A DNA stretch of 64,000 bases. Origin: Pyruvatibacter sp. HU-CL02332. GTDB lineage: Bacteria; Pseudomonadota; Alphaproteobacteria; CGMCC-115125. Within the stretch, counting starts at the first letter, position 1. The number at the start of each line of letters is the position of its first letter. The stretch lies in NCBI RefSeq assembly GCF_040362765.1, contig NZ_BAABWK010000001.1, positions 1,217,501 through 1,281,500 on the forward strand, read 5' to 3'. The translations under genes and the position numbers were made by a program. Positions 1 to 64,000 of this stretch are shown here, piece by piece. The notes below the pieces were generated by a model. It made no database searches. It was given only the letters and a program-made list of their open reading frames with translations, and was not told the DNA's origin.

Positions 1-2911
1 CGCCCGTTACCAGCATTGACGATGCACGGCGCACGGTCGCCAGCTCCTCATGGTCTGGCCCGACCATGAAGCCCGGCGTGTCACACAAGGACAACAACGG
101 AATGCCGAAGGCATCACACAGCTGCATGAAGCGTCCGGCTTTTTCGGAAGCCTCTGCATCAATGGCACCACCCAGATGGTGCGGATCATTGGCAAACAGG
201 CCAAACGGGCGGCCTTCAATGCGCACAAGCGACGTGATCATCCCGCGCCCATAGCCTTCGCGCAGCTCAAGCACTGAACCTTCGTCGGCAATAAGAGAGA
301 TGGCGTCACGCATATTGTAAACGCGCTTGCGGTCTTCGGGGATCACATGGCGCAGCTTGCGCTGGTCGGCACATGTCCAGGTGTCAGTACTTCCCTGAAA
401 GAACGCCAGCAGCTGCTTGGCCTGCGCCACCGCATGGGCTTCATCATCCGCCACCAGATCAACAACGCCATTGTTGGCCTGTACGTCTATGGGCCCGACT
501 TCGTCCGGCGCGTAGGTGCCAAGACCTCCACCTTCAATCATGGCAGGCCCGCCCATGCCAATGGCGCTGGACTTGGTGGCAATCGTCACATCCGCACAGC
601 CGAAAATGACGGCATTGCCCGCAAAGCAGCGACCATTGTTGATGGCAACGCGAGGCGCCGCGCCCGAAGACGCCGCAAAAGTCGCAAAGGTTTTTACGTC
701 GAGACCAGTTGCCGACACATTGCGCACATCCGTATCACCGGGGCGGCCACCGCCACCCTCGGTGAAGAACATCACCGGCACATGCCACTTGTCGGCAAGC
801 TCCAGCACGCGGTCAGTCTTCTTGTGGTTGAAGTAACCCTGCGTCCCGGCCAGCACCGTGTAGTCATAGGCCAGCACCGCGGCACGGCTTGTGGTCTCGT
901 CAAAGGTGTTGCCGTTGATGGCCCCAAAGCCCGCCACCATACCGTCGCCCGGCGTGTTGGCGATCAAGTCATCCAAATCGCGCCGGTTGCGCTGGGCCGC
1001 CAGCACCATCTGCCCGTATTCAAGAAAGCTGTCCTCGTCGCACAGGTCAGATACGTTTTCGCGCGCCGTGCGGAAGCCAAGCTTGTGGCGCTTGGCAACT
1101 GCAGCCTGCCGCTCATGGTCCAATGTCTTGTTGATGCGCGCGTGCAACTCAGCGAGATCCGGTCGGATGTAATCAAGATCAATATCGGCAGTCGCGGCGT
1201 CTTGTGTGCCTGCGTCATCCGTCGGGTCGATGAAGAGAACAGCTGAACCTTCGTCCAGAACATGGCCAGGTTCTGCCGCCAGTACGCGAACGGTACCCGC
1301 GCGCGGCGCTGTTACACCGTGCTGCATCTTCATGGCTTCAAGCACAGCCACTTCCTGCCCTGCCGTTACCTGCTCGCCTTCAGCAACCATGATGGAAACA
1401 AGCAAGCCCTGAAGTGGGGCTGCGGCGCCAATTGTGCCGTCCGGCGCATCCATCTGGACCATCGTCTGCGTGGCTGCGACCGGAGCATCTGTGTCAACAG
1501 TCCGCACGCCATCATCATTTGCTGCGGACGCAGCAAGTGCAGCACCATTGCGCTCAATCAACCGGGTGTCGACCTGCCAGTTTGAAACCTCATCACTGGC
1601 CAGTAACGCCCGCAGGAATGTCTGGTTGGTATCCACGCCACCGATGGCGAATTCGCCAACTGCCCTATGCGCCTGACGCATCAAGCCCGGCCAGTCCTGA
1701 TCACTTCGTCGAATGATGAGCTTGGCCAGCAATGAGTCGAACTGCGGATTGGTCGCGTAACCGGCAAAGCCGTGACTATCGACGCGAATGCCCTGCCCAC
1801 CGGGTGCATCAAACCGTGTCAGCGTGCCGCCGGCAGGCCGCACAGCGCCGTCAGCTTCCATGCTCTCCGTATTGACGCGCAGCTGCACAGCCGACGCCGT
1901 CGGCACTGGTAGTGCATCAAGTCCGCAGTCAGCAACGCTCTCGCCCGACGCCAGACGGAACTGCAGCGCAACCAGATCAAGCCCGGTGATTTCTTCCGTC
2001 ACCGTATGCTCCACCTGAATGCGTGGATTGCATTCAATGAAATAGAATGGCGTATCGTCGCCCTCGCCGGAGGCATCAAGCAGAAACTCGATCGTGCCCA
2101 GGCCCAGATAGCCCGCAGCCTCACCAAGCTTAACAGCTGCCTCGAGCATGCGCGCCCGAAGTGCCGGAGCCAGACGCGGCGCGGGTGCCAATTCAATGAG
2201 CTTTTGATGCCGCCGCTGAATAGTGCAGTCGCGCTCCCACAAATGGGCAACACTTTGACCGTCACCGGCGATCTGCACTTCGATGTGCCGGGCGCTTGGC
2301 AGGTATCGCTCCATGTAAAGCGAGCCATCCCCAAAGGCGCTTTGCGCTTCAGCCGATGCCTGCGCGAATGCTGAAGCAATTTCATCCGCACTCTGAATGA
2401 TGCGCATGCCGCGCCCGCCGCCACCGGCAACAGCCTTGAAAATCCCCGGCGCACCATTGAGCGATGCAAAAAAGGCCTGCGCGTCGGCTTCGTTTGCAAG
2501 AACCGGTGACCCTTCAATCAGGGGAATACCGTTGGCCTTGGCAAGGTCTCGCGCTGCGACCTTGTCGCCAAGCTGTGACAGTGTTTCGGGTTTGGGACCA
2601 ATGAATACCAATCCGGCATCAGCGCAGGCAGCTGAAAGCTCAGCACTCTCCGCAAGCAGCCCATACCCCGGATGGATGCTGTCGCACTTCTCGGCCTTCG
2701 CGATGCCGACAATGGCCGACACATCAAGATAGGCAGCAACACCCGCACCCTTAAGCTGAACGGTCTTGTCCGCAATCTGGGTGTGCAGCGCCCCCGCATC
2801 GTCCGGCGAGTTGATGGCGACCGTTTCGATGCCACGCGCTGCCGCAGTGCGCACGACCCGCACGGCAATCTCGCCACGATTGGCAATCAGGCACTTATGA
2901 TTCGAGGTCAA
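1..2911 (-). CDS. Biotin-dependent acyl-CoA carboxylase, BC-BCCP-CT fusion (partial)
   Basis: One uninterrupted minus-strand frame runs from a TTG at 2911 (AGGG 8 nt upstream) past the left edge, about 970 codons. The order is biotin carboxylase (residues about 5-450, with CLIANRGEIAVRVVR near the N terminus and the ATP-binding GGGGRGMR), a biotinyl domain with the biotin-lysine motif EAMKM near residue 527, and a carboxyltransferase domain from about residue 600 (GGGGRPGDTDVR, GMGGPAMIEGGG). The C-terminal end of the carboxyltransferase lies outside the window. The family carboxylates an acyl-CoA with bicarbonate and ATP. Most bacterial acyl-CoA carboxylases split these parts over two or three subunits. 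The substrate (acetyl-, propionyl-, methylcrotonyl- or geranyl-CoA) cannot be read from the sequence. It is divergent from the flavin monooxygenase at 3163. Confidence 0.9.
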   Translation of the reverse strand, partial: MTSNHKCLIANRGEIAVRVVRTAAARGIETVAINSPDDAGALHTQIADKTVQLKGAGVAAYLDVSAIVGIAKAEKCDSIHPGYGLLAESAELSAACADAGLVFIGPKPETLSQLGDKVAARDLAKANGIPLIEGSPVLANEADAQAFFASLNGAPGIFKAVAGGGGRGMRIIQSADEIASAFAQASAEAQSAFGDGSLYMERYLPSARHIEVQIAGDGQSVAHLWERDCTIQRRHQKLIELAPAPRLAPALRARMLEAAVKLGEAAGYLGLGTIEFLLDASGEGDDTPFYFIECNPRIQVEHTVTEEITGLDLVALQFRLASGESVADCGLDALPVPTASAVQLRVNTESMEADGAVRPAGGTLTRFDAPGGQGIRVDSHGFAGYATNPQFDSLLAKLIIRRSDQDWPGLMRQAHRAVGEFAIGGVDTNQTFLRALLASDEVSNWQVDTRLIERNGAALAASAANDDGVRTVDTDAPVAATQTMVQMDAPDGTIGAAAPLQGLLVSIMVAEGEQVTAGQEVAVLEAMKMQHGVTAPRAGTVRVLAAEPGHVLDEGSAVLFIDPTDDAGTQDAATADIDLDYIRPDLAELHARINKTLDHERQAAVAKRHKLGFRTARENVSDLCDEDSFLEYGQMVLAAQRNRRDLDDLIANTPGDGMVAGFGAINGNTFDETTSRAAVLAYDYTVLAGTQGYFNHKKTDRVLELADKWHVPVMFFTEGGGGRPGDTDVRNVSATGLDVKTFATFAASSGAAPRVAINNGRCFAGNAVIFGCADVTIATKSSAIGMGGPAMIEGGGLGTYAPDEVGPIDVQANNGVVDLVADDEAHAVAQAKQLLAFFQGSTDTWTCADQRKLRHVIPEDRKRVYNMRDAISLIADEGSVLELREGYGRGMITSLVRIEGRPFGLFANDPHHLGGAIDAEASEKAGRFMQLCDAFGIPLLSLCDTPGFMVGPDHEELATVRRASSMLVTG

Positions 2912-3062
2912 ACTGGTGTCCCTGGTAGATATTTTTGTTTTTTCGGGCCGCATACTGGCAGGGCTTGGCCGCAATCAAAAGGGGCATTAGTCCCGGAATT
3001 CTGCGGGCTTCCCCAAGGCCGACCGCTACCAACCCCTTGAAGGTGAACAGGGATCACACTAC

Positions 3063-3143
3063 CTGACATCTTGTCAGTTGAGCAAAAATACTGTTCTGTC
3101 GGTGACAAAGCGACATATCCCCGACGTAAAGCCTTACATGTCG
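3063..3143. promoter_or_regulatory. TGACA/TGTCA inverted-repeat cluster in divergent promoter region
   Basis: The 251-bp gap between the divergent carboxylase fusion and monooxygenase genes contains a 6-bp inverted repeat CTGACA-tct-TGTCAG (3063-3077), a second TGTC-ggt-GACA, and the wider pair CGACAT (3111) / ATGTCG (3138). Repeated half-sites of one type suggest an operator array for a dimeric regulator acting on both genes. No regulator gene is adjacent. This is inference from symmetry only. Confidence 0.4.
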
Positions 3144-3162
3144 GCGAAATCAGGTGGACCAC

Positions 3163-4689
3163 ATGACACTTCAGGAAACTTCGATCACGGCCAAGCCGGA
3201 GCATATTGATGTGCTCATCGTTGGCGCAGGCATATCTGGCGTCGGTGCCGGCTATCACCTCAAGGCCAACAGCCCGGGCAAGAGCTTTGCCATCCTGGAA
3301 GGCCGCGAAACCATGGGCGGCACCTGGGACCTGTTCAAATATCCAGGCATTCGCTCTGACTCCGACATGTACACGCTGGGCTACTCCTTCCGCCCGTGGA
3401 CAGATCCCAAGGCAATTGCCGATGGCCCATCGATCCTGAAATACGTCAAGGACACAGCGCGCGAACACGGCATCGACAAGCACATCCGCTTTTCGCACAA
3501 GGTCATCAGCGCCGACTGGTCCACACCTGACGCCCTGTGGCACATCAAGGCCGAGCGCGGCCCGCTGAAGGAACCGGTGAACTTCACCGCCAACTTCCTC
3601 TTTATGTGCGGCGGCTACTACAATTATGACGAAGCCTTCACGCCTGATTTTGAAGGCCGCGAGGACTTCAAGGGTGAGGTGATCCATCCGCAGTTCTGGC
3701 CGGAAGACATGGACTACTCCGGCAAGAAGGTGGTGGTGATCGGCTCCGGTGCCACCGCAATGACACTCGTGCCTTCCATGACCGACAAGGCAGCGCATGT
3801 GACCATGCTGCAGCGGACACCGACCTATGTCGTGTCCCGCCCCGGCACGGATGCCTTTGCCAACTTCATGCGCAAATACCTCCCCAGCAAGCTGGCCTAC
3901 GGCATCACCCGCTGGAAGAACGTCCTCATGGGCATGTACTTCTATCGCATGTGCATGAAGCAGCCTGCCAAGGTGAAGGACTACCTGCTTGGCATGGTCC
4001 GCGAGGAAATGGGCGATGAAGAAGTGAAGAAGCACTTCACGCCCACCTACAATCCTTGGGATCAGCGCGTCTGCCTTGTTCCTGACAGCGACCTCTATGG
4101 GGCACTGAAATCCGGCAAGGCATCAGTCGTGACAGATCACATTGATCGCTTTACGGAAAACGGCATCAAGCTCAAATCCGGTGAAACGTTGGACGCGGAC
4201 ATCATCGTCACCGCAACCGGCCTCAAGCTGCAGGTCTGGAACGGTCTGGATGTGTCGGTCGATGGAAAACTCATGACCGCCTCGGACACCATGGCCTACA
4301 AGGGCTTCATGTATTCCGGCATTCCCAACATGGCATCGTCCTTTGGCTACACAAACGCTTCATGGACGCTGAAATGCGACCTTACATGTGAATATGTGTG
4401 TCGTCTGCTGAACCACATGGATGCCAAGGGCCTGGATCAGGCAACGCCAAGCTTCACTGAGGGCGACGTGGAAGTCGAACCCTGGCTCGACCTCAAGTCG
4501 GGCTATGTCCAGCGCGCAATGGAAAGCTTCCCCAAGCAGGGCTCCAAGACGCCGTGGAAGCTGCATCAGAACTACGCCAAGGATCTGGTGATGCTGCGCT
4601 TCGGTAGCCTGCACGACGACGGCATGGTGTTTTCAAAAAAGCCTGCAGCGAAAGCAGCTGCCGCACCGACTGCGATTGCCGCTGAGTAG
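3163..4689 (+). CDS. Flavin-containing Baeyer-Villiger-type monooxygenase
   Basis: The 508-residue protein has an FAD-binding Rossmann motif near the N terminus (VGAGISG, about residues 20-26), the Baeyer-Villiger fingerprint FKGEVIHPQFWP at about 169-180 (consensus FxGxxxHxxxWP), and a second dinucleotide fold for NADPH (VIGSGATA, about 191-198). The family inserts oxygen next to a ketone, or oxidises soft heteroatoms, using NADPH and O2 in the cytoplasm. A GTG at 3154 is also in frame, but the ATG at 3163 has AGGTGG five bases upstream and is preferred. The C terminus is Ala-rich (KPAAKAAAAP). The substrate is unknown. The divergent acyl-CoA carboxylase hints at degradation of a ketone or terpenoid. 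A strong terminator follows. Confidence 0.9.
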   Translation: MTLQETSITAKPEHIDVLIVGAGISGVGAGYHLKANSPGKSFAILEGRETMGGTWDLFKYPGIRSDSDMYTLGYSFRPWTDPKAIADGPSILKYVKDTAREHGIDKHIRFSHKVISADWSTPDALWHIKAERGPLKEPVNFTANFLFMCGGYYNYDEAFTPDFEGREDFKGEVIHPQFWPEDMDYSGKKVVVIGSGATAMTLVPSMTDKAAHVTMLQRTPTYVVSRPGTDAFANFMRKYLPSKLAYGITRWKNVLMGMYFYRMCMKQPAKVKDYLLGMVREEMGDEEVKKHFTPTYNPWDQRVCLVPDSDLYGALKSGKASVVTDHIDRFTENGIKLKSGETLDADIIVTATGLKLQVWNGLDVSVDGKLMTASDTMAYKGFMYSGIPNMASSFGYTNASWTLKCDLTCEYVCRLLNHMDAKGLDQATPSFTEGDVEVEPWLDLKSGYVQRAMESFPKQGSKTPWKLHQNYAKDLVMLRFGSLHDDGMVFSKKPAAKAAAAPTAIAAE

Positions 4690-4711
4690 CAGCCCTCACA
4701 AGACAAAAATC

Positions 4712-4747
4712 ACGCCCACCCCGCAAGCTATGTGGGGTGGGCGTTTT
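4712..4747. terminator. Bidirectional rho-independent terminator
   Basis: An 11-bp perfect stem, ACGCCCACCCC (4712-4722) paired with GGGGTGGGCGT (4734-4744), is followed by TTTT on the plus strand. An A-run (AAAAA) on the left gives a U-tract for minus-strand transcripts. It lies between the convergent monooxygenase and VOC genes. Confidence 0.85.
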
Positions 4748-4778
4748 GGTTTCAGCAGCGCAAAAACCTGTCTGCACC

Positions 4779-5168
4779 CTAAGCTGCAAAGCCACCAAAA
4801 ATGACTTCAAGCTTGTTGCCGAACGGGTCACGCACATAGGCAGTGTGCACGTCCGGATTGGGATACCCATCCCGTGGACCCGGCTCGCCCTCACACATGC
4901 CGCCATTAGCAATGGCGAAAGTGTGGAAAGCATCAACATCTTCCCTGCCAGCCGCCTTGAAGCAGATGTGGGTTCCATTCCCTGCTGAATAGGGCTGCCT
5001 GTTGAAGGGCAGCATGATGAGGAAGTCGACAGTCTCCTTGCCGTAGGCCGCAAAGCCATCAGTTGTGGCGAGACGCGAGCAACCAAGCGTCGCAAGAAGG
5101 CCGTCATAAAAAGCGCACCCGTTCGCTATTGACGGGACACCTACACTGAGGTGGTCAATGATCTGCAT
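4779..5168 (-). CDS. VOC (glyoxalase/bleomycin-resistance fold) family protein
   Basis: A 129-residue single-domain protein. The N-terminal IDHLSVGV and C-terminal AYVRDPFGNKLEVIF are typical of the vicinal-oxygen-chelate fold, where His near the N terminus and Glu near the C terminus bind metal. Members include glyoxalases, dioxygenases and antibiotic-binding proteins, and the function here is not resolvable. It is a stand-alone gene that ends into the shared terminator at 4712-4747. Confidence 0.75.
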   Translation of the reverse strand: MQIIDHLSVGVPSIANGCAFYDGLLATLGCSRLATTDGFAAYGKETVDFLIMLPFNRQPYSAGNGTHICFKAAGREDVDAFHTFAIANGGMCEGEPGPRDGYPNPDVHTAYVRDPFGNKLEVIFGGFAA

Positions 5169-5285
5169 GTTTCTGTTCCGAAGTTTGGACTTTGAAGGGG
5201 GATCCGTCTGCAGAGATGGCCCATGTCACCACCCCCACAGACGAATGAAGCTCAGGCTCTGTCAGTCAGCCAGACCTGCGCTGGC

Positions 5286-5771
5286 TTAGAGGTCAGTGGA
5301 CTTTGTGTGCTTGATGTCTTCCCACTTGGATTCAGCTGTGGCGATCGTGCCTGCCTTGTCCTTTTGGTAGGCGTTGAAGATCTCTTCATTGAGAAAGACA
5401 TAGAGCTTGCCGTTCTGCACATCTGCGAACTGCGGGTCACCGTCGAACTTCTTTCCAACCGAAACCCCATAAGTGCAAAAGCCACCATTCTGCGGCGTGT
5501 AACGCTCAGGGTTGGCTTCAAAAGCCTCCATGTTGTCTTCAGACGCAAAGTAGTACGCCACGCCGTCATGGACGGCTGTAAAGTCTGACGTGCCCGACAG
5601 GCGGTTGCCGATATCAAGAAAGGCAACCGGGTCCACACCATGCAGGCCCAGGGGCGCACCAACGGCAGTAAGGCCGGGTACGACATTGTGTTCATCAGCT
5701 GCAAAGGCAGGGGCCGTCACGGCAAGGCCCGCAAGTGCGAATGCGGCAGCGGCAATAAGTGTCTTCGACAT
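5286..5771 (-). CDS. Exported YHS-domain protein
   Basis: A 161-residue protein starting at MSKTLIAAAAFALAG. This start has GGGAG upstream; an in-frame start 18 codons earlier has no better signal. A Sec signal peptide ends at about APAFA-AD. The mature part carries a YHS-like domain (HGVDPVAFLD, YYFASEDNMEAFEANPERY, GGFCTYGVSVGKKF), a fold often associated with metal or heme handling and commonly found alone in proteobacterial periplasmic proteins. The single Cys in GGFCTYG is in the usual place. The role is unknown. Confidence 0.75.
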   Translation of the reverse strand: MSKTLIAAAAFALAGLAVTAPAFAADEHNVVPGLTAVGAPLGLHGVDPVAFLDIGNRLSGTSDFTAVHDGVAYYFASEDNMEAFEANPERYTPQNGGFCTYGVSVGKKFDGDPQFADVQNGKLYVFLNEEIFNAYQKDKAGTIATAESKWEDIKHTKSTDL

Positions 5772-5959
5772 TGGATAACTCCCATTGAGTGTTTTCAGCC
5801 ACCGGAGGAATGAAGAACCCCGCATGATGCGGTGCCGGTGACGATAGGAGCGATTTGAGGGGAGCTGGACGATCTATCAACCAGCAGAGCTGTTTGGCGG
5901 ACGGCCTGCAACACATCTTGGACCATGCGCAAAGTCAGGCGAGATTTGAGCCGCTATTG

Positions 5960-6886
5960 CTACGCTGACTGGCGGCGCATCTGGGTTGGAGCAACCCCAA
6001 ACTTGTCAGAAAACGCCCGGGTGAATGCGGCTGGCGACCGATAGCCCGCCAGTGCTGCCACCTGTTGAACTGGCAACTGCGAGTCCGTCAGCAAGGACAG
6101 TGCCTTTTGCAAGCGCCAGTCTGACAAATAGTGCATGGGACCAAGTCCCACCGTTTGCCGGAACTGGTCGGCAAAGCTGGAACGCGACATGCCCACTTCA
6201 GCGGCTAGCGTTGCAACAGTCCACGGGTCACCAGGGCACTTATGGATCAACTCCAGTGCTTTTCCAATTTGTGGATCACGCAGGCCACCCAGAACTTTCG
6301 CCAGATGCTCGTCAGCCCCGATACCAAGTCGCAACAGCTCAATGAAAATGACTTCAGACATCCGTCGTACCGCTGATGCTGACCGGCCTGCATCCTGGAA
6401 CACCCGCCGTGTTAGCAAGCGCAATGTTTCGTCAAACAGCGGCTCTTTGGCCCGGTCCGCAGCACTCGCCACAATGAAGTTGGGAAGAGCTCGCAAGATT
6501 GGATGATCCGCACCCTGTCGAAATGAGAAATGGCCGCACACCATTTGAGTGGACGCACTCGGGTTCCCTGATCCAACCACGAGGACGTTATCGTCCTCAT
6601 AACCGGCATCCTGCAAAACAGTTTCAAGTGGCGGTGCATCACGTCCCGGCTGGTCGGAAAGCTCATGCGATTGACCGCGGGGAATGAGTATCAAGTCACC
6701 CGGACCAAGCTCGACTGTTTCATCGACGCCAGTTCGAACGTGACAGCGCCCCTGAACCACCAGGTGAAACCGAGCAACCTGCTCATAGTCCGGCACCGTG
6801 ACAGCCCAGGGTGCAGAAAAATCCGTTCGAAAGTAGAGCGCACCCCTTAGCGCAAATGTGTCGAATATGTCTTCAAGAACGTCCAT
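5960..6886 (-). CDS. AraC-family regulator with N-terminal cupin domain
   Basis: A 308-residue transcription factor. The first about 190 residues form a cupin-type sensor (RFHLVVQGRCHVRTG, LGPGDLILIPRGQSH). The C-terminal about 100 residues hold the two helix-turn-helix units of AraC/XylS proteins (VATLAAEVGMSRSSFADQF, then VQQVAALAGYRSPAAFTRAF). It is divergent from the acetyl-CoA hydrolase gene, and the gap contains a perfect inverted repeat, so local control of that gene and itself is likely. The inducer is unknown. Confidence 0.85.
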   Translation of the reverse strand: MDVLEDIFDTFALRGALYFRTDFSAPWAVTVPDYEQVARFHLVVQGRCHVRTGVDETVELGPGDLILIPRGQSHELSDQPGRDAPPLETVLQDAGYEDDNVLVVGSGNPSASTQMVCGHFSFRQGADHPILRALPNFIVASAADRAKEPLFDETLRLLTRRVFQDAGRSASAVRRMSEVIFIELLRLGIGADEHLAKVLGGLRDPQIGKALELIHKCPGDPWTVATLAAEVGMSRSSFADQFRQTVGLGPMHYLSDWRLQKALSLLTDSQLPVQQVAALAGYRSPAAFTRAFSDKFGVAPTQMRRQSA

Positions 6887-6951
6887 CAGGTGCCCCTGCT
6901 CTCAATAGCAATGACGACAATCGCACACACATAGACACACCAACGCACCCA

Positions 6952-6970
6952 CACGATGCACAACATCGTG
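6952..6970. promoter_or_regulatory. Candidate operator, inverted repeat
   Basis: A perfect 7-bp inverted repeat CACGATG-cacaa-CATCGTG lies in the divergent region between the AraC-type regulator and the acetyl-CoA hydrolase gene. A third GCATCG sits just to its right. AraC proteins more often use direct repeats, so another dimeric factor is possible. Confidence 0.4.
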
Positions 6971-7065
6971 ACTAGCATCGCCTTACGCCGCAAATCAGGG
7001 AGGTGATCAGCACAAATTGCGATAAAACAATGCAAGGACCCCTGATCCGCAGCCAAGGTTGGACC

Positions 7066-8916
7066 ATGACGAAGCACCACACTGATCCATCGGCCCTTGC
7101 CGACGACATCATTGCCGCCACGGGCGGCAAGATCGTGCTTGCCATGCCGCTGGGGTTGGGAAAAGCCAATGTCACCTGCAATGCCCTGTTTGCCCGGGCC
7201 ATGGCGGACCAATCCATCTCACTGACCATCCTGACGGCACTGACGCTGGAAAAGCCCAATCCGGGAAATGAGCTTGAACGCAACTTCATCAAGCCGGTCA
7301 TTGATCGCCTGTTTGGGGACTATCCCGAGCTGGACTACGTACGGCCGCTGCGCAAAGGCGCGCTTCCAGACAACATTACGATTGTTGAGTTCTTTTTCCT
7401 GGCCGGCAAATGGCTTTCGACGCCTGCCGCACAGCAGAACTACATTTCAGCCAACTACACACATGCACTGGGCGCCATTCTTGATCGCAAACCAAATGTC
7501 ATGGCCCAGATCGTGGCGCGGCGTGAAACGGCGGATGGCCCCAGAATATCGCTGAGCTGCAACCCCGACCTGACCGTTGACCTGCTCAATGCCCGCGATG
7601 AAGGCATCATCAGTCCCATCATGGTCGCGGAAGAAAACGAAAATCTCCCTTTCATGGGGGGTGATGCAGACTACGCAGAAGGTGAACTCGACCATCTACT
7701 CACAGGCCACACCTGGCCGCTATTTGCCCCGCCACGCGAACCCGTGAGCCTAACCGACCACGCCATCGGCCTGCAGATCGCACGACTGGTGCCCGATGGC
7801 GGCACGTTGCAGATAGGCATTGGCTCCATAGGCGATGCCGTGGCTGCCGGCCTGATCATGCGGCACAGCAAGAACGCAGATTTCCAAGAAGCGATCACAA
7901 GCCTTGAGGGCACCACCATCCGCGGCCCTGCACATATGGACCCATTCGACCAGGGTCTGTTTGGTGCCAGTGAAATGTTTGTGCCCGCCTTCCTTGATCT
8001 GATTGAGGCAGATGTCCTCAAGCGCGAAGTTGACGGTGTCTGTCTGCAGGCTGGCTTCTTCCTGGGGCCAACGGACTTCTACCAACGCCTGCGCGACATG
8101 GACGAAACACAGCGGGCCCGCATTGCCATGCGCCCCGTCTCCTACGTCAACGAACTCTACGGACCCGAAGCGGAGAAACGCCGCGCACGCACCAATGCCC
8201 GTTTCATCAATAGCGGCATGATGGCCACCCTCATGGGCGCTGTGGTGTCTGACGGTCTTGAAGATGGGCGCGTCGTCTCAGGCGTCGGGGGCCAGTACAA
8301 TTTTGTGGCTCAGGCATTTGCACTGGAAGGCGCACGCTCAGTCATTGCCATACGCGCAACGCGCGAAGGCACAAAAGGTGCTGAGAGCAACATTCGCTGG
8401 TCTTATGGGCACACGACCATCCCCCGCCACCTGCGAGACATCGTGGTCACGGAATATGGCGTCGCTGACCTGCGCGGAAAATCAGACGCGCAAGTCATCG
8501 CCGCCATGCTGGAAATCAGTGACAGCCGCTTCCAGCCTGACCTGATGGCGCAGGCCAAGAAGGCAGGGAAGCTGCAGGCCGACTACACCATTCCCGAACA
8601 CGCCTTTGAAAATACGCCCGACGGCCTGGCACGCCGGCTCAGGACAACATCAGCGAAAGGGGACCTACCGGCCTTTCCGTTTGGTTCGGACTTCACGGAT
8701 ATTGAACAGCGGCTCATTCCAGCCCTGGGGCAGATGCGTGAAGCATCCGCCTCTCCCCTCGCGGCCCTGCGGCTTGCGATGACGGGCCGAGGCAAGGGAT
8801 CAGCAGATGAGGATGAAGCTGTTGCGCGGATGAAACTGGACGCACCCAAAGACATGCGCCAAAAACTCTATGCAGCCTTGCTGCGCGGCGCGCTGCGCAA
8901 GACCGCAACAGCCTAG
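7066..8916 (+). CDS. Acetyl-CoA hydrolase/transferase family protein
   Basis: A 616-residue protein of the acyl-CoA hydrolase/CoA-transferase superfamily. The C-terminal part is typical (GVGGQYNFV, AIRATREGTKGAESNI, RDIVVTEYGVADLRGK). These enzymes move CoA between acyl groups or hydrolyse acyl-CoA through a glutamyl-CoA intermediate. The start at 7066 (MTKHHTD) has AAGG seven bases upstream. The in-frame GTG at 7003 sits directly on a GGGAGG with no spacing and is less likely. The form is longer than the about 430-residue 4-hydroxybutyrate CoA-transferases. It is divergent from the AraC-type regulator. Substrate not assignable. Confidence 0.85.
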   Translation: MTKHHTDPSALADDIIAATGGKIVLAMPLGLGKANVTCNALFARAMADQSISLTILTALTLEKPNPGNELERNFIKPVIDRLFGDYPELDYVRPLRKGALPDNITIVEFFFLAGKWLSTPAAQQNYISANYTHALGAILDRKPNVMAQIVARRETADGPRISLSCNPDLTVDLLNARDEGIISPIMVAEENENLPFMGGDADYAEGELDHLLTGHTWPLFAPPREPVSLTDHAIGLQIARLVPDGGTLQIGIGSIGDAVAAGLIMRHSKNADFQEAITSLEGTTIRGPAHMDPFDQGLFGASEMFVPAFLDLIEADVLKREVDGVCLQAGFFLGPTDFYQRLRDMDETQRARIAMRPVSYVNELYGPEAEKRRARTNARFINSGMMATLMGAVVSDGLEDGRVVSGVGGQYNFVAQAFALEGARSVIAIRATREGTKGAESNIRWSYGHTTIPRHLRDIVVTEYGVADLRGKSDAQVIAAMLEISDSRFQPDLMAQAKKAGKLQADYTIPEHAFENTPDGLARRLRTTSAKGDLPAFPFGSDFTDIEQRLIPALGQMREASASPLAALRLAMTGRGKGSADEDEAVARMKLDAPKDMRQKLYAALLRGALRKTATA

Positions 8917-8943
8917 TCTCTTTCCCTGGTCTCCCCAGTGGGT

Positions 8944-10662
8944 CTAACGCGTGTCTCTCTGGCTTTCAGAGATGGCGCTGTGGACAAAACTCACACATAC
9001 CGAGCCATCGCCCACGGCAGAGGCCACCCGTTTGATAGACCCCGAGCGGATGTCACCGACGGCAAAGACCCCCGGGCAGCTCGTCTCCAGATGAAATGGC
9101 TTTCGCTCCAAAGGCCAGTTCGCGGTTTCAAGATGGTCCGCAGTCAAAGTATCGCCTGTACGGACAAACCCCTTTTCGTCACGGATGATCCTGTCTTCCA
9201 GAAAGCCCGACGCGGGTTGCGCACCGATAAACAAAAAGAGGTGCGTTGCATCCATCGCTGTGTCTTCACCGGTTTGGTTGTTGCGCACGTGAATGCGTTC
9301 CACGCCGCTCTCACCTTCAAGGCGCTGCACCTCTGTGTGAACAACAAGCTCGATGTTCGGTGTGCTTTCAATCCGCCGGATGAGATATTGCGACATGGTA
9401 TCGGCCAGACTGTCCCGGCGGATCAGGATCGACACCTTGCGGGCGCGGCCGGAAAGATAGACCGCCGCCTGTCCGGCTGAGTTTCCACCGCCGACAATCA
9501 CGACATGCTGGTCCCGGCACATCATCCCCTGGATATGGCTGGCACCGTAGTGAACGCCCACGCTTTCAAACTTCTCAAGACCCTCAATATCGGGCTGACG
9601 GTAGATTGCACCTGACGCAATCACAACAGCTCGCGCTTTCAATTGCCCACCGCAATCAAGTGTGAGGTGATGAAAGGGTGATCCGCAGGTCAATGCTGCG
9701 GCTTCCTGCGCCACGGCAACTTCAGCGCCGAACTTTTGCGCCTGCAGGAATCCCCGCCCTGTAAGCGCCTGACCGGAAATGCCGGTGGGAAACCCAAGAT
9801 AGTTTTCAATGCGCGACGATGAACCCGCCTGACCGCCAATGGCGCATTTTTCAAGCACCACAACATCCAACCCTTCAGAGGCGGAATACACCGCAGCAGC
9901 AAGGCCCGCAGGGCCACCGCCAATGACAGCGACATCAAAGGATGCGTCAGCCGGCAATTCCGCCGTCAGCCCAAGACAATCCGCCACTTCCTTGATTGTG
10001 GGCTGCGATAGCCGCGTATGACCACAAATCACCAAGGGCTTGGGGCAGGTTTCGGCATCCAGCGCATTGCGCCGTTCAGCCGCCACGTCAGATGAGGCAT
10101 CAACCACCGCATAGGGAACGGCATTGCGCGACAGAAACTCGCGGATACCGGCAGCCTGCTTGTCGGCCTCATCACCAACAATAATGATGTCACCCAGATG
10201 CTTCGAAATCATATTCATCCGCCTAAGGATGAACGCCTGCAAAACCTTCTCACCCAGCTCAGCTTCGACAGCCAGAAGATCGCGCAACAGGTCATTCGAC
10301 ACCTTGACCGCACGCAGGTCAGATTTTGCAGCCCCTGCAACGAAGGCACCTCGCCCGGTCATCGTGACAGTTTCACCGCTGAAACCGCCCCGCTCATGGG
10401 TATAGACGACGTGCTCACCCGCCTCGTCACGGCGCAGGATATCCATCTGCCCCTCCAGCACGAGATAGAAGGCAACGTTGCGCTCACCGATCTCCCACAG
10501 ACGTGTCCCCGCAGGCACTGAAACTTCATCGCCATACGTCAACACGGTTTGGGTTTCAGCCTCATCAAGGCGGGGATAAAGCTCATCCATGCGTCCTTCG
10601 ACGCCGGCCGCCCATGGCGGCGCGTCAGGGGCCGGAGATGGCTGGACATCAGACGTACTCAT
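8944..10662 (-). CDS. Cyclic-nucleotide-binding / thioredoxin-reductase-like flavoprotein without CxxC
   Basis: A 572-residue fusion. Residues about 25-140 form a cNMP-binding domain. About 150-235 look like a small thioredoxin/glutaredoxin-type alpha/beta segment. About 240-565 form a thioredoxin-reductase-type module with FAD motif GGGPAGLAA (248-256) and NAD(P)H motif GGGNSAGQA (391-399). Where thioredoxin reductase has its redox CxxC, this protein reads Y-G-A-S (372-375), so it cannot reduce thioredoxin by the standard mechanism. The C-terminal FAD motif GVFAVGDIR is intact. The architecture is known in bacteria under generic FAD-oxidoreductase names. Function unknown, possibly an NAD(P)H- and nucleotide-responsive redox sensor. 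Confidence 0.85.
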   Translation of the reverse strand: MSTSDVQPSPAPDAPPWAAGVEGRMDELYPRLDEAETQTVLTYGDEVSVPAGTRLWEIGERNVAFYLVLEGQMDILRRDEAGEHVVYTHERGGFSGETVTMTGRGAFVAGAAKSDLRAVKVSNDLLRDLLAVEAELGEKVLQAFILRRMNMISKHLGDIIIVGDEADKQAAGIREFLSRNAVPYAVVDASSDVAAERRNALDAETCPKPLVICGHTRLSQPTIKEVADCLGLTAELPADASFDVAVIGGGPAGLAAAVYSASEGLDVVVLEKCAIGGQAGSSSRIENYLGFPTGISGQALTGRGFLQAQKFGAEVAVAQEAAALTCGSPFHHLTLDCGGQLKARAVVIASGAIYRQPDIEGLEKFESVGVHYGASHIQGMMCRDQHVVIVGGGNSAGQAAVYLSGRARKVSILIRRDSLADTMSQYLIRRIESTPNIELVVHTEVQRLEGESGVERIHVRNNQTGEDTAMDATHLFLFIGAQPASGFLEDRIIRDEKGFVRTGDTLTADHLETANWPLERKPFHLETSCPGVFAVGDIRSGSIKRVASAVGDGSVCVSFVHSAISESQRDTR

Positions 10663-10725
10663 GGAACAACCCTCACTCTGGCATGGATATAGGCATCGGC
10701 AGGCGCACCAAGTTACCTTAGCCCG

Positions 10726-11625
10726 TCACATAGAAGCCAAGCCATCGCCGCCAAGTGTTCTCGCGCACGCGGAAGCCAGCATGGCCCCAAGACCATCATT
10801 GTAGCCTGGGAAAAGATGCGCCTCGATCGCTTCGAGCTCCATCAATAAAAGCTGACCTTGATGCGGTACAACATCAACGCGGGTAGCCAACGCAGGCGCT
10901 GGCATCACATCGAGGAAGGCCCGACAGGCATCAATCTCCGCCGAAGAAGGAAGGTACGCCTCGTCCGCACCCCCATGATGGGTATGGATCAGATAGTTTC
11001 CATCAGCAGGCCGCTTGCGCAGAGCGTGAGAAAACTCACGCTCGACAAATACGAACGACAGTTCGCCCTGATCCAGAATTCCAGAGATGAACGGTTGGGC
11101 AAAATGGGTGTCGGCAACCAGGTCCGCCCCATCTTCATCATGCGTTACCCTGCGCATATCAAACCCGCCGCCCCCATAAAGCGGCTTGAGCACGATCTCC
11201 CGCGAGCCCAACCGCTCTCGCAGATCGTCCACGATGGTTCCGGGACCATCAACAAAGGCACTTGGGATCACCGGTAGCCCCTTGGCTTGCAGTTCACCGA
11301 GATATCGCTTGTTCATGTTCCAAAGAATGGTCTGAGGATCATTCATTACGGGCGCAAACTTGGCCGCGCGCACAAGAAAGTCCGCGAACGCATCGGGCTT
11401 TTCTTTGTAGTTCCAGGTCGTACGCACGAAGTAGAGGTCAAAGTCATTCGAGGCTGGATCAACCTGCTCCCAATCCACCTCAATCAACTCAAGCCCAACC
11501 GCAGCAAAGGCAGGCACAAAAGCCGCTAGCTCGACATCATGCTCAAACGCATCAGGCCACCTGTCAGGCGACATCGTCAGATTGTGCTTGCAGGCAAGAA
11601 AAGCGATCTTTCTGGGGGCAGGCAT
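10726..11625 (-). CDS. ATP-grasp family protein (RimK/glutathione-synthetase-like)
   Basis: A 299-residue protein with an ATP-grasp layout: an N-terminal pre-ATP domain (RKIAFLACKHNLTMSPDRWPD), the nucleotide-binding strand EIVLKPLYGGGGFDMRRV, and QPFISGILDQGELSFVFVERE followed by LLLMELEAIEAHLFPGYN, where the metal-binding acidic residues should lie. Such enzymes join a carboxylate to an amine or thiol with ATP. The close relatives are uncharacterised ATP-grasp proteins, so no substrate is proposed. It lies 63 bp upstream of the thioredoxin-reductase-like gene on the same strand and may share its transcript. Confidence 0.8.
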   Translation of the reverse strand: MPAPRKIAFLACKHNLTMSPDRWPDAFEHDVELAAFVPAFAAVGLELIEVDWEQVDPASNDFDLYFVRTTWNYKEKPDAFADFLVRAAKFAPVMNDPQTILWNMNKRYLGELQAKGLPVIPSAFVDGPGTIVDDLRERLGSREIVLKPLYGGGGFDMRRVTHDEDGADLVADTHFAQPFISGILDQGELSFVFVEREFSHALRKRPADGNYLIHTHHGGADEAYLPSSAEIDACRAFLDVMPAPALATRVDVVPHQGQLLLMELEAIEAHLFPGYNDGLGAMLASACARTLGGDGLASM

Positions 11626-11842
11626 ATGGCACCAAAAACAGTTTGATTACGATACGGGCAAGTTCGCCAGCATAGCGACACCCGCCCGCCCCGCGACCAC
11701 TTTCCCATGGGTGCAAAATGAGCCTCAAAGATGTAAGCGCCCAGCGGGATGGAAAATCCGTAGTGCTTTGAAGTCATTGGCCTTTGATTAAGACAATCAT
11801 GATTAGGTACCAAGTTACCCGCACCACACTTGGCACCCTGAT

Positions 11843-13192
11843 ATGCTCAGCCTGCTGAAGACGAAATACTGGCCTGCGACGCGCGAAGGCGCCGAACTTC
11901 TGGTCGCTTCAGAGCGCACATTTGCAACCTTCTGCATCCTCGCCGGCGTTTCAGGCACGCTCGTCTCAATCACCAATATACCCTATCTGGCCGTTCACCC
12001 GGTTGAGGTTGTGGTTGGCCAACTGATCGCCATTGGATTTCTGACCGGGCCCACCTTCATCAATGGGCGCCCATCGTTCAACAGGCGAGTAACCCTGACC
12101 GGCTATGGCGTCATGACATTGTTCATCATGATGTCGCTCAGTCTGGGCAATCTGATTTCATCCACCAACCTCCTGCTGCTCCCGGCCATCGCAGCCTTCA
12201 CCCTCATCCTGGGGTGGCGGTTTGGCCTCCTGACAACGGTCGCTGCCTGTGGTGCATTCGTCTTTGGCTACATCAGCCAAATCAGTACTCCCGCCGGGCC
12301 GCAGCCAGATCCTGCATTTCTGGTCAGTCTCACCTGCGGGTCAATTATTCTCTTCCTTGGCAGCACGATCTATCGCCACGAAATGCAACGCGCCACGAAC
12401 CGGATTGAGGCCGAACGCAAACGCGCTATGGAGGCCGACAGGGCCAAGTCAGAATTTCTGGCCATGATGAGCCACGAAATCCGCACACCGATGAATGGCG
12501 TCATCGGCATGCTGCAGTTACTGACAATGTCTGAGATGCAAAAAGCCGATCATGAACATGCCGAGATTGCCCTGCACTCAGCTCGATCGCTTCTATCCAT
12601 TCTCAATGACATTCTTGACTACTCAAAAAATGAAGCAGGCGGCCTCAAGCTCAAATTCGCATCGTTTGATCCGACCCAGCTGGCAAATGAAGTCAAAGAC
12701 CTGTTCAGCCCCCTAGCCTCTTCCAAAGACGTGGCTTTGACCCTTCACGGCCTTGATGCGCTACCCCCGCTCGTCATGGGCGACCGTGAGCGGATACGTC
12801 AGGTCCTTTCCAACCTGATCAGCAATGCCGTCAAGTTCACGGACGCAGGCTCAGTGGATGTAACCTTCAAACACACACGCAGTATCGGCGGCGGGCGACT
12901 ATACGTGGAAGTGCGGGACACCGGCATCGGCATTCCCAATGACCAGGTCGGCACAGTCTTTGATCGTTTCAGACAGGTTGAAGCCAGTAACACCCGTCGC
13001 TACGGCGGCACCGGACTTGGCCTCGCGATCTGCCGTCAGATCACGGAGCTTATGGGCGGCAATATCAGCGTGAGCAGCCGCCTGGGCGAAGGCTGCTGCT
13101 TCCGGTTTGACATACCTAGCGCCGCAGTTGCTGCAGGTATCGCGCCTCAGCAGACGCCAACGCCTGCATCAAAGGCCAGCCTCGCAGGCTGA
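11843..13192 (+). CDS. Membrane-bound sensor histidine kinase (orphan)
   Basis: A 449-residue protein. About six hydrophobic segments fill residues 25-185. A short coiled linker (EAERKRAMEADRAKSEF) leads to the HisKA H-box MMSHEIRTPMNG with His at about 211. The HATPase domain has N box SNLISNAVKF (about 322), DTGIGIP (about 360) and GTGLGLAI (about 390). It has no receiver domain, and no response-regulator gene is adjacent, so its partner must be encoded elsewhere. The six-helix sensor suggests membrane or small-molecule sensing. It is convergent with the dioxygenase gene, five bases away. Confidence 0.85.
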   Translation: MLSLLKTKYWPATREGAELLVASERTFATFCILAGVSGTLVSITNIPYLAVHPVEVVVGQLIAIGFLTGPTFINGRPSFNRRVTLTGYGVMTLFIMMSLSLGNLISSTNLLLLPAIAAFTLILGWRFGLLTTVAACGAFVFGYISQISTPAGPQPDPAFLVSLTCGSIILFLGSTIYRHEMQRATNRIEAERKRAMEADRAKSEFLAMMSHEIRTPMNGVIGMLQLLTMSEMQKADHEHAEIALHSARSLLSILNDILDYSKNEAGGLKLKFASFDPTQLANEVKDLFSPLASSKDVALTLHGLDALPPLVMGDRERIRQVLSNLISNAVKFTDAGSVDVTFKHTRSIGGGRLYVEVRDTGIGIPNDQVGTVFDRFRQVEASNTRRYGGTGLGLAICRQITELMGGNISVSSRLGEGCCFRFDIPSAAVAAGIAPQQTPTPASKASLAG

Positions 13193-13197
13193 CGGGC

Positions 13198-14094
13198 CTA
13201 CTCAGCAGCCTGCTTGCCTTCACGGTCCCGCAAGAACCTGTAAAGCTGCGCGTCCCAATGGCTGGTGGCTGACAGCTTAGCCCGCTTGGTCCACGGTTCG
13301 AAGTGGGGAGCCCGCACACCTTCAGGACGATCACCCAATACCGTCACACGCTGAATGACACGCTCGCCCACAAAATCATTGATTACGAAATGCTGGGTTA
13401 CCCGATTGTCCCACATGCCGATCATGCCCTGGGACCAGTTGATGCGCGCCGTGAAACGCGGGTTTTGAACCCAGCGTGTGAGGAACGCGAGGAGCGCCTC
13501 GCTTTCGAACGCATTCATCTCGACTATGCGCCGCGTGAAATGCTCGTTGACGTAAAGTGCCTTCTCTCCGGTTTCAGGATGCACCCGCACCACCGGATGA
13601 ATAGCCATCGCTTCGCGGTTGCCGTGCGGCCGCGCATCGTGGAGGGCTGTAAGCCCTTCAAGCATTTCCTGCATCGGTTCTGAAAGGTCAGCATAGGCAG
13701 CAATCAGATTGGTCCACATGGTGTCACCACCAGACTCCGGACACGTCACCATGTTGAGGATCGACATCAGGGGTGGCGAGTCGGTGAAGGTCAGGTCCGT
13801 ATGCCACTCATCCGCAATGCCGCCTTCACTGGCTGCAAGCTCAAAGATGTGGGGGTCAGGTGCATCGGGCTTCGCAAGGTTCGGATGCGCCCCTTCCAGT
13901 TCACCGAACTTCTGTCCAAGGGTGACATGTTGTGCTGGCGTCAGGTTCTGGTCTGGAAAAACAAGAACTTTGTGTTCCGTAAGAACAGACTTGACCGCAT
14001 CCACATCACTTTGGCTGGCCTCCGCCAGATTGACGCCAGTCACCTCTGCTCCCAGCGAACCCGCCAGCGGACGGATGTCCAAACTCATGCTCAT
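13198..14094 (-). CDS. TauD/TfdA-family Fe(II)/2-oxoglutarate dioxygenase
   Basis: A 298-residue protein starting at MSMSLDIRPLAGSLGAEV, with GGGGCAGG upstream. The iron-binding facial triad is visible as H98-T-D100 (EWHTD) and H235 (VTQHFVIND), with R249 for 2-oxoglutarate (RVIQRVTVLGDRP). The family hydroxylates taurine, alkyl sulfates, 2,4-D and related compounds, often releasing sulfite or an aldehyde. The neighbours give no hint of the substrate. An in-frame extension to 14172 lacks family similarity. Confidence 0.9.
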   Translation of the reverse strand: MSMSLDIRPLAGSLGAEVTGVNLAEASQSDVDAVKSVLTEHKVLVFPDQNLTPAQHVTLGQKFGELEGAHPNLAKPDAPDPHIFELAASEGGIADEWHTDLTFTDSPPLMSILNMVTCPESGGDTMWTNLIAAYADLSEPMQEMLEGLTALHDARPHGNREAMAIHPVVRVHPETGEKALYVNEHFTRRIVEMNAFESEALLAFLTRWVQNPRFTARINWSQGMIGMWDNRVTQHFVINDFVGERVIQRVTVLGDRPEGVRAPHFEPWTKRAKLSATSHWDAQLYRFLRDREGKQAAE

Positions 14095-14263
14095 ATCCTG
14101 CCCCTTACGATCATGGGATCTAGTGCGTCCCTTGATCCCATTATTCAACGGAAGCCGGCGCAAGGCCAGCATCGACCGTGCCGAAAACTATTGACACTTA
14201 AAATGCCAATATTACCATGAAGCACTTGCGTATGGATTGTTGGGTTCGAATGAAGGCCTCCGG

Positions 14264-14965
14264 ATGAAGCTATTTGCCAAGATTGCCCTGTCCACGGTGA
14301 CCGTACTGTTTATAGGTGCAGCCGGTCTCTTCTGGTTTGCCTTATTCTCAGAGCGCCCGCCCCTGGCAACAGAGCAGGCGACGCTGGAAGGTGATGGCAG
14401 CCTCATCGACTATTGCGCCATCCCAGAACTCGACGGCAGCGGCAAACTGGCAGCGGACATTCCAAAGGGAAACACGCCCGGCTGCAGCTACTCGCACTTT
14501 CCCCTGCCGATACTACGCGCGTGCACAGAACCGTTGCCGGATGGCGCCGCTGACATTCGCGGCCTCTGGATTGCTGTCACCGGCAAAGTCGGACACGTAG
14601 AGCGCGTTGAGCAATGCGGCACACGGACGGTCATCACCAGCAGCGGCATCATCCACGATTCAGGCCCCAACAGCACCGGTGGCTTCACCTCCAACGACAC
14701 GGAAGGCATGGTGCTGTTCACTATCGGTGACAGGGAATACTGCCCACGCACATCCGCCGGGATGACCTGGAACCAGAACATCCTTGAGTTTCGAGTATTC
14801 GGCTGGGGCCCCATCGTGGTGAAACGCTATCTCGATGGGCAACAACTCGTCTGGGAGTATGCTGATGGCAGCACGACAAGGATGAACCGTATCTGCGCAT
14901 TGCCCGAAGACCAGAAGGTCCCAACACCACGCGGCCCGCGCTACTCCTTGTTCGCCACAGACTGA
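14264..14965 (+). CDS. Membrane-anchored periplasmic protein of unknown function
   Basis: A 233-residue protein not recognised as any family. One N-terminal hydrophobic segment (about residues 5-25, KIALSTVTVLFIGAAGLFWF) acts as signal anchor. The remainder is polar with six cysteines (DYC, PGC, RAC, EQC, EYC, RIC), consistent with three disulfides in the periplasm. The ATG at 14264 is preferred over the in-frame upstream start at 14237 because it places the hydrophobic segment at the N terminus. Its TGA abuts the reversed stop of the LysR gene (shared TGATCA). Confidence 0.6.
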   Translation: MKLFAKIALSTVTVLFIGAAGLFWFALFSERPPLATEQATLEGDGSLIDYCAIPELDGSGKLAADIPKGNTPGCSYSHFPLPILRACTEPLPDGAADIRGLWIAVTGKVGHVERVEQCGTRTVITSSGIIHDSGPNSTGGFTSNDTEGMVLFTIGDREYCPRTSAGMTWNQNILEFRVFGWGPIVVKRYLDGQQLVWEYADGSTTRMNRICALPEDQKVPTPRGPRYSLFATD

Positions 14966-15874
14966 TCAGTTGCCGGGCGACACAAGATCGCCGGAAAGCC
15001 GTTCCGCCAGCAGGTCAAAAACAATCCGAATACGGCGGCTTGTGCGCAACTCCCTGTGGGTTACAAGCCATACGGGCACCGGGACGGGCTCCATGGATGG
15101 CAGTACCTTTTCAAGGTCGGCATATCTATCTCCCGCATCATGAGTCAGGAAGGTGGCCCCGACACCGGCACGCGCAAGTTCCACAAGCAGACTGCCACTG
15201 GACGTACTGGCGCGCATGTTGTTCCGCGTCACCGGCATGCCCAGTCCCTGCAAAAACGGAACGATGTTTTCCGCTTCATCAAAGCTGATCAGGTCAAGAT
15301 CGGCCATATCGTCCATGGACCGCGGTCGCCCTACCCGGTCGAGATAGGCTTTGGACGCATACAGATGCGCCGTCGTCTCATTCACCAAGCGGCCGATAAG
15401 GTCAGCCTGCTCAGGCCGTGCGTGCCGGATGGATATGTCTGCTTCACGCCGGGTGAGATCGCGCACGTCATTGGAGACGATGACCTCGACAAGAAGCCGG
15501 GGTGCAATCTCCTGAAGCTCGGAGATGATAGGTGCCAGATGGTAGCGGGCAAAAAGCTCGGTGGCCGTGATGCTGACCTTGCCCTCCACATGCTGGGACT
15601 GGCCGGATGCCGCAAGCGATACCTTCAATGCCGCGTCACCCATCGCCCGCACATGGGCCAGCACCTCATGGCCAGCCTGGGTCAGCCGCATGACGCGCGG
15701 ACCGCGCTCGAACAGAACCACCCCAAGCGCTTCTTCCAGGCCCGTGACCTGCCGGCTGAGGGTCGGTTGCGTCTGCCCAAGGACGCGGGCGGCCGCCGAC
15801 AGCGAGCCTTCTTCAGCCGTCGCCAGAAAAGCGCGGATTTGGTTCCAGTCAAAAGCGATTGCAGGCCAATTCAT
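14966..15874 (-). CDS. LysR-family transcriptional regulator
   Basis: A 302-residue regulator beginning MNWPAIAFDWNQIRAF. The N-terminal winged helix-turn-helix (GSLSAAARVLGQTQPTLSRQV, then LGVVLFERGPRVMRLT) is typical. The rest is the periplasmic-binding-like effector domain. It is divergent from a methyltransferase gene with a LysR-type box between them, so this methyltransferase is its most likely target. The in-frame start at 15955 would add 27 residues upstream of the conserved N terminus and is rejected. Confidence 0.9.
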   Translation of the reverse strand: MNWPAIAFDWNQIRAFLATAEEGSLSAAARVLGQTQPTLSRQVTGLEEALGVVLFERGPRVMRLTQAGHEVLAHVRAMGDAALKVSLAASGQSQHVEGKVSITATELFARYHLAPIISELQEIAPRLLVEVIVSNDVRDLTRREADISIRHARPEQADLIGRLVNETTAHLYASKAYLDRVGRPRSMDDMADLDLISFDEAENIVPFLQGLGMPVTRNNMRASTSSGSLLVELARAGVGATFLTHDAGDRYADLEKVLPSMEPVPVPVWLVTHRELRTSRRIRIVFDLLAERLSGDLVSPGN

Positions 15875-15912
15875 GGATTTTCGTATACCAGATCGACAAA
15901 ATTCAGCAATTT

Positions 15913-15931
15913 CTATCTGAAATACGCATAG
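15913..15931. promoter_or_regulatory. Candidate LysR box (T-N11-A)
   Basis: CTAT-N11-ATAG (15913-15931) matches the T-N11-A layout of LysR-family sites. It lies in the 104-bp gap between the LysR gene (start 15874) and the methyltransferase gene (start 15979), 39 bp from the regulator start. Assigned by pattern and context only. Confidence 0.5.
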
Positions 15932-15978
15932 GTATGTAAGGGCCCAACAACACACCCACCAACACGCAGGAGCCTTCC

Positions 15979-16602
15979 ATGGCGCATGAAAGCAAGTTCT
16001 GGGACAACATAGCGGACAAGTACTTTGCCTCTCCCATCGGCAATCCGGAGGCCTATGAGGAAAAACTTCGCCTCACCCAGGAGCAGTTACGACCGGACAT
16101 GAAAGTGATGGAGTTTGGCTGCGGGACCGGCGGCACCGCGTTGCGACATGCACCACACGTCGCCCAGATTGACGCCTTCGATATCGCAGAGGCCATGCTG
16201 GTCATCGCCAGACGGCAGGCGGACGAGCAAAATGTCCGCAACGTCACCTTTCAGCGCGCTGACATCGCCGAGATGGATGTGGCGGATGACACCTATGACG
16301 CCGTCCTCGGCAACAGCATCCTGCACCTCATCGAAGACCCGGCAGCTACCGCGAAAAATGTGTACCGCTGGCTCAAGCCCGGCGGCATATTTGTCTCAAG
16401 CACCGTATGTTTGGGCGACGGCATGAACTGGCTGAAGCTCATCCTGCCCCTCGGCCGCGCCATCGGCAAGGTGCCCTATGTGCAGTTCCTCAAAGGCAAC
16501 GGCCTGGTCGGCTTCATGACCGATGCTGGTTTCAAGGTCGAGACCCACTGGCAGCCCGGCGACGGCCGCACGGTGTTTCTCATCTGCCGCAAACCCGGGT
16601 AG
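15979..16602 (+). CDS. Class I SAM-dependent methyltransferase
   Basis: A 207-residue protein with motif I VMEFGCGTGGTAL (about residues 36-48), an acidic residue at the end of strand 2 (IDAFDIAEAM), and the post-motif region AVLGNSILHLIEDPAA and WLKPGGIFVSST. It resembles UbiE-like and generic small-molecule methyltransferases. AGGAG precedes the ATG. Control by the divergent LysR regulator is likely. Substrate unknown. Confidence 0.85.
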   Translation: MAHESKFWDNIADKYFASPIGNPEAYEEKLRLTQEQLRPDMKVMEFGCGTGGTALRHAPHVAQIDAFDIAEAMLVIARRQADEQNVRNVTFQRADIAEMDVADDTYDAVLGNSILHLIEDPAATAKNVYRWLKPGGIFVSSTVCLGDGMNWLKLILPLGRAIGKVPYVQFLKGNGLVGFMTDAGFKVETHWQPGDGRTVFLICRKPG

Positions 16603-16614
16603 CCAATTGGGCGA

Positions 16615-16648
16615 CGGGCGCACCCAGGGAAAGTCCTGGATACGCCCG
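16615..16648. terminator. Candidate stem-loop terminator between convergent genes
   Basis: CGGGCG (16615-16620) pairs with CGCCCG (16643-16648), and inside it CCAGG pairs with CCTGG around a six-base loop. It lies between the convergent methyltransferase and desaturase genes. There is no strong T-run, so it may be only a stabilising 3' hairpin. Confidence 0.45.
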
Positions 16649-16706
16649 CTCATTTGGTCTTGATCTTTGTGCCATTCGCCGACCACTTGCCGGCGTTCAG
16701 GCGGCA

Positions 16707-17873
16707 TCAGGTGCTGGCTTCACCCACCTGCAGGGGAGGGTCAGATACTGGCGGCGCCTCACTGCTGGCCTGCTCACTTTCAGGACCGAACACCTTCTGG
16801 TCCGGCAGGAAGGGTGCGATCAGTAGTCCGGCCACGGTCATTGGGTAGTTGGGCGCTGTGCCGATGCCAATGTTGTCGCTTGGACGTTCGTTTGCCGGAT
16901 TGTGGAATGTCCCGAAGAGAATATCCCAGACGATGAACTCACCGCCGTAATTGCTGTCGCCAACTTCCTTGTTTGGGTAGTGGTGGTAGCGATGGTTGTC
17001 GCCAATCGAGAAGATGTATTCCCAAAAGCGCAGCTTCAGATCCATGTTGCCATGCTGAAACACGCCAATGCACAGCTGCATGAGGATGGCGACCATCGCT
17101 ATCTCTGGAGAGGGCTGCAGCAGGGCGAAGGGCAACGCATAGAAGAACACCTGCATCACCACTTCAACAGGATGGCTGCGAATGCCGTTGAGCCAGTAAA
17201 GCCGTTTCACCGAGTGATGGGCTGCATGGAATCGCCACAGGAATGGTACTTCATGCATGGCGCGGTGAAGCCAGTAGCGGAAGAAATCCTTGATCAGGAT
17301 CAGCAGGAAAACCTGTACGACACCAGGCAGCTCCGACGGCCACAGACCATGACCATACGGCTCCAGCACTTCGATCAAGCTCAGGATGAAGAGCACCTGC
17401 AACAGGTACTGGCCAAAGCCATTCCAAAAAGCGCCGGATACAAAAAAGATAATATCGACCGTCGTGTCGTTCCCGCCTTCCAGCCACTTGCGGCTGAACG
17501 GCATCAGCCGCTCAATGGGCGCCACAATAAGTCCAATGATGACCGGTACCAGCGCCAGCGTGAGCAGCGAATTGAACGTCACACCGTTGGCCGCAAACTC
17601 AAACCCCAGCCAGAGCGAGAATATCAGCGCCGCAGGAAAGATCGTGTGCTGCAGGACGCGCCGTAGCAGCGTGCCTTCCAGCCGATACGACAGCCCGTCG
17701 AGATGCCGCAGCGCCCAGTTCATGGGCAGGACAATCAGATACGCCCCGATCAGTTCAAGCAGGTTGAAGGGCAATCCAGCCCATTTCTCGAGTCGGTAGG
17801 CCATCCGGGAGGTCGGCGGCAGGGTTTTGTTTTTCAGCGCCGATGTATGCGCCTGAGCGTCAGCTTGTGTCAC
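16707..17873 (-). CDS. Sterol desaturase / fatty acid hydroxylase superfamily membrane protein
   Basis: A 388-residue integral membrane di-iron enzyme. The three His clusters are present: HRAMH (203-207), HAAHH (216-220) and HRYHH (294-298), with an additional His in VFQHGN (274). Several hydrophobic segments lie before and between the clusters. The superfamily hydroxylates or desaturates sterols, hopanoids, carotenoids and lipid chains. The C terminus is a polar tail of about 60 residues. The gene is divergent from a TetR regulator, and a perfect palindrome sits about 95 bp upstream of its start. Confidence 0.85.
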   Translation of the reverse strand: MTQADAQAHTSALKNKTLPPTSRMAYRLEKWAGLPFNLLELIGAYLIVLPMNWALRHLDGLSYRLEGTLLRRVLQHTIFPAALIFSLWLGFEFAANGVTFNSLLTLALVPVIIGLIVAPIERLMPFSRKWLEGGNDTTVDIIFFVSGAFWNGFGQYLLQVLFILSLIEVLEPYGHGLWPSELPGVVQVFLLILIKDFFRYWLHRAMHEVPFLWRFHAAHHSVKRLYWLNGIRSHPVEVVMQVFFYALPFALLQPSPEIAMVAILMQLCIGVFQHGNMDLKLRFWEYIFSIGDNHRYHHYPNKEVGDSNYGGEFIVWDILFGTFHNPANERPSDNIGIGTAPNYPMTVAGLLIAPFLPDQKVFGPESEQASSEAPPVSDPPLQVGEAST

Positions 17874-17965
17874 GTCGCTCTCTCCTTTGGGTATGGAGCG
17901 CCTGGGGGTTGGCGCTCATTGGGCAAACGGGCGGCCGGCTAGTCGCCGCGCCTCACAGGTTTAAT

Positions 17966-17975
17966 GAACATGTTC
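17966..17975. promoter_or_regulatory. Candidate TetR operator palindrome
   Basis: A perfect 10-bp palindrome GAACATGTTC lies in the 226-bp gap between the desaturase gene (start 17873) and the divergent TetR gene (start 18100). Nearby ACTGTTCGCT may hold a further half-site. Placement suggests it is the site of the adjacent TetR protein. Confidence 0.4.
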
Positions 17976-18099
17976 TTTTTACTGTTCGCTAAATGCCCTG
18001 TCAACCCGGCCCAAGACAGCAAACGTGCAAGACAGGACATGAAAGGCGATCGAACACGGCCTTCGACTTGCGCCCGCGCGAAGGAAATGCCACTTCGGT

Positions 18100-18771
18100 A
18101 TGACCAGTTACAAAAGGCAGTTTCCCGTGGCCCGACCGTCAATAACCCCAGAAAAGCGCGAAGAAATGCGCAGCCATGTGCGCGAGGCCGTCGTCCGGCT
18201 GGTCCGCAAGCGCAACATCGCACCCGGCGACACGCAGGCCTGGAACGACATCTCGATCAGAGACGTGATTGAAGAAGCCGGGATATCGATCGGGACGTTC
18301 TACAAATACTTCGAAAACCGCGCGGACCTGGCCCAGACCCTGTGGGCTGAACCGGTCGGACGCCTGCGCGACGACATGCAGGCCAGCGTCGATGCCGCCT
18401 CAGGTCCCGTCGATAAGGTCCGCGCCCTGCTCGACCACTACGTGCGCTTTGCGCTCGACAACGACCGTCTGTTCCGAAGCGCTTTCCTGCTGGTGCGCGA
18501 CAAAAGCAGCAGCCCGCCGGACCAGGCAGACCTCAACGAGGAGACCTTCTACAGAAATCTCTGCGCAGCTTTCCGCGAAGGTCAGGAAGCAGGCCTCTTC
18601 AAGCCCTTCGACCCGCACATGATGGCGCAGATTTTCTGGGCTGGCATCCACGGCAGCCTCGCCCTGCCCATCAATCTGGACCGATACAAATTTGAAGCCC
18701 CCAAGGTGCTGGCCGCCCGGATGGTTGATGCATTGATGGAGCTTGTGAAAACCGACATACCGGAGAGTTGA
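18100..18771 (+). CDS. TetR/AcrR-family transcriptional regulator
   Basis: A 223-residue regulator. The helix-turn-helix lies at about residues 48-72 (ISIRDVIEEAGISIGTFYKYFENRADLAQTL), and a ligand-binding C-terminal domain follows. The N-terminal about 20 residues are an extension. It is divergent from the desaturase gene and 87 bp upstream of an enoyl-CoA hydratase on the same strand, so it may control both. The effector is probably acyl-CoA or lipid-like by context, which is inference. Confidence 0.85.
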   Translation: MTSYKRQFPVARPSITPEKREEMRSHVREAVVRLVRKRNIAPGDTQAWNDISIRDVIEEAGISIGTFYKYFENRADLAQTLWAEPVGRLRDDMQASVDAASGPVDKVRALLDHYVRFALDNDRLFRSAFLLVRDKSSSPPDQADLNEETFYRNLCAAFREGQEAGLFKPFDPHMMAQIFWAGIHGSLALPINLDRYKFEAPKVLAARMVDALMELVKTDIPES

Positions 18772-18858
18772 TCTCCCGCCCCCTATCGGTGGGGCCGGGT
18801 GTTCAGCTTCATACAAAATCGCCCGAAGAACTCAAGCACTCACCCCTAGGAGACACAC

Positions 18859-19647
18859 ATGACCGACGCCCCCTTTGTCGCCACCCAGCTGGACGCAGTG
18901 CGCGTCATCTCCATCAATGACGCGCCTTACAATCGCATGTCACTGGCCTTCATGGACGAATTGGAAAGGGAGGTCGAGGCTATTGCCGATGACGATGCGA
19001 CACGCGCCGTCGTCATTACCGGCGAGGGGACGGAGAACTTTTCCGTTGGAATGAACCTCAAGGAGCTTGGCGCGGGCATGGCCGAACGGGGCGGCCCGGA
19101 CGCCATATTCGATCAGCGCCTGAAAGTACTCGGTGCCATCGAGAATATGGGAAAACCATGGGTGGCAACACTCTACGGATATTGTCTCGGCGGCGGTCTT
19201 GAACTGCCATTTGCCTGCCACTTCCGGGTTGCTGCAGAAACCGGCGCCCAAATCGGGTTGCCGGAAGCTGATCTGGGGTCAGTGCCTGCATGGGGCGGCA
19301 GCGCCCGCCTGTGCAAACAGGTCGGCAGCACCAATGCCCTCGACATGATCCTCCGGGCCAAGAAGATTTCAGGCCCGGAAGCCTTCCGCATTGGCCTCGT
19401 CAACGAGGTTTGGCCCATGGACAAGCTGAAGGACAAGGCGGTTGCATTGGCGCAGGAACTCGCAGCTGCGCCGCGCATGACTGTCCGGACCATGATGAAC
19501 AATCTGGTGCATGGCGACGAGAAGAGTCTGGATGAACTTATCCGAATGGAGCGCGAAGCCATCCACGCCTGCAACGGCACACCCGATGCCAAAGAGGGAA
19601 TCCTAGCGTTCTTGGAAAAACGCGAGCCTGTCTTCAACCAGAACTAG
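18859..19647 (+). CDS. Enoyl-CoA hydratase/isomerase (crotonase) family protein
   Basis: A 262-residue protein with a good AGGAG six to nine bases before the ATG. Crotonase features: the substrate loop SVGMNLKEL, the oxyanion-hole segment GYCLGGGLELPFAC carrying the first catalytic Glu, and LPEADLGSVPAWGGSARL with the second Glu, so a hydratase is chemically possible. Acyl-CoA beta-oxidation or a related pathway is likely. It is convergent with the DUF1772-like gene. Confidence 0.85.
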   Translation: MTDAPFVATQLDAVRVISINDAPYNRMSLAFMDELEREVEAIADDDATRAVVITGEGTENFSVGMNLKELGAGMAERGGPDAIFDQRLKVLGAIENMGKPWVATLYGYCLGGGLELPFACHFRVAAETGAQIGLPEADLGSVPAWGGSARLCKQVGSTNALDMILRAKKISGPEAFRIGLVNEVWPMDKLKDKAVALAQELAAAPRMTVRTMMNNLVHGDEKSLDELIRMEREAIHACNGTPDAKEGILAFLEKREPVFNQN

Positions 19648-19659
19648 GCGCATCCGCAA

Positions 19660-20154
19660 TCAGAGCCACGTGAGGGCCACCAGCAGAAGAATGACCGTAA
19701 GAGTCGCCGCGATGGTGCGAAAGGTATTCCAACGCACCCAGCGCCTCTTGAAAGCCTCCGCGGTCTCGACAATCTCGGATTCTGCCACAGCGTCGAGATC
19801 CAGAGACTGAAGACGATTGTTGAGCGGTATGTTGAAGGCGATCGTTGGAACCTGGACGCAAAAAATGTAGAGCGCGCAGGCAATGATCAGCAGGCCCCCG
19901 TCTGGTCCGTCCAGTTGCAAGGCACCCAGTGCGGCCGCTGCGATCAACACAAGCGCGGACCCAAGCCAGACCAGAATGAAAACCGGTGGGTTGTTCTGAA
20001 TGATCCCGTCCATAGCCTTGAATGACCTGAGAAAGTCCCGGTCGCCCAAGGTCCTGATCCCCGGCATAACCACGACCGAAAAGCAGAATACAAACCCCGC
20101 CACCAGCGAACAAAGCAAGGCCGATACAAGCACCAGAATCTGAATGAGTTCCAA
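19660..20154 (-). CDS. DUF1772-like integral membrane protein
   Basis: A 164-residue protein with four predicted membrane helices: residues about 5-30, 58-80, 85-105 and 145-164. The MPGIRTLGDRDFLRSFKAMDGIIQN region and NIPLNNRLQ resemble DUF1772 / anthrone-oxygenase-like proteins. Function unknown. Confidence 0.65.
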   Translation of the reverse strand: MELIQILVLVSALLCSLVAGFVFCFSVVVMPGIRTLGDRDFLRSFKAMDGIIQNNPPVFILVWLGSALVLIAAAALGALQLDGPDGGLLIIACALYIFCVQVPTIAFNIPLNNRLQSLDLDAVAESEIVETAEAFKRRWVRWNTFRTIAATLTVILLLVALTWL

Positions 20155-20261
20155 AGGTGTCGCCTCCTGGCCATTGTCCCAACGTCTGCACGCCCTTGAA
20201 CATTACCACCAATTGCAGACTATTGGCGATCCGTATTCGGACGGACTTTGGCAGACTGAAT

Positions 20262-20351
<90 letters not shown>

Positions 20352-20446
20352 GCGGGGCTTGCATGCACTCAACCCAAAGCAAATGATAGCGCACTGACGA
20401 ACGGGGGCCTGTCGGCACACAGGCTGGAACCAACAGGAGACATACT

Positions 20447-20845
20447 ATGAGGCTAGCGCTGCCAACAGCGGTCGTTTCGGGTATCGGCTATTGGGTATTC
20501 ATGACCCAGGACCGCTGTGCATTTGGCTTCTATGTGAGTGTCGTAATCGGACTAACAATCGCTCTCGTCTTGCTTTGGTATCGAAGCACAGCATTGTCAG
20601 CCAATCCACATACTACAAAACCGACTGACCAACTATACAACGATCCCCCGCTGAATAGCCGAACGAAGAGCCTGTTGAAGTCAATTGGTTCGATTACCGT
20701 CCTCGCACTCTTCTGGATGGCCATAGTTGTTGGATTCTCGCTTTCGGACCACACGATCACAAGAGCAGTCTTCTTTGGTTGTTTCTTTGGTTACATAGTT
20801 TTTTTCCACGATTACGTGTTCTACCGCCGCTGTAGTCCAACCTGA
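20447..20845 (+). CDS. Small membrane protein of unknown function between the tRNA-Ser copies
   Basis: A 132-residue protein with AGGAG seven bases before the ATG. Two hydrophobic segments lie at about residues 5-45 (IGYWVFMT, VVIGLTIALVLLWY) and two more at about 80-125 (ITVLALFWMAIVVGFSL, AVFFGCFFGYIVFF), so about four helices. It is unlike any family I recognise. Its base and codon use (ACA, TAT, AAT, TTT) differ from neighbours, suggesting recent acquisition. It is the only gene in the segment between the 99-bp repeats. Confidence 0.65.
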   Translation: MRLALPTAVVSGIGYWVFMTQDRCAFGFYVSVVIGLTIALVLLWYRSTALSANPHTTKPTDQLYNDPPLNSRTKSLLKSIGSITVLALFWMAIVVGFSLSDHTITRAVFFGCFFGYIVFFHDYVFYRRCSPT

Positions 20846-20904
20846 TCGGTTGTTCCACAACTTACGTGAAGTGCCGTGTGTCAATGAGAATGGAGCTTTG
20901 TCAT

Positions 20905-20994
<90 letters not shown>

Positions 20995-21001
20995 GCGGGG
21001 C

Positions 21002-21321
21002 ATGGGCTGATGGCGCATTACGTGCCAAGCCCACTGGTCAACAGGGCGCGGACAATAGACGCGCGGTGGCGTGATCTGCAAGCGGCGGGGCTTGGAAATC
21101 CGTTGAGGCTGGTGGCCCCACCTACAAGCATCATGGTCGGACAGGTGCGGGTGGACCCCGGGTCAAGCCCGGGGATACGGAGCTGGGTGTGGGGGTCGGT
21201 GCGTCATCACCGTGTCCCCGGGCTTGGCCCGGGGCCTACTCGCTTTGGTACCAACCGCAAATTTGGAAATGCCGGTGTAGGCCGGCCACGCCAAGGCGAC
21301 CTCGACACCGCCTGAAAGCGA
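21002..21321. other. Intergenic region of 320 bp
   Basis: No convincing gene. Short open frames here have no family similarity and cross the repeat. The main content is the REP-like inverted repeat described separately at 21153-21239. Confidence 0.6.
21153..21239. repeat. REP-like GC-rich inverted repeat
   Basis: Two arms of about 28 bases (21153-21180 and about 21209-21238) match as inverted copies at about 25 of 28 positions. Each arm itself contains the near-palindrome CCCCGGGyTTGrCCCGGGG. Elements with this CCCCGGGCTTGACCCGGGG core are common dispersed intergenic repeats in alphaproteobacteria. It can fold into a long hairpin. Confidence 0.75.
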
Positions 21322-21516
21322 CTACCCGTCCGTGATTGCATCCCATAGGGCTGACAGGAAATCTGACAGCCAGTCGATCACGGGATCAGCCACATCAAAG
21401 AACGGGATGTAGTCCTCCAGCACATCGCGGATGTCGCTATCCAGCGCGGCTGCGAAAAGCGCGATGAGCACTGCCCAGAAGATGATGATGAGAAGTCCGC
21501 GAAACAGCGATCCCAT
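21322..21516 (-). CDS. Small membrane protein, unknown function
   Basis: A 64-residue protein with one strongly hydrophobic N-terminal helix (about residues 5-25, FRGLLIIIFWAVLIALFAAAL) followed by a very acidic amphipathic tail (DSDIRDVLEDYIPFFDVADP). AAGGGACT precedes the ATG. It lies 34 bp downstream of the SIMPL gene on the same strand and may be cotranscribed with it. Confidence 0.5.
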   Translation of the reverse strand: MGSLFRGLLIIIFWAVLIALFAAALDSDIRDVLEDYIPFFDVADPVIDWLSDFLSALWDAITDG

Positions 21517-21550
21517 GGGGGAGTCCCTTTGGTGTGCGACGTTGGAAGAT

Positions 21551-22273
21551 CTAGTCGCTTAGAGAGTAGTCCACTGTCGCCACAACGCGAACCGTCTTTT
21601 CAAGCTGGCTTTCCTGACTGACACCGCCGGTATTATCCCGCGGGCGAATGACGATGACGCCTTGATTGGCGCGCAGAATGCCGCCCAGCTTCGAGCCTGA
21701 ATTGTCGGCAAATTCCTGGGCACCCGTCCGCGCAGCGGCTGTCGCCTGCGCAATCAGCTCCGGCTTGATCGCGTTGAGACCATTGAAGGAGTAGGTCGGC
21801 CCGCCAAGGTCTGCCAGCACCACGCCACGGCGCACCAGCTCGCCCGTGTCGCGGCCCAGCTCATCCAACAGTTGAACATTCGTCGTCCGCAGCAGCAGGT
21901 TCTGCGCAATGATGTAGCGCGCCTGACCGATGCCGCCGGAGCGGTAAGCCTGCGCCAGGAGGTCTGTCACCTCGAGGCGTTCAAGACTGATTTCCTCTGC
22001 CTTGACGCTGCGCGACATCAAGAACTCGCGAATGGTGTCCGTATTGCCGTCAATCTCGGCCTGCACCTGCGTGAGGTCACTGCCTGCCGCTGTATAGCGC
22101 AAACGCCACATGGCGAGGTCAGCGGTTACATCCCGCTCTGCCAGCCCTTTGACGGTGACATAGCGCTCAGCCTTGCGGCCTTCAAAAAAGCCTGTGCCCA
22201 CCTGCCACCCGGCAAATGCAACGCCGACCGCCAGCACCACGGCGCCCAGAAATCCAAAAGGTCCGCTATTCAT
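21551..22273 (-). CDS. SIMPL-domain (DUF541) exported protein
   Basis: A 240-residue protein starting at MNSGPFGFLGAVVLAVGVAFAG, a membrane anchor or signal segment, with GGGAGCGGGA upstream. The rest is a SIMPL domain: RYVTVKGLAERDVTADLAMWRLRY, then VRRGVVLADLGGPTYSFNGL and VRVVATVDYSL. SIMPL proteins are periplasmic or membrane-anchored and little understood. The in-frame start at 22327 would put 18 polar residues before the signal segment and is rejected. Confidence 0.8.
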   Translation of the reverse strand: MNSGPFGFLGAVVLAVGVAFAGWQVGTGFFEGRKAERYVTVKGLAERDVTADLAMWRLRYTAAGSDLTQVQAEIDGNTDTIREFLMSRSVKAEEISLERLEVTDLLAQAYRSGGIGQARYIIAQNLLLRTTNVQLLDELGRDTGELVRRGVVLADLGGPTYSFNGLNAIKPELIAQATAAARTGAQEFADNSGSKLGGILRANQGVIVIRPRDNTGGVSQESQLEKTVRVVATVDYSLSD

Positions 22274-22349
22274 TGATCCCGCTCCCACCGCCAATTGCCG
22301 GTTATGACGTACCTGCCCTCGAGGCACCTGCTATTGTTATGCGACTTTG

Positions 22350-23108
22350 ATGATCCACGAATCGAGCAACAACATGGCAACAGTGCCACCCGACCACGCG
22401 CCTGACGAGACTTTCACGGCCTTTGACCGCCAGCGCGCATGGGCGATTCATGCCTTTACAGCGTCCGGCGCCATTATTGCCATGCTCGCACTGACCGCCG
22501 TCACCAATGGCGACCCGCAGGCCGCATTTTTGTGGCTGGGCCTGGCTTTTGTGGTGGATGGGCTCGATGGACCTCTGGCCCGTCGCTACCGGGTTCTGGA
22601 GGTTTTGCCCCGGATTTCCGGAGAAACCCTCGATCTGGTGGTGGACTACCTGACCTATGTGGTGGTGCCCGCCCTGATGCTGGCGAGCCTCGGCCTGCTG
22701 CCCGAAGGCTGGGGCGCTGCCACCGCCGGCGTGGTTCTGGCCGTGTCGCTCTATACCTTCGCCAATCGCGACATGAAGACCGATGACAACTACTTTGAGG
22801 GCTTTCCAGCCGTCTGGAATGTGCTGGTGCTCTATATGTGGGTGCTGGAAACAGACCCTTGGGCGAATCTGGCTGTGATTGCCGTGTGTGCGGTGCTCAC
22901 CTTCACCCGGTTGAAGTTCACCCATCCCATGCGGGTGGTGAAATTACGGCTGGTTACCTTGGTTTTCACAGCCCTTTGGGCCGCATTGAGCCTGGTCATG
23001 GTGATGACCTATCCAGCCCCGCCCATGTGGGCTGTGGTCATCTGGATCGCGCTCATAGCCTATTTTCTGGGTCTGACGGCGCATAGGAGCCTTGTTTCAG
23101 GCAGTTAA
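22350..23108 (+). CDS. pcs: Phosphatidylcholine synthase (CDP-diacylglycerol-choline O-phosphatidyltransferase)
   Basis: A 252-residue inner-membrane protein with about seven to eight helices. The CDP-alcohol phosphatidyltransferase signature is present as DGLDGPLARR followed by ISGETLDLVVDYLTYV. The spacing (DG..AR, then G..D...D) fits Pcs, which joins choline to CDP-diacylglycerol in one step, the bacterial route to phosphatidylcholine. Start choice is uncertain: ATG 22350, with MATVPPD at 22374 as alternative; neither has a strong ribosome site. A membrane with phosphatidylcholine is typical of many alphaproteobacteria. Confidence 0.85.
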   Translation: MIHESSNNMATVPPDHAPDETFTAFDRQRAWAIHAFTASGAIIAMLALTAVTNGDPQAAFLWLGLAFVVDGLDGPLARRYRVLEVLPRISGETLDLVVDYLTYVVVPALMLASLGLLPEGWGAATAGVVLAVSLYTFANRDMKTDDNYFEGFPAVWNVLVLYMWVLETDPWANLAVIAVCAVLTFTRLKFTHPMRVVKLRLVTLVFTALWAALSLVMVMTYPAPPMWAVVIWIALIAYFLGLTAHRSLVSGS

Positions 23109-23132
23109 GCGCCCCAAACGGCCAGAGGCGGC

Positions 23133-23160
23133 TTGACTTGAGGCCCTCAAAAAGTATGAT
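23133..23160 (+). promoter_or_regulatory. Sigma-70-type promoter for rplU
   Basis: TTGACT (23133-23138), a 16-bp spacer and TATGAT (23155-23160) form a near-consensus housekeeping promoter 120 bp upstream of the rplU ATG. Transcription would begin at about 23167, just before the hairpin at 23170. Confidence 0.7.
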
Positions 23161-23169
23161 CCGCGCCCA

Positions 23170-23243
23170 ATCGCCGGGTATCTTTCGATCTCCGGCGGAT
23201 TTTCTTTTGACCAAGGGCATCTTTGGCGCGGAACGTGTCCGCC
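23170..23243 (+). promoter_or_regulatory. Attenuator-like leader of rplU-rpmA
   Basis: ATCGCCGG (from 23170) pairs, with one bulge, with CCGGCGGAT (23192-23200), followed directly by TTTTCTTTT, so it has the form of an intrinsic terminator at the very 5' end of the predicted transcript. GGCGGA (23194-23199) can instead pair with TCCGCC (23238-23243), which would break the terminator. This layout would suit control of L21/L27 synthesis. It could alternatively just be the pcs terminator. No experiment is implied. Confidence 0.5.
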
Positions 23244-23280
23244 GCCTTTCCTCGTGCCCTTCATTATATGGACGACGCTC

Positions 23281-23592
23281 ATGTTCGCGGTCATCCGCAC
23301 CGGCGGTAAGCAGTACAAAGTGGCTCAGGACGATGTCCTGTCAGTTGAAAAGCTACTTGGCGAGCCCGGCGACAAGATTGAAATTTCAGAAGTGCTGATG
23401 GTCGGTGGCGACGGTGCCCCGAAAGTCGGCGCTCCGCTTCTAGAAGGCGCTAAGGTTTCTGCCGAAGTTGTCGGCCAGAGCCGTGACCGCAAGGTACGCA
23501 TCTTCAAGAAGGTCCGTCGGCACACCTATCGCCGCACGAAGGGCCACCGTCAGCACAAGACACAGATCAAGATCACTGGCATCAGCGCGTAG
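23281..23592 (+). CDS. rplU: 50S ribosomal protein L21
   Basis: A 103-residue protein from MFAVIRTGGKQYKV, the universal L21 N terminus, to KITGISA. The signature KKVRRHTYRRTKGHRQ near the C terminus, which binds 23S rRNA, is present. An in-frame start at 23254 adds nine residues not found in the family. It forms a two-gene unit with rpmA. Confidence 0.97.
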   Translation: MFAVIRTGGKQYKVAQDDVLSVEKLLGEPGDKIEISEVLMVGGDGAPKVGAPLLEGAKVSAEVVGQSRDRKVRIFKKVRRHTYRRTKGHRQHKTQIKITGISA

Positions 23593-23636
23593 CACGCAGC
23601 CGACCGGTATTTTAAAGACATACGGAGACAAACAAG

Positions 23637-23915
23637 ATGGCACATAAAAAAGCAGGCGGCTCATCCCGCAACGGTCGCGACTCAGCCGGCCGTCGTCTTG
23701 GTATCAAGAAGTACGGCGGCGAAGCCGTAATCCCAGGCAACATTATTCTGCGTCAGCGCGGTACCAAGTGGCACCCGGGCGACAATGTCGGCATGGGCAA
23801 GGACCACACGATTTTTGCAAAGGTCGAAGGCAACGTGTCCTTCCGCACCCGCGCAGGCGACCGCACCTATGTATCAGTGGTACCGGCAACCCCGGCATCA
23901 GCGGCAGCTGAATAA
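23637..23915 (+). CDS. rpmA: 50S ribosomal protein L27
   Basis: A 92-residue protein beginning [18 protein letters not shown], the canonical L27 N terminus that reaches the peptidyl-transferase centre without a cleaved leader. [22 protein letters not shown] is the core motif. The C terminus is Ala-rich. It is cotranscribed with rplU; two hairpins and a T-run follow. Confidence 0.97.
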
Positions 23916-23930
23916 GAACACGGTGGACCA

Positions 23931-24011
23931 ATTGCCACCGTTTGGTGGCAATCCATTCATGAGGCAATAGCCAACCGGGAGGGAGATGGATCGCCATCTC
24001 CCTTTTGTTTT
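23931..24011 (+). terminator. Terminator of rplU-rpmA (two stem-loops)
   Basis: The first hairpin, ATTGCCACC/GGTGGCAAT (23931-23952), lacks a T-run. The second, GGGAGATGG/CCATCTCCC (23981-24002) with a four-base loop, is followed by TTTTGTTTT and is a strong intrinsic terminator. Confidence 0.85.
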
Positions 24012-24040
24012 GCTCTCTCGCCATCATGAAAGGACGTCCC

Positions 24041-24592
24041 ATGCGGGCGCAGATGAAGACACAACGCCTACTGCTGCGGTGGTTGGAACCAGAAGACGCC
24101 AAAGCCGTGCAGGCAGGATGTAACAACTGGAACGTGGCCCGGATGCTGGCCGTGGTCCCGCATCCTTATCCTGACGGTCTGGCCGAAGAGTGGATTGCCG
24201 GACACGCCAACCAGCGCGCACGCGGCCTGGGCTCAGCCTTTGCCATCACGCTTGAAGGCACATTGATTGGTGTCGTGGGGATCGACAACCAGAAGACAGG
24301 CGAGTTCGAGCTTGGATACTGGCTGGGCGAAACTTACTGGGGCAAAGGCTTTGCGACAGAAGCAGCGCAGGCCGCCGTTACCATCGGATTTGCCGATCTC
24401 GGCGTGGGACATCTCACATCCGGCTACTTTGAAGAAAACGCAGCCTCCGGCGGCGTGCTCACAAAGTGCGGCTTCGAGTATAGTGGCAAATCCAACCGCC
24501 ATTGCCTGGCGCGCGGCGAAGACATGCCTTCCCTTGATCTGGTCATGACACGTGACCGCTGGATCGATGGGCTGGTGCAACAGGGAAGCTGA
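24041..24592 (+). CDS. GNAT-family N-acetyltransferase (RimJ-like)
   Basis: A 183-residue protein. Beginning at MRAQMKTQRLLLRW places AAAGGACG just upstream and keeps the ATG clear of the rpmA terminator; earlier in-frame starts at 24005 and 24026 are less likely. GNAT features: RLLLRWLEPEDA, ELGYWLGETYWGKGFATEAAQ (acetyl-CoA binding), FEENAASGGVLTKCGFEY. It resembles RimJ/RimL ribosomal-protein acetyltransferases. First gene of a tight run leading to obgE. Confidence 0.85.
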   Translation: MRAQMKTQRLLLRWLEPEDAKAVQAGCNNWNVARMLAVVPHPYPDGLAEEWIAGHANQRARGLGSAFAITLEGTLIGVVGIDNQKTGEFELGYWLGETYWGKGFATEAAQAAVTIGFADLGVGHLTSGYFEENAASGGVLTKCGFEYSGKSNRHCLARGEDMPSLDLVMTRDRWIDGLVQQGS

Positions 24593-24599
24593 AAAAATC

Positions 24600-27461
<2,862 letters not shown>

Positions 27462-27465
<4 letters not shown>

Positions 27466-28754
27466 GTGTCGTTGAAAAACTCCATACAGCAGACCCTGAT
27501 GTGGTCGCCACCATGCGCGACATTGGCGCCCACGCCCGTGACGCTGCCAAAGTACTGCGCTCAGCTCCGCGCAAACAGAAAGACGCAGCCCTGCTTGCTG
27601 CTGCAATGACTATCCGCGCCGACGTGGATCTCATTCTTGCCGCCAATGAAAAAGACATGGAAGCAGCACAGGCACGTGGCCTGACCGGTGCTATGCTTGA
27701 TCGTCTGAAACTTGACGATGACCGCATCGAAGCCATCGCCAAAGGTCTTGAGGCCATTGTTGAACTCGAAGACCCCGTTGGCACAACCATCACTGAATGG
27801 GACATGCCTTCCGGACTGCACATTGAGCGCCGACGGGTGCCCCTTGGTGTCATCGGGATCATCTATGAAAGCCGTCCCAACGTAACCGCGGACGCTGGCG
27901 CACTGTGCCTCAAATCCGGCAATGCAGTCATCCTGCGTGGCGGTTCGGAGAGCTTTCATTCATCGCGCGCAATCCACACCATTCTGGAACACGGGCTTGA
28001 TGCAGCGCAGCTCCCTTCAAAGGCAATTCAGCTTGTGCCCACCACAGACCGAGCGGCCGTTGGAGAAATGCTCAAGGGCCTTGATGGCTCCATCGATCTG
28101 CTCGTGCCCCGCGGCGGCCGCAGCCTGACAGAACGCGTGACCAATGATGCGCGTGTGCCTGTGCTCGGCCACCTTGATGGCCTTTGCCATGTCTATGTCG
28201 ACAAAGACGCAAACATTGAGATGGCACAGAAGATAGCCGTTAACGCCAAGCTGCGCCGCACCGGCATTTGCGGATCTGCTGAAACACTGCTGGTCGATGA
28301 AGCCGTCGCAGACACCCACCTGCCTGCTGTTGTGAAGGCACTACAGGACAAGGGCTGTGAAATCCGGGGCGATGAAAAATCTCAGGCTCTTGTGCCCGGC
28401 ATTTCTGCAGCCACGCAGGAAGACTGGAGCACCGAATATCTCGACGCGATTATTGCTGTTGCTGTTGTGCCCGGCGTCAAAGGCGCGCTGGCGCACATTG
28501 CCGAATATGGCTCGCAGCACACCGAATGCATCGTGACCGACAATCAGGAAACCGCAGACAAGTTCCTGACCGATTGCGACAGCGCCATTCTGCTGCACAA
28601 CGCCTCAACACAATACGCTGATGGGGGTGAATTCGGCATGGGCGCTGAAATCGGCATTGCCACTGGCAAGCTGCATGCGCGCGGGCCCGTTGGCCTGGAG
28701 CAACTCACATCCTTCAAATATGTGGTGCGCGGCAGCGGCCAGACCCGGCCGTAG
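27462..28754 (+). CDS. proA: Glutamate-5-semialdehyde dehydrogenase (gamma-glutamyl phosphate reductase)
   Basis: A 430-residue protein of the aldehyde dehydrogenase fold. [28 protein letters not shown] and [15 protein letters not shown], with the catalytic Cys at about 270, are diagnostic. Reduces gamma-glutamyl phosphate with NADPH, the second proline step. Overlaps proB at the start, and nadD begins at the next base after its stop. Confidence 0.95.
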
Positions 28755-29384
28755 ATGTCGTCAGAGCTCAGCAGCAACCCGATCAATGGCATGATCGGTG
28801 GATTGCGCATCGGCCTGCTGGGCGGATCGTTCAATCCGGCTCATGAAGGGCACAGGCATATCAGCCTCGTAGCGTTGCGCCGGTTGCAGCTCCATCAGGT
28901 GTGGTGGCTGGTGTCTCCGCAGAACCCGCTGAAGCCCGAAAAAGGTATGGCCCCGTTTACACAGCGCATGGAAAGTGCGCAGGCAATGGCAGATCATCCC
29001 GCCATTCGCGTGACGGACATCGAAACTCAGATGGGCACCCGGTACACTGCTGACACTATCCGTCAGTTGACCGATCGAGCGCCCGGCACGAGTTTTGTGT
29101 GGTTGATGGGTGCGGACAATCTTCTGAGCTTTCCCAAATGGCATCAGTGGACCAGCATCATGGAACGCGTCCCCGTCGCAATTATTGCCCGCCCCGGCTA
29201 CAGCCTGAAAGCACGGCTGTCACATGCTGCAAACCGTTATGCTCACAGGCAATTTCCCGTTGAGCATGCGTCGCGTCTGGCCAATGAAGAAGCACCTGCC
29301 TGGGTCTTTATCGAAGACCAGCCAACACCGCTCTCATCGACACAGATCCGTCGTCAGAACGGATCAGACTGGGTCGCAGACTGA
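28755..29384 (+). CDS. nadD: Nicotinate-nucleotide adenylyltransferase
   Basis: A 209-residue protein. GLLGGSFNPAHEGH contains the nucleotidyltransferase signature with HEGH, FVWLMGADNLLSFPKWHQW is the NadD motif, and LSSTQIRR near the C terminus binds ATP phosphates. Converts NaMN to NaAD in the NAD pathway. The start directly abuts the proA stop; a later start at 28791 is possible. In many alphaproteobacteria rsfS comes next, but here egtB-egtD intervene. Confidence 0.93.
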   Translation: MSSELSSNPINGMIGGLRIGLLGGSFNPAHEGHRHISLVALRRLQLHQVWWLVSPQNPLKPEKGMAPFTQRMESAQAMADHPAIRVTDIETQMGTRYTADTIRQLTDRAPGTSFVWLMGADNLLSFPKWHQWTSIMERVPVAIIARPGYSLKARLSHAANRYAHRQFPVEHASRLANEEAPAWVFIEDQPTPLSSTQIRRQNGSDWVAD

Positions 29385-29521
29385 CCTCAGAAATGGTCCG
29401 TAGCGGTCCAATTGCGGGGCGCGGGTCGCCTCTGGAAACACACAATCGCGTCACTTACCTGACACGTGGTTGACTTACGCCTTTGAACTTGGCGGAGTTG
29501 GCACCTCGCAGTTCTCAAAAG

Positions 29522-30898
29522 ATGCCGAAAGACGCCGCTATGCCTTCTTCTGCCAGCCAAGCGACAGCCTCCAGTGACATTGCATCCACTGGTGCACAAC
29601 GCCTGTCGCGCGCGACGCTCATGGCACACTTTGAGCGCGTGCGCGCTGCAACTGAAAGCCTGGCTGCCCCGCTGACGCCGGAAGACCAGATGCTGCAATC
29701 CATGGAGGATGCAAGCCCGGCCCGCTGGCATCGTGCGCACACCACATGGTTCTTTGAGACATTTGTCTTGAAGCCACACGACGCGACCTATCAGCCGGTC
29801 GACCCAATCTACGACTATCTGTTCAATTCCTACTATCAGGCCGTCGGCCCGCAATACCCGCGCCCGAACCGTGGGCTGGTCTCGCGCCCCAGCGTGGCGG
29901 AAGTGGGAATATATCGAAGCCAGGTCGATGCGGCGCTCCTGGGCTTTGCCCAGTCCACTGACGACGACACATGGCAAACCATTGCGCCGTTGATTGAGCT
30001 GGGACTGCATCACGAACAGCAGCATCAGGAACTACTCGTCACAGACCTGAAACACGCCCTGTCCTTCAACCCGATGTGGCCTGCAATCTATCCAGCACCT
30101 GAACATCAAAGCGATGCAGCATCTGCTCTTGGCTGGGTCGACTTTCCCGGCGGCATCACCATATGCGGCCACTCCGGTGATCTAGCCAATGACGGGTTTG
30201 CCTATGACTGCGAAGGCCCGCGCCATCAGGTGCTGATGCGCGACTACGCGCTGGCAACCCGACCTACGACGAATGCGGAGTATCTCGAATTTGTTCGTGA
30301 TGGCGGATATGCAGACCCACGTTGGTGGCATGCCGAAGGATGGGACCGGGCGCAGGCAGATAACTGGCATGCCCCGCTTTACTGGATACAGGACGACACA
30401 GCGTCCGACACCTGGACAACCTACACACTGCATGGCCGCGTTGCCGTGAACCCACATGAGCCCGTGTGCCACATCTCTTTCTTTGAAGCAGCCGCCTATG
30501 CTGCATGGCGCAGCGAACAGGGCGACGACGTACGTCTGCCAACCGAGTTTGAACTTGAACACGCTGCCGCAGGACTTGAACCGACAGGCAACTTTGCCGG
30601 CACGCAGCCCGGACAATCCGCACTGCACCCCAAAGCTGCAGACCACGCAGGACAACTTGAGCAGGTGTTTGGCGACGTATGGGAATGGACACAGAGCGCA
30701 TACACGCCATATCCCGGTTTCAAACCGGTCGCCGGTGCCATTGGTGAGTACAATGGCAAGTTCATGGCCAATCAGATGGTCCTGCGCGGCGGCAGCGTCG
30801 CCACGGCTGAGAACCACATGCGTGCGACCTACCGAAACTTTTTCCCTGCCCATGCACGATGGCAATTCTCAGGGTTGCGCCTTGCACGCGACACTTAA
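29522..30898 (+). CDS. egtB: Ergothioneine biosynthesis protein EgtB (hercynine sulfoxide synthase)
   Basis: A 458-residue protein. The N-terminal DinB-type half contributes the three-His iron site: WHRAH (about 70-73) and LHHEQQHQE (about 163-170). The C-terminal half is a formylglycine-generating-enzyme-like domain (HISFFEAAAYAAWRS, RLPTEFELEHAA, VFGDVWEWTQSAYTPYPGF, LRGGSVAT). EgtB joins hercynine to cysteine or gamma-glutamylcysteine with O2. The start is uncertain (ATG 29522 or 29540; an in-frame TTG at 29483 is less likely). Its partner egtD lies 77 bp downstream. No egtA, egtC or egtE is nearby. Confidence 0.92.
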   Translation: MPKDAAMPSSASQATASSDIASTGAQRLSRATLMAHFERVRAATESLAAPLTPEDQMLQSMEDASPARWHRAHTTWFFETFVLKPHDATYQPVDPIYDYLFNSYYQAVGPQYPRPNRGLVSRPSVAEVGIYRSQVDAALLGFAQSTDDDTWQTIAPLIELGLHHEQQHQELLVTDLKHALSFNPMWPAIYPAPEHQSDAASALGWVDFPGGITICGHSGDLANDGFAYDCEGPRHQVLMRDYALATRPTTNAEYLEFVRDGGYADPRWWHAEGWDRAQADNWHAPLYWIQDDTASDTWTTYTLHGRVAVNPHEPVCHISFFEAAAYAAWRSEQGDDVRLPTEFELEHAAAGLEPTGNFAGTQPGQSALHPKAADHAGQLEQVFGDVWEWTQSAYTPYPGFKPVAGAIGEYNGKFMANQMVLRGGSVATAENHMRATYRNFFPAHARWQFSGLRLARDT

Positions 30899-30975
30899 TA
30901 GTCCCACATCACAAAGCCTGCCAAGAAGCCTGAACGGCCAATCCACAGCCCGACCAGCATCGGGAAGGAAACAAT

Positions 30976-31989
30976 ATGACCGCCCACGACACGACAACAC
31001 TTGATCGACCCGACATCGACTCCTCCGCACTCGCGTTCTTCGTAGACGAAAAGCCTGCGCTGGCGACATTTCTTGATGATGCCATGACAGGCCTTGCCGC
31101 CTCTCCCAAGCGGATCGCGCCCAAGTACTTTTACGATGAGCGCGGCTCCGAGCTGTTCGACAAGATTTGTCAGACTCCGGAATATTATCCAACCCGCACG
31201 GAACTTGGCCTTCTCAAGAAGCACGGTGCGGACATTGCCAGGGCCGTTGGCCCGGACTGTCTGGTGGTTGAATACGGCGCGGGCTCAAGCCTCAAGATAC
31301 GCCGCCTGCTCGAGGCCCTCGACAAGCCGGCGGGCTATGTAGCTGTCGATATCAGCCGCGACTACCTGCACGGCCAGATGAGCGGCCTTGCCGGCGACAT
31401 GCCGGAGATTGCCGTCGGTGCCATTTGTGCCGATTTCACGCAGGGTTTCGACCTGCCCGCAGAAACCCGAAATCTGGGCACACGCAAGCTTGGTTTCCTG
31501 CCCGGCTCGACAATCGGTAACTTTGTGCCTGCCGAGGCCGAAGCCCTTTTGGCACGTAGCACCAAACTGCTGGGCAAGGGTGGCCAGTTCCTCATCGGCG
31601 TTGACCTGAAGAAGCCAAAACACATTCTGGATGCCGCCTATGACGATGGCGCCGGGGTCACAGCGGCCTTCAACCTGAACCTGCTCAAAAGGATGCAGTC
31701 AGAGCTGGGCGCGGAGCTCAACGAGGGCGGATTTTCCCACGTGGCCTTTTACAATGGCGATCAGGGCCGCGTGGAAATGCACCTGGAAGCCAAAGGCCCA
31801 CAGACAATTCGTCTGGAAGGCCAGAATTTCGACTTTGATGACGGCGAGCGCATTCACACGGAAAGCTCTTACAAGTATGAGCCTCAGGAGTTCGCAGATA
31901 TGGCCAAAAAGGCCGGATTTGTGCCGCGCGGTCTGTGGACAGACGTGGATGGCCTGTTCTCGCTCCACCTGCTGGAAGTCGCCGGTTAA
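30976..31989 (+). CDS. egtD: L-histidine N(alpha)-methyltransferase EgtD
   Basis: A 337-residue protein. KYFYDERGSELFDKICQTPEYYPTR marks EgtD. The SAM site is VVEYGAGSSLKIRRLL, and LGFLPGSTIGNFVPAEA is also characteristic. EgtD trimethylates histidine to hercynine, the substrate of EgtB, so the pair makes the thiol antioxidant ergothioneine once a C-S lyase acts. GGAAGGAA lies just before the ATG. Confidence 0.93.
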   Translation: MTAHDTTTLDRPDIDSSALAFFVDEKPALATFLDDAMTGLAASPKRIAPKYFYDERGSELFDKICQTPEYYPTRTELGLLKKHGADIARAVGPDCLVVEYGAGSSLKIRRLLEALDKPAGYVAVDISRDYLHGQMSGLAGDMPEIAVGAICADFTQGFDLPAETRNLGTRKLGFLPGSTIGNFVPAEAEALLARSTKLLGKGGQFLIGVDLKKPKHILDAAYDDGAGVTAAFNLNLLKRMQSELGAELNEGGFSHVAFYNGDQGRVEMHLEAKGPQTIRLEGQNFDFDDGERIHTESSYKYEPQEFADMAKKAGFVPRGLWTDVDGLFSLHLLEVAG

Positions 31990-32039
31990 CCGCCTGAAAT
32001 CACTGCATTTGCGGTTGCAGGCCTAATCGTCATATTGTC

Positions 32040-32107
32040 CTCATGGAAGCGGGCCATGGTGCCCGTACCGGCAGGAAATTTCGCCGATTCGGCAAAGTTT
32101 CCATGAG
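32040..32107 (+). other. Potential structured RNA in the rsfS leader
   Basis: CTCATGGAA (32040-32048) pairs perfectly with TTCCATGAG (32099-32107). Enclosed are CGGGC-catggt-GCCCG (32050-32065) and GCCG-att-CGGC (32083-32093), giving a three-way-junction shape. It lies 55 bp upstream of the unusual rsfS start. It matches no riboswitch I recognise, and there is no T-run. A pure reading of complementarity. Confidence 0.35.
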
Positions 32108-32161
32108 CCGGCACCCTTCCCCACAAATGAAATGGGTGGAGGGCAAAAGTGGAGCTGAAAC

Positions 32162-32587
32162 CTGAGTATCGACTATGCTGGCCAAGAGGCCAAAGCGGCG
32201 GAAGAGACATCTTTCGCAGGCACACAGTCAGAAGACCACAACCAGTCCGACCGGCTTCGCGCAGCAGCGCTGGCGTGTCTTGAAGACACCAAGGCCGAAG
32301 ACGTTGTCACCATCGAACTCGCAGGCAAATCATCTATGGCCGACTGCATGGTAATCGCCAGCGGCCGGTCACAGCGCCATGTGGGGTCTGTTGCGGACTA
32401 TCTGGTTGAGGCCCTGAAGAAAGCAGGCTGCAAGGCACCGCGTGTTGAAGGCATGACCCATGCTGATTGGGTCCTGATCGACGCCGGTGACGTTGTCATC
32501 CATGTTTTCCGTCCGGAAGTGCGGGATTTCTACAATCTTGAGCGCCTCTGGTCCTCTGACATGCCCGAAGACCAGTTGGCCAACTAG
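32162..32587 (+). CDS. rsfS: Ribosomal silencing factor RsfS, apparent CTG start
   Basis: The RsfS family sequence is clear (DTKAEDVVTIELAGKSSMAD, VIASGRSQRHVGSVADYL, DWVLIDAGDVVIHVF, REFYNLE-like RDFYNLERLW). The conserved N-terminal helix (LRAAALACLEDTKAED) lies upstream of the first ATG at 32336. The frame is open back to a TGA at 32156, and between there and 32336 there is no ATG, GTG or TTG. CTG at 32162 has GGAG seven bases before it and gives 141 residues. A 20-codon frame ending TGA at 32163-32165 overlaps it, as in other coupled pairs here. RsfS blocks subunit joining by binding L14. An error in the sequence is the alternative. Confidence 0.8.
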   Translation: MSIDYAGQEAKAAEETSFAGTQSEDHNQSDRLRAAALACLEDTKAEDVVTIELAGKSSMADCMVIASGRSQRHVGSVADYLVEALKKAGCKAPRVEGMTHADWVLIDAGDVVIHVFRPEVRDFYNLERLWSSDMPEDQLAN

Positions 32588-32639
32588 CCAGCTGCAGGAC
32601 GCTCCTGCCTGAGTGCAGGCGCAGACAAAGAAGAACACA

Positions 32640-33104
32640 ATGCGCATCACCGTCTGCGCCATAGGCCGCATGCGTGACAAGAATGAGCGCGCGCTTGCCG
32701 ACGATTACCTCTCACGGGCACAGGCTCTGGGCCGGAATCTGGGCATCACGGACATCAAGACAATCGAGCTGGACGCAAAGCCAACCAGAGAACTGGAAGG
32801 CGAGGCCTTGCTGGCTGCCTTGCCTGACAACGCGTTCATCATCGCCATGGACGAAACAGGCAAACAGCGGCCAAGTCGTGATCTGGCAAAATGGCTGGAT
32901 ACCCTGAAGGACGGCACCCACCGCGACATTGCTTTTGTGATTGGTGGGGCAGATGGCCACAGCGCCGCGGTAAAAACCAAGGCGAACGCTACGCTGTCCC
33001 TGGGCGCCATGACTTGGCCGCATATGCTGGCCAGAATCATGCTGCTTGAGCAGGTCTATCGGGCCATATCCATTCTGGCTCGCCACCCTTATCATCGCGA
33101 CTAG
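32640..33104 (+). CDS. rlmH: 23S rRNA (pseudouridine1915-N3)-methyltransferase RlmH
   Basis: A 154-residue SPOUT methyltransferase, starting MRITVCAIGRMRDKNERALADDY. FIIAMDETGKQRPSRDLA, FVIGGADGHS and the C-terminal LARIMLLEQVYRAISILARHPYHRD are the family hallmarks, including the trefoil-knot SAM site. It modifies helix 69 of 23S rRNA. An in-frame start nine codons earlier is less likely. It follows rsfS by 52 bp as in most alphaproteobacteria. Confidence 0.95.
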   Translation: MRITVCAIGRMRDKNERALADDYLSRAQALGRNLGITDIKTIELDAKPTRELEGEALLAALPDNAFIIAMDETGKQRPSRDLAKWLDTLKDGTHRDIAFVIGGADGHSAAVKTKANATLSLGAMTWPHMLARIMLLEQVYRAISILARHPYHRD

Positions 33105-33120
33105 TCACCAAGACCAGATG

Positions 33121-33154
33121 GTGAGTCGGAATCTCCAGTGAGTCGGAGTTTCCA
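33121..33154. repeat. Imperfect tandem 17-bp repeat
   Basis: GTGAGTCGGAATCTCCA (33121-33137) and GTGAGTCGGAGTTTCCA (33138-33154) are adjacent and match at 15 of 17 positions. It lies between rlmH and the gpmI-like gene, with no coding role visible. Confidence 0.7.
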
Positions 33155-33189
33155 AATCACCCACAGCAGGCCACAAGACCAAAAACATC

Positions 33190-34698
33190 ATGAGACTTTT
33201 CGGCCGACCCAAAACAACTGGCGACGCACCTGCGCGCCCCGTCGTCGTGGCCATGCTGCAGGGATGGGGCGCGGTTGCAGACAATCCCCGCGCGCCGATT
33301 TTCAGCACCCGTACGCCAGCCTTCAACCGCCTGGCCCAGCGCGCTGCTGCAACATCCATAGCCCCTGCCACCACGCCCACAAGTATGAGCAGCGCCCTTG
33401 CAGCAATTGCGGAGGGCAACAGTGCTGTTGCGCCCAGCTCACCTCTGGAGGCGGTCCTTCGGGCCCCCGGCGGCTTGGCGGAACACGCGGGCTTTCAGTC
33501 TTTCGTCAAAGACCTGACGCGTGTTGGGGGTGATTGCCACCTTCTGTGCTGCCTGACATCCTCGGGCATTGAAGGGTTCACAGCTCACGCTGCAAAAATC
33601 GCAGCCAATCTCAGTCATGCAGGCGTTCGCGTCTGGGTCCACGCCATCCTGGATGGCCGAGATACAGCGCCTGATGCTGCACTGGGCGCCCTGCACGAGT
33701 TTCACGAAGATGTAGCAGGCGTTGACACGGTGCGCTTTGCAACCGTGTCCGGCCGGGCCTTCGCCCTCGACGAAACAGCAGATGCCAAGGCACTGGCTTT
33801 AGTGCGCGATGCCATCGTTGATGCGAGCCCGCAGCAACGCAGCGGTCTTGCGCAGTACATCGATGCCCAAAACCAGACAGGCGTGAATGATGGAGACATC
33901 AAACCTGCAGCGGACCAGACCTATCCAGGCCTGCGCAGTGACGACGCCTTATTGGTTCTTCATCCGCAGGCAGATGGTTTTTCAGACCTGCTGAAAGTTC
34001 TGGTGCCCGGCGATACACTGGATGTGCCTTCGGCACGCCCTTCCACACTATCCGCCTGTAGGCGGATGATCGGCTGGCCACAAGCCGGCACGTCGCCCGC
34101 AGCACAGGCGCGCCAGCCCCTGTCGTTGTTTCAACCCTCCCATCCTCGACTGCCTGACATTGTGCGCAGCGCAGATCTGAGCCTGATGATGGCCGCGCCG
34201 CGTCACGAGCACACATTGTGGGCGGCGTCCGTTGAAGGGTGCACGCCCAAGGCCAGCAAGACATTGGTGGCAACGAACGCTCTGGAAGCGGCAGATGCTG
34301 CCGTTCGCGCTATCAAGGAAGACAAGACCGACGTAATTTTCGCGTTGCTGGCAGGTGTGCCGGCGGCAGCGCGCATGCCGGGCAGCCGATCACTTGATCC
34401 AGCGGCCCGCCGCATCATTGAACAACAGGACAAGGGACTGGGCCGGATCGCAGCCATCATCGAGCGGCGCGGCGGCACATTGATGGCCATCGGCACCGAT
34501 ACGAGCCTTGGCCTTGCAACGTCGCTTCCCTGCCTCATTCATGGCGGCCCGTGCACAAGCGACACACCGCTTAACGCGGGCACACTTGCCGACATTGCAC
34601 CCACCATCCTCGATCTGGCAGGCGCACAGCCCCATGAGCAGCTGTCCGGCATGTCACTTCTGGCCCATGAGGAGGTCATTGATGCGGCGGCATCGTGA
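33190..34698 (+). CDS. Degenerate GpmI (cofactor-independent phosphoglycerate mutase) homologue, probably inactive
   Basis: A 502-residue protein. Homology to GpmI is supported by VVVAMLQGWGAVADNPRAPIFSTRTPA, by VWVHAILDGRDTAPDAAL (equivalent to HAFLDGRDTPP) and by TLADIAPTILDLAGA, and by its place next to envC and yibQ-type genes as in Escherichia coli gpmM-envC-yibQ. Catalytic metal ligands are mostly missing. The first Asp (DGxG) is Gln24, GNSEVGH has become GNSAVAP (Ser78 kept), the DMVGH and ADHGN segments are not recognisable (only GTDTS remains), and the H near SAGGVHSH is gone. Phosphoglycerate mutase activity therefore seems unlikely. The fold may be retained for a cell-wall-linked role. 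It overlaps the next gene by 17 bases. Confidence 0.7.
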   Translation: MRLFGRPKTTGDAPARPVVVAMLQGWGAVADNPRAPIFSTRTPAFNRLAQRAAATSIAPATTPTSMSSALAAIAEGNSAVAPSSPLEAVLRAPGGLAEHAGFQSFVKDLTRVGGDCHLLCCLTSSGIEGFTAHAAKIAANLSHAGVRVWVHAILDGRDTAPDAALGALHEFHEDVAGVDTVRFATVSGRAFALDETADAKALALVRDAIVDASPQQRSGLAQYIDAQNQTGVNDGDIKPAADQTYPGLRSDDALLVLHPQADGFSDLLKVLVPGDTLDVPSARPSTLSACRRMIGWPQAGTSPAAQARQPLSLFQPSHPRLPDIVRSADLSLMMAAPRHEHTLWAASVEGCTPKASKTLVATNALEAADAAVRAIKEDKTDVIFALLAGVPAAARMPGSRSLDPAARRIIEQQDKGLGRIAAIIERRGGTLMAIGTDTSLGLATSLPCLIHGGPCTSDTPLNAGTLADIAPTILDLAGAQPHEQLSGMSLLAHEEVIDAAAS

Positions 34699-35926
34699 CA
34701 TCTCATTTACATCGACACTGGCAATTGCCCTTGCCGTTGCCTGGCCGTCCGGACATGCGCAGGAAACACGCATAGACCCCGCCCAGGCAGAAGAACTTAT
34801 GGAAGTGGAGCGTGCCCTTGGCGGCGCGTCATCCTCTCGGGATGCCGCTGAAGCCAAGGCCAAGGCAGCGGCCCGCGCGGTGCTGCGCCTGCGTGAAGAA
34901 CTGGTAGCCGCCGGTGACCGGGCCGCCGCGCTGGAAACCGCAGTCAGCGAAAATCAGTCTCACATTGAAGGTCTCGTTGCCGCCCGCGCAGTAAGCGAAG
35001 CATTGCTGGCTACACGGCGAGAGCAACTCGTTGAAAGCCTTGCCGCCCTCCAGCGCCTCGACCTCGAACCACCGCCCGCTTTGCTGGTGAAGCCGCAGGA
35101 TGCCTTGGCGGCAGCGCGCGGAGCGATGCTTCTGGGTACGCTGGTACCAGAGTTGAAGAGCGTCGCAGACGATCTGTCAGAGCAGATCAAGAGCCTTGAG
35201 GACCTGACCCGCACCATCACCAGCCAGCGCGAACAGCTGACCCAGGACGTGGCAGCCCTGAATGTTGAGCAGCGCCGGATTGATGAATTGCTGGTCGCCA
35301 AGCGCGAAGAGGAACTCATAAGCTCCACCGATGCCAAGCGCGCCGCAGACAAATATGCAGAACTGGCAGGCCGCGCCCGCTCCCTGCGCGATTTGCTGGG
35401 CGGTCTGGAGGAGGATGTGCCGACATTTGCGGCCCTGCGCCCCGGCGATGATGCTGAAACAGCACCGCCCGCCTTCTCAACCCTGCGCGGCACCCTGCGA
35501 AGCCCTGCAACAGGAAGGATTATCCAGCGTTTTGGTTCCGATGACGGCTCAGGCAGTCCCTCTCAGGGGGTCAGCTTACGTGCACGGGCCGGGGGGCAGG
35601 TCGTAAGCCCTGCGGATGCCGAAATCGTGTTTGCGGGGCCATTTCGCAGTTATGGCAACGTGTTGATAATCACCCCAGGCGACAATTACCTTATTGTTAT
35701 CGCTGGATTGGCTGAGATTTACGCCGGACCAGGCCAGCAGTTGCTTGCCGGTGAGCCCATTGGGCGGCTTCCGACGGGCTCAAATGCGGCAAATGGTGGC
35801 CAAAATGGGCTTCTGGAGGCCGGTAGAGGTGCAGGTAATACACCTGTGCTCTATATAGAGATGAGAAAAGACGGGAAACCGGTTGATCCGGCCCCGTGGA
35901 TCAGGTTTCAGGGCCGCCCGGCCTAG
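34682..35926 (+). CDS. EnvC-like murein hydrolase activator (LytM/M23 domain)
   Basis: A 414-residue protein starting MRRHRDISFTSTLAIALAVAWPSGHA, a Sec signal peptide cut near GHAQ, with GGAGG six bases upstream. Residues about 45-270 are long charged coiled coil. The C terminus (about 290-410) is a LytM domain: GRIIQRFG, GVSLRARAGGQVVSPADAEIVFAGPFRSYGNVLII, PVLYIEMRKDGKPVDPAPWI. The His ligands of active M23 endopeptidases are missing, which is the EnvC pattern. It should activate periplasmic amidases during septum splitting. Next to ctpA. Confidence 0.88.
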   Translation: MRRHRDISFTSTLAIALAVAWPSGHAQETRIDPAQAEELMEVERALGGASSSRDAAEAKAKAAARAVLRLREELVAAGDRAAALETAVSENQSHIEGLVAARAVSEALLATRREQLVESLAALQRLDLEPPPALLVKPQDALAAARGAMLLGTLVPELKSVADDLSEQIKSLEDLTRTITSQREQLTQDVAALNVEQRRIDELLVAKREEELISSTDAKRAADKYAELAGRARSLRDLLGGLEEDVPTFAALRPGDDAETAPPAFSTLRGTLRSPATGRIIQRFGSDDGSGSPSQGVSLRARAGGQVVSPADAEIVFAGPFRSYGNVLIITPGDNYLIVIAGLAEIYAGPGQQLLAGEPIGRLPTGSNAANGGQNGLLEAGRGAGNTPVLYIEMRKDGKPVDPAPWIRFQGRPA

Positions 35927-36045
35927 GCAGAATGCGTCTTGAGCATCGCGCTTAGGCCACAATCTGGCGGAATTGTAACTGGTACGAGATCAAGAGCGGC
36001 AGCACCGTGTGCGCGTCGGTCAGATGTGAGAATGAAGGGTAGCGA

Positions 36046-37401
36046 ATGATGCACCGTACGGTGATTGCAGGGGCCGCAGGCCTGGTGAGCCTGGCTCTTG
36101 TAGGGATTTTTGCCCTTGATGCGGGCCCGACCCGTGGTGGTGCGGAAGCCGCAAGTTCTGAGACATACCGGCAGCTAAACCTGTTTGGCGATGTATTCGA
36201 GCGGGTCCGCGCAGACTATGTCGAAGAGCCGGCTGACGCTGATCTGATCGATAACGCGATCAACGGCATGCTGACATCACTCGACCCGCATTCAAGCTAC
36301 CTCAACCCCAAGACCTTCCGCGATATGCAGGTGCAAACCCGCGGCGAATTTGGCGGACTTGGCATCGAAGTCACCATGGAAGAGGGCTTTGTCAAAGTCG
36401 TTGCCCCCATCGATGACACACCGGCAGACAAAGCAGGCCTGCGCGCCAATGATCTGATCACCCATCTGGATGGTGAGCCGGTGCTTGGCCTCACGCTTTC
36501 AGCTGCGGTTGAAAAGATGCGCGGACCAGTCAACGCCCCCATCACCGTGACAATCGTTCGACAGGGCCGCAACGAAGCCTTTGACGTAACGGTCGTGCGC
36601 GACATCATTCGCATCAAGTCCGTGCGCTACAAGCGCGACGAAGGCGTGGGCTATATCCGCGTCACAACATTCAACGAGCAGACATCAGACGGTGTGCGTG
36701 CCGCTCTGCGCGAAATGTCGGACATGCCCGGCTTCGTTGTGGATCTGCGCAACAACCCCGGCGGTCTGCTGGATCAGGCCATTGAGGTCTCCGACATCTT
36801 CCTTGAAAAGGGCGAAGTCGTTTCAACCCGCGGCCGCTATCCTGAAGACACCCAACGGTACAACTCGCGCCCCGGCGATCTTGCCAACGGCAAGCAGGTA
36901 GTCGTGCTCGTGAATGGCGGATCCGCTTCAGCGTCGGAAATCGTCGCCGGTGCCCTGCAGGATCATGAGCGTGCACTGGTGCTTGGCACCCGCTCCTTTG
37001 GCAAGGGCTCTGTACAGACCATCATCCCACTTGGTTCCGATGGCGCCATTCGCCTGACAACAGCCCGCTACTACACACCAGCCGGCCGGTCGATCCAGGC
37101 CAAGGGCATTACGCCAGATATCAAGGTCGAGCAGAACGTGCCGGAAGACGAAGACATCCGCACAACCGGTGAAGCCGGACTGGCGGGCCATCTGGCCGCT
37201 GAAGACGAGGACGAAAAGGGTGGGTCATCCGCCTACGTGCCTCGAGATGCCAAAGATGACCTTCAACTCATCTATGCCCGTGACCTGATCCTCGGCAAGC
37301 GGACATATGATCCGGCAAATCCGGCGCCAACTGCTGATGCAAGCGCCGCAGCAGGTGCTGGAAGCGAAGGCGGCGCTGCTATGGCCCCGATTCCCAACTA
37401 A
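36046..37401 (+). CDS. ctpA: Carboxy-terminal processing protease CtpA (S41)
   Basis: A 451-residue exported protease with an N-terminal hydrophobic segment (about 5-25), a PDZ domain (about 95-175, GGLGIEVTMEEGFVKVVAPID) and a C-terminal S41 domain. The Ser/Lys dyad is probably S295 (GGSASASEIVAG) and K320 (SFGKGSVQT), 25 residues apart as in Prc. The C terminus is Ala/Gly-rich. CtpA degrades periplasmic proteins and in alphaproteobacteria acts on cell-wall hydrolases, matching the envC and deacetylase neighbours. Confidence 0.93.
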   Translation: MMHRTVIAGAAGLVSLALVGIFALDAGPTRGGAEAASSETYRQLNLFGDVFERVRADYVEEPADADLIDNAINGMLTSLDPHSSYLNPKTFRDMQVQTRGEFGGLGIEVTMEEGFVKVVAPIDDTPADKAGLRANDLITHLDGEPVLGLTLSAAVEKMRGPVNAPITVTIVRQGRNEAFDVTVVRDIIRIKSVRYKRDEGVGYIRVTTFNEQTSDGVRAALREMSDMPGFVVDLRNNPGGLLDQAIEVSDIFLEKGEVVSTRGRYPEDTQRYNSRPGDLANGKQVVVLVNGGSASASEIVAGALQDHERALVLGTRSFGKGSVQTIIPLGSDGAIRLTTARYYTPAGRSIQAKGITPDIKVEQNVPEDEDIRTTGEAGLAGHLAAEDEDEKGGSSAYVPRDAKDDLQLIYARDLILGKRTYDPANPAPTADASAAAGAGSEGGAAMAPIPN

Positions 37402-37413
37402 TGCGCCAATTGG

Positions 37414-37507
37414 TCAGGGGTTAGCGACCCTAACTCCTGATTTCTTTCATTTCGTTCATCTTATCCGGCCACGGCGACCTCAAAAGGTCTTCCGTGGCCG
37501 GATTCCT
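37414..37507 (+). terminator. Double stem-loop terminator after ctpA
   Basis: The first hairpin TCAGGGGTTAG/CTAACTCCTGA (37414-37440, one mismatch) is followed by TTTCTTT. The second has an 11-bp perfect stem TCCGGCCACGG/CCGTGGCCGGA (37464-37502) with an inner GACC/GGTC and then TTCCTTT. Both end ctpA transcription, so the next gene probably has its own promoter. Confidence 0.8.
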
Positions 37508-37630
37508 TTAAGCCAGCCTGCCCCGTGTTAAGCGTGACTGGACGCACGGCGCGCAAGCCCTTATGCCAGCACAGATAAACCGCTATCGTGAGCGCTCTTG
37601 AATTCATATCGGTGCACCCACCTGCCTGCC

Positions 37631-38878
37631 ATGACCGCCATCCCGACAGATACAGACCACCAGGACACAGCTGATACCGGCACGACGCGGATCAGCCCAC
37701 TGGCTATTGCCGTATTCGCAGTCGCGCTGCTGATCGGTGGTTTGCTCATCTGGCTGTCCTTTGCAGGCGATGATGGCCGCCCCGCCGAGCACGTTTTGCA
37801 GCTCTCGACCGACGAAGACGCTGGCACCGAAACCCTGATAAGCGGCGAGACCGTTTCCATTCCCCCGCGGCCGCAGGTTCTGAATGGCGATGAAACGCCC
37901 AGCGCTGGAGACGAGACGGACACACCAACGCAGAACGACAACACACTGCCCGCCACAGACGGTAACCTTCAGCAGATCGGATCACTGCCACTACTGACCG
38001 CAGGCGCGTCCCTGGAAGGCGCCCCGATAGAAGGCCTGTATGAAGAAACCACGGCTGGGCTTCTTCCCGTTGTGGCCACCGATGGCCGGCGCCCTGTCGC
38101 CAGCTACGGCCGCCCCTTTGAGCTGCCACTCACAGGCGACGATGCCCGGCCGCGCGTGGCCATCATGATTATGGGCTTTGGTCTAAATCGGACATTCGCT
38201 GAACGTGCCCTTGAGCAACTCCCTGCTGACATCTCTTTGGCATTCACGCCGTATTCCAGTGAACTGCAAAACCAGATCAATGCCGCACGGGCCGACGGCC
38301 ATGAAGTTGCTCTTGAGCTTCCAATGGAGCCGTTTGACTATCCCGATAATGATCCGGGTCCCTACACATTGCTGACCAACCTGCCCGCCGAAGCAAACCG
38401 CAAGCGCCTCGAATGGCTGCTGGCGCGAACAACGGGCTACTTCGCCACCGTCAATCGACAGGGCGGACGGTTCCTATCGGAATCTGAGTCACTTGCGCCC
38501 ATCATGACTGCTTTGATGGAACGCGGCGTCGGCTTCGTCGATACCGGCGACGGCGCACGCAACGCGACCGAAGATGCGGTGCCGGAAGGCTTCAACTGGG
38601 CGGTCGGCAATCGGGTTGTGGATGCCGCCAAATCCCCACGCCAGATTGACAAGGCACTGTCTGATCTTGAAGAGGCTGCACGCGACAACGGCATGGCCGT
38701 TGGCATCGGGACAGCCCTTCCCATTACCGTTGAACGCGTTGCCCAATGGGCTGAAAGCCTTGCGGAAAAGGGCATTGATCTCGTTCCGGTTTCTGCAGCC
38801 CTTGCCCATGGCACGTCCGTTCCGGCTGGCAATGATGCAACAAGCCAAGCGGACGCTTCCGGTGATCTCAGCGAATAG
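37631..38878 (+). CDS. Divergent polysaccharide deacetylase family protein (YibQ-like)
   Basis: A 415-residue protein from MTAIPTDTD, with one N-terminal membrane helix (about 22-43), a Thr/Asp-rich linker to about 150 and a C-terminal deacetylase-like domain (VAIMIMGFGLNRTFAERALE, ADISLAFTPYSSE, VALELPMEPFDYP, GVGFVDTGDG, DKALSDLEEAARDNGMAVGIG). The Asp pair of active NodB deacetylases (IDDxG) reads IMGFG, which is usual for this divergent group. It probably works in the periplasm with the envC-like protein and CtpA. The start is uncertain and lacks a clear ribosome site. Confidence 0.82.
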   Translation: MTAIPTDTDHQDTADTGTTRISPLAIAVFAVALLIGGLLIWLSFAGDDGRPAEHVLQLSTDEDAGTETLISGETVSIPPRPQVLNGDETPSAGDETDTPTQNDNTLPATDGNLQQIGSLPLLTAGASLEGAPIEGLYEETTAGLLPVVATDGRRPVASYGRPFELPLTGDDARPRVAIMIMGFGLNRTFAERALEQLPADISLAFTPYSSELQNQINAARADGHEVALELPMEPFDYPDNDPGPYTLLTNLPAEANRKRLEWLLARTTGYFATVNRQGGRFLSESESLAPIMTALMERGVGFVDTGDGARNATEDAVPEGFNWAVGNRVVDAAKSPRQIDKALSDLEEAARDNGMAVGIGTALPITVERVAQWAESLAEKGIDLVPVSAALAHGTSVPAGNDATSQADASGDLSE

Positions 38879-38896
38879 AACCGGTATCTTTCTGCC

Positions 38897-39382
38897 ATGA
38901 GCAAACTCCCCTACCGCCCCTGCGTCGGCATCATGCTGCTTAACTCGTCCAACAAGGTATGGATTGGTCGACGGGCCATGAAGCGATCTGTGCAGCAGGA
39001 TGAACCCGGCTCATGGCAAATGCCGCAAGGCGGCATCGACAAGGGTGAAGACCCATTGCCTGCAGCGCTGCGGGAGCTGGAAGAAGAAACCGGCATCAGC
39101 GATGTGGAGGTGATTGGGCAGACGGAAGACTGGCTGACCTATGACCTGCCGGAGCACCTCGTTGGCAAGGCCCTCAAGGGAAAGTATTGCGGCCAGAAAC
39201 AGAAATGGTTCGCCATGCGCTATCTGGGCAGCGACAGCGCCATTGATCTTTCAAAGGCGGAAGACGATGAGTTTGACGACTGGCGCTGGGAAGATGCGGC
39301 AGAGCTTCCAGGGTTGATCGTGGAGTTCAAACGCCCGGTCTACGAACAGGTCGTTGAGCGTTTCGCGCACTTAACCGCTTAG
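38897..39382 (+). CDS. rppH: RNA pyrophosphohydrolase (Nudix)
   Basis: A 161-residue protein. The Nudix box is complete: G45, E51, then R59-E-L-E-E-E-T-G-I (59-67). PYRPCVGIMLLN, SWQMPQGGIDKGEDP and the C-terminal KWFAMRYLG and YEQVV-F motifs mark RppH, which removes pyrophosphate from mRNA 5' ends before decay. It starts 18 bp after the deacetylase gene and is probably cotranscribed. Confidence 0.93.
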   Translation: MSKLPYRPCVGIMLLNSSNKVWIGRRAMKRSVQQDEPGSWQMPQGGIDKGEDPLPAALRELEEETGISDVEVIGQTEDWLTYDLPEHLVGKALKGKYCGQKQKWFAMRYLGSDSAIDLSKAEDDEFDDWRWEDAAELPGLIVEFKRPVYEQVVERFAHLTA

Positions 39383-39401
39383 TTCGACCTGGGTCAAAAC
39401 G

Positions 39402-40214
39402 TCAGGCGGCTTTGGCCAGACGCTTGGCATGGTTTGAAAAACCCCACCACACAACGGACGTCAGCGGCTTTGCAACGCGGGCACCAATCTTGATGCCGCA
39501 CGCATTGGCGATCATGGCAACCAGCCGGTCTGTGTGACGGCGCTGATACAGCCCCAATGCGCGCGCCTGATAGGCTTTGGCGCACCCTTCGCGATCGTAA
39601 TCAGCAGAAGGGGTGTTGGCGCAGTAATAGGCGTAGGACAGTTCGTCGTCGTCCGCTTCACTGACACGTCCCAGCGCGATCTTCAGCCGGCGCATCTTCG
39701 ACGGCACGTCTTTTTCGTACCTCAGGAAGTGATCGTAGAAGAGCTTGTAGTGATTGAACTCATCGCGGGCGAGATTGGCAGCTACCTGCTTGAGCACGGG
39801 CTCTTCGCTAGCATCGCGGATGGCTGAATAAAATGATGACGTTCCCGTTTCCACAACGCAGCGCGCCAGCAGTTCACCGCCGCGACTGCCGCGCGTGGAC
39901 TCATCAACATCCATCGGGATGGAATACCCCGCCTGGAAGTCTTTCAGTGCTTTGTCGAAACTGAATGTGGGGTCAGCAAGTTCAGCCCAGCGGGCCAGGG
40001 CCGCGCCATGTTGCTCTTCCTCAACACCCCAGCGCTCGATTTCAGCCAGCAGCTCCGCATCGTCAGAAAACACCTGGCTGAGATAGGTCACATAGTCAGG
40101 CGCATTGGCTTCCACCAAGGAGGCAGCTTTGACCGTGCGCAAGAGATCTGCGTCCACCTTTGACGCGTCAAAAGCGGCCCAATCGATGTCATCGAGGGTC
40201 CAGTGCTGAGTCAT
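39402..40214 (-). CDS. Ferritin-like di-iron protein
   Basis: A 270-residue, helix-rich protein. Candidate iron ligands are E in SLVEANAPDY, EEEQHG (E..H), E in CVVETGTSSFY, and ARDEFNHYKLF (E..H), the spacing of ferritin-like four-helix di-iron proteins. It is longer than rubrerythrin and resembles acyl-ACP-desaturase-like or uncharacterised ferritin-like domain proteins. Role unknown. It runs convergent to rppH and upstream of the terminator shared with atpC. Confidence 0.7.
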   Translation of the reverse strand: MTQHWTLDDIDWAAFDASKVDADLLRTVKAASLVEANAPDYVTYLSQVFSDDAELLAEIERWGVEEEQHGAALARWAELADPTFSFDKALKDFQAGYSIPMDVDESTRGSRGGELLARCVVETGTSSFYSAIRDASEEPVLKQVAANLARDEFNHYKLFYDHFLRYEKDVPSKMRRLKIALGRVSEADDDELSYAYYCANTPSADYDREGCAKAYQARALGLYQRRHTDRLVAMIANACGIKIGARVAKPLTSVVWWGFSNHAKRLAKAA

Positions 40215-40277
40215 CTATGGGTAATCCCCACCTTATTGCGCCGGTTGAAGCCCCCTCACCGGCAATATCCCCATACA

Positions 40278-40317
40278 ATAAACCCGCCCGGACATCATTT
40301 TGTCCAGCCGGGTTTAT
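40278..40317. terminator. Terminator downstream of atpC
   Basis: ATAAACCCGCCCGGACA (40278-40294) pairs with TGTCCAGCCGGGTTTAT (40301-40317) at 15 of 17 positions. It lies just after the atpC stop on the minus strand and before the ferritin-like gene, and separates the two transcripts. Confidence 0.75.
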
Positions 40318-40364
40318 CGACAATCTTTTTGTGGGTTCGACGCGGCTGCGCCCAAACCACGGTT

Positions 40365-40760
40365 CTAAAGCGCGTCGCGAAGCTGCTTGAGATGGTTGAG
40401 CTTTACTTCCGCTCGCGATTTGACGGCCTCAGATGCAGCATCGTCCACATCTTCCTGCGCATTCTGGATTTCCTGGTCCAAGGCGGCGCTGTCCAGCTCA
40501 TCAAGCGGAACAGAATGCTCAGCCAGAAGTGTCAGACCTTCTGCATTCACTTCCGCAAAGCCGCCACGCACGAACAGGCGGGTTTCTTCCCGACCGTCCT
40601 GAACGTCCACAACACCGGGGCGCAGGGTGGTCATGAAGGGAGCATGTCCCGCCATCACACCAAAGTCGCCTTCAGCACCAGGTACAGTCACCATGTCCGC
40701 ATCCGCAGACATGAGAAGCCGTTCCGGGCTTACGAGTTCAAAATGCAGCTTGTCAGCCAT
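40365..40760 (-). CDS. atpC: ATP synthase F1 subunit epsilon
   Basis: A 131-residue protein: LHFELVSPERLLMSADADMVTVPGAEGDFGVMAGHAP is the beta-sandwich domain of epsilon, and the C-terminal part is the short helical hairpin. It forms the central stalk with gamma and can inhibit ATP hydrolysis. Last gene of atpHAGDC, 36 bp after atpD, followed by a terminator. Confidence 0.95.
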   Translation of the reverse strand: MADKLHFELVSPERLLMSADADMVTVPGAEGDFGVMAGHAPFMTTLRPGVVDVQDGREETRLFVRGGFAEVNAEGLTLLAEHSVPLDELDSAALDQEIQNAQEDVDDAASEAVKSRAEVKLNHLKQLRDAL

Positions 40761-40796
40761 ATGCTTTTACCAATCCAAACGCTCGAGCCAGAAGGC

Positions 40797-43465
<2,669 letters not shown>

Positions 43466-43500
43466 TGCTTGCTCTCGTATCCTTCTAGCGGCTTATGCCG

Positions 43501-45030
43501 TTATGCGAACGACTTTGCGAAAGCTTCAACGCCTTCACGAAGCTTGGCATTGGTGTCGTCAGACAGGGCGCCCGTGTCACGGATGCTTGTCATCACGTCA
43601 GCATGCTTTTCATGGAAAGTGCGCAGCAGCTCTTCTTCAAAGCGGGCGATGTCTTCAACCGGAAGGTTGTCCAGGAAGCCCTGGGTACCGGCAAAGATCA
43701 CAACAACCTGCTCTTCCATGGACAGCGGCGAGAACTGCGGCTGCTTGAGCAGCTCAGTCAGGCGCTCACCACGGTTGAGAAGACGCTGTGTCGTGGCATC
43801 AAGGTCAGAACCGAACTGCGCGAACGCCGCCATTTCGCGGTACTGCGCCAGCTCACCCTTAATGGCACCAGCCACTTTCTTCATGGCTTTGGTCTGGGCA
43901 GAACCACCCACACGCGACACCGACAGACCCACGTTCACAGCAGGACGGATGCCCTGGAAGAACAAATCTGTTTCAAGGAAGATCTGGCCGTCCGTGATCG
44001 AGATCACATTGGTGGGGATATAGGCCGACACGTCGTTGGCCTGCGTTTCAATGATCGGCAGCGCCGTCATGGAACCAAGACCATTGTCTTCGTTCAGCTT
44101 GGCAGAGCGCTCAAGCAGACGGGAGTGAAGATAGAACACGTCACCGGGATAGGCTTCACGTCCTGGAGGACGGCGAAGCAGCAGGGACATCTGACGATAC
44201 GCCACAGCCTGCTTGGAAAGGTCATCATACACGATCAGGGAGTGCATGCCGTTGTCGCGGAAGTATTCCGCAATGGCGCAACCACCAAATGGCGCAAGGA
44301 ACTGAAGTGGTGCAGGTTCGGACGCGGTTGCGGCCACAACCACGGAATATTCCATGGCACCGTTTTCTTCGAGCGTCTTCACGATCTGAGCAACCGTTGA
44401 ACGCTTCTGGCCGATGGCGACATAGACGCAGTAGAGCTTCTTGCTCTCGTCATCGCCTTCATTGACCTGCTTCTGGTTGAGGATGGCGTCAATCGCCACA
44501 GCCGTCTTACCAGTCTGGCGGTCACCAATCACAAGCTCACGCTGGCCACGGCCAACAGGGATAAGAGCGTCAATCGCCTTGATGCCTGTCTGCATCGGCT
44601 CATGCACAGACTTGCGAGGAATGATGCCCGGCGCCTTCACGTCAACGACGCGGCGCTCAGTGGCTTCAATCGGGCCCTTGCCGTCAATCGGATTGCCAAG
44701 CGGGTCAACAACGCGACCAAGCAGACCCTTGCCGACCGGCACGTCCACAATGGCGCCTGTGCGCTTGACGGTGTCGCCTTCTTTGATCTGCTGGTCAGAA
44801 CCAAAGATCACGATACCAACATTGTCGTCTTCCAGGTTGAGCGCCATACCGCGCACACCATTGGGGAATTCGACCATTTCACCAGCCTGAACCTGGTCAA
44901 GACCGTAGACGCGGGCAATGCCGTCACCAACGGAAAGAACCTGGCCGATCTCGGTGACTTCAGCATCGGAGCCAAAGTTCTGGATCTGCGTTTTCAGGAT
45001 CGAGGAAATCTCGGCGGCTTGAATGTCCAT
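43501..45030 (-). CDS. atpA: ATP synthase F1 subunit alpha
   Basis: A 509-residue protein from [19 protein letters not shown]. The nucleotide-binding [15 protein letters not shown], the [26 protein letters not shown] region and the visual [20 protein letters not shown] segment are typical. The ATG overlaps the atpH TGA by one base (TGATG), so translation is coupled. Confidence 0.97.
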
Positions 45031-45590
45031 CAACCGGCCTCTTTCATAGCAAGCTTCATGCGATTGAGTTTTGTGCGCAGGGACGTGTCGACCATCCGGC
45101 TGCCGAGCTTGACCACAAGGCCGCCCAGAAGTCCGTTATCAACCTTGGTGCTGAGCGTCACGTCGCTGCCCGTCGCGGCTTTGAGCGTTTCAGTCAGTTT
45201 TTGCACCTGCACATCGGTGAGGGGGTGGGCAGAAGTAACTTCTGCCGAAACTTCGCCGCGATACTGCGCGACGAGAGCTTGGTAGGTCTTGATCATGCCA
45301 TCCAGCGCAAACAGGCGCCGGTTGGTTGCAACAAGGCCGATAAATTTCTTGGTGAGGTCAGAAGCCCCGGCGCGCTCAAGGATCGCACCCATGGCCTTTG
45401 TCTGGTCATCCCGGCCAAAAAGCGGGCTTTTGACGAGATCGCGAAGGTCCGCGCTCTGCGTCATCATCTGCTCAAGGCCCGCCAGATCAGCAGCTACCGC
45501 ATCAATGGCACCCGCATCCTTTGCGAGGTCAAAGAGAGCACTCGCATATCGTCCGGCGACACCGGTAAAATTCGCGTCTTCGCCTGCCAC
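45030..45590 (-). CDS. atpH: ATP synthase F1 subunit delta (OSCP)
   Basis: A 186-residue protein with a GTG start (GTGGCAGGCGAAG). [33 protein letters not shown] and the C-terminal [25 protein letters not shown] are the delta/OSCP marks. Delta ties F1 to the peripheral stalk. First gene of atpHAGDC; the Fo genes are elsewhere, the usual split arrangement in alphaproteobacteria. Confidence 0.95.
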
Positions 45591-45954
45591 GTAACCGCCC
45601 GCTAGAAATTACTGGTTGGATATTTCGTAACCCTGGGGCCGGACGACTGCCACAACCTGCCAAGGCATTGAAATACTTAAGAAAATCGGGTGCAGCCCAA
45701 GCGTTAAGAAATACCGCTTTCGGCCAAACCGCGCGTTAGGTAACACACCGTTTTCCGCTGTGCAACATAAGCAGCGCGGCGTGCTGACGCACTTGCCTCG
45801 CAGGTAAGCAGATTCAGTCAAAAGGGGCATCCCTCACCCACCTTCACGTCTGAGTTGCACTTATTTAATTACTTATAGGCACTCTCAGACCTGCGGGCAG
45901 AATGAACCGCTGGAGTGACCTGCCACTTGAGGCAGGCCGGAGGTCTTCAGGGAC
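45591..45954. other. Divergent promoter region of the atp operon and the c-di-GMP gene (364 bp)
   Basis: No gene. The central part is AT-rich (ACTTATTTAATTACTTATAGG, near 45860), the most promoter-like portion. Close to the GGDEF-EAL gene, CCTGCC-acttga-GGCAGG (45919-45936), extended by GACCT/AGGTC, can fold 10 bases ahead of its CAGGGA ribosome site. No clean -35/-10 pair could be fixed. Confidence 0.5.
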
Positions 45955-48423
45955 ATGACGAAGCAAAATCTCTGGTCGACAAAAGGCGCTGCAGCCGTGG
46001 TGCTCGCGACTGCCATTGGCGGCATTCTGGCAACATCCGCCTCCTATCAGTTCGCCCTCAAGACAGAACAGCTTGCCGCTGAACAGCGCTTCATGTTCGC
46101 CCGCGCGGAAACGGTGGCAGCCATTGAAGCCCGCATGCGCAACTACGAGTCCGTGTTGCGCGGCTCTAGCTCAGTCTTCGAGATCAGCCAGGACCTGACC
46201 CGCCAGCAATGGCATGCCTTCACGAGCGGCCTTCAGCTAGATCGCAATTTCCCCGGCATACAGGCCCTTGGTTACGCAAAATGGGTCCAGCCTGAAAACA
46301 AGGCCGGATATGAAGCCACAGTCCGCTCGGAGGGCTTCCCCGATTTTCGCATCAAACCTGACGGCATTCGCGAGGCGTACACCTCCATCACATTCATTGA
46401 ACCAATGGACGTGCGCAATCAGCAGGCGTTCGGTTTTGACATGTGGTCTGAGGAGACCCGCCGCAGCGCCATGGCGCACGCCCGCGACACCGGCGAGATT
46501 ACAATCTCAGGGCCAGTGAAACTGGTCCAGGAAATCGATTCTCGGGTACAGGCCGGCATTCTGATGTACCTGCCCCACTATGCTGGCAGCGACCTGAGCA
46601 CGACGACCGCAAGGCAGGCTGCCAACGCGGGATTCGTTTACGGCGCATTTCGTATGGACGATTTGATGGCCGGCATTCTTGGGTCAGACCATCAGCACAT
46701 CGAGATCGAGATTTTCGACACGACAAGTGGCGACCAAAACAATCTGCTCTACACCAGCGATGCCTCCAAGGACGCGGCCGGCAAAACAGCACCTCTCACC
46801 GCAACAGACGCCATCACCGTATATGGCCGAACATGGCAACTGGCGTCTCGCGGCAAACCTTCTTTGTTTATGCATGACGGTGGTGTAAGCCTCGGCCAGG
46901 TCGCCATCACTGCCAGCGCTGGCGCGAGCCTGTTCCTTTTGATTTTGGTTCTTCTCGCGCTCAACACCCGCAAGCGCGCTGCGGACATTGCAAAACACAT
47001 CACCCACGACCTAGACCAGCGCACAGAAGAGCTGTCCGCGTCCCTGCGTCGTCAGGTCCGCATCGAAGACGAGCTGCGCAGTCTGGTGACGACTGACACG
47101 CTAACGGGACTGGCCAACAGAAGCGCATTCAATGTCTGGCTGAAAGATGCCGGCAAAAAGCATCAGGGCACATTCGCCTTCCCGACAGACGATGTCGATG
47201 GCGGCCATAGCATCATGATGATGGATCTGGATCGCTTCAAAACCATCAACGATACCCTGGGCCACATCATAGGCGACGAACTTCTGACCGCGGTAGGGGC
47301 GAGGCTCAAAAGCGAACTTCCCTCCAATTGCAGACTAGCCCGCCTCGGCGGGGATGAATTCGCCCTCCTTGTACCCGACGATCATGATCAGACGGAATCT
47401 CTCAAACTCGCAGATCAAATCAGCAACCTGTTTGCGGAACCTTTCGAGTGCGATGGGCGCTACATCAAAACCACCTGCAGCATCGGAATGGCCTTTATCA
47501 GTAGCGCGGTGCCGAACGCCGAGCGGGCCATGTCTCAGGCTGATATTGCACTGTATCGCGCCAAGGATACCGGTCGCGGCGTCATCAAGGTTTTTGACGA
47601 AGCACTGGAGGCGGAAACTGTCCGCCGCGCGACCATTGAAGACGCACTGGACGGCGCGTTGGCCCGTCGTGAATTCCATCTCGAGTTCCAGCCCAAGATT
47701 GGCAGCAATGGCGGCGACGTCGTGGGCGCTGAAGTATTGCTGCGCTGGGTTCACCCGACCATGGGTTTCATCCCACCTGACATGTTTATTCAGACGGCGG
47801 AAGAAACCGGTTACATCGAATCTATATCAGCCTGGATTCTGGACGCGACCTGCGAGCAGATGCGTACATGGATGGACAACGGCGTAACGGACATTCCGCT
47901 TGCCATAAACCTGTCATCTCAACAGCTCCAGTCTCCCGAGCTGATCGCGACAGTCACCAATACATTGCGCCGGCACAACATCCCGCCGGAAAAACTCGAA
48001 ATTGAAATCACCGAAAGCATGCTCATCGATGATTTTGAGCAAGCCTATCAGCGTCTCAAACAGTTGCGCGACATCGGCATCAAAGTCGCGCTGGACGATT
48101 TTGGCACCGGATACTCATCGCTTTCCTATCTCCACAAGCTGGAAGTAGACGTTCTGAAAATTGATCGATCCTTCGTGGGCAGTCTTGAAACACCGCAATC
48201 CAGGACGATCGTTCAGTCGATCATGACGCTCGCCAAGACGTTGAACCTGAGCACTGTTGGCGAAGGTGTTGAGACCGTGGAGCAGGCACAGTTTCTGCGG
48301 GCAAACGGGTGCGATGAAATGCAGGGCTGGCTGTTTGCCAGATCGCTACGCGCAGAAGATCTTGAAAAGTGGCTGGCCGACGCAGACGCCATGACAACAT
48401 CCGCAAAGCTCGCAGTCGTCTGA
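45955..48423 (+). CDS. CHASE-GGDEF-EAL membrane protein (c-di-GMP cyclase/phosphodiesterase)
   Basis: An 822-residue protein. TM1 is at about 10-30, followed by a periplasmic CHASE sensor (about 80-270, LDRNFPGIQALGYAKWVQ, VYGAFRMDDLM) and TM2 at about 315-340. GGDEF is intact (RLGGDEFALL, about 465-469; DLDRFKTINDTLGH before it). The EAL domain carries AEVLLRW (about 593-599, EVL in place of EAL), NLSSQQL, EITESML, LDDFGTGYSS (about 712-721), KIDRSFV and GEGVET, so the phosphodiesterase metal ligands appear complete. Both activities are possible. No adjacent partner gene. It separates atpH from priA. Confidence 0.92.
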   Translation: MTKQNLWSTKGAAAVVLATAIGGILATSASYQFALKTEQLAAEQRFMFARAETVAAIEARMRNYESVLRGSSSVFEISQDLTRQQWHAFTSGLQLDRNFPGIQALGYAKWVQPENKAGYEATVRSEGFPDFRIKPDGIREAYTSITFIEPMDVRNQQAFGFDMWSEETRRSAMAHARDTGEITISGPVKLVQEIDSRVQAGILMYLPHYAGSDLSTTTARQAANAGFVYGAFRMDDLMAGILGSDHQHIEIEIFDTTSGDQNNLLYTSDASKDAAGKTAPLTATDAITVYGRTWQLASRGKPSLFMHDGGVSLGQVAITASAGASLFLLILVLLALNTRKRAADIAKHITHDLDQRTEELSASLRRQVRIEDELRSLVTTDTLTGLANRSAFNVWLKDAGKKHQGTFAFPTDDVDGGHSIMMMDLDRFKTINDTLGHIIGDELLTAVGARLKSELPSNCRLARLGGDEFALLVPDDHDQTESLKLADQISNLFAEPFECDGRYIKTTCSIGMAFISSAVPNAERAMSQADIALYRAKDTGRGVIKVFDEALEAETVRRATIEDALDGALARREFHLEFQPKIGSNGGDVVGAEVLLRWVHPTMGFIPPDMFIQTAEETGYIESISAWILDATCEQMRTWMDNGVTDIPLAINLSSQQLQSPELIATVTNTLRRHNIPPEKLEIEITESMLIDDFEQAYQRLKQLRDIGIKVALDDFGTGYSSLSYLHKLEVDVLKIDRSFVGSLETPQSRTIVQSIMTLAKTLNLSTVGEGVETVEQAQFLRANGCDEMQGWLFARSLRAEDLEKWLADADAMTTSAKLAVV

Positions 48424-48430
48424 CGCCCGC

Positions 48431-50647
48431 TTACAAAAAACTTTGTGGGTCGACATCCACAGCAAGACGCACGGCATTGGGCAGCTTCACCTGCGCCAGC
48501 CATGCGCGCACATATTTCTGCACTTGAAAATCGCGCGTCGTCTTGATGAGGAACCGCACCCTGTGGCGGCCGCGCAGCAAGGCAATGGGCGCAGGTGCAG
48601 GCCCCAGCACACGAACGCCCTCAGCCGCAGGAACAGCCCGCGCCAGTTGACGGGCCACCTCAGTGGCCTGTGGAAGTTCCGGCGCTGACAATATGAGAGA
48701 CACCAGCCGACCATAGGGCGGCATACCCGCGTCTTCGCGCTCCTGTGCCTCTTGCTGCAGGAACTGGTCACGGTCTCCTGCCACCAGCGCCTGCATCACC
48801 TTGTGATGCGGCATGTAGGTCTGAAGGATCACCCGGCCAGGTTTTTCGCCACGACCGGCACGCCCAGACACTTGATGCAACAGCTGATACGTCCGTTCAG
48901 CGGCCCGCAAATCACCGCCTGTGAGACCAAGATCCGCATCCACAACACCCACCAAGGTAAGATTGGGGAAGTTGTGCCCCTTGGCGACAACCTGCGTCCC
49001 GACAATGAGATCGACTTCCTGCCGGGTGATCTGGCCAACAGCTTCCTGTGTCGCTGCAGGCCCATGCAGATGGTCACTCGACAGGACGCTCAATCGCGCC
49101 TCGGGGAACCGTTCAGCAGCTTCCTCCGCTATGCGCTCCACGCCAGGACCGCAAGCTGCCAGCGAGTTTTCACTCTGGCATTCAGGGCACTCATAGGGTG
49201 TCGGCGCACGAGTGCCGCAATGGTGGCACTGCAGCTCCTTGCGAAAGCGGTGCTCGACCAGCCACGCATCACAATTGGGACACTCGAAGCGATGTCCACA
49301 GGTCCTGCATAGGGTGAGCGGTGCATAGCCGCGCCGATTGAGAAACAGCATGGCCTGATTGCCGGCTTCCAGCGTGTCCACAATGGCTGTCACCAATGAC
49401 TGCGACAACCAGCGCCCGCGCTCAGGCGCATCAGCACGCAGATCAATCGCCGTGACATCCGGCAGTTCAGCTGCACCGTGCCGCTCTGGCAGAACAAGCC
49501 GCTGATATCGCCCGCGTTGCACATTGACGACGGTTTCAAGCGAGGGCGTGGCGGACGCCAGCACAATGGGAATGTCCCCAAGGGATGCCCGCGCAACTGC
49601 CATGTCCCGCGCATTGTAGATAACGCCCTCTTCCTGCTTGAAAGCGGACTCATGTTCTTCATCCACAACAATCAGACCAAGGTCCGTATACGGAAGGAAC
49701 AACGCGGATCGCGCACCGACAATCACACGCGCGCGACCTTCAGCGACGCCACGCCAGATACGGCGGCGTTCCTTCTGGTTGAGGTCGGAATGCCATGGGG
49801 CAGGCGGCGCACCAAAGCGGGTTTCAAAGCGCTTCAGCAATTGCGGCGTAAGCGCGATTTCCGGCAACATGACCAGAACCTGCTTGCCTTGCCGCAAAGC
49901 CGTCGCCACAGCTTCGAAATAGACTTCTGTCTTGCCGGCGCCCGTCACCCCATCCAAAAGTGTCGCGGAAAAACCGTTGCCCACATGAGCGCCAAGATCA
50001 TGAGCCGCAGATGATTGTGCGTCACTCAGCTGCGGTCCTTCAATGTCACCGTCGGGTTCGCTGAATGCCCTCTCTCCGGGCATCTCCACCACTTCAAGGG
50101 CACCCGCCTTGACCAGCCCACTCACGACGCCGGTTCCCACGCCCGCCATCTCGGCAATTTCGCGCGCGGGGCGGGCAAGCTGCGGGCCGGTCTCCCGCAG
50201 CACTTCCAACACACGTTGGCGCTGGGGCGTGGCGCGCTGGGGTTCTGCTCCACTCAGACGGTAGCCGGTAACGGTCGGGGCAGGTTCAAGAGCCTGGGGC
50301 ACCCGCATGGCGAGACGTAACACGGCGCCCGGTGGGGACAGTGTGTAGGCTGCGACCCAATCCACGAACTTGCGCAACACGTCAGGCATCGGCGGCGCGT
50401 CAAATCGACTCACAATTGCCTTGAGTTTTTTGGGATCCACCGGCTTGGCCTCGACACCCTCTGGCAGCGCGTCCCAGACAACACCGGTCACTTCCCGCGG
50501 CCCCAAAGGCACGCGCACAAAGTCTCCCGGACGCACATCGAGATCATCCGGCACCGCATAGTCATACGCGCCCGGCAGCGCGAGCGGCAGCAACACGCGC
50601 GCCGTGACGACGTCAATATCCATATCTAGCGTGGGTTGGTCGGCCAT
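48431..50647 (-). CDS. priA: Primosomal protein N' (PriA helicase)
   Basis: A 738-residue protein starting MADQPTLDMDIDV. An N-terminal DNA-binding domain (ARVLLPLALPGAYDYAVP) is followed by the helicase core with Walker A GVTGAGKTEVYFEA and DEEHESAFKQ, and the zinc-binding insertion (CRTCGHRFECPNCD, CHHCGTRAPTPYECPECQ). The C-terminal helicase motif GRAGRGEKPGRVILQT is intact. PriA restarts stalled replication forks. An in-frame start at 50707 is less likely. Divergent from the DUF484 gene over a 122-bp gap. Confidence 0.95.
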   Translation of the reverse strand: MADQPTLDMDIDVVTARVLLPLALPGAYDYAVPDDLDVRPGDFVRVPLGPREVTGVVWDALPEGVEAKPVDPKKLKAIVSRFDAPPMPDVLRKFVDWVAAYTLSPPGAVLRLAMRVPQALEPAPTVTGYRLSGAEPQRATPQRQRVLEVLRETGPQLARPAREIAEMAGVGTGVVSGLVKAGALEVVEMPGERAFSEPDGDIEGPQLSDAQSSAAHDLGAHVGNGFSATLLDGVTGAGKTEVYFEAVATALRQGKQVLVMLPEIALTPQLLKRFETRFGAPPAPWHSDLNQKERRRIWRGVAEGRARVIVGARSALFLPYTDLGLIVVDEEHESAFKQEEGVIYNARDMAVARASLGDIPIVLASATPSLETVVNVQRGRYQRLVLPERHGAAELPDVTAIDLRADAPERGRWLSQSLVTAIVDTLEAGNQAMLFLNRRGYAPLTLCRTCGHRFECPNCDAWLVEHRFRKELQCHHCGTRAPTPYECPECQSENSLAACGPGVERIAEEAAERFPEARLSVLSSDHLHGPAATQEAVGQITRQEVDLIVGTQVVAKGHNFPNLTLVGVVDADLGLTGGDLRAAERTYQLLHQVSGRAGRGEKPGRVILQTYMPHHKVMQALVAGDRDQFLQQEAQEREDAGMPPYGRLVSLILSAPELPQATEVARQLARAVPAAEGVRVLGPAPAPIALLRGRHRVRFLIKTTRDFQVQKYVRAWLAQVKLPNAVRLAVDVDPQSFL

Positions 50648-50769
50648 TTGATCTCGATGCCGGGTTGGCGGGGGCGAATCCCATACCGTACAGTCTACGA
50701 TACGCAAAAGATTCGTTTTTGCAGTCTGCTGGAAGCCTGATTTTCCGCGCAGATGTCAGGGAAAAACAC

Positions 50770-51636
50770 ATGACGTCACCCACAGAAACCGGCGGTGGAC
50801 CAAGCACCGGAAGCACCGGCGAAAGCCAAGGCGAAAGCAATGGCTCGCTCAAAAGCACCATTGGTGGCGCTGGAGCGCTGCGCTCGGCCCTGACCCGCCC
50901 CGCCGCAGACGAGGCGCTGACCGCTGAAACCGTCAAAGCCTTTTTGATGGCGAATCCCGGCACACTGCAGGATGAGCCGGACCTGCTGGCCAAACTGACA
51001 CCAGATGCACACCGCGAGGGTGACGGCGTGGTCGACTTTCAGGTTTTCACCATCGAGCGCCTGCGCCAGGAAATCGAAGACCTCCGCGAGCTGCAACAGG
51101 CTCTGGTGACGGCATCAGAAGAAAACGCAATTTCCCGTGACCGCATCTTTGCCGCGGTCCTCAAGGTGCTGGACGCGCGCAATTTTGAGCACCTGATCCA
51201 CTACATCACCACTGAACTCGCCGACGACATCGAAGTTGATCTTGTGGCCATGGGTGTTGAGGCATCGGACTCGACCCGCAACATGGCCGGCATGCGCTCG
51301 CCAACCGACACACCCGGCGGCCCGTCCGTCATGGTGCTTGAATCAGGCATGGTCGATGCGCTGCTTGGCGTCCGTCCTGATGGCTCTCCTCGCCAACATG
51401 CATTGCGGGACGATGTGGAAGGCGCCCAGGAGCTGTTTGGGCCCCATGCCGTGCAGGTTCAGTCCGAAGCCCTGATCCGCATGACGTTTTCCCGCGCAGC
51501 ACCTCCGGGCATTCTCGCGCTGGGTTCAACCCGTGCGAACCAGTTTTATCCGGAACAGGCCGTGGATCATTTGAAGTTCCTGGCGCAGGTGATTGAGCGC
51601 AATGTGCGCCTGTGGCTCGACCTGCCGCCTGCCTAG
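50770..51636 (+). CDS. DUF484 family protein
   Basis: A 288-residue protein from MTSPTETGGG, with CAGGGA upstream. Residues about 50-100 (VKAFLMANPGTLQDEPDLLAKL, GDGVVDFQVFTIERLRQEIEDL) and the GAF-like C-terminal half identify DUF484. In Escherichia coli its homologue yigA lies next to xerC, as here. The function is unknown. The first about 45 residues are low-complexity Gly/Ser/Glu. xerC follows by 18 bp. Confidence 0.88.
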   Translation: MTSPTETGGGPSTGSTGESQGESNGSLKSTIGGAGALRSALTRPAADEALTAETVKAFLMANPGTLQDEPDLLAKLTPDAHREGDGVVDFQVFTIERLRQEIEDLRELQQALVTASEENAISRDRIFAAVLKVLDARNFEHLIHYITTELADDIEVDLVAMGVEASDSTRNMAGMRSPTDTPGGPSVMVLESGMVDALLGVRPDGSPRQHALRDDVEGAQELFGPHAVQVQSEALIRMTFSRAAPPGILALGSTRANQFYPEQAVDHLKFLAQVIERNVRLWLDLPPA

Positions 51637-51654
51637 AGCAAGAGCACCATCAGT

Positions 51655-52632
51655 GTGAACGCATCCCACCCTGTCCGAGAGGCCCTGCCGCGCAAAACCC
51701 GCGACGCTCTGGACGGCTGGCTTTCGTCTCTTGCTCTCGAGCGACGCCTCAGCGCCCACACGGTCACCAACTACCAGCGCGATGTACTTGGCTTTCTCGG
51801 CTTCACAGCCCACCACACGGGCGAGTCCGTTTCCTTCAGCACGCTCAGCAATCTGCGTGCGGCTGACTTTCGTGCATGGCTTGCCCAGCGCCGCACACAT
51901 GACGATGTCGGTCCACGGACACTGGCACGCGGCCTGTCGGCAGTTCGGACCTTCTTTCGCTACCTTGCCCGCGAGGACCTGGCCAAAAACGCCCAAATCG
52001 CTCTGGTGCGCACTCCAAAGCAACCGGTCTCTGTTCCCAAGGCACTGAGCGTTGAGGCCGCTGACAAACTGCTGGACAATCTCGAGCCCGAAAAAAACTG
52101 GATGCAGGCCCGTGACCTTGCGGTTCTGACGCTCCTCTATGGGGCGGGCCTACGCATCAGCGAAGCACTCACGCTGGACGTGAAGGACTGGCCCAAGCGG
52201 GGCACGCCCCTGCGCGTCATCGGCAAAGGCAACAAGACGCGCATATTGCCGGTGATTGAGGCCATTCACGACGCCGTGGAAGATTACCGCGAGCAATGCC
52301 CGCATGTTCTGGCCTCCGCAGGTCCACTCTTCGTCGGTGCACGCGGCGGGCGTTTGAACCCGCGCAGCCTTCAAGGGACCTTGGCACGGCTGCGCTCGGG
52401 GCTGGGGCTACCGGACAGCGCAACACCGCACGCGTTGCGGCATTCCTTCGCCACACACTTGCTTGGTGCGGGGGGTGACCTGCGGACAATTCAGGAACTG
52501 CTTGGCCACGCTAGCCTGTCAACGACGCAGACATACGCTGCTGTGGACACAGCGCGGCTCATGGAAGTCTACAACGCCGCCCACCCCAAGGCCGGACCAA
52601 GGGCTGAATCTGGTTCAGCTGACAAAGGCTAG
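51655..52632 (+). CDS. xerC: Tyrosine recombinase XerC
   Basis: A 325-residue protein beginning at a GTG (NASHPVREALPRK). The N-terminal SAM-like core-binding domain (LSSLALERRLSAHTVTNYQRD) is followed by the catalytic residues: R in GAGLRISEALTL, K in GKGNKTRILP, H and R in HALRHSFATHLL, H in LGHASLSTTQ and Y in TYAAVD. XerC with XerD resolves chromosome dimers at dif. It sits with DUF484, the common arrangement, which supports it being the housekeeping recombinase. Confidence 0.93.
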   Translation: MNASHPVREALPRKTRDALDGWLSSLALERRLSAHTVTNYQRDVLGFLGFTAHHTGESVSFSTLSNLRAADFRAWLAQRRTHDDVGPRTLARGLSAVRTFFRYLAREDLAKNAQIALVRTPKQPVSVPKALSVEAADKLLDNLEPEKNWMQARDLAVLTLLYGAGLRISEALTLDVKDWPKRGTPLRVIGKGNKTRILPVIEAIHDAVEDYREQCPHVLASAGPLFVGARGGRLNPRSLQGTLARLRSGLGLPDSATPHALRHSFATHLLGAGGDLRTIQELLGHASLSTTQTYAAVDTARLMEVYNAAHPKAGPRAESGSADKG

Positions 52633-52642
52633 CGCCACACCA

Positions 52643-54055
52643 CTACATGCTCAGTGAGCGACCATCCACGGCCAAGGCTGCTTCCTTGACGGCTTCCGTC
52701 AATGTCGGATGGGCATGACAGGTCCGGGCAATGTCTTCAGACGACGCACCGAACTCCATGGCCAACGCGGCTTCCGCGATCATGGTGCCGGCTTCCATAC
52801 CAAGGATGTGAACACCCAGAACACGGTCCGTCTTGGCATCCGCAAGGATTTTCACAAACCCGTCCGCCTGCTTGTTGACCTTGGCCCGGCCATTGGCACT
52901 GAACGGGAACTTGCCGACCTTGTAGTCGACGCCTGCCTCTTTAAGTTCTTCTTCAGTCTTACCGACCGTGGCCACTTCCGGTGCCGTGTAGATCACACCG
53001 GGGATCACATCATAGTTCACATGGCCGGACTGGCCCGCGAGGATTTCAGCAATAGCGACGCCTTCATCTTCCGCCTTGTGCGCCAGCATGGGGCCAACGA
53101 TAGCGTCACCAATGGCGTAGATACCGTCCACATTGGTCTTGAAATGCGCGTCGGTTGCAATGCGCCCGCGATCATCCATCTCGACACCCGCCTCTGCGAG
53201 GCCCAGCCCATCCGTATAGGGACGGCGTCCGATGGCGACGAGCGCATAATCCGCCTCGATAACTTCCGTGTCCCCACCCTTGGCAGGTTCCACAGAAACC
53301 TTGAGACCGCTCTTGGTCTTCTCGATGCCAGTCACCTTCGTGCCCAGCTTGAACGCAAAGCCCTGCTTCTTGAGGATGCGCTGGAACTGCTTGGCAACCT
53401 CATTGTCCGTCCCGGGAATGATGCGATCGAGGAACTCAACCACAGTCACCTTGGCACCCAGACGCGACCAGACCGAGCCAAGCTCAAGGCCGATGACGCC
53501 ACCACCAACGACCAGCAGATGCTTGGGCACCTCCGGCAATGTCAGGGCCCCGGTAGAGGAAACAATGCGCTCCTCGTCGATCTCAACGCCGGGTAGCGGC
53601 ATAACGTCAGACCCAGTGGCAATGACAATGTTCTTTGTTTCAAGAACACGCGTGCCGCCGTCATTGAGCGCCACCTCCACCTTGCCTGCTGACAGCACCT
53701 TGCCTGTGCCGAACACAGGCTCGACCTTGTTCTTCTTGAACAGGAACGCAATGCCCTTGGTGTTGCCCTCTACGCCTTCATCCTTGAACGCCATCATCTT
53801 GGGCAGATCAAGCGACACGCCTTTGACGTTGATGCCAAGGTCCGCCATGTGGCCAGTGCTTTCCGCATAAAGCTCCGACGCATGCAGCAGCGCCTTGGAC
53901 GGAATGCAGCCAATGTTGAGGCATGTGCCACCCAGCGTATCGCGCTTTTCAACGCAGGCGACTTTGAGGCCGAGCTGGGCTGCACGAATGGCACCCACAT
54001 AACCACCAGGGCCGGCACCGATCACCACAAGATCAAACTGGTCAGACACGGGCAT
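52643..54055 (-). CDS. lpdA: Dihydrolipoyl dehydrogenase (E3)
   Basis: A 470-residue protein from [21 protein letters not shown], with AAGGAG upstream. Redox disulfide [16 protein letters not shown] motif [17 protein letters not shown] motif [22 protein letters not shown] and the C-terminal HAHPTLTE catalytic His are present. Reoxidises the lipoyl groups of 2-oxoglutarate dehydrogenase. Last gene of the sucA-odhB-(small gene)-lpdA run. Confidence 0.96.
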
Positions 54056-54092
54056 ATTCTCCTTGAGCGCAGCCAATCATCGGCTGACTGAA

Positions 54093-54452
54093 TTAGTTTG
54101 CAGGCGGCAAAGGTACCTTTTCGCCACTGAGGCCGGCGTCACCGGGCGCAGCGCTTTGCGACGGCATGTAGAAGGCATGCTCCTCCGCCCAGTAGAGACG
54201 TTCATCAACACGCACACGAACGAATGGCCCGCCGGGTGCCTTGGGGGCACGGCCAACCGGGCCATAAAGGTCCATGTGTTTTTCAACGCGGACACATCCT
54301 GGCACTTCAGTGCCGGACGCAACCGTCTGAAAGTCCTCAAGCTGCGGACAGACAAGTGCTGTTTCAGCAGACACCATCAGCGCGTGCGCAGAAGTGGGGG
54401 CCGGTGCCGTCAGAAACAAACCCAGTCCAGCAATGGTCAGCAGACGGATCAC
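54093..54452 (-). CDS. Small secreted protein coupled to odhB, unknown function
   Basis: A 119-residue protein beginning at a GTG that overlaps the odhB stop (GTGA), so it is translationally coupled. A signal peptide (about 1-24, [21 protein letters not shown]) precedes a mature domain with two cysteines ([18 protein letters not shown]), a likely disulfide. No family recognised. It sits exactly between the E2 and E3 genes, although E2 and E3 are cytoplasmic. Confidence 0.6.
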
Positions 54453-55693
54453 AGGTCAAGCAACAGACGCTGAGGATCCTCAAGGCTCTCCTTCACGCGC
54501 ACCAGGAAGGTTACAGCTTCGCGGCCATCCACAATGCGGTGATCATAGGAAAGCGCCAGATACATCATCGGACGAATTTCAATCTGACCATTCACGACCA
54601 TCGGGCGCTCCTGGATTTTGTGCATGCCCAGAATGCCGGACTGCGGCGCGTTGAGGATCGGTGTCGACATCAATGAGCCATACACACCACCATTGGAAAT
54701 GGTGAAGGTGCCGCCCTGCATCTCATCCATGGTGAGCTTGCCGTCGCGCGCACGACGTCCAAAGTCGTTGATCGTGCCTTCGATATCCGCAACGGACATC
54801 TCATCCGCGTTGCGGACCACAGGCACAACAAGGCCATTTGGCGTACCAACAGCGACGCCCATGTGAACGAAGTTCTTGAAGACCAGCTCTTCGCCATCAA
54901 TCTCGGCATTGACCTGCGGCAGTTCCTTCAACGCATGGGTACATGCCTTGACGAAGAACCCCATGAAGCCAAGGCGAACGCCGTGCTTCTTCTCAAACAG
55001 TTCTTTGTACTGTTTGCGCAGTTCCATCACCGGACCCATGTCCACCTCGTTGAAGGTGGTGAGCATGGCGGCTGTGTTCTGAGCTTCCTTGAGACGGCGC
55101 GCAATGGTCTTGCGCAGCCGCGTCATCTTCACCCGTTCTTCGCGCGGCGCATCGTCGGCTGAAGAGGGAGCGCGTGGTGTAGAAGATGGGGCTGGAGCAG
55201 CCGGGGCTTCCGTCTTGGCTTCAAGCGCTGCCTGAACATCTGCCTTTACAAGTCGGCCACCTTTACCTGTGCCTTCGATTGTAGAGGGATCCACATTGTT
55301 CTCTTCCACCATCTTGCGGACGGCGGGTGAAAGCGGCGGCTCTTCTGCGGCTGCCGCAGGAGCGGGTTCCGCTTTGGCTGGCGCAGGCTCTGCCTTGGCC
55401 GGTGTGGGGGCTGGAGCAGGTTCTGCTTTCTTGGCGGTGACTTTGACGTCACCGGCACCTTCTCCGATAGCACCAAGGAGTGCGTCCACTTCAACGGTAT
55501 CGCCTTCCTCAGCAGTAATCTCCGCAAGCACGCCCGCAGCAGGTGCTGGAACTTCCAGTGTCACCTTGTCGGTTTCAAGCTCCAGCAACGGCTCATCTGC
55601 GGCTACCGCATCGCCAGGTTTCTTGAACCACTGCGCCACCGTTGCTTCGGTAACGGATTCGCCAAGCGTGGGAACTCTGATTTCCGTGCTCAT
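54449..55693 (-). CDS. odhB: Dihydrolipoyllysine-residue succinyltransferase (E2 of 2-oxoglutarate dehydrogenase)
   Basis: A 414-residue protein. The lipoyl domain has [12 protein letters not shown] with lipoyl-Lys at about 43. After an Ala/Pro/Lys/Glu-rich linker (about 90-120, [12 protein letters not shown] repeats) comes the peripheral-subunit-binding domain ([22 protein letters not shown]) and a catalytic domain with [13 protein letters not shown]. This is the succinyl, not acetyl, transferase by its sucA neighbour. It lies 55 bp after sucA. Confidence 0.96.
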
Positions 55694-55748
55694 GTTATGG
55701 CCTCTTTGGTGCGGCGTTTGTCAGCCGTCGTGAAACGTAATGTGAAAA

Positions 55749-58715
55749 TTAGATGGTGAGCGCTTCATCCAGGAACATATTGAGTTCCTGCTTGTGCTTG
55801 CTCATCAAGCCGGTTGCTGTGGATGCTGTGGAGGCACGGCCCGCATATCGCGCGCGCCGGTGCTTGGCATCAATGTGTTTGAGAACCCATTCAATGTTTG
55901 GCTCCATGAATGTCCATGCACCCATGTTCTTGGGTTCTTCCTGACACCACACCATGTCCGCATTCGCGAAGCGTTCCAGCTCCTTGATCATGGATTTGGC
56001 GGGGAATGGATAGAGCTGTTCCACGCGCATCAGATAGACGTCATCAATGCCGCGCTTCTCGCGCTCTTCCAGCAGATCATAATAGACCTTGCCCGAGCAC
56101 ATGACGACACGCCGGATCTTCTGCGGCTCCACCAGTTTGACGGTTGAGCCGGGCATGTATTCAGCGTCATCCCACAACACCCGGTGGAACGAAGATCCTT
56201 CGCCCATTTCCTTGAGTGTCGAGACGGCTTTCTTGTGCCGCAGCAGCGACTTGGGCGTCATGATGATCAGCGGCTTGCGGAACTTCCGGTGCAGCTGACG
56301 GCGCAGAATGTGGAAATAGTTTGCCGGCGTTGTGCAATTGGCAATCTGCAAATTGTCTTCTGCACACAGCTGCAGGTAACGCTCAAGGCGGGCCGAGGAA
56401 TGTTCCGGACCCTGACCTTCATAGCCATGCGGCAGCAGCATCACGAGACCGGACATACGCAGCCACTTGCGTTCACCAGATGAGATGAACTGGTCAATAA
56501 TCACCTGCGCACCATTGGCGAAGTCACCAAACTGTGCTTCCCACAAAACAAGTGCATTGGGCTCGGCCAGCGAGTAGCCATACTCATAGCCAAGCACTGC
56601 AGCCTCAGACAGCATCGAGTCGACCACGTCATACTCAACCTGGCCTTCTTTGAGGTTGTTGAGCGGCATGTAGCGCTCTTCGGTTTCCTGATCGATGATT
56701 GCAGAGTGGCGTTGTGAGAACGTACCGCGCGTTGAGTCCTGCCCCACCAGGCGAACCGGGAAGCCTTCGTCAATCAGCGATCCGAACGCCAGGGATTCAG
56801 CTGTCGCCCAGTCGATGTTTTCGCCGGACGTCACTGCATCCATGCGCGCTTTGAAAACACGTTTCAGCGTGCGGTGCGCATTCACTTCTTCGGGAATGGT
56901 CGCAAGCTTGGTGCCGATATCCTGCAATGTCTGCTCAGGAACCGCTGTTTCGCCACGACGCGCTTCACCTTCGGCAACCGAAAGGCCGCTCCAGCGCCCG
57001 TCCAGCCAGTCAGCCTTGTTGGTGCGGAAATTGTCAGCGGTATCAAAGCTTTCAGAGAGCATGGCGTTGAAGCTCTCCTTCATACCGTCGATCTCAGCCT
57101 GATCCACCAGACCTTCAGCAATCAAACGCTCTGAGTAGATCTGCAACGTTGTCGGCTGCTTTTTGATGGTTTTGTACATCAGCGGCTGGGTGAACATGGG
57201 CTCGTCGCCCTCGTTGTGCCCAAAGCGCCGGTAGCAGAACATATCGATGACAACATCGGCGCCGAACTGCTGACGGTATTCCGTCGCAATCTTCGCCACG
57301 TGAACCACGGCCTCCGGATCATCCCCATTCACATGGAAGATCGGAGCCTGAACCATTTTCGCAACGTCAGATGGATAAGGCGACGAGCGCGAGAAACGCG
57401 GGCTGGTCGTGAAACCGATCTGGTTGTTGACGATGAAGTGGATGGTGCCGCCATTGCGACCACCCTTGAGCTGCGACAGCCCGAAGCATTCAGCCACGAT
57501 ACCCTGACCGGCAAAGGCCGCATCGCCGTGCAGCAGAATTGGCATGACCTTTGTGCGGTCACGACCATGCTGCATGTCCTGCTTGGCGCGGGCCTTGCCC
57601 AGCACCACCGGGTTCACCGCTTCAAGGTGAGACGGGTTGGCGGTCAGCGACAGGTGTACCTTGTTGCCATCAAACTCACGATCAGATGACGTACCAAGAT
57701 GATATTTCACATCACCGGAACCCGCGATGTCCTCGGGATTGACCGAGCCACCTTTGAATTCATGGAAGATCGCCTGATAGGGCTTGCCCATAACCGTGGC
57801 GAGCACATTGAGGCGACCACGGTGCGGCATGCCGAGGATAATTTCCTCAAGGCCCATATTGCCGCCGCGCTTGATGATCTGCTCCATGGCGGGAATGAGG
57901 CTCTCGCCCCCATCCAGACCGAAACGCTTCGTGCCCGTATATTTGACGTGCAGGAAATTCTCGAACCCTTCGGACTCGATGAGCTTTTGAAGGATCGCCT
58001 TCTTACCCATGTCCGTGAAGGAGACTTCCTTCCCACGGCCCTCGATGCGCTCCTGAATCCAGCCCTTTTGTTCCGGATCAGCGATATGCATGAACTCGAC
58101 GCCAATCGTGTCGCAATAGGTGCGCCACAGGATTTCCATCATCTCGTTGATGGTTGCCGTCTCCAGACCCAGCACATGATCAATGAAGATGGGGCGATCC
58201 ATGTCGTCATCAGTGAAGCCATATGACTTTGGATTGAGCTCGGGATGGTCTTTTGGCGGCTCGATGTTCAGCGGGTCAAGCTTGGCAATGAGGTGACCAC
58301 GAATACGGTAGGCACGGATCATCATAATCGCGCGGATGGAATCCAGTGTGGCGGCCCGCACCTGCTCGTCGGTCAGGCTGACGCCGGCACTGGACGCCTT
58401 GCCTTCAATTTTGCCCTTCAGGTGTGATTCGGTGTCGCCCCAGTTGCTGTCCAGAGCCGAAACGAGGTCACCATTGGCAAGCGGTGGCCAGTCGGTGCGC
58501 GCCCAGGAGGGGCCATTGGCTTCGGTTGCTACCGCACCCGGATCATCTTTCAGGCCATCAAAATAGGCCCGCAGACGCGCATCCACAGAACTGGGGTTCT
58601 GGGCGTACCGGTGGTGCATCTGTTCGAGATATTGGGCGTTGCCGCCATAAAGGAATGACGTCTCGTCAAAGGCTTCATTTGCAGGCGTCCGCTGACGCCC
58701 CGAGCCATCTGCCAT
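55749..58715 (-). CDS. sucA: 2-oxoglutarate dehydrogenase E1 component
   Basis: A 988-residue thiamine-diphosphate enzyme. GMPHRGRLNVLA, HLGTSSDR, GDAAFAGQGIVAE and the C-terminal VLWEAQFGDFANGAQ, LLPHGYEGQGPEHSSARLERYL and EEPKNMGAW identify it. The N terminus (NEAFDETSFLYGGNAQYLEQM) is the usual E2-docking segment. GGGAG lies ten bases before the ATG. It decarboxylates 2-oxoglutarate and passes the succinyl group to E2. Confidence 0.97.
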   Translation of the reverse strand: MADGSGRQRTPANEAFDETSFLYGGNAQYLEQMHHRYAQNPSSVDARLRAYFDGLKDDPGAVATEANGPSWARTDWPPLANGDLVSALDSNWGDTESHLKGKIEGKASSAGVSLTDEQVRAATLDSIRAIMMIRAYRIRGHLIAKLDPLNIEPPKDHPELNPKSYGFTDDDMDRPIFIDHVLGLETATINEMMEILWRTYCDTIGVEFMHIADPEQKGWIQERIEGRGKEVSFTDMGKKAILQKLIESEGFENFLHVKYTGTKRFGLDGGESLIPAMEQIIKRGGNMGLEEIILGMPHRGRLNVLATVMGKPYQAIFHEFKGGSVNPEDIAGSGDVKYHLGTSSDREFDGNKVHLSLTANPSHLEAVNPVVLGKARAKQDMQHGRDRTKVMPILLHGDAAFAGQGIVAECFGLSQLKGGRNGGTIHFIVNNQIGFTTSPRFSRSSPYPSDVAKMVQAPIFHVNGDDPEAVVHVAKIATEYRQQFGADVVIDMFCYRRFGHNEGDEPMFTQPLMYKTIKKQPTTLQIYSERLIAEGLVDQAEIDGMKESFNAMLSESFDTADNFRTNKADWLDGRWSGLSVAEGEARRGETAVPEQTLQDIGTKLATIPEEVNAHRTLKRVFKARMDAVTSGENIDWATAESLAFGSLIDEGFPVRLVGQDSTRGTFSQRHSAIIDQETEERYMPLNNLKEGQVEYDVVDSMLSEAAVLGYEYGYSLAEPNALVLWEAQFGDFANGAQVIIDQFISSGERKWLRMSGLVMLLPHGYEGQGPEHSSARLERYLQLCAEDNLQIANCTTPANYFHILRRQLHRKFRKPLIIMTPKSLLRHKKAVSTLKEMGEGSSFHRVLWDDAEYMPGSTVKLVEPQKIRRVVMCSGKVYYDLLEEREKRGIDDVYLMRVEQLYPFPAKSMIKELERFANADMVWCQEEPKNMGAWTFMEPNIEWVLKHIDAKHRRARYAGRASTASTATGLMSKHKQELNMFLDEALTI

Positions 58716-58869
58716 TTTGTGTCGCTCCCGCGCGGTCGCAAGGTGCTGTGGGGCGTCCGGCCCGCGCGCTTTCGAATACCAAAAGCCCCAAATTCTCCGC
58801 AGCTTCGCACGGGTTTGGTTAACGCGCTATTCAAAATGCCCCAATTTCCGGTGACATTTTGAGAATACT

Positions 58870-58905
58870 GGCCCCGCAAAACCGCATATGGGCGGTCGCG
58901 GGGCC
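58870..58905. other. Strong hairpin between sucD and sucA
   Basis: GGCCCCGC-aaa-ACCGC (58870-58885) pairs with GCGGT-c-GCGGGGCC (58892-58905) in the 229-bp sucD-sucA gap. No T-run follows on the minus strand, so a transcription terminator is not certain. It may cause partial termination or mRNA processing within the operon. Confidence 0.5.
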
Positions 58906-58944
58906 CGCATTCATTTTGTCTTAACGAATTCGATCCGCCTCGGG

Positions 58945-59820
58945 TTAACCCTTGAGCACATCCACAAGCGTGGAGCCCAGCGCTGCAGGCGACGGAGAGA
59001 CCGTAATCCCGGCAGATTTCATTGCTTCGATCTTGCTTGCTGCATCGCCCTTGCCGCCAGAAATGATCGCACCGGCATGGCCCATGCGACGGCCCGGAGG
59101 TGCTGTCACGCCAGCGATGAAGCCCACGACCGGCTTTTTGGTCTTGGACTGCTTGAGGAACTCGGCTGCATCTTCTTCAGCAGACCCGCCAATTTCACCA
59201 ATCATGATGATGGATTCGGTCTTGTCGTCGCCCAGGAACATGTCCAGGCAATCAATGAAGTTGGTGCCGTTGACCGGGTCACCGCCGATGCCGATGCATG
59301 TCGTCTGGCCAAGGCCCGCAGCCGTCGTCTGGCCCACAGCCTCATAGGTCAGTGTGCCGGAGCGCGACACGATGCCGACAGTGCCCGGCTGGTGAATGTG
59401 GCCCGGCATGATGCCGATCTTGCACTGACCCGGCGTGATGACGCCCGGGCAGTTGGGACCAACCAGCCGTGTCTTCGAACCGCAAAGCGCTTTTTTGACC
59501 TTCACCATGTCGAGCACGGGAATGCCTTCAGTGATGCAGACGGCCAGCGGAATTTCCGCGTCAATCGCTTCAAGGATCGCGTCCGCAGCGAAGGGCGGCG
59601 GAACATAGATCATCGTGGCGTCCGCGCCGGTCTTTTCCACCGCCTCGCCAACTGTGTCGAACACCGGCAGATCAAGATGCTTGGTGCCGCCCTTGCCCGG
59701 CGTTACGCCGCCAACAAGCTTGGTGCCATATTCAATCGCGGTTTCCGAATGGAACGTACCCTGAGCACCTGTGAAGCCCTGGGTGATAACCTTGGTGTTG
59801 CTGTCAATCAGAACGGCCAT
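58945..59820 (-). CDS. sucD: Succinyl-CoA synthetase subunit alpha
   Basis: A 291-residue protein. [38 protein letters not shown] and [17 protein letters not shown] (phospho-His at about 246) define the alpha subunit. The ATG follows the sucC stop directly, and the GGAGG ribosome site lies inside the sucC end. With SucC it makes succinate and ATP or GTP from succinyl-CoA. Confidence 0.97.
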
Positions 59821-60990
59821 CTATTTGGCCTCCTTCACGGCTTTGACGATCTTCTCGGCGGCATCCGCCAGATTGTCAGCAGGAATAATGGCAAGGCCGC
59901 TGTCGGCCATGATCTGCTTGCCAAGCTCAACATTGGTGCCTTCAAGGCGCACAACGAGCGGCACCGCAAGCGATGTCTCCTTGGCCGCTGCAATCACGCC
60001 TTCCGCGATGATATCGCAGCGCATGATGCCCCCGAAGATGTTGACCAGAATGCCTTCAACAGCCGGGTCAGACAGGATGATCTTGAAGGCTTCCGTCACC
60101 TTCTCCTTGGTGGCGCCGCCACCCACATCCAGGAAGTTGGCAGGCTCTTCGCCATAGAGCTTGATGATGTCCATGGTTGCCATGGCAAGGCCTGCGCCGT
60201 TGACCATGCAGCCGATGGTGCCATCGAGCTTGACGTAGGAGAGGTCGTATTTGGCAGCTTCAAGCTCGGCAGCTTCTTCTTCAGCCGGGTCATGCAGATC
60301 TGCAATTTCCTTGTGCCGGTAAAGCGCGTTTGAGTCGAAGTTCATCTTGGCGTCGAGGCAAAGAACATCTCCGCCCTTCGTCACAACCAGTGGGTTGATC
60401 TCGACCAGGCTGGCATCAGTGCCGATGAACGCGTCATAGAGTCCCTTGAACAGCTTCGCACCCGCCTTGGCTTCTGCGCCCTTGAGCTGCAGCGCGTGAG
60501 CAAGAGCACGGCCATGGAACGGCATGAAGCCGGAAGCCGGGTCCACATCAATGGTGTGGATCTTTTCAGGCGTTTCCGCTGCCACTTCTTCGATGTTCAT
60601 GCCGCCTTCGGTTGAAGCCACAAAGGCCACCCGGCTGGTTTCACGATCAACGAGGAGCGAAAGATAAAGCTCACGATCAATGTCGGAGCCTTCTTCCACA
60701 TAAAGCCGCTGCACCAGCTTGCCCTCAGGGCCGGTTTGGTGCGTCACGAGCGTCATGCCCAGCATGCGTTCGGCTTCAGCGCGGACTTCATCGATGGATT
60801 TCACCACCTTGACGCCGCCGCCCTTGCCGCGCCCACCTGCGTGGATTTGCGCTTTGACGACCCAAACAGGGCCGCCCATGTCTTCTGCAACCTTGACCGC
60901 TTCATCAACGGAGAAGGCGGGCTTGCCCTGGGCAACGGCAACGCCGAAGCCACCGAGCACGCCTTTGGCCTGATACTCGTGGATGTTCAT
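59821..60990 (-). CDS. sucC: Succinyl-CoA synthetase subunit beta (ADP-forming type)
   Basis: A 389-residue ATP-grasp protein from [12 protein letters not shown], the standard start. [27 protein letters not shown]-like [24 protein letters not shown] and [15 protein letters not shown] are the family motifs. The open frame extends upstream to 61146, but it crosses a terminator there. Tight with sucD. Confidence 0.97.
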
Positions 60991-61131
60991 GTTTTTCCGA
61001 CTGGCTGGGGAAGTCTGATGGAACTCATCAAAATTCCAAGTGGAAGGAGAACTAGGATTCGTTCTCCCGTATAGCACTGCACTCACCCACGCCAAAGGTC
61101 TCAGCAGGTGAAAACCTGAGGAGCACAAGTC

Positions 61132-61159
61132 AAAAAGGGCAGCCATTTGGCTGCCCTTT
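61132..61159 (-). terminator. Rho-independent terminator upstream of sucC
   Basis: AAAGGGCAGCC/GGCTGCCCTTT (61134-61159), an 11-bp perfect stem with a four-base loop, runs into TTTTTG on the minus strand. It ends the upstream small gene, so sucCD must start from a promoter between here and 60990. Confidence 0.88.
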
Positions 61160-61197
61160 CCTCTGTTCGTGATGTCATTGATCGTTTCGGACCCGGA

Positions 61198-61614
61198 TTA
61201 CAGGTTTTCCGGATTGCCTTCGACAATGACGAACTCAACGCTGTCTGCCGTCTGGCCGGACCGCACAAGCTGGCCGTCCTCGCCTTCTATGTAGTTGAAG
61301 CAGCCACTTTGACGGTCAGAGCCCGGATAAACGCAGAATCTGCCTTCTTCCACGGTCCACTTGCCAACATAAGTGTCCCAGTTGCCTGCCATACCGCAGT
61401 TGCGCTCCTTGCCATGGAACGTTCCATCAGCCTTGTAAAACTCGAAAAAGTCTTTGCGTGGAGCAGCACAGGAGCGATAGCGCCCCTCAACGGTGTTTCC
61501 CACGACCTGTTCCGCCACCATATGGCCCGGAATGAAGTTGTCTGCCAGCACAGGCCCCGAAAATCCTAGGGCCAGGGCAGCTGTCAAAATCAAAGATGCA
61601 ATATACGTACGCAT
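61198..61614 (-). CDS. Secreted Cys-containing protein (DUF995-like), unknown function
   Basis: A 138-residue protein with a signal peptide (MRTYIASLILTAALALGFSGPVLA) and a mature domain with four cysteines (RSCAAP, RNCGMAG, RFCVYPG, SGCFNY), probably two disulfides. The order DG..GNWDTYVGKWTVEEGRFCVYPG recalls DUF995-type secreted proteins, a tentative match. AGAAAGGAG precedes the ATG. It has its own terminator and splits the expected mdh-sucC neighbourhood. Confidence 0.65.
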   Translation of the reverse strand: MRTYIASLILTAALALGFSGPVLADNFIPGHMVAEQVVGNTVEGRYRSCAAPRKDFFEFYKADGTFHGKERNCGMAGNWDTYVGKWTVEEGRFCVYPGSDRQSGCFNYIEGEDGQLVRSGQTADSVEFVIVEGNPENL

Positions 61615-61775
61615 AATCGACTCCTTTCTTGGGTTCCAATTGCATCCCCCTCAAAAGCCGTTCTACGCCTGCCCTTCATGTACCTGAATGATCTACCTCA
61701 ACTCACACGCGACGCCGTGCGTCGAGCGGGCTAGACTTTGCGGGAAACGTGAACTTTCCGGGGGAAAACAGGCCG

Positions 61776-62705
61776 ATGAAATGGCGTGGCAGACGGCGCA
61801 GCACCAATGTGGTTGACCAGCGAGGTCAAGGAGCAAGCCGTGGCGGCGGCTTTGGCCGATCCCGCACCGGCGGCATGGGTCGGCATTTCCAGATTCCCAG
61901 AGGCCGGGGCGGCAAGGTCAGCTTTTCCGGCATCCTGATCATGATCGCGCTGTTTGCCATCGCTTACTACCTGAATGGCGATGGTTCCAGTGGCTCCGGC
62001 GGCGGGTTCACCACCAGCGGCCCGTCCCAGAACCTCACCGCCGAACAAAAGGCCGCCCAGGACGAAATGGCCGAGTTCACAGCCGTTGTATTGGCCGACA
62101 CCGAAGATGTATGGAACCCGCTGCTACCAGAAGCATTTGGTCAGGAGTATCGGGAACCCAAACTGGTGCTGTTCACCGGTGGCGTTGACTCCGGCTGCGG
62201 CTTTGCAAGCTCTGCCGTTGGACCCTTTTACTGTCCGGCTGGCGAACGCATTTATCTGGACCTCGATTTTTTCAGCGAACTGCTCAACCGCTTCAATGTG
62301 GAAGGGGACTTTGCCCCGGCCTACGTCATCGCCCATGAGGTCGGACACCACGTGCAGACGGTACTGGGCATCTCCGCTCAGGTGCGAGAAGCAAAAAGCG
62401 AGGTCGGCAAGGTCGCCGGTAACAAACTCTCAGTAATGCAGGAGCTGCAGGCAGACTGCTTTGCAGGTGTGTGGGCCAACCGGGCAGATGGCATCAGCCA
62501 GATACTTGAACCAGGAGACATTCAGGAAGCCATGAACGCCGCTGAAGCCATTGGCGACGACACACTCCAGCGCCAGGCTGGCCGCAACGTCGTGCCTGAT
62601 AGCTTTACCCATGGCACATCGGCCCAACGACAACGCTGGTTCATGAAGGGCTACCAGACTGGTGACCCCCTGCAGTGCGACACCTATTCAGCCCGCACGC
62701 TCTAA
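61776..62705 (+). CDS. Neutral zinc metallopeptidase (YpfJ family)
   Basis: A 309-residue protein. A basic, Gly/Arg-rich N terminus leads to one membrane helix (about 48-68, GILIMIALFAIAYYLNG). The zinc motif HEVGHHVQT is followed by ELQADCFAGVWA, the expected downstream Glu/Asp. AGPFYCP-like GPFYCPAGERIYLDLDFF and AYVIAHEVGHH are typical of YpfJ. Most of the domain is predicted periplasmic. The physiological substrate is unknown. Confidence 0.88.
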   Translation: MKWRGRRRSTNVVDQRGQGASRGGGFGRSRTGGMGRHFQIPRGRGGKVSFSGILIMIALFAIAYYLNGDGSSGSGGGFTTSGPSQNLTAEQKAAQDEMAEFTAVVLADTEDVWNPLLPEAFGQEYREPKLVLFTGGVDSGCGFASSAVGPFYCPAGERIYLDLDFFSELLNRFNVEGDFAPAYVIAHEVGHHVQTVLGISAQVREAKSEVGKVAGNKLSVMQELQADCFAGVWANRADGISQILEPGDIQEAMNAAEAIGDDTLQRQAGRNVVPDSFTHGTSAQRQRWFMKGYQTGDPLQCDTYSARTL

Positions 62706-62731
62706 GCAGACCGCCATCAGCCAGACACACA

Positions 62732-62763
62732 AAAGGCGCGGATCCAGAAGGACCCGCGCCTTT
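62732..62763. terminator. Bidirectional terminator between metallopeptidase and mdh
   Basis: AAAGGCGCGG (62732-62741) pairs perfectly with CCGCGCCTTT (62754-62763), with a partly paired inner TCC-agaa-GGA. Flanking A and T runs are short but suited to both directions. Confidence 0.8.
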
Positions 62764-62787
62764 CAGTCTATCTGGAAGCAGTCAGAC

Positions 62788-64000
<1,213 letters not shown>

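Follow-up and report, generated by a model that had tools for sequence, protein, structure and literature searches.

A GpmI-like protein without most of the catalytic residues of its family, kept before envC in two alphaproteobacterial orders

The window, a 64,000-nucleotide stretch of the genome of Pyruvatibacter sp. HU-CL02332, contains immediately before an envC-type gene a homologue of the phosphoglycerate mutase GpmI (iPGM) that is predicted to be catalytically inactive and is here called pGpmI. With a probability of roughly 0.6, we consider it to be a GpmI-derived cytoplasmic binding or regulatory pseudoenzyme tied to a septal peptidoglycan operon. GpmI is a well-known family and pseudoenzymes are a well-known class of protein, but a GpmI that is dead, under selection and fixed over two orders seems to be undescribed in the searchable literature. 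No description of an iPGM pseudoenzyme was found in a literature search whose partial coverage makes this weak evidence. The features of the locus are listed in Table 1.

Table 1. Features of the pGpmI locus, in window coordinates
Feature	Coordinates	Strand	Basis or remark
rsfS	~32159-32587	+	
rlmH	32640..33104	+	conserved upstream neighbour
pGpmI, GpmI-like pseudoenzyme gene	33190..34698	+	502 aa; iPGM_N and Metalloenzyme matches, AF2 model
Gln24, at the first metal-ligand Asp (D12 of B. stearothermophilus iPGM)	33259..33261	+	alignment A3
Transferase-like (iPGM_N) domain, residues 93-290	33466..34059	+	lowest dN/dS in the more distant pairs; pLDDT mostly >90
Arg157-Asp158, equivalents of substrate residues R153-D154, retained	33658..33663	+	alignments
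Arg189, equivalent of substrate residue R185, kept in all pseudoenzymes	33754..33756	+	alignments
Overlap of pGpmI end and envC start, 17 nt	34682..34698	+	envC ATG at 34682; pGpmI stop ends at 34698
EnvC-type LytM (M23) amidase activator	34682..35926	+	Peptidase_M23 9.2e-15; EnvC NCBIfam match under cut-off
CtpA-type S41 C-terminal processing protease	36046..37401	+	
SddA/YibQ-type divergent polysaccharide deacetylase	37598..38878	+	PF04748
RppH-like NUDIX hydrolase	38897..39382	+	end of conserved block

Fold and active site of pGpmI

The 502-codon reading frame and its coordinates were found as the preliminary description had given them. Homology to GpmI, also claimed there, is far above chance in profile searches, with Pfam matches to iPGM_N (1.7e-21) and Metalloenzyme (5.9e-7); the GpmI equivalog model TIGR01307 is matched with 84.7 bits, under its cut-off of 330.65. 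No signal peptide was seen in the protein. The AlphaFold (AF2) model, made from a 40-row alignment, has a mean pLDDT of 78 and a pTM of 0.75, and its top PDB matches in Foldseek are iPGMs, the fold agreeing with that of the B. stearothermophilus enzyme (1EJJ; E 6.2e-29, TM 0.77). The two-domain architecture of an AP-superfamily domain and a transferase domain is recovered by Pfam, AF2 and Foldseek. Confidence in the model is high for the transferase domain but low around several former active-site loops (61-66, 76-83, 392-400 and 439-442).

To read the active site, pGpmI was aligned first to 34 intact alphaproteobacterial GpmIs (alignment A3) and then to 99, and the columns of the 15 catalytic residues of the B. 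stearothermophilus enzyme were compared, in the numbering of 1EJJ. All 15 residues are invariant in 99/99 of the alphaproteobacterial GpmIs compared; 12 of the 15 are lost in the window's copy, and R153, D154 and R185 remain. pGpmI resembles GpmI/GpmM (TIGR01307, 1EJJ) in its full-length two-domain fold, its iPGM_N domain and its position before envC, whereas it is without Ser62, the metal ligands, H123, R191, R261, R264 and K336. The change of the first metal Asp to Gln24 that had been noted from the sequence was borne out by both alignments, the D12 column being Gln in 4/4 copies of the window's genus and Asp in Parvibaculales and in 99/99 active enzymes. In the window's copy and its three congeners S62, H123, R191, R261, R264 and K336 are replaced or deleted, as are D403, H407, D444, H445 and H462, and the loss of these metal segments, likewise noted before, is seen in both alignments. 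None of the seven metal-site residues (D12, S62, D403, H407, D444, H445 and H462) is retained in the window's genus, compared with all seven in 99/99 active enzymes, and a placement of all seven ligands, which was looked for, could not be made. The genus also has deletions at the GNSEVGH and DHGN segments. One reading did not survive: the motif GNSAVAP, taken as a remnant of GNSEVGH, is probably a chance match, since the alignments place a gap there and the congeners have ESSVSMGP or EGQEPQDP.

Among the substrate residues (H123, R153, D154, R185, R191, R261, R264 and K336), three of eight are present in the window's copy and two, D154 and R185, are retained across all pseudoenzymes, with R153 found in the window's genus only. 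The copies from Parvibaculales, described below, keep D12 throughout and otherwise have only scattered His at 407 or 445 in the metal site. Loss of the 15 catalytic positions is near total in 4 rows from the window's genus and 35 from Parvibaculales, five of the latter probably being genomes already counted, which leaves ~30 distinct. The S62 column varies between lineages (A, P, V, L, M, G or T), and the pseudoenzyme family has little conserved sequence that sets it apart from the active one. Judged by residue loss, pGpmI almost certainly has no mutase activity left, as the preliminary description had proposed. The invariant R185 and D154 may belong to a carboxylate-binding pocket, but both residues may instead be structural.

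Distribution, selection and the source of mutase activity

The window's order is represented in the collection by four species of one genus, and the gene is full-length and in the same place in 4/4. The congener copies are 94, 76 and 63% identical to that of the window, and the frameshift or absence in close relatives that would have spoken against a kept protein was sought in all three and not seen. A search of 385 genomes of the class gave as best matches beyond the genus the proteins of one other family, in the order Parvibaculales, where 31/40 genomes match and every copy read is degenerate too. These copies keep D12, D154 and R185 and have lost the other catalytic residues in lineage-specific ways, with variants such as GNLEAGH, GHAQAAY and AYPQAAY for GNSEVGH, DGED, DGQD and DGID for DGRD, and ASHGN and TYGKA for ADHGN. 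Frames are open and full-length in every copy from congeners and Parvibaculales uncut by a contig end. Gene loss in the unmatched Parvibaculales genomes was considered and mostly rejected, since those assemblies either lack rlmH or have it at the end of a contig; the exception is a clean loss in one genome, G386. A copy predicted to be inactive is present in essentially every Parvibaculales genome having the locus (~30). In one assembly (G412) there are two complete rlmH-pGpmI-envC loci (C22:83107-84663 and C24:303447-304988; L047, L070), which reflect either a duplicated locus or a mixed bin (contamination 4%).

A class-wide search for further dead GpmIs gave low-scoring matches that proved to be either fragments at contig ends or other members of the AP superfamily. 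The GpmIs of Rhodospirillales, Azospirillum, Kordiimonas, Rhodobacteraceae, Acetobacteraceae and others retain the motifs; misses of the motif patterns among them are motif variants, because all 15 residues are present. A separate observation is a tandem pair of GpmI genes (387 and 370 bits, barely above the family cut-off) in an alphaproteobacterium of 1.6 Mb (G095:C43:6427-9413; L156, L170).

In a maximum-likelihood protein tree both degenerate groups lie opposite all 32 active enzymes across one branch (100/99), and the window's genus forms a clade (100/100). Since mutual attraction of fast-evolving dead enzymes could produce such a grouping, an independent tree of RlmH and RsfS was built; it likewise unites the two orders (SH-aLRT 96), apart from every other lineage sampled. 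Lineages lacking gpmI, among them many Hyphomicrobiales, are absent from it, and the two are sister orders among those sampled. Since the gene tree and the neighbour tree both group the two orders, a single loss of catalysis in their common ancestor is likely.

Purifying selection, a check suggested in the preliminary description, was tested by dN/dS (Nei-Gojobori) between the window and its nearest congener, the one unsaturated pair, other pairs being nearer saturation. pGpmI has a dS of 0.604, a dN of 0.029 and a dN/dS of 0.048, and is thus like its neighbours rlmH (0.043) and envC (0.042). Values in the other pairs are 0.08–0.24, the transferase domain being most constrained; in more distant pairs its dN/dS is 0.047 vs 0.10–0.12. 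Its synonymous sites are no less variable than those of the neighbouring genes, so selection acts on the protein and not on hidden DNA or RNA signals. The low dN/dS and the open, full-length frames therefore exclude a pseudogene and make a mere translational leader for envC unlikely; frameshifts, stops and relaxed constraint, the marks of a pseudogene, were not found. An isolated relic was likewise ruled out, by the congeners, the Parvibaculales copies and the dN/dS. Descent from an active family (same locus, same domains), loss of the catalytic residues and a sequence under selection together characterize pGpmI as a pseudoenzyme, which is very probably kept for a function at the protein level.

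A second iPGM_N match was not found elsewhere in the window's genome. The search for another phosphoglycerate mutase, which had been suggested, found an intact GpmA (dPGM) adjoining dapB, and GpmA is present in 37/40 Parvibaculales genomes and in 27/27 of the good ones, there in a short form without ~25 residues. GpmA supplies the phosphoglycerate mutase reaction. The available part of the survey by Foster et al. 2010 (PMC2964296) notes the short GpmA of Parvibaculum lavamentivorans and places this species among the genomes with both dPGM and iPGM; within that part, the iPGM is treated as an isofunctional enzyme and loss of its active site is unmentioned. The iPGM of that survey is presumably the Parvibaculales pseudo copy. 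One genome, G406, has beside the short Parvibaculales-type GpmA a second, full-length one (C131:14655-15383, L151; 366 bits), possibly from contamination (6%).

Operon context and possible function

The order rsfS-rlmH-[GpmI-like]-envC-ctpA-sddA(yibQ)-rppH is shared by both orders, and rlmH-pGpmI-envC-ctpA-sddA-rppH was seen in all of the Parvibaculales loci that were inspected (12/12). In most alphaproteobacteria it is a gene for active GpmI that stands before envC, so the position of pGpmI is inherited, and an ancestral position does not necessarily signal a new role. The overlap with envC noted in the preliminary description is present, and an AGGAGG lies ~6 nt upstream of the envC ATG, within pGpmI; gene overlaps also occur in relatives. 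The likeness to the E. coli gpmM-envC-sddA(yibQ) operon (PMC12440217) stands in that genes for a PGM, an EnvC-type amidase activator and a deacetylase of the SddA type are clustered in both, but the window has rlmH upstream, a ctpA-type protease between envC and yibQ/sddA, and a dead mutase where the GpmM of E. coli is active. In E. coli, SddA removes acetyl groups from denuded glycan strands of the septum and is coupled to envC; the authors of that work propose, as a speculation, a link to energy metabolism via gpmM (PMC12440217). Upstream in the window, at 29483-31989, an ergothioneine-type pair, an EgtB-like gene (FGE-sulfatase/DinB_2) followed by an EgtD-like histidine-specific methyltransferase gene, adjoins nadD and proA. 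A pair of PF04748 (SddA-type) genes is present in many Parvibaculales genomes; one belongs to the envC block, and the other, which scores higher, lies outside it.

In the proposed course of events, GpmA would have taken over the mutase reaction in the ancestor of the window's order and Parvibaculales, after which GpmI would have lost the two-metal phosphatase centre and most of the phosphoglycerate site, the folded two-domain protein being kept. The function of pGpmI is probably non-catalytic, and we infer a role in binding: it would act in the cytoplasm on a protein partner and/or a small carboxylate held at the R185/D154 pocket of the transferase domain, binding of a small ligand being speculative. 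Produced together with EnvC, CtpA and SddA, it would link metabolic state to the splitting of septal peptidoglycan. As no signal peptide is visible, pGpmI should be cytoplasmic, and any effect on EnvC or SddA indirect, via a partner or ligand. A tie to the envelope operon and septal peptidoglycan is put forward tentatively, as less likely than not; a role in division is speculative, resting on the ancestral operon position and on one lineage that lost both pGpmI and the operonic sddA. That lineage is G386 (genus g277, Parvibaculales), whose locus on C3 (L068 1431-5454) reads rlmH-envC-ctpA-rppH with envC directly after rlmH, pGpmI and sddA having gone by two separate deletions. The co-loss, one evolutionary event, is suggestive, though no proof, of a functional tie to SddA. 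Against this, the co-loss is single and G386 keeps a second, distant PF04748 gene (C3:1555404); the loss also makes pGpmI dispensable in one lineage. In the incomplete sister of G386, G385, a single PF04748 gene is likewise seen, and by its high score it is of the type that lies elsewhere than in the block. A non-catalytic role for a protein of central metabolism is known in an alphaproteobacterium from Caulobacter CitA, which controls the cell cycle independently of its citrate synthase activity (PMC7083601), although CitA is a catalytically competent, moonlighting enzyme and pGpmI is not.

The constraint on pGpmI also bears on what else it could be. That the protein is idle and the gene survives solely because translation of envC runs through it would fit the 17-nt overlap, the AGGAGG inside the gene, the overlaps in relatives and the redundancy of mutase activity beside GpmA, yet translational coupling would not hold a dN/dS of 0.048 over 502 codons, which largely refutes it, and G386 dropped the gene and kept envC right after rlmH; this explanation is highly improbable. 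The same strong constraint would be expected of an enzyme with new chemistry on another substrate, whether through transferase-domain residues or through metal ligands that have migrated, and D154, R185 and the transferase core are kept in all copies and D12 in all Parvibaculales. However, the nucleophile and the two metal sites have gone, with deletions at GNSEVGH and DHGN in the window's genus, the former active-site loops are of low confidence in the model, and the remaining active-site positions differ between lineages with no new fixed set, so that such neofunctionalization seems quite improbable.

A non-catalytic role that has nothing to do with the cell wall, such as control of glycolysis through binding to GpmA, enolase or phosphoglycerates, is unlikely, though less so than new chemistry. 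The ancestry of the protein is glycolytic, its ancestral operon position is uninformative and GpmA always co-occurs; on the other side, the operon with envelope genes is conserved in every genome keeping pGpmI, co-variation having been tested for GpmA only. The binding or regulatory pseudoenzyme tied to the septal peptidoglycan operon remains our preferred reading. Its most specific form, in which this dead GpmI family fixed in two orders is a cytoplasmic metabolite sensor or adaptor tuning EnvC/SddA-dependent septal peptidoglycan splitting, is rather doubtful.

Implications for GpmI and its operon

Automated tools may keep naming the pGpmI genes gpmI, and genomes of both orders should not be counted as iPGM-bearing in metabolic models or surveys of isofunctional enzymes. 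The pGpmI lineages address the question of why a glycolytic mutase gene precedes envC in so many bacteria: with the enzyme dead and the protein and its position kept, a catalytic role can be separated from any other, which makes them a natural test case. If pGpmI is a sensor or adaptor, its non-catalytic function may be shared by active GpmM in the gpmM-envC-sddA operon.
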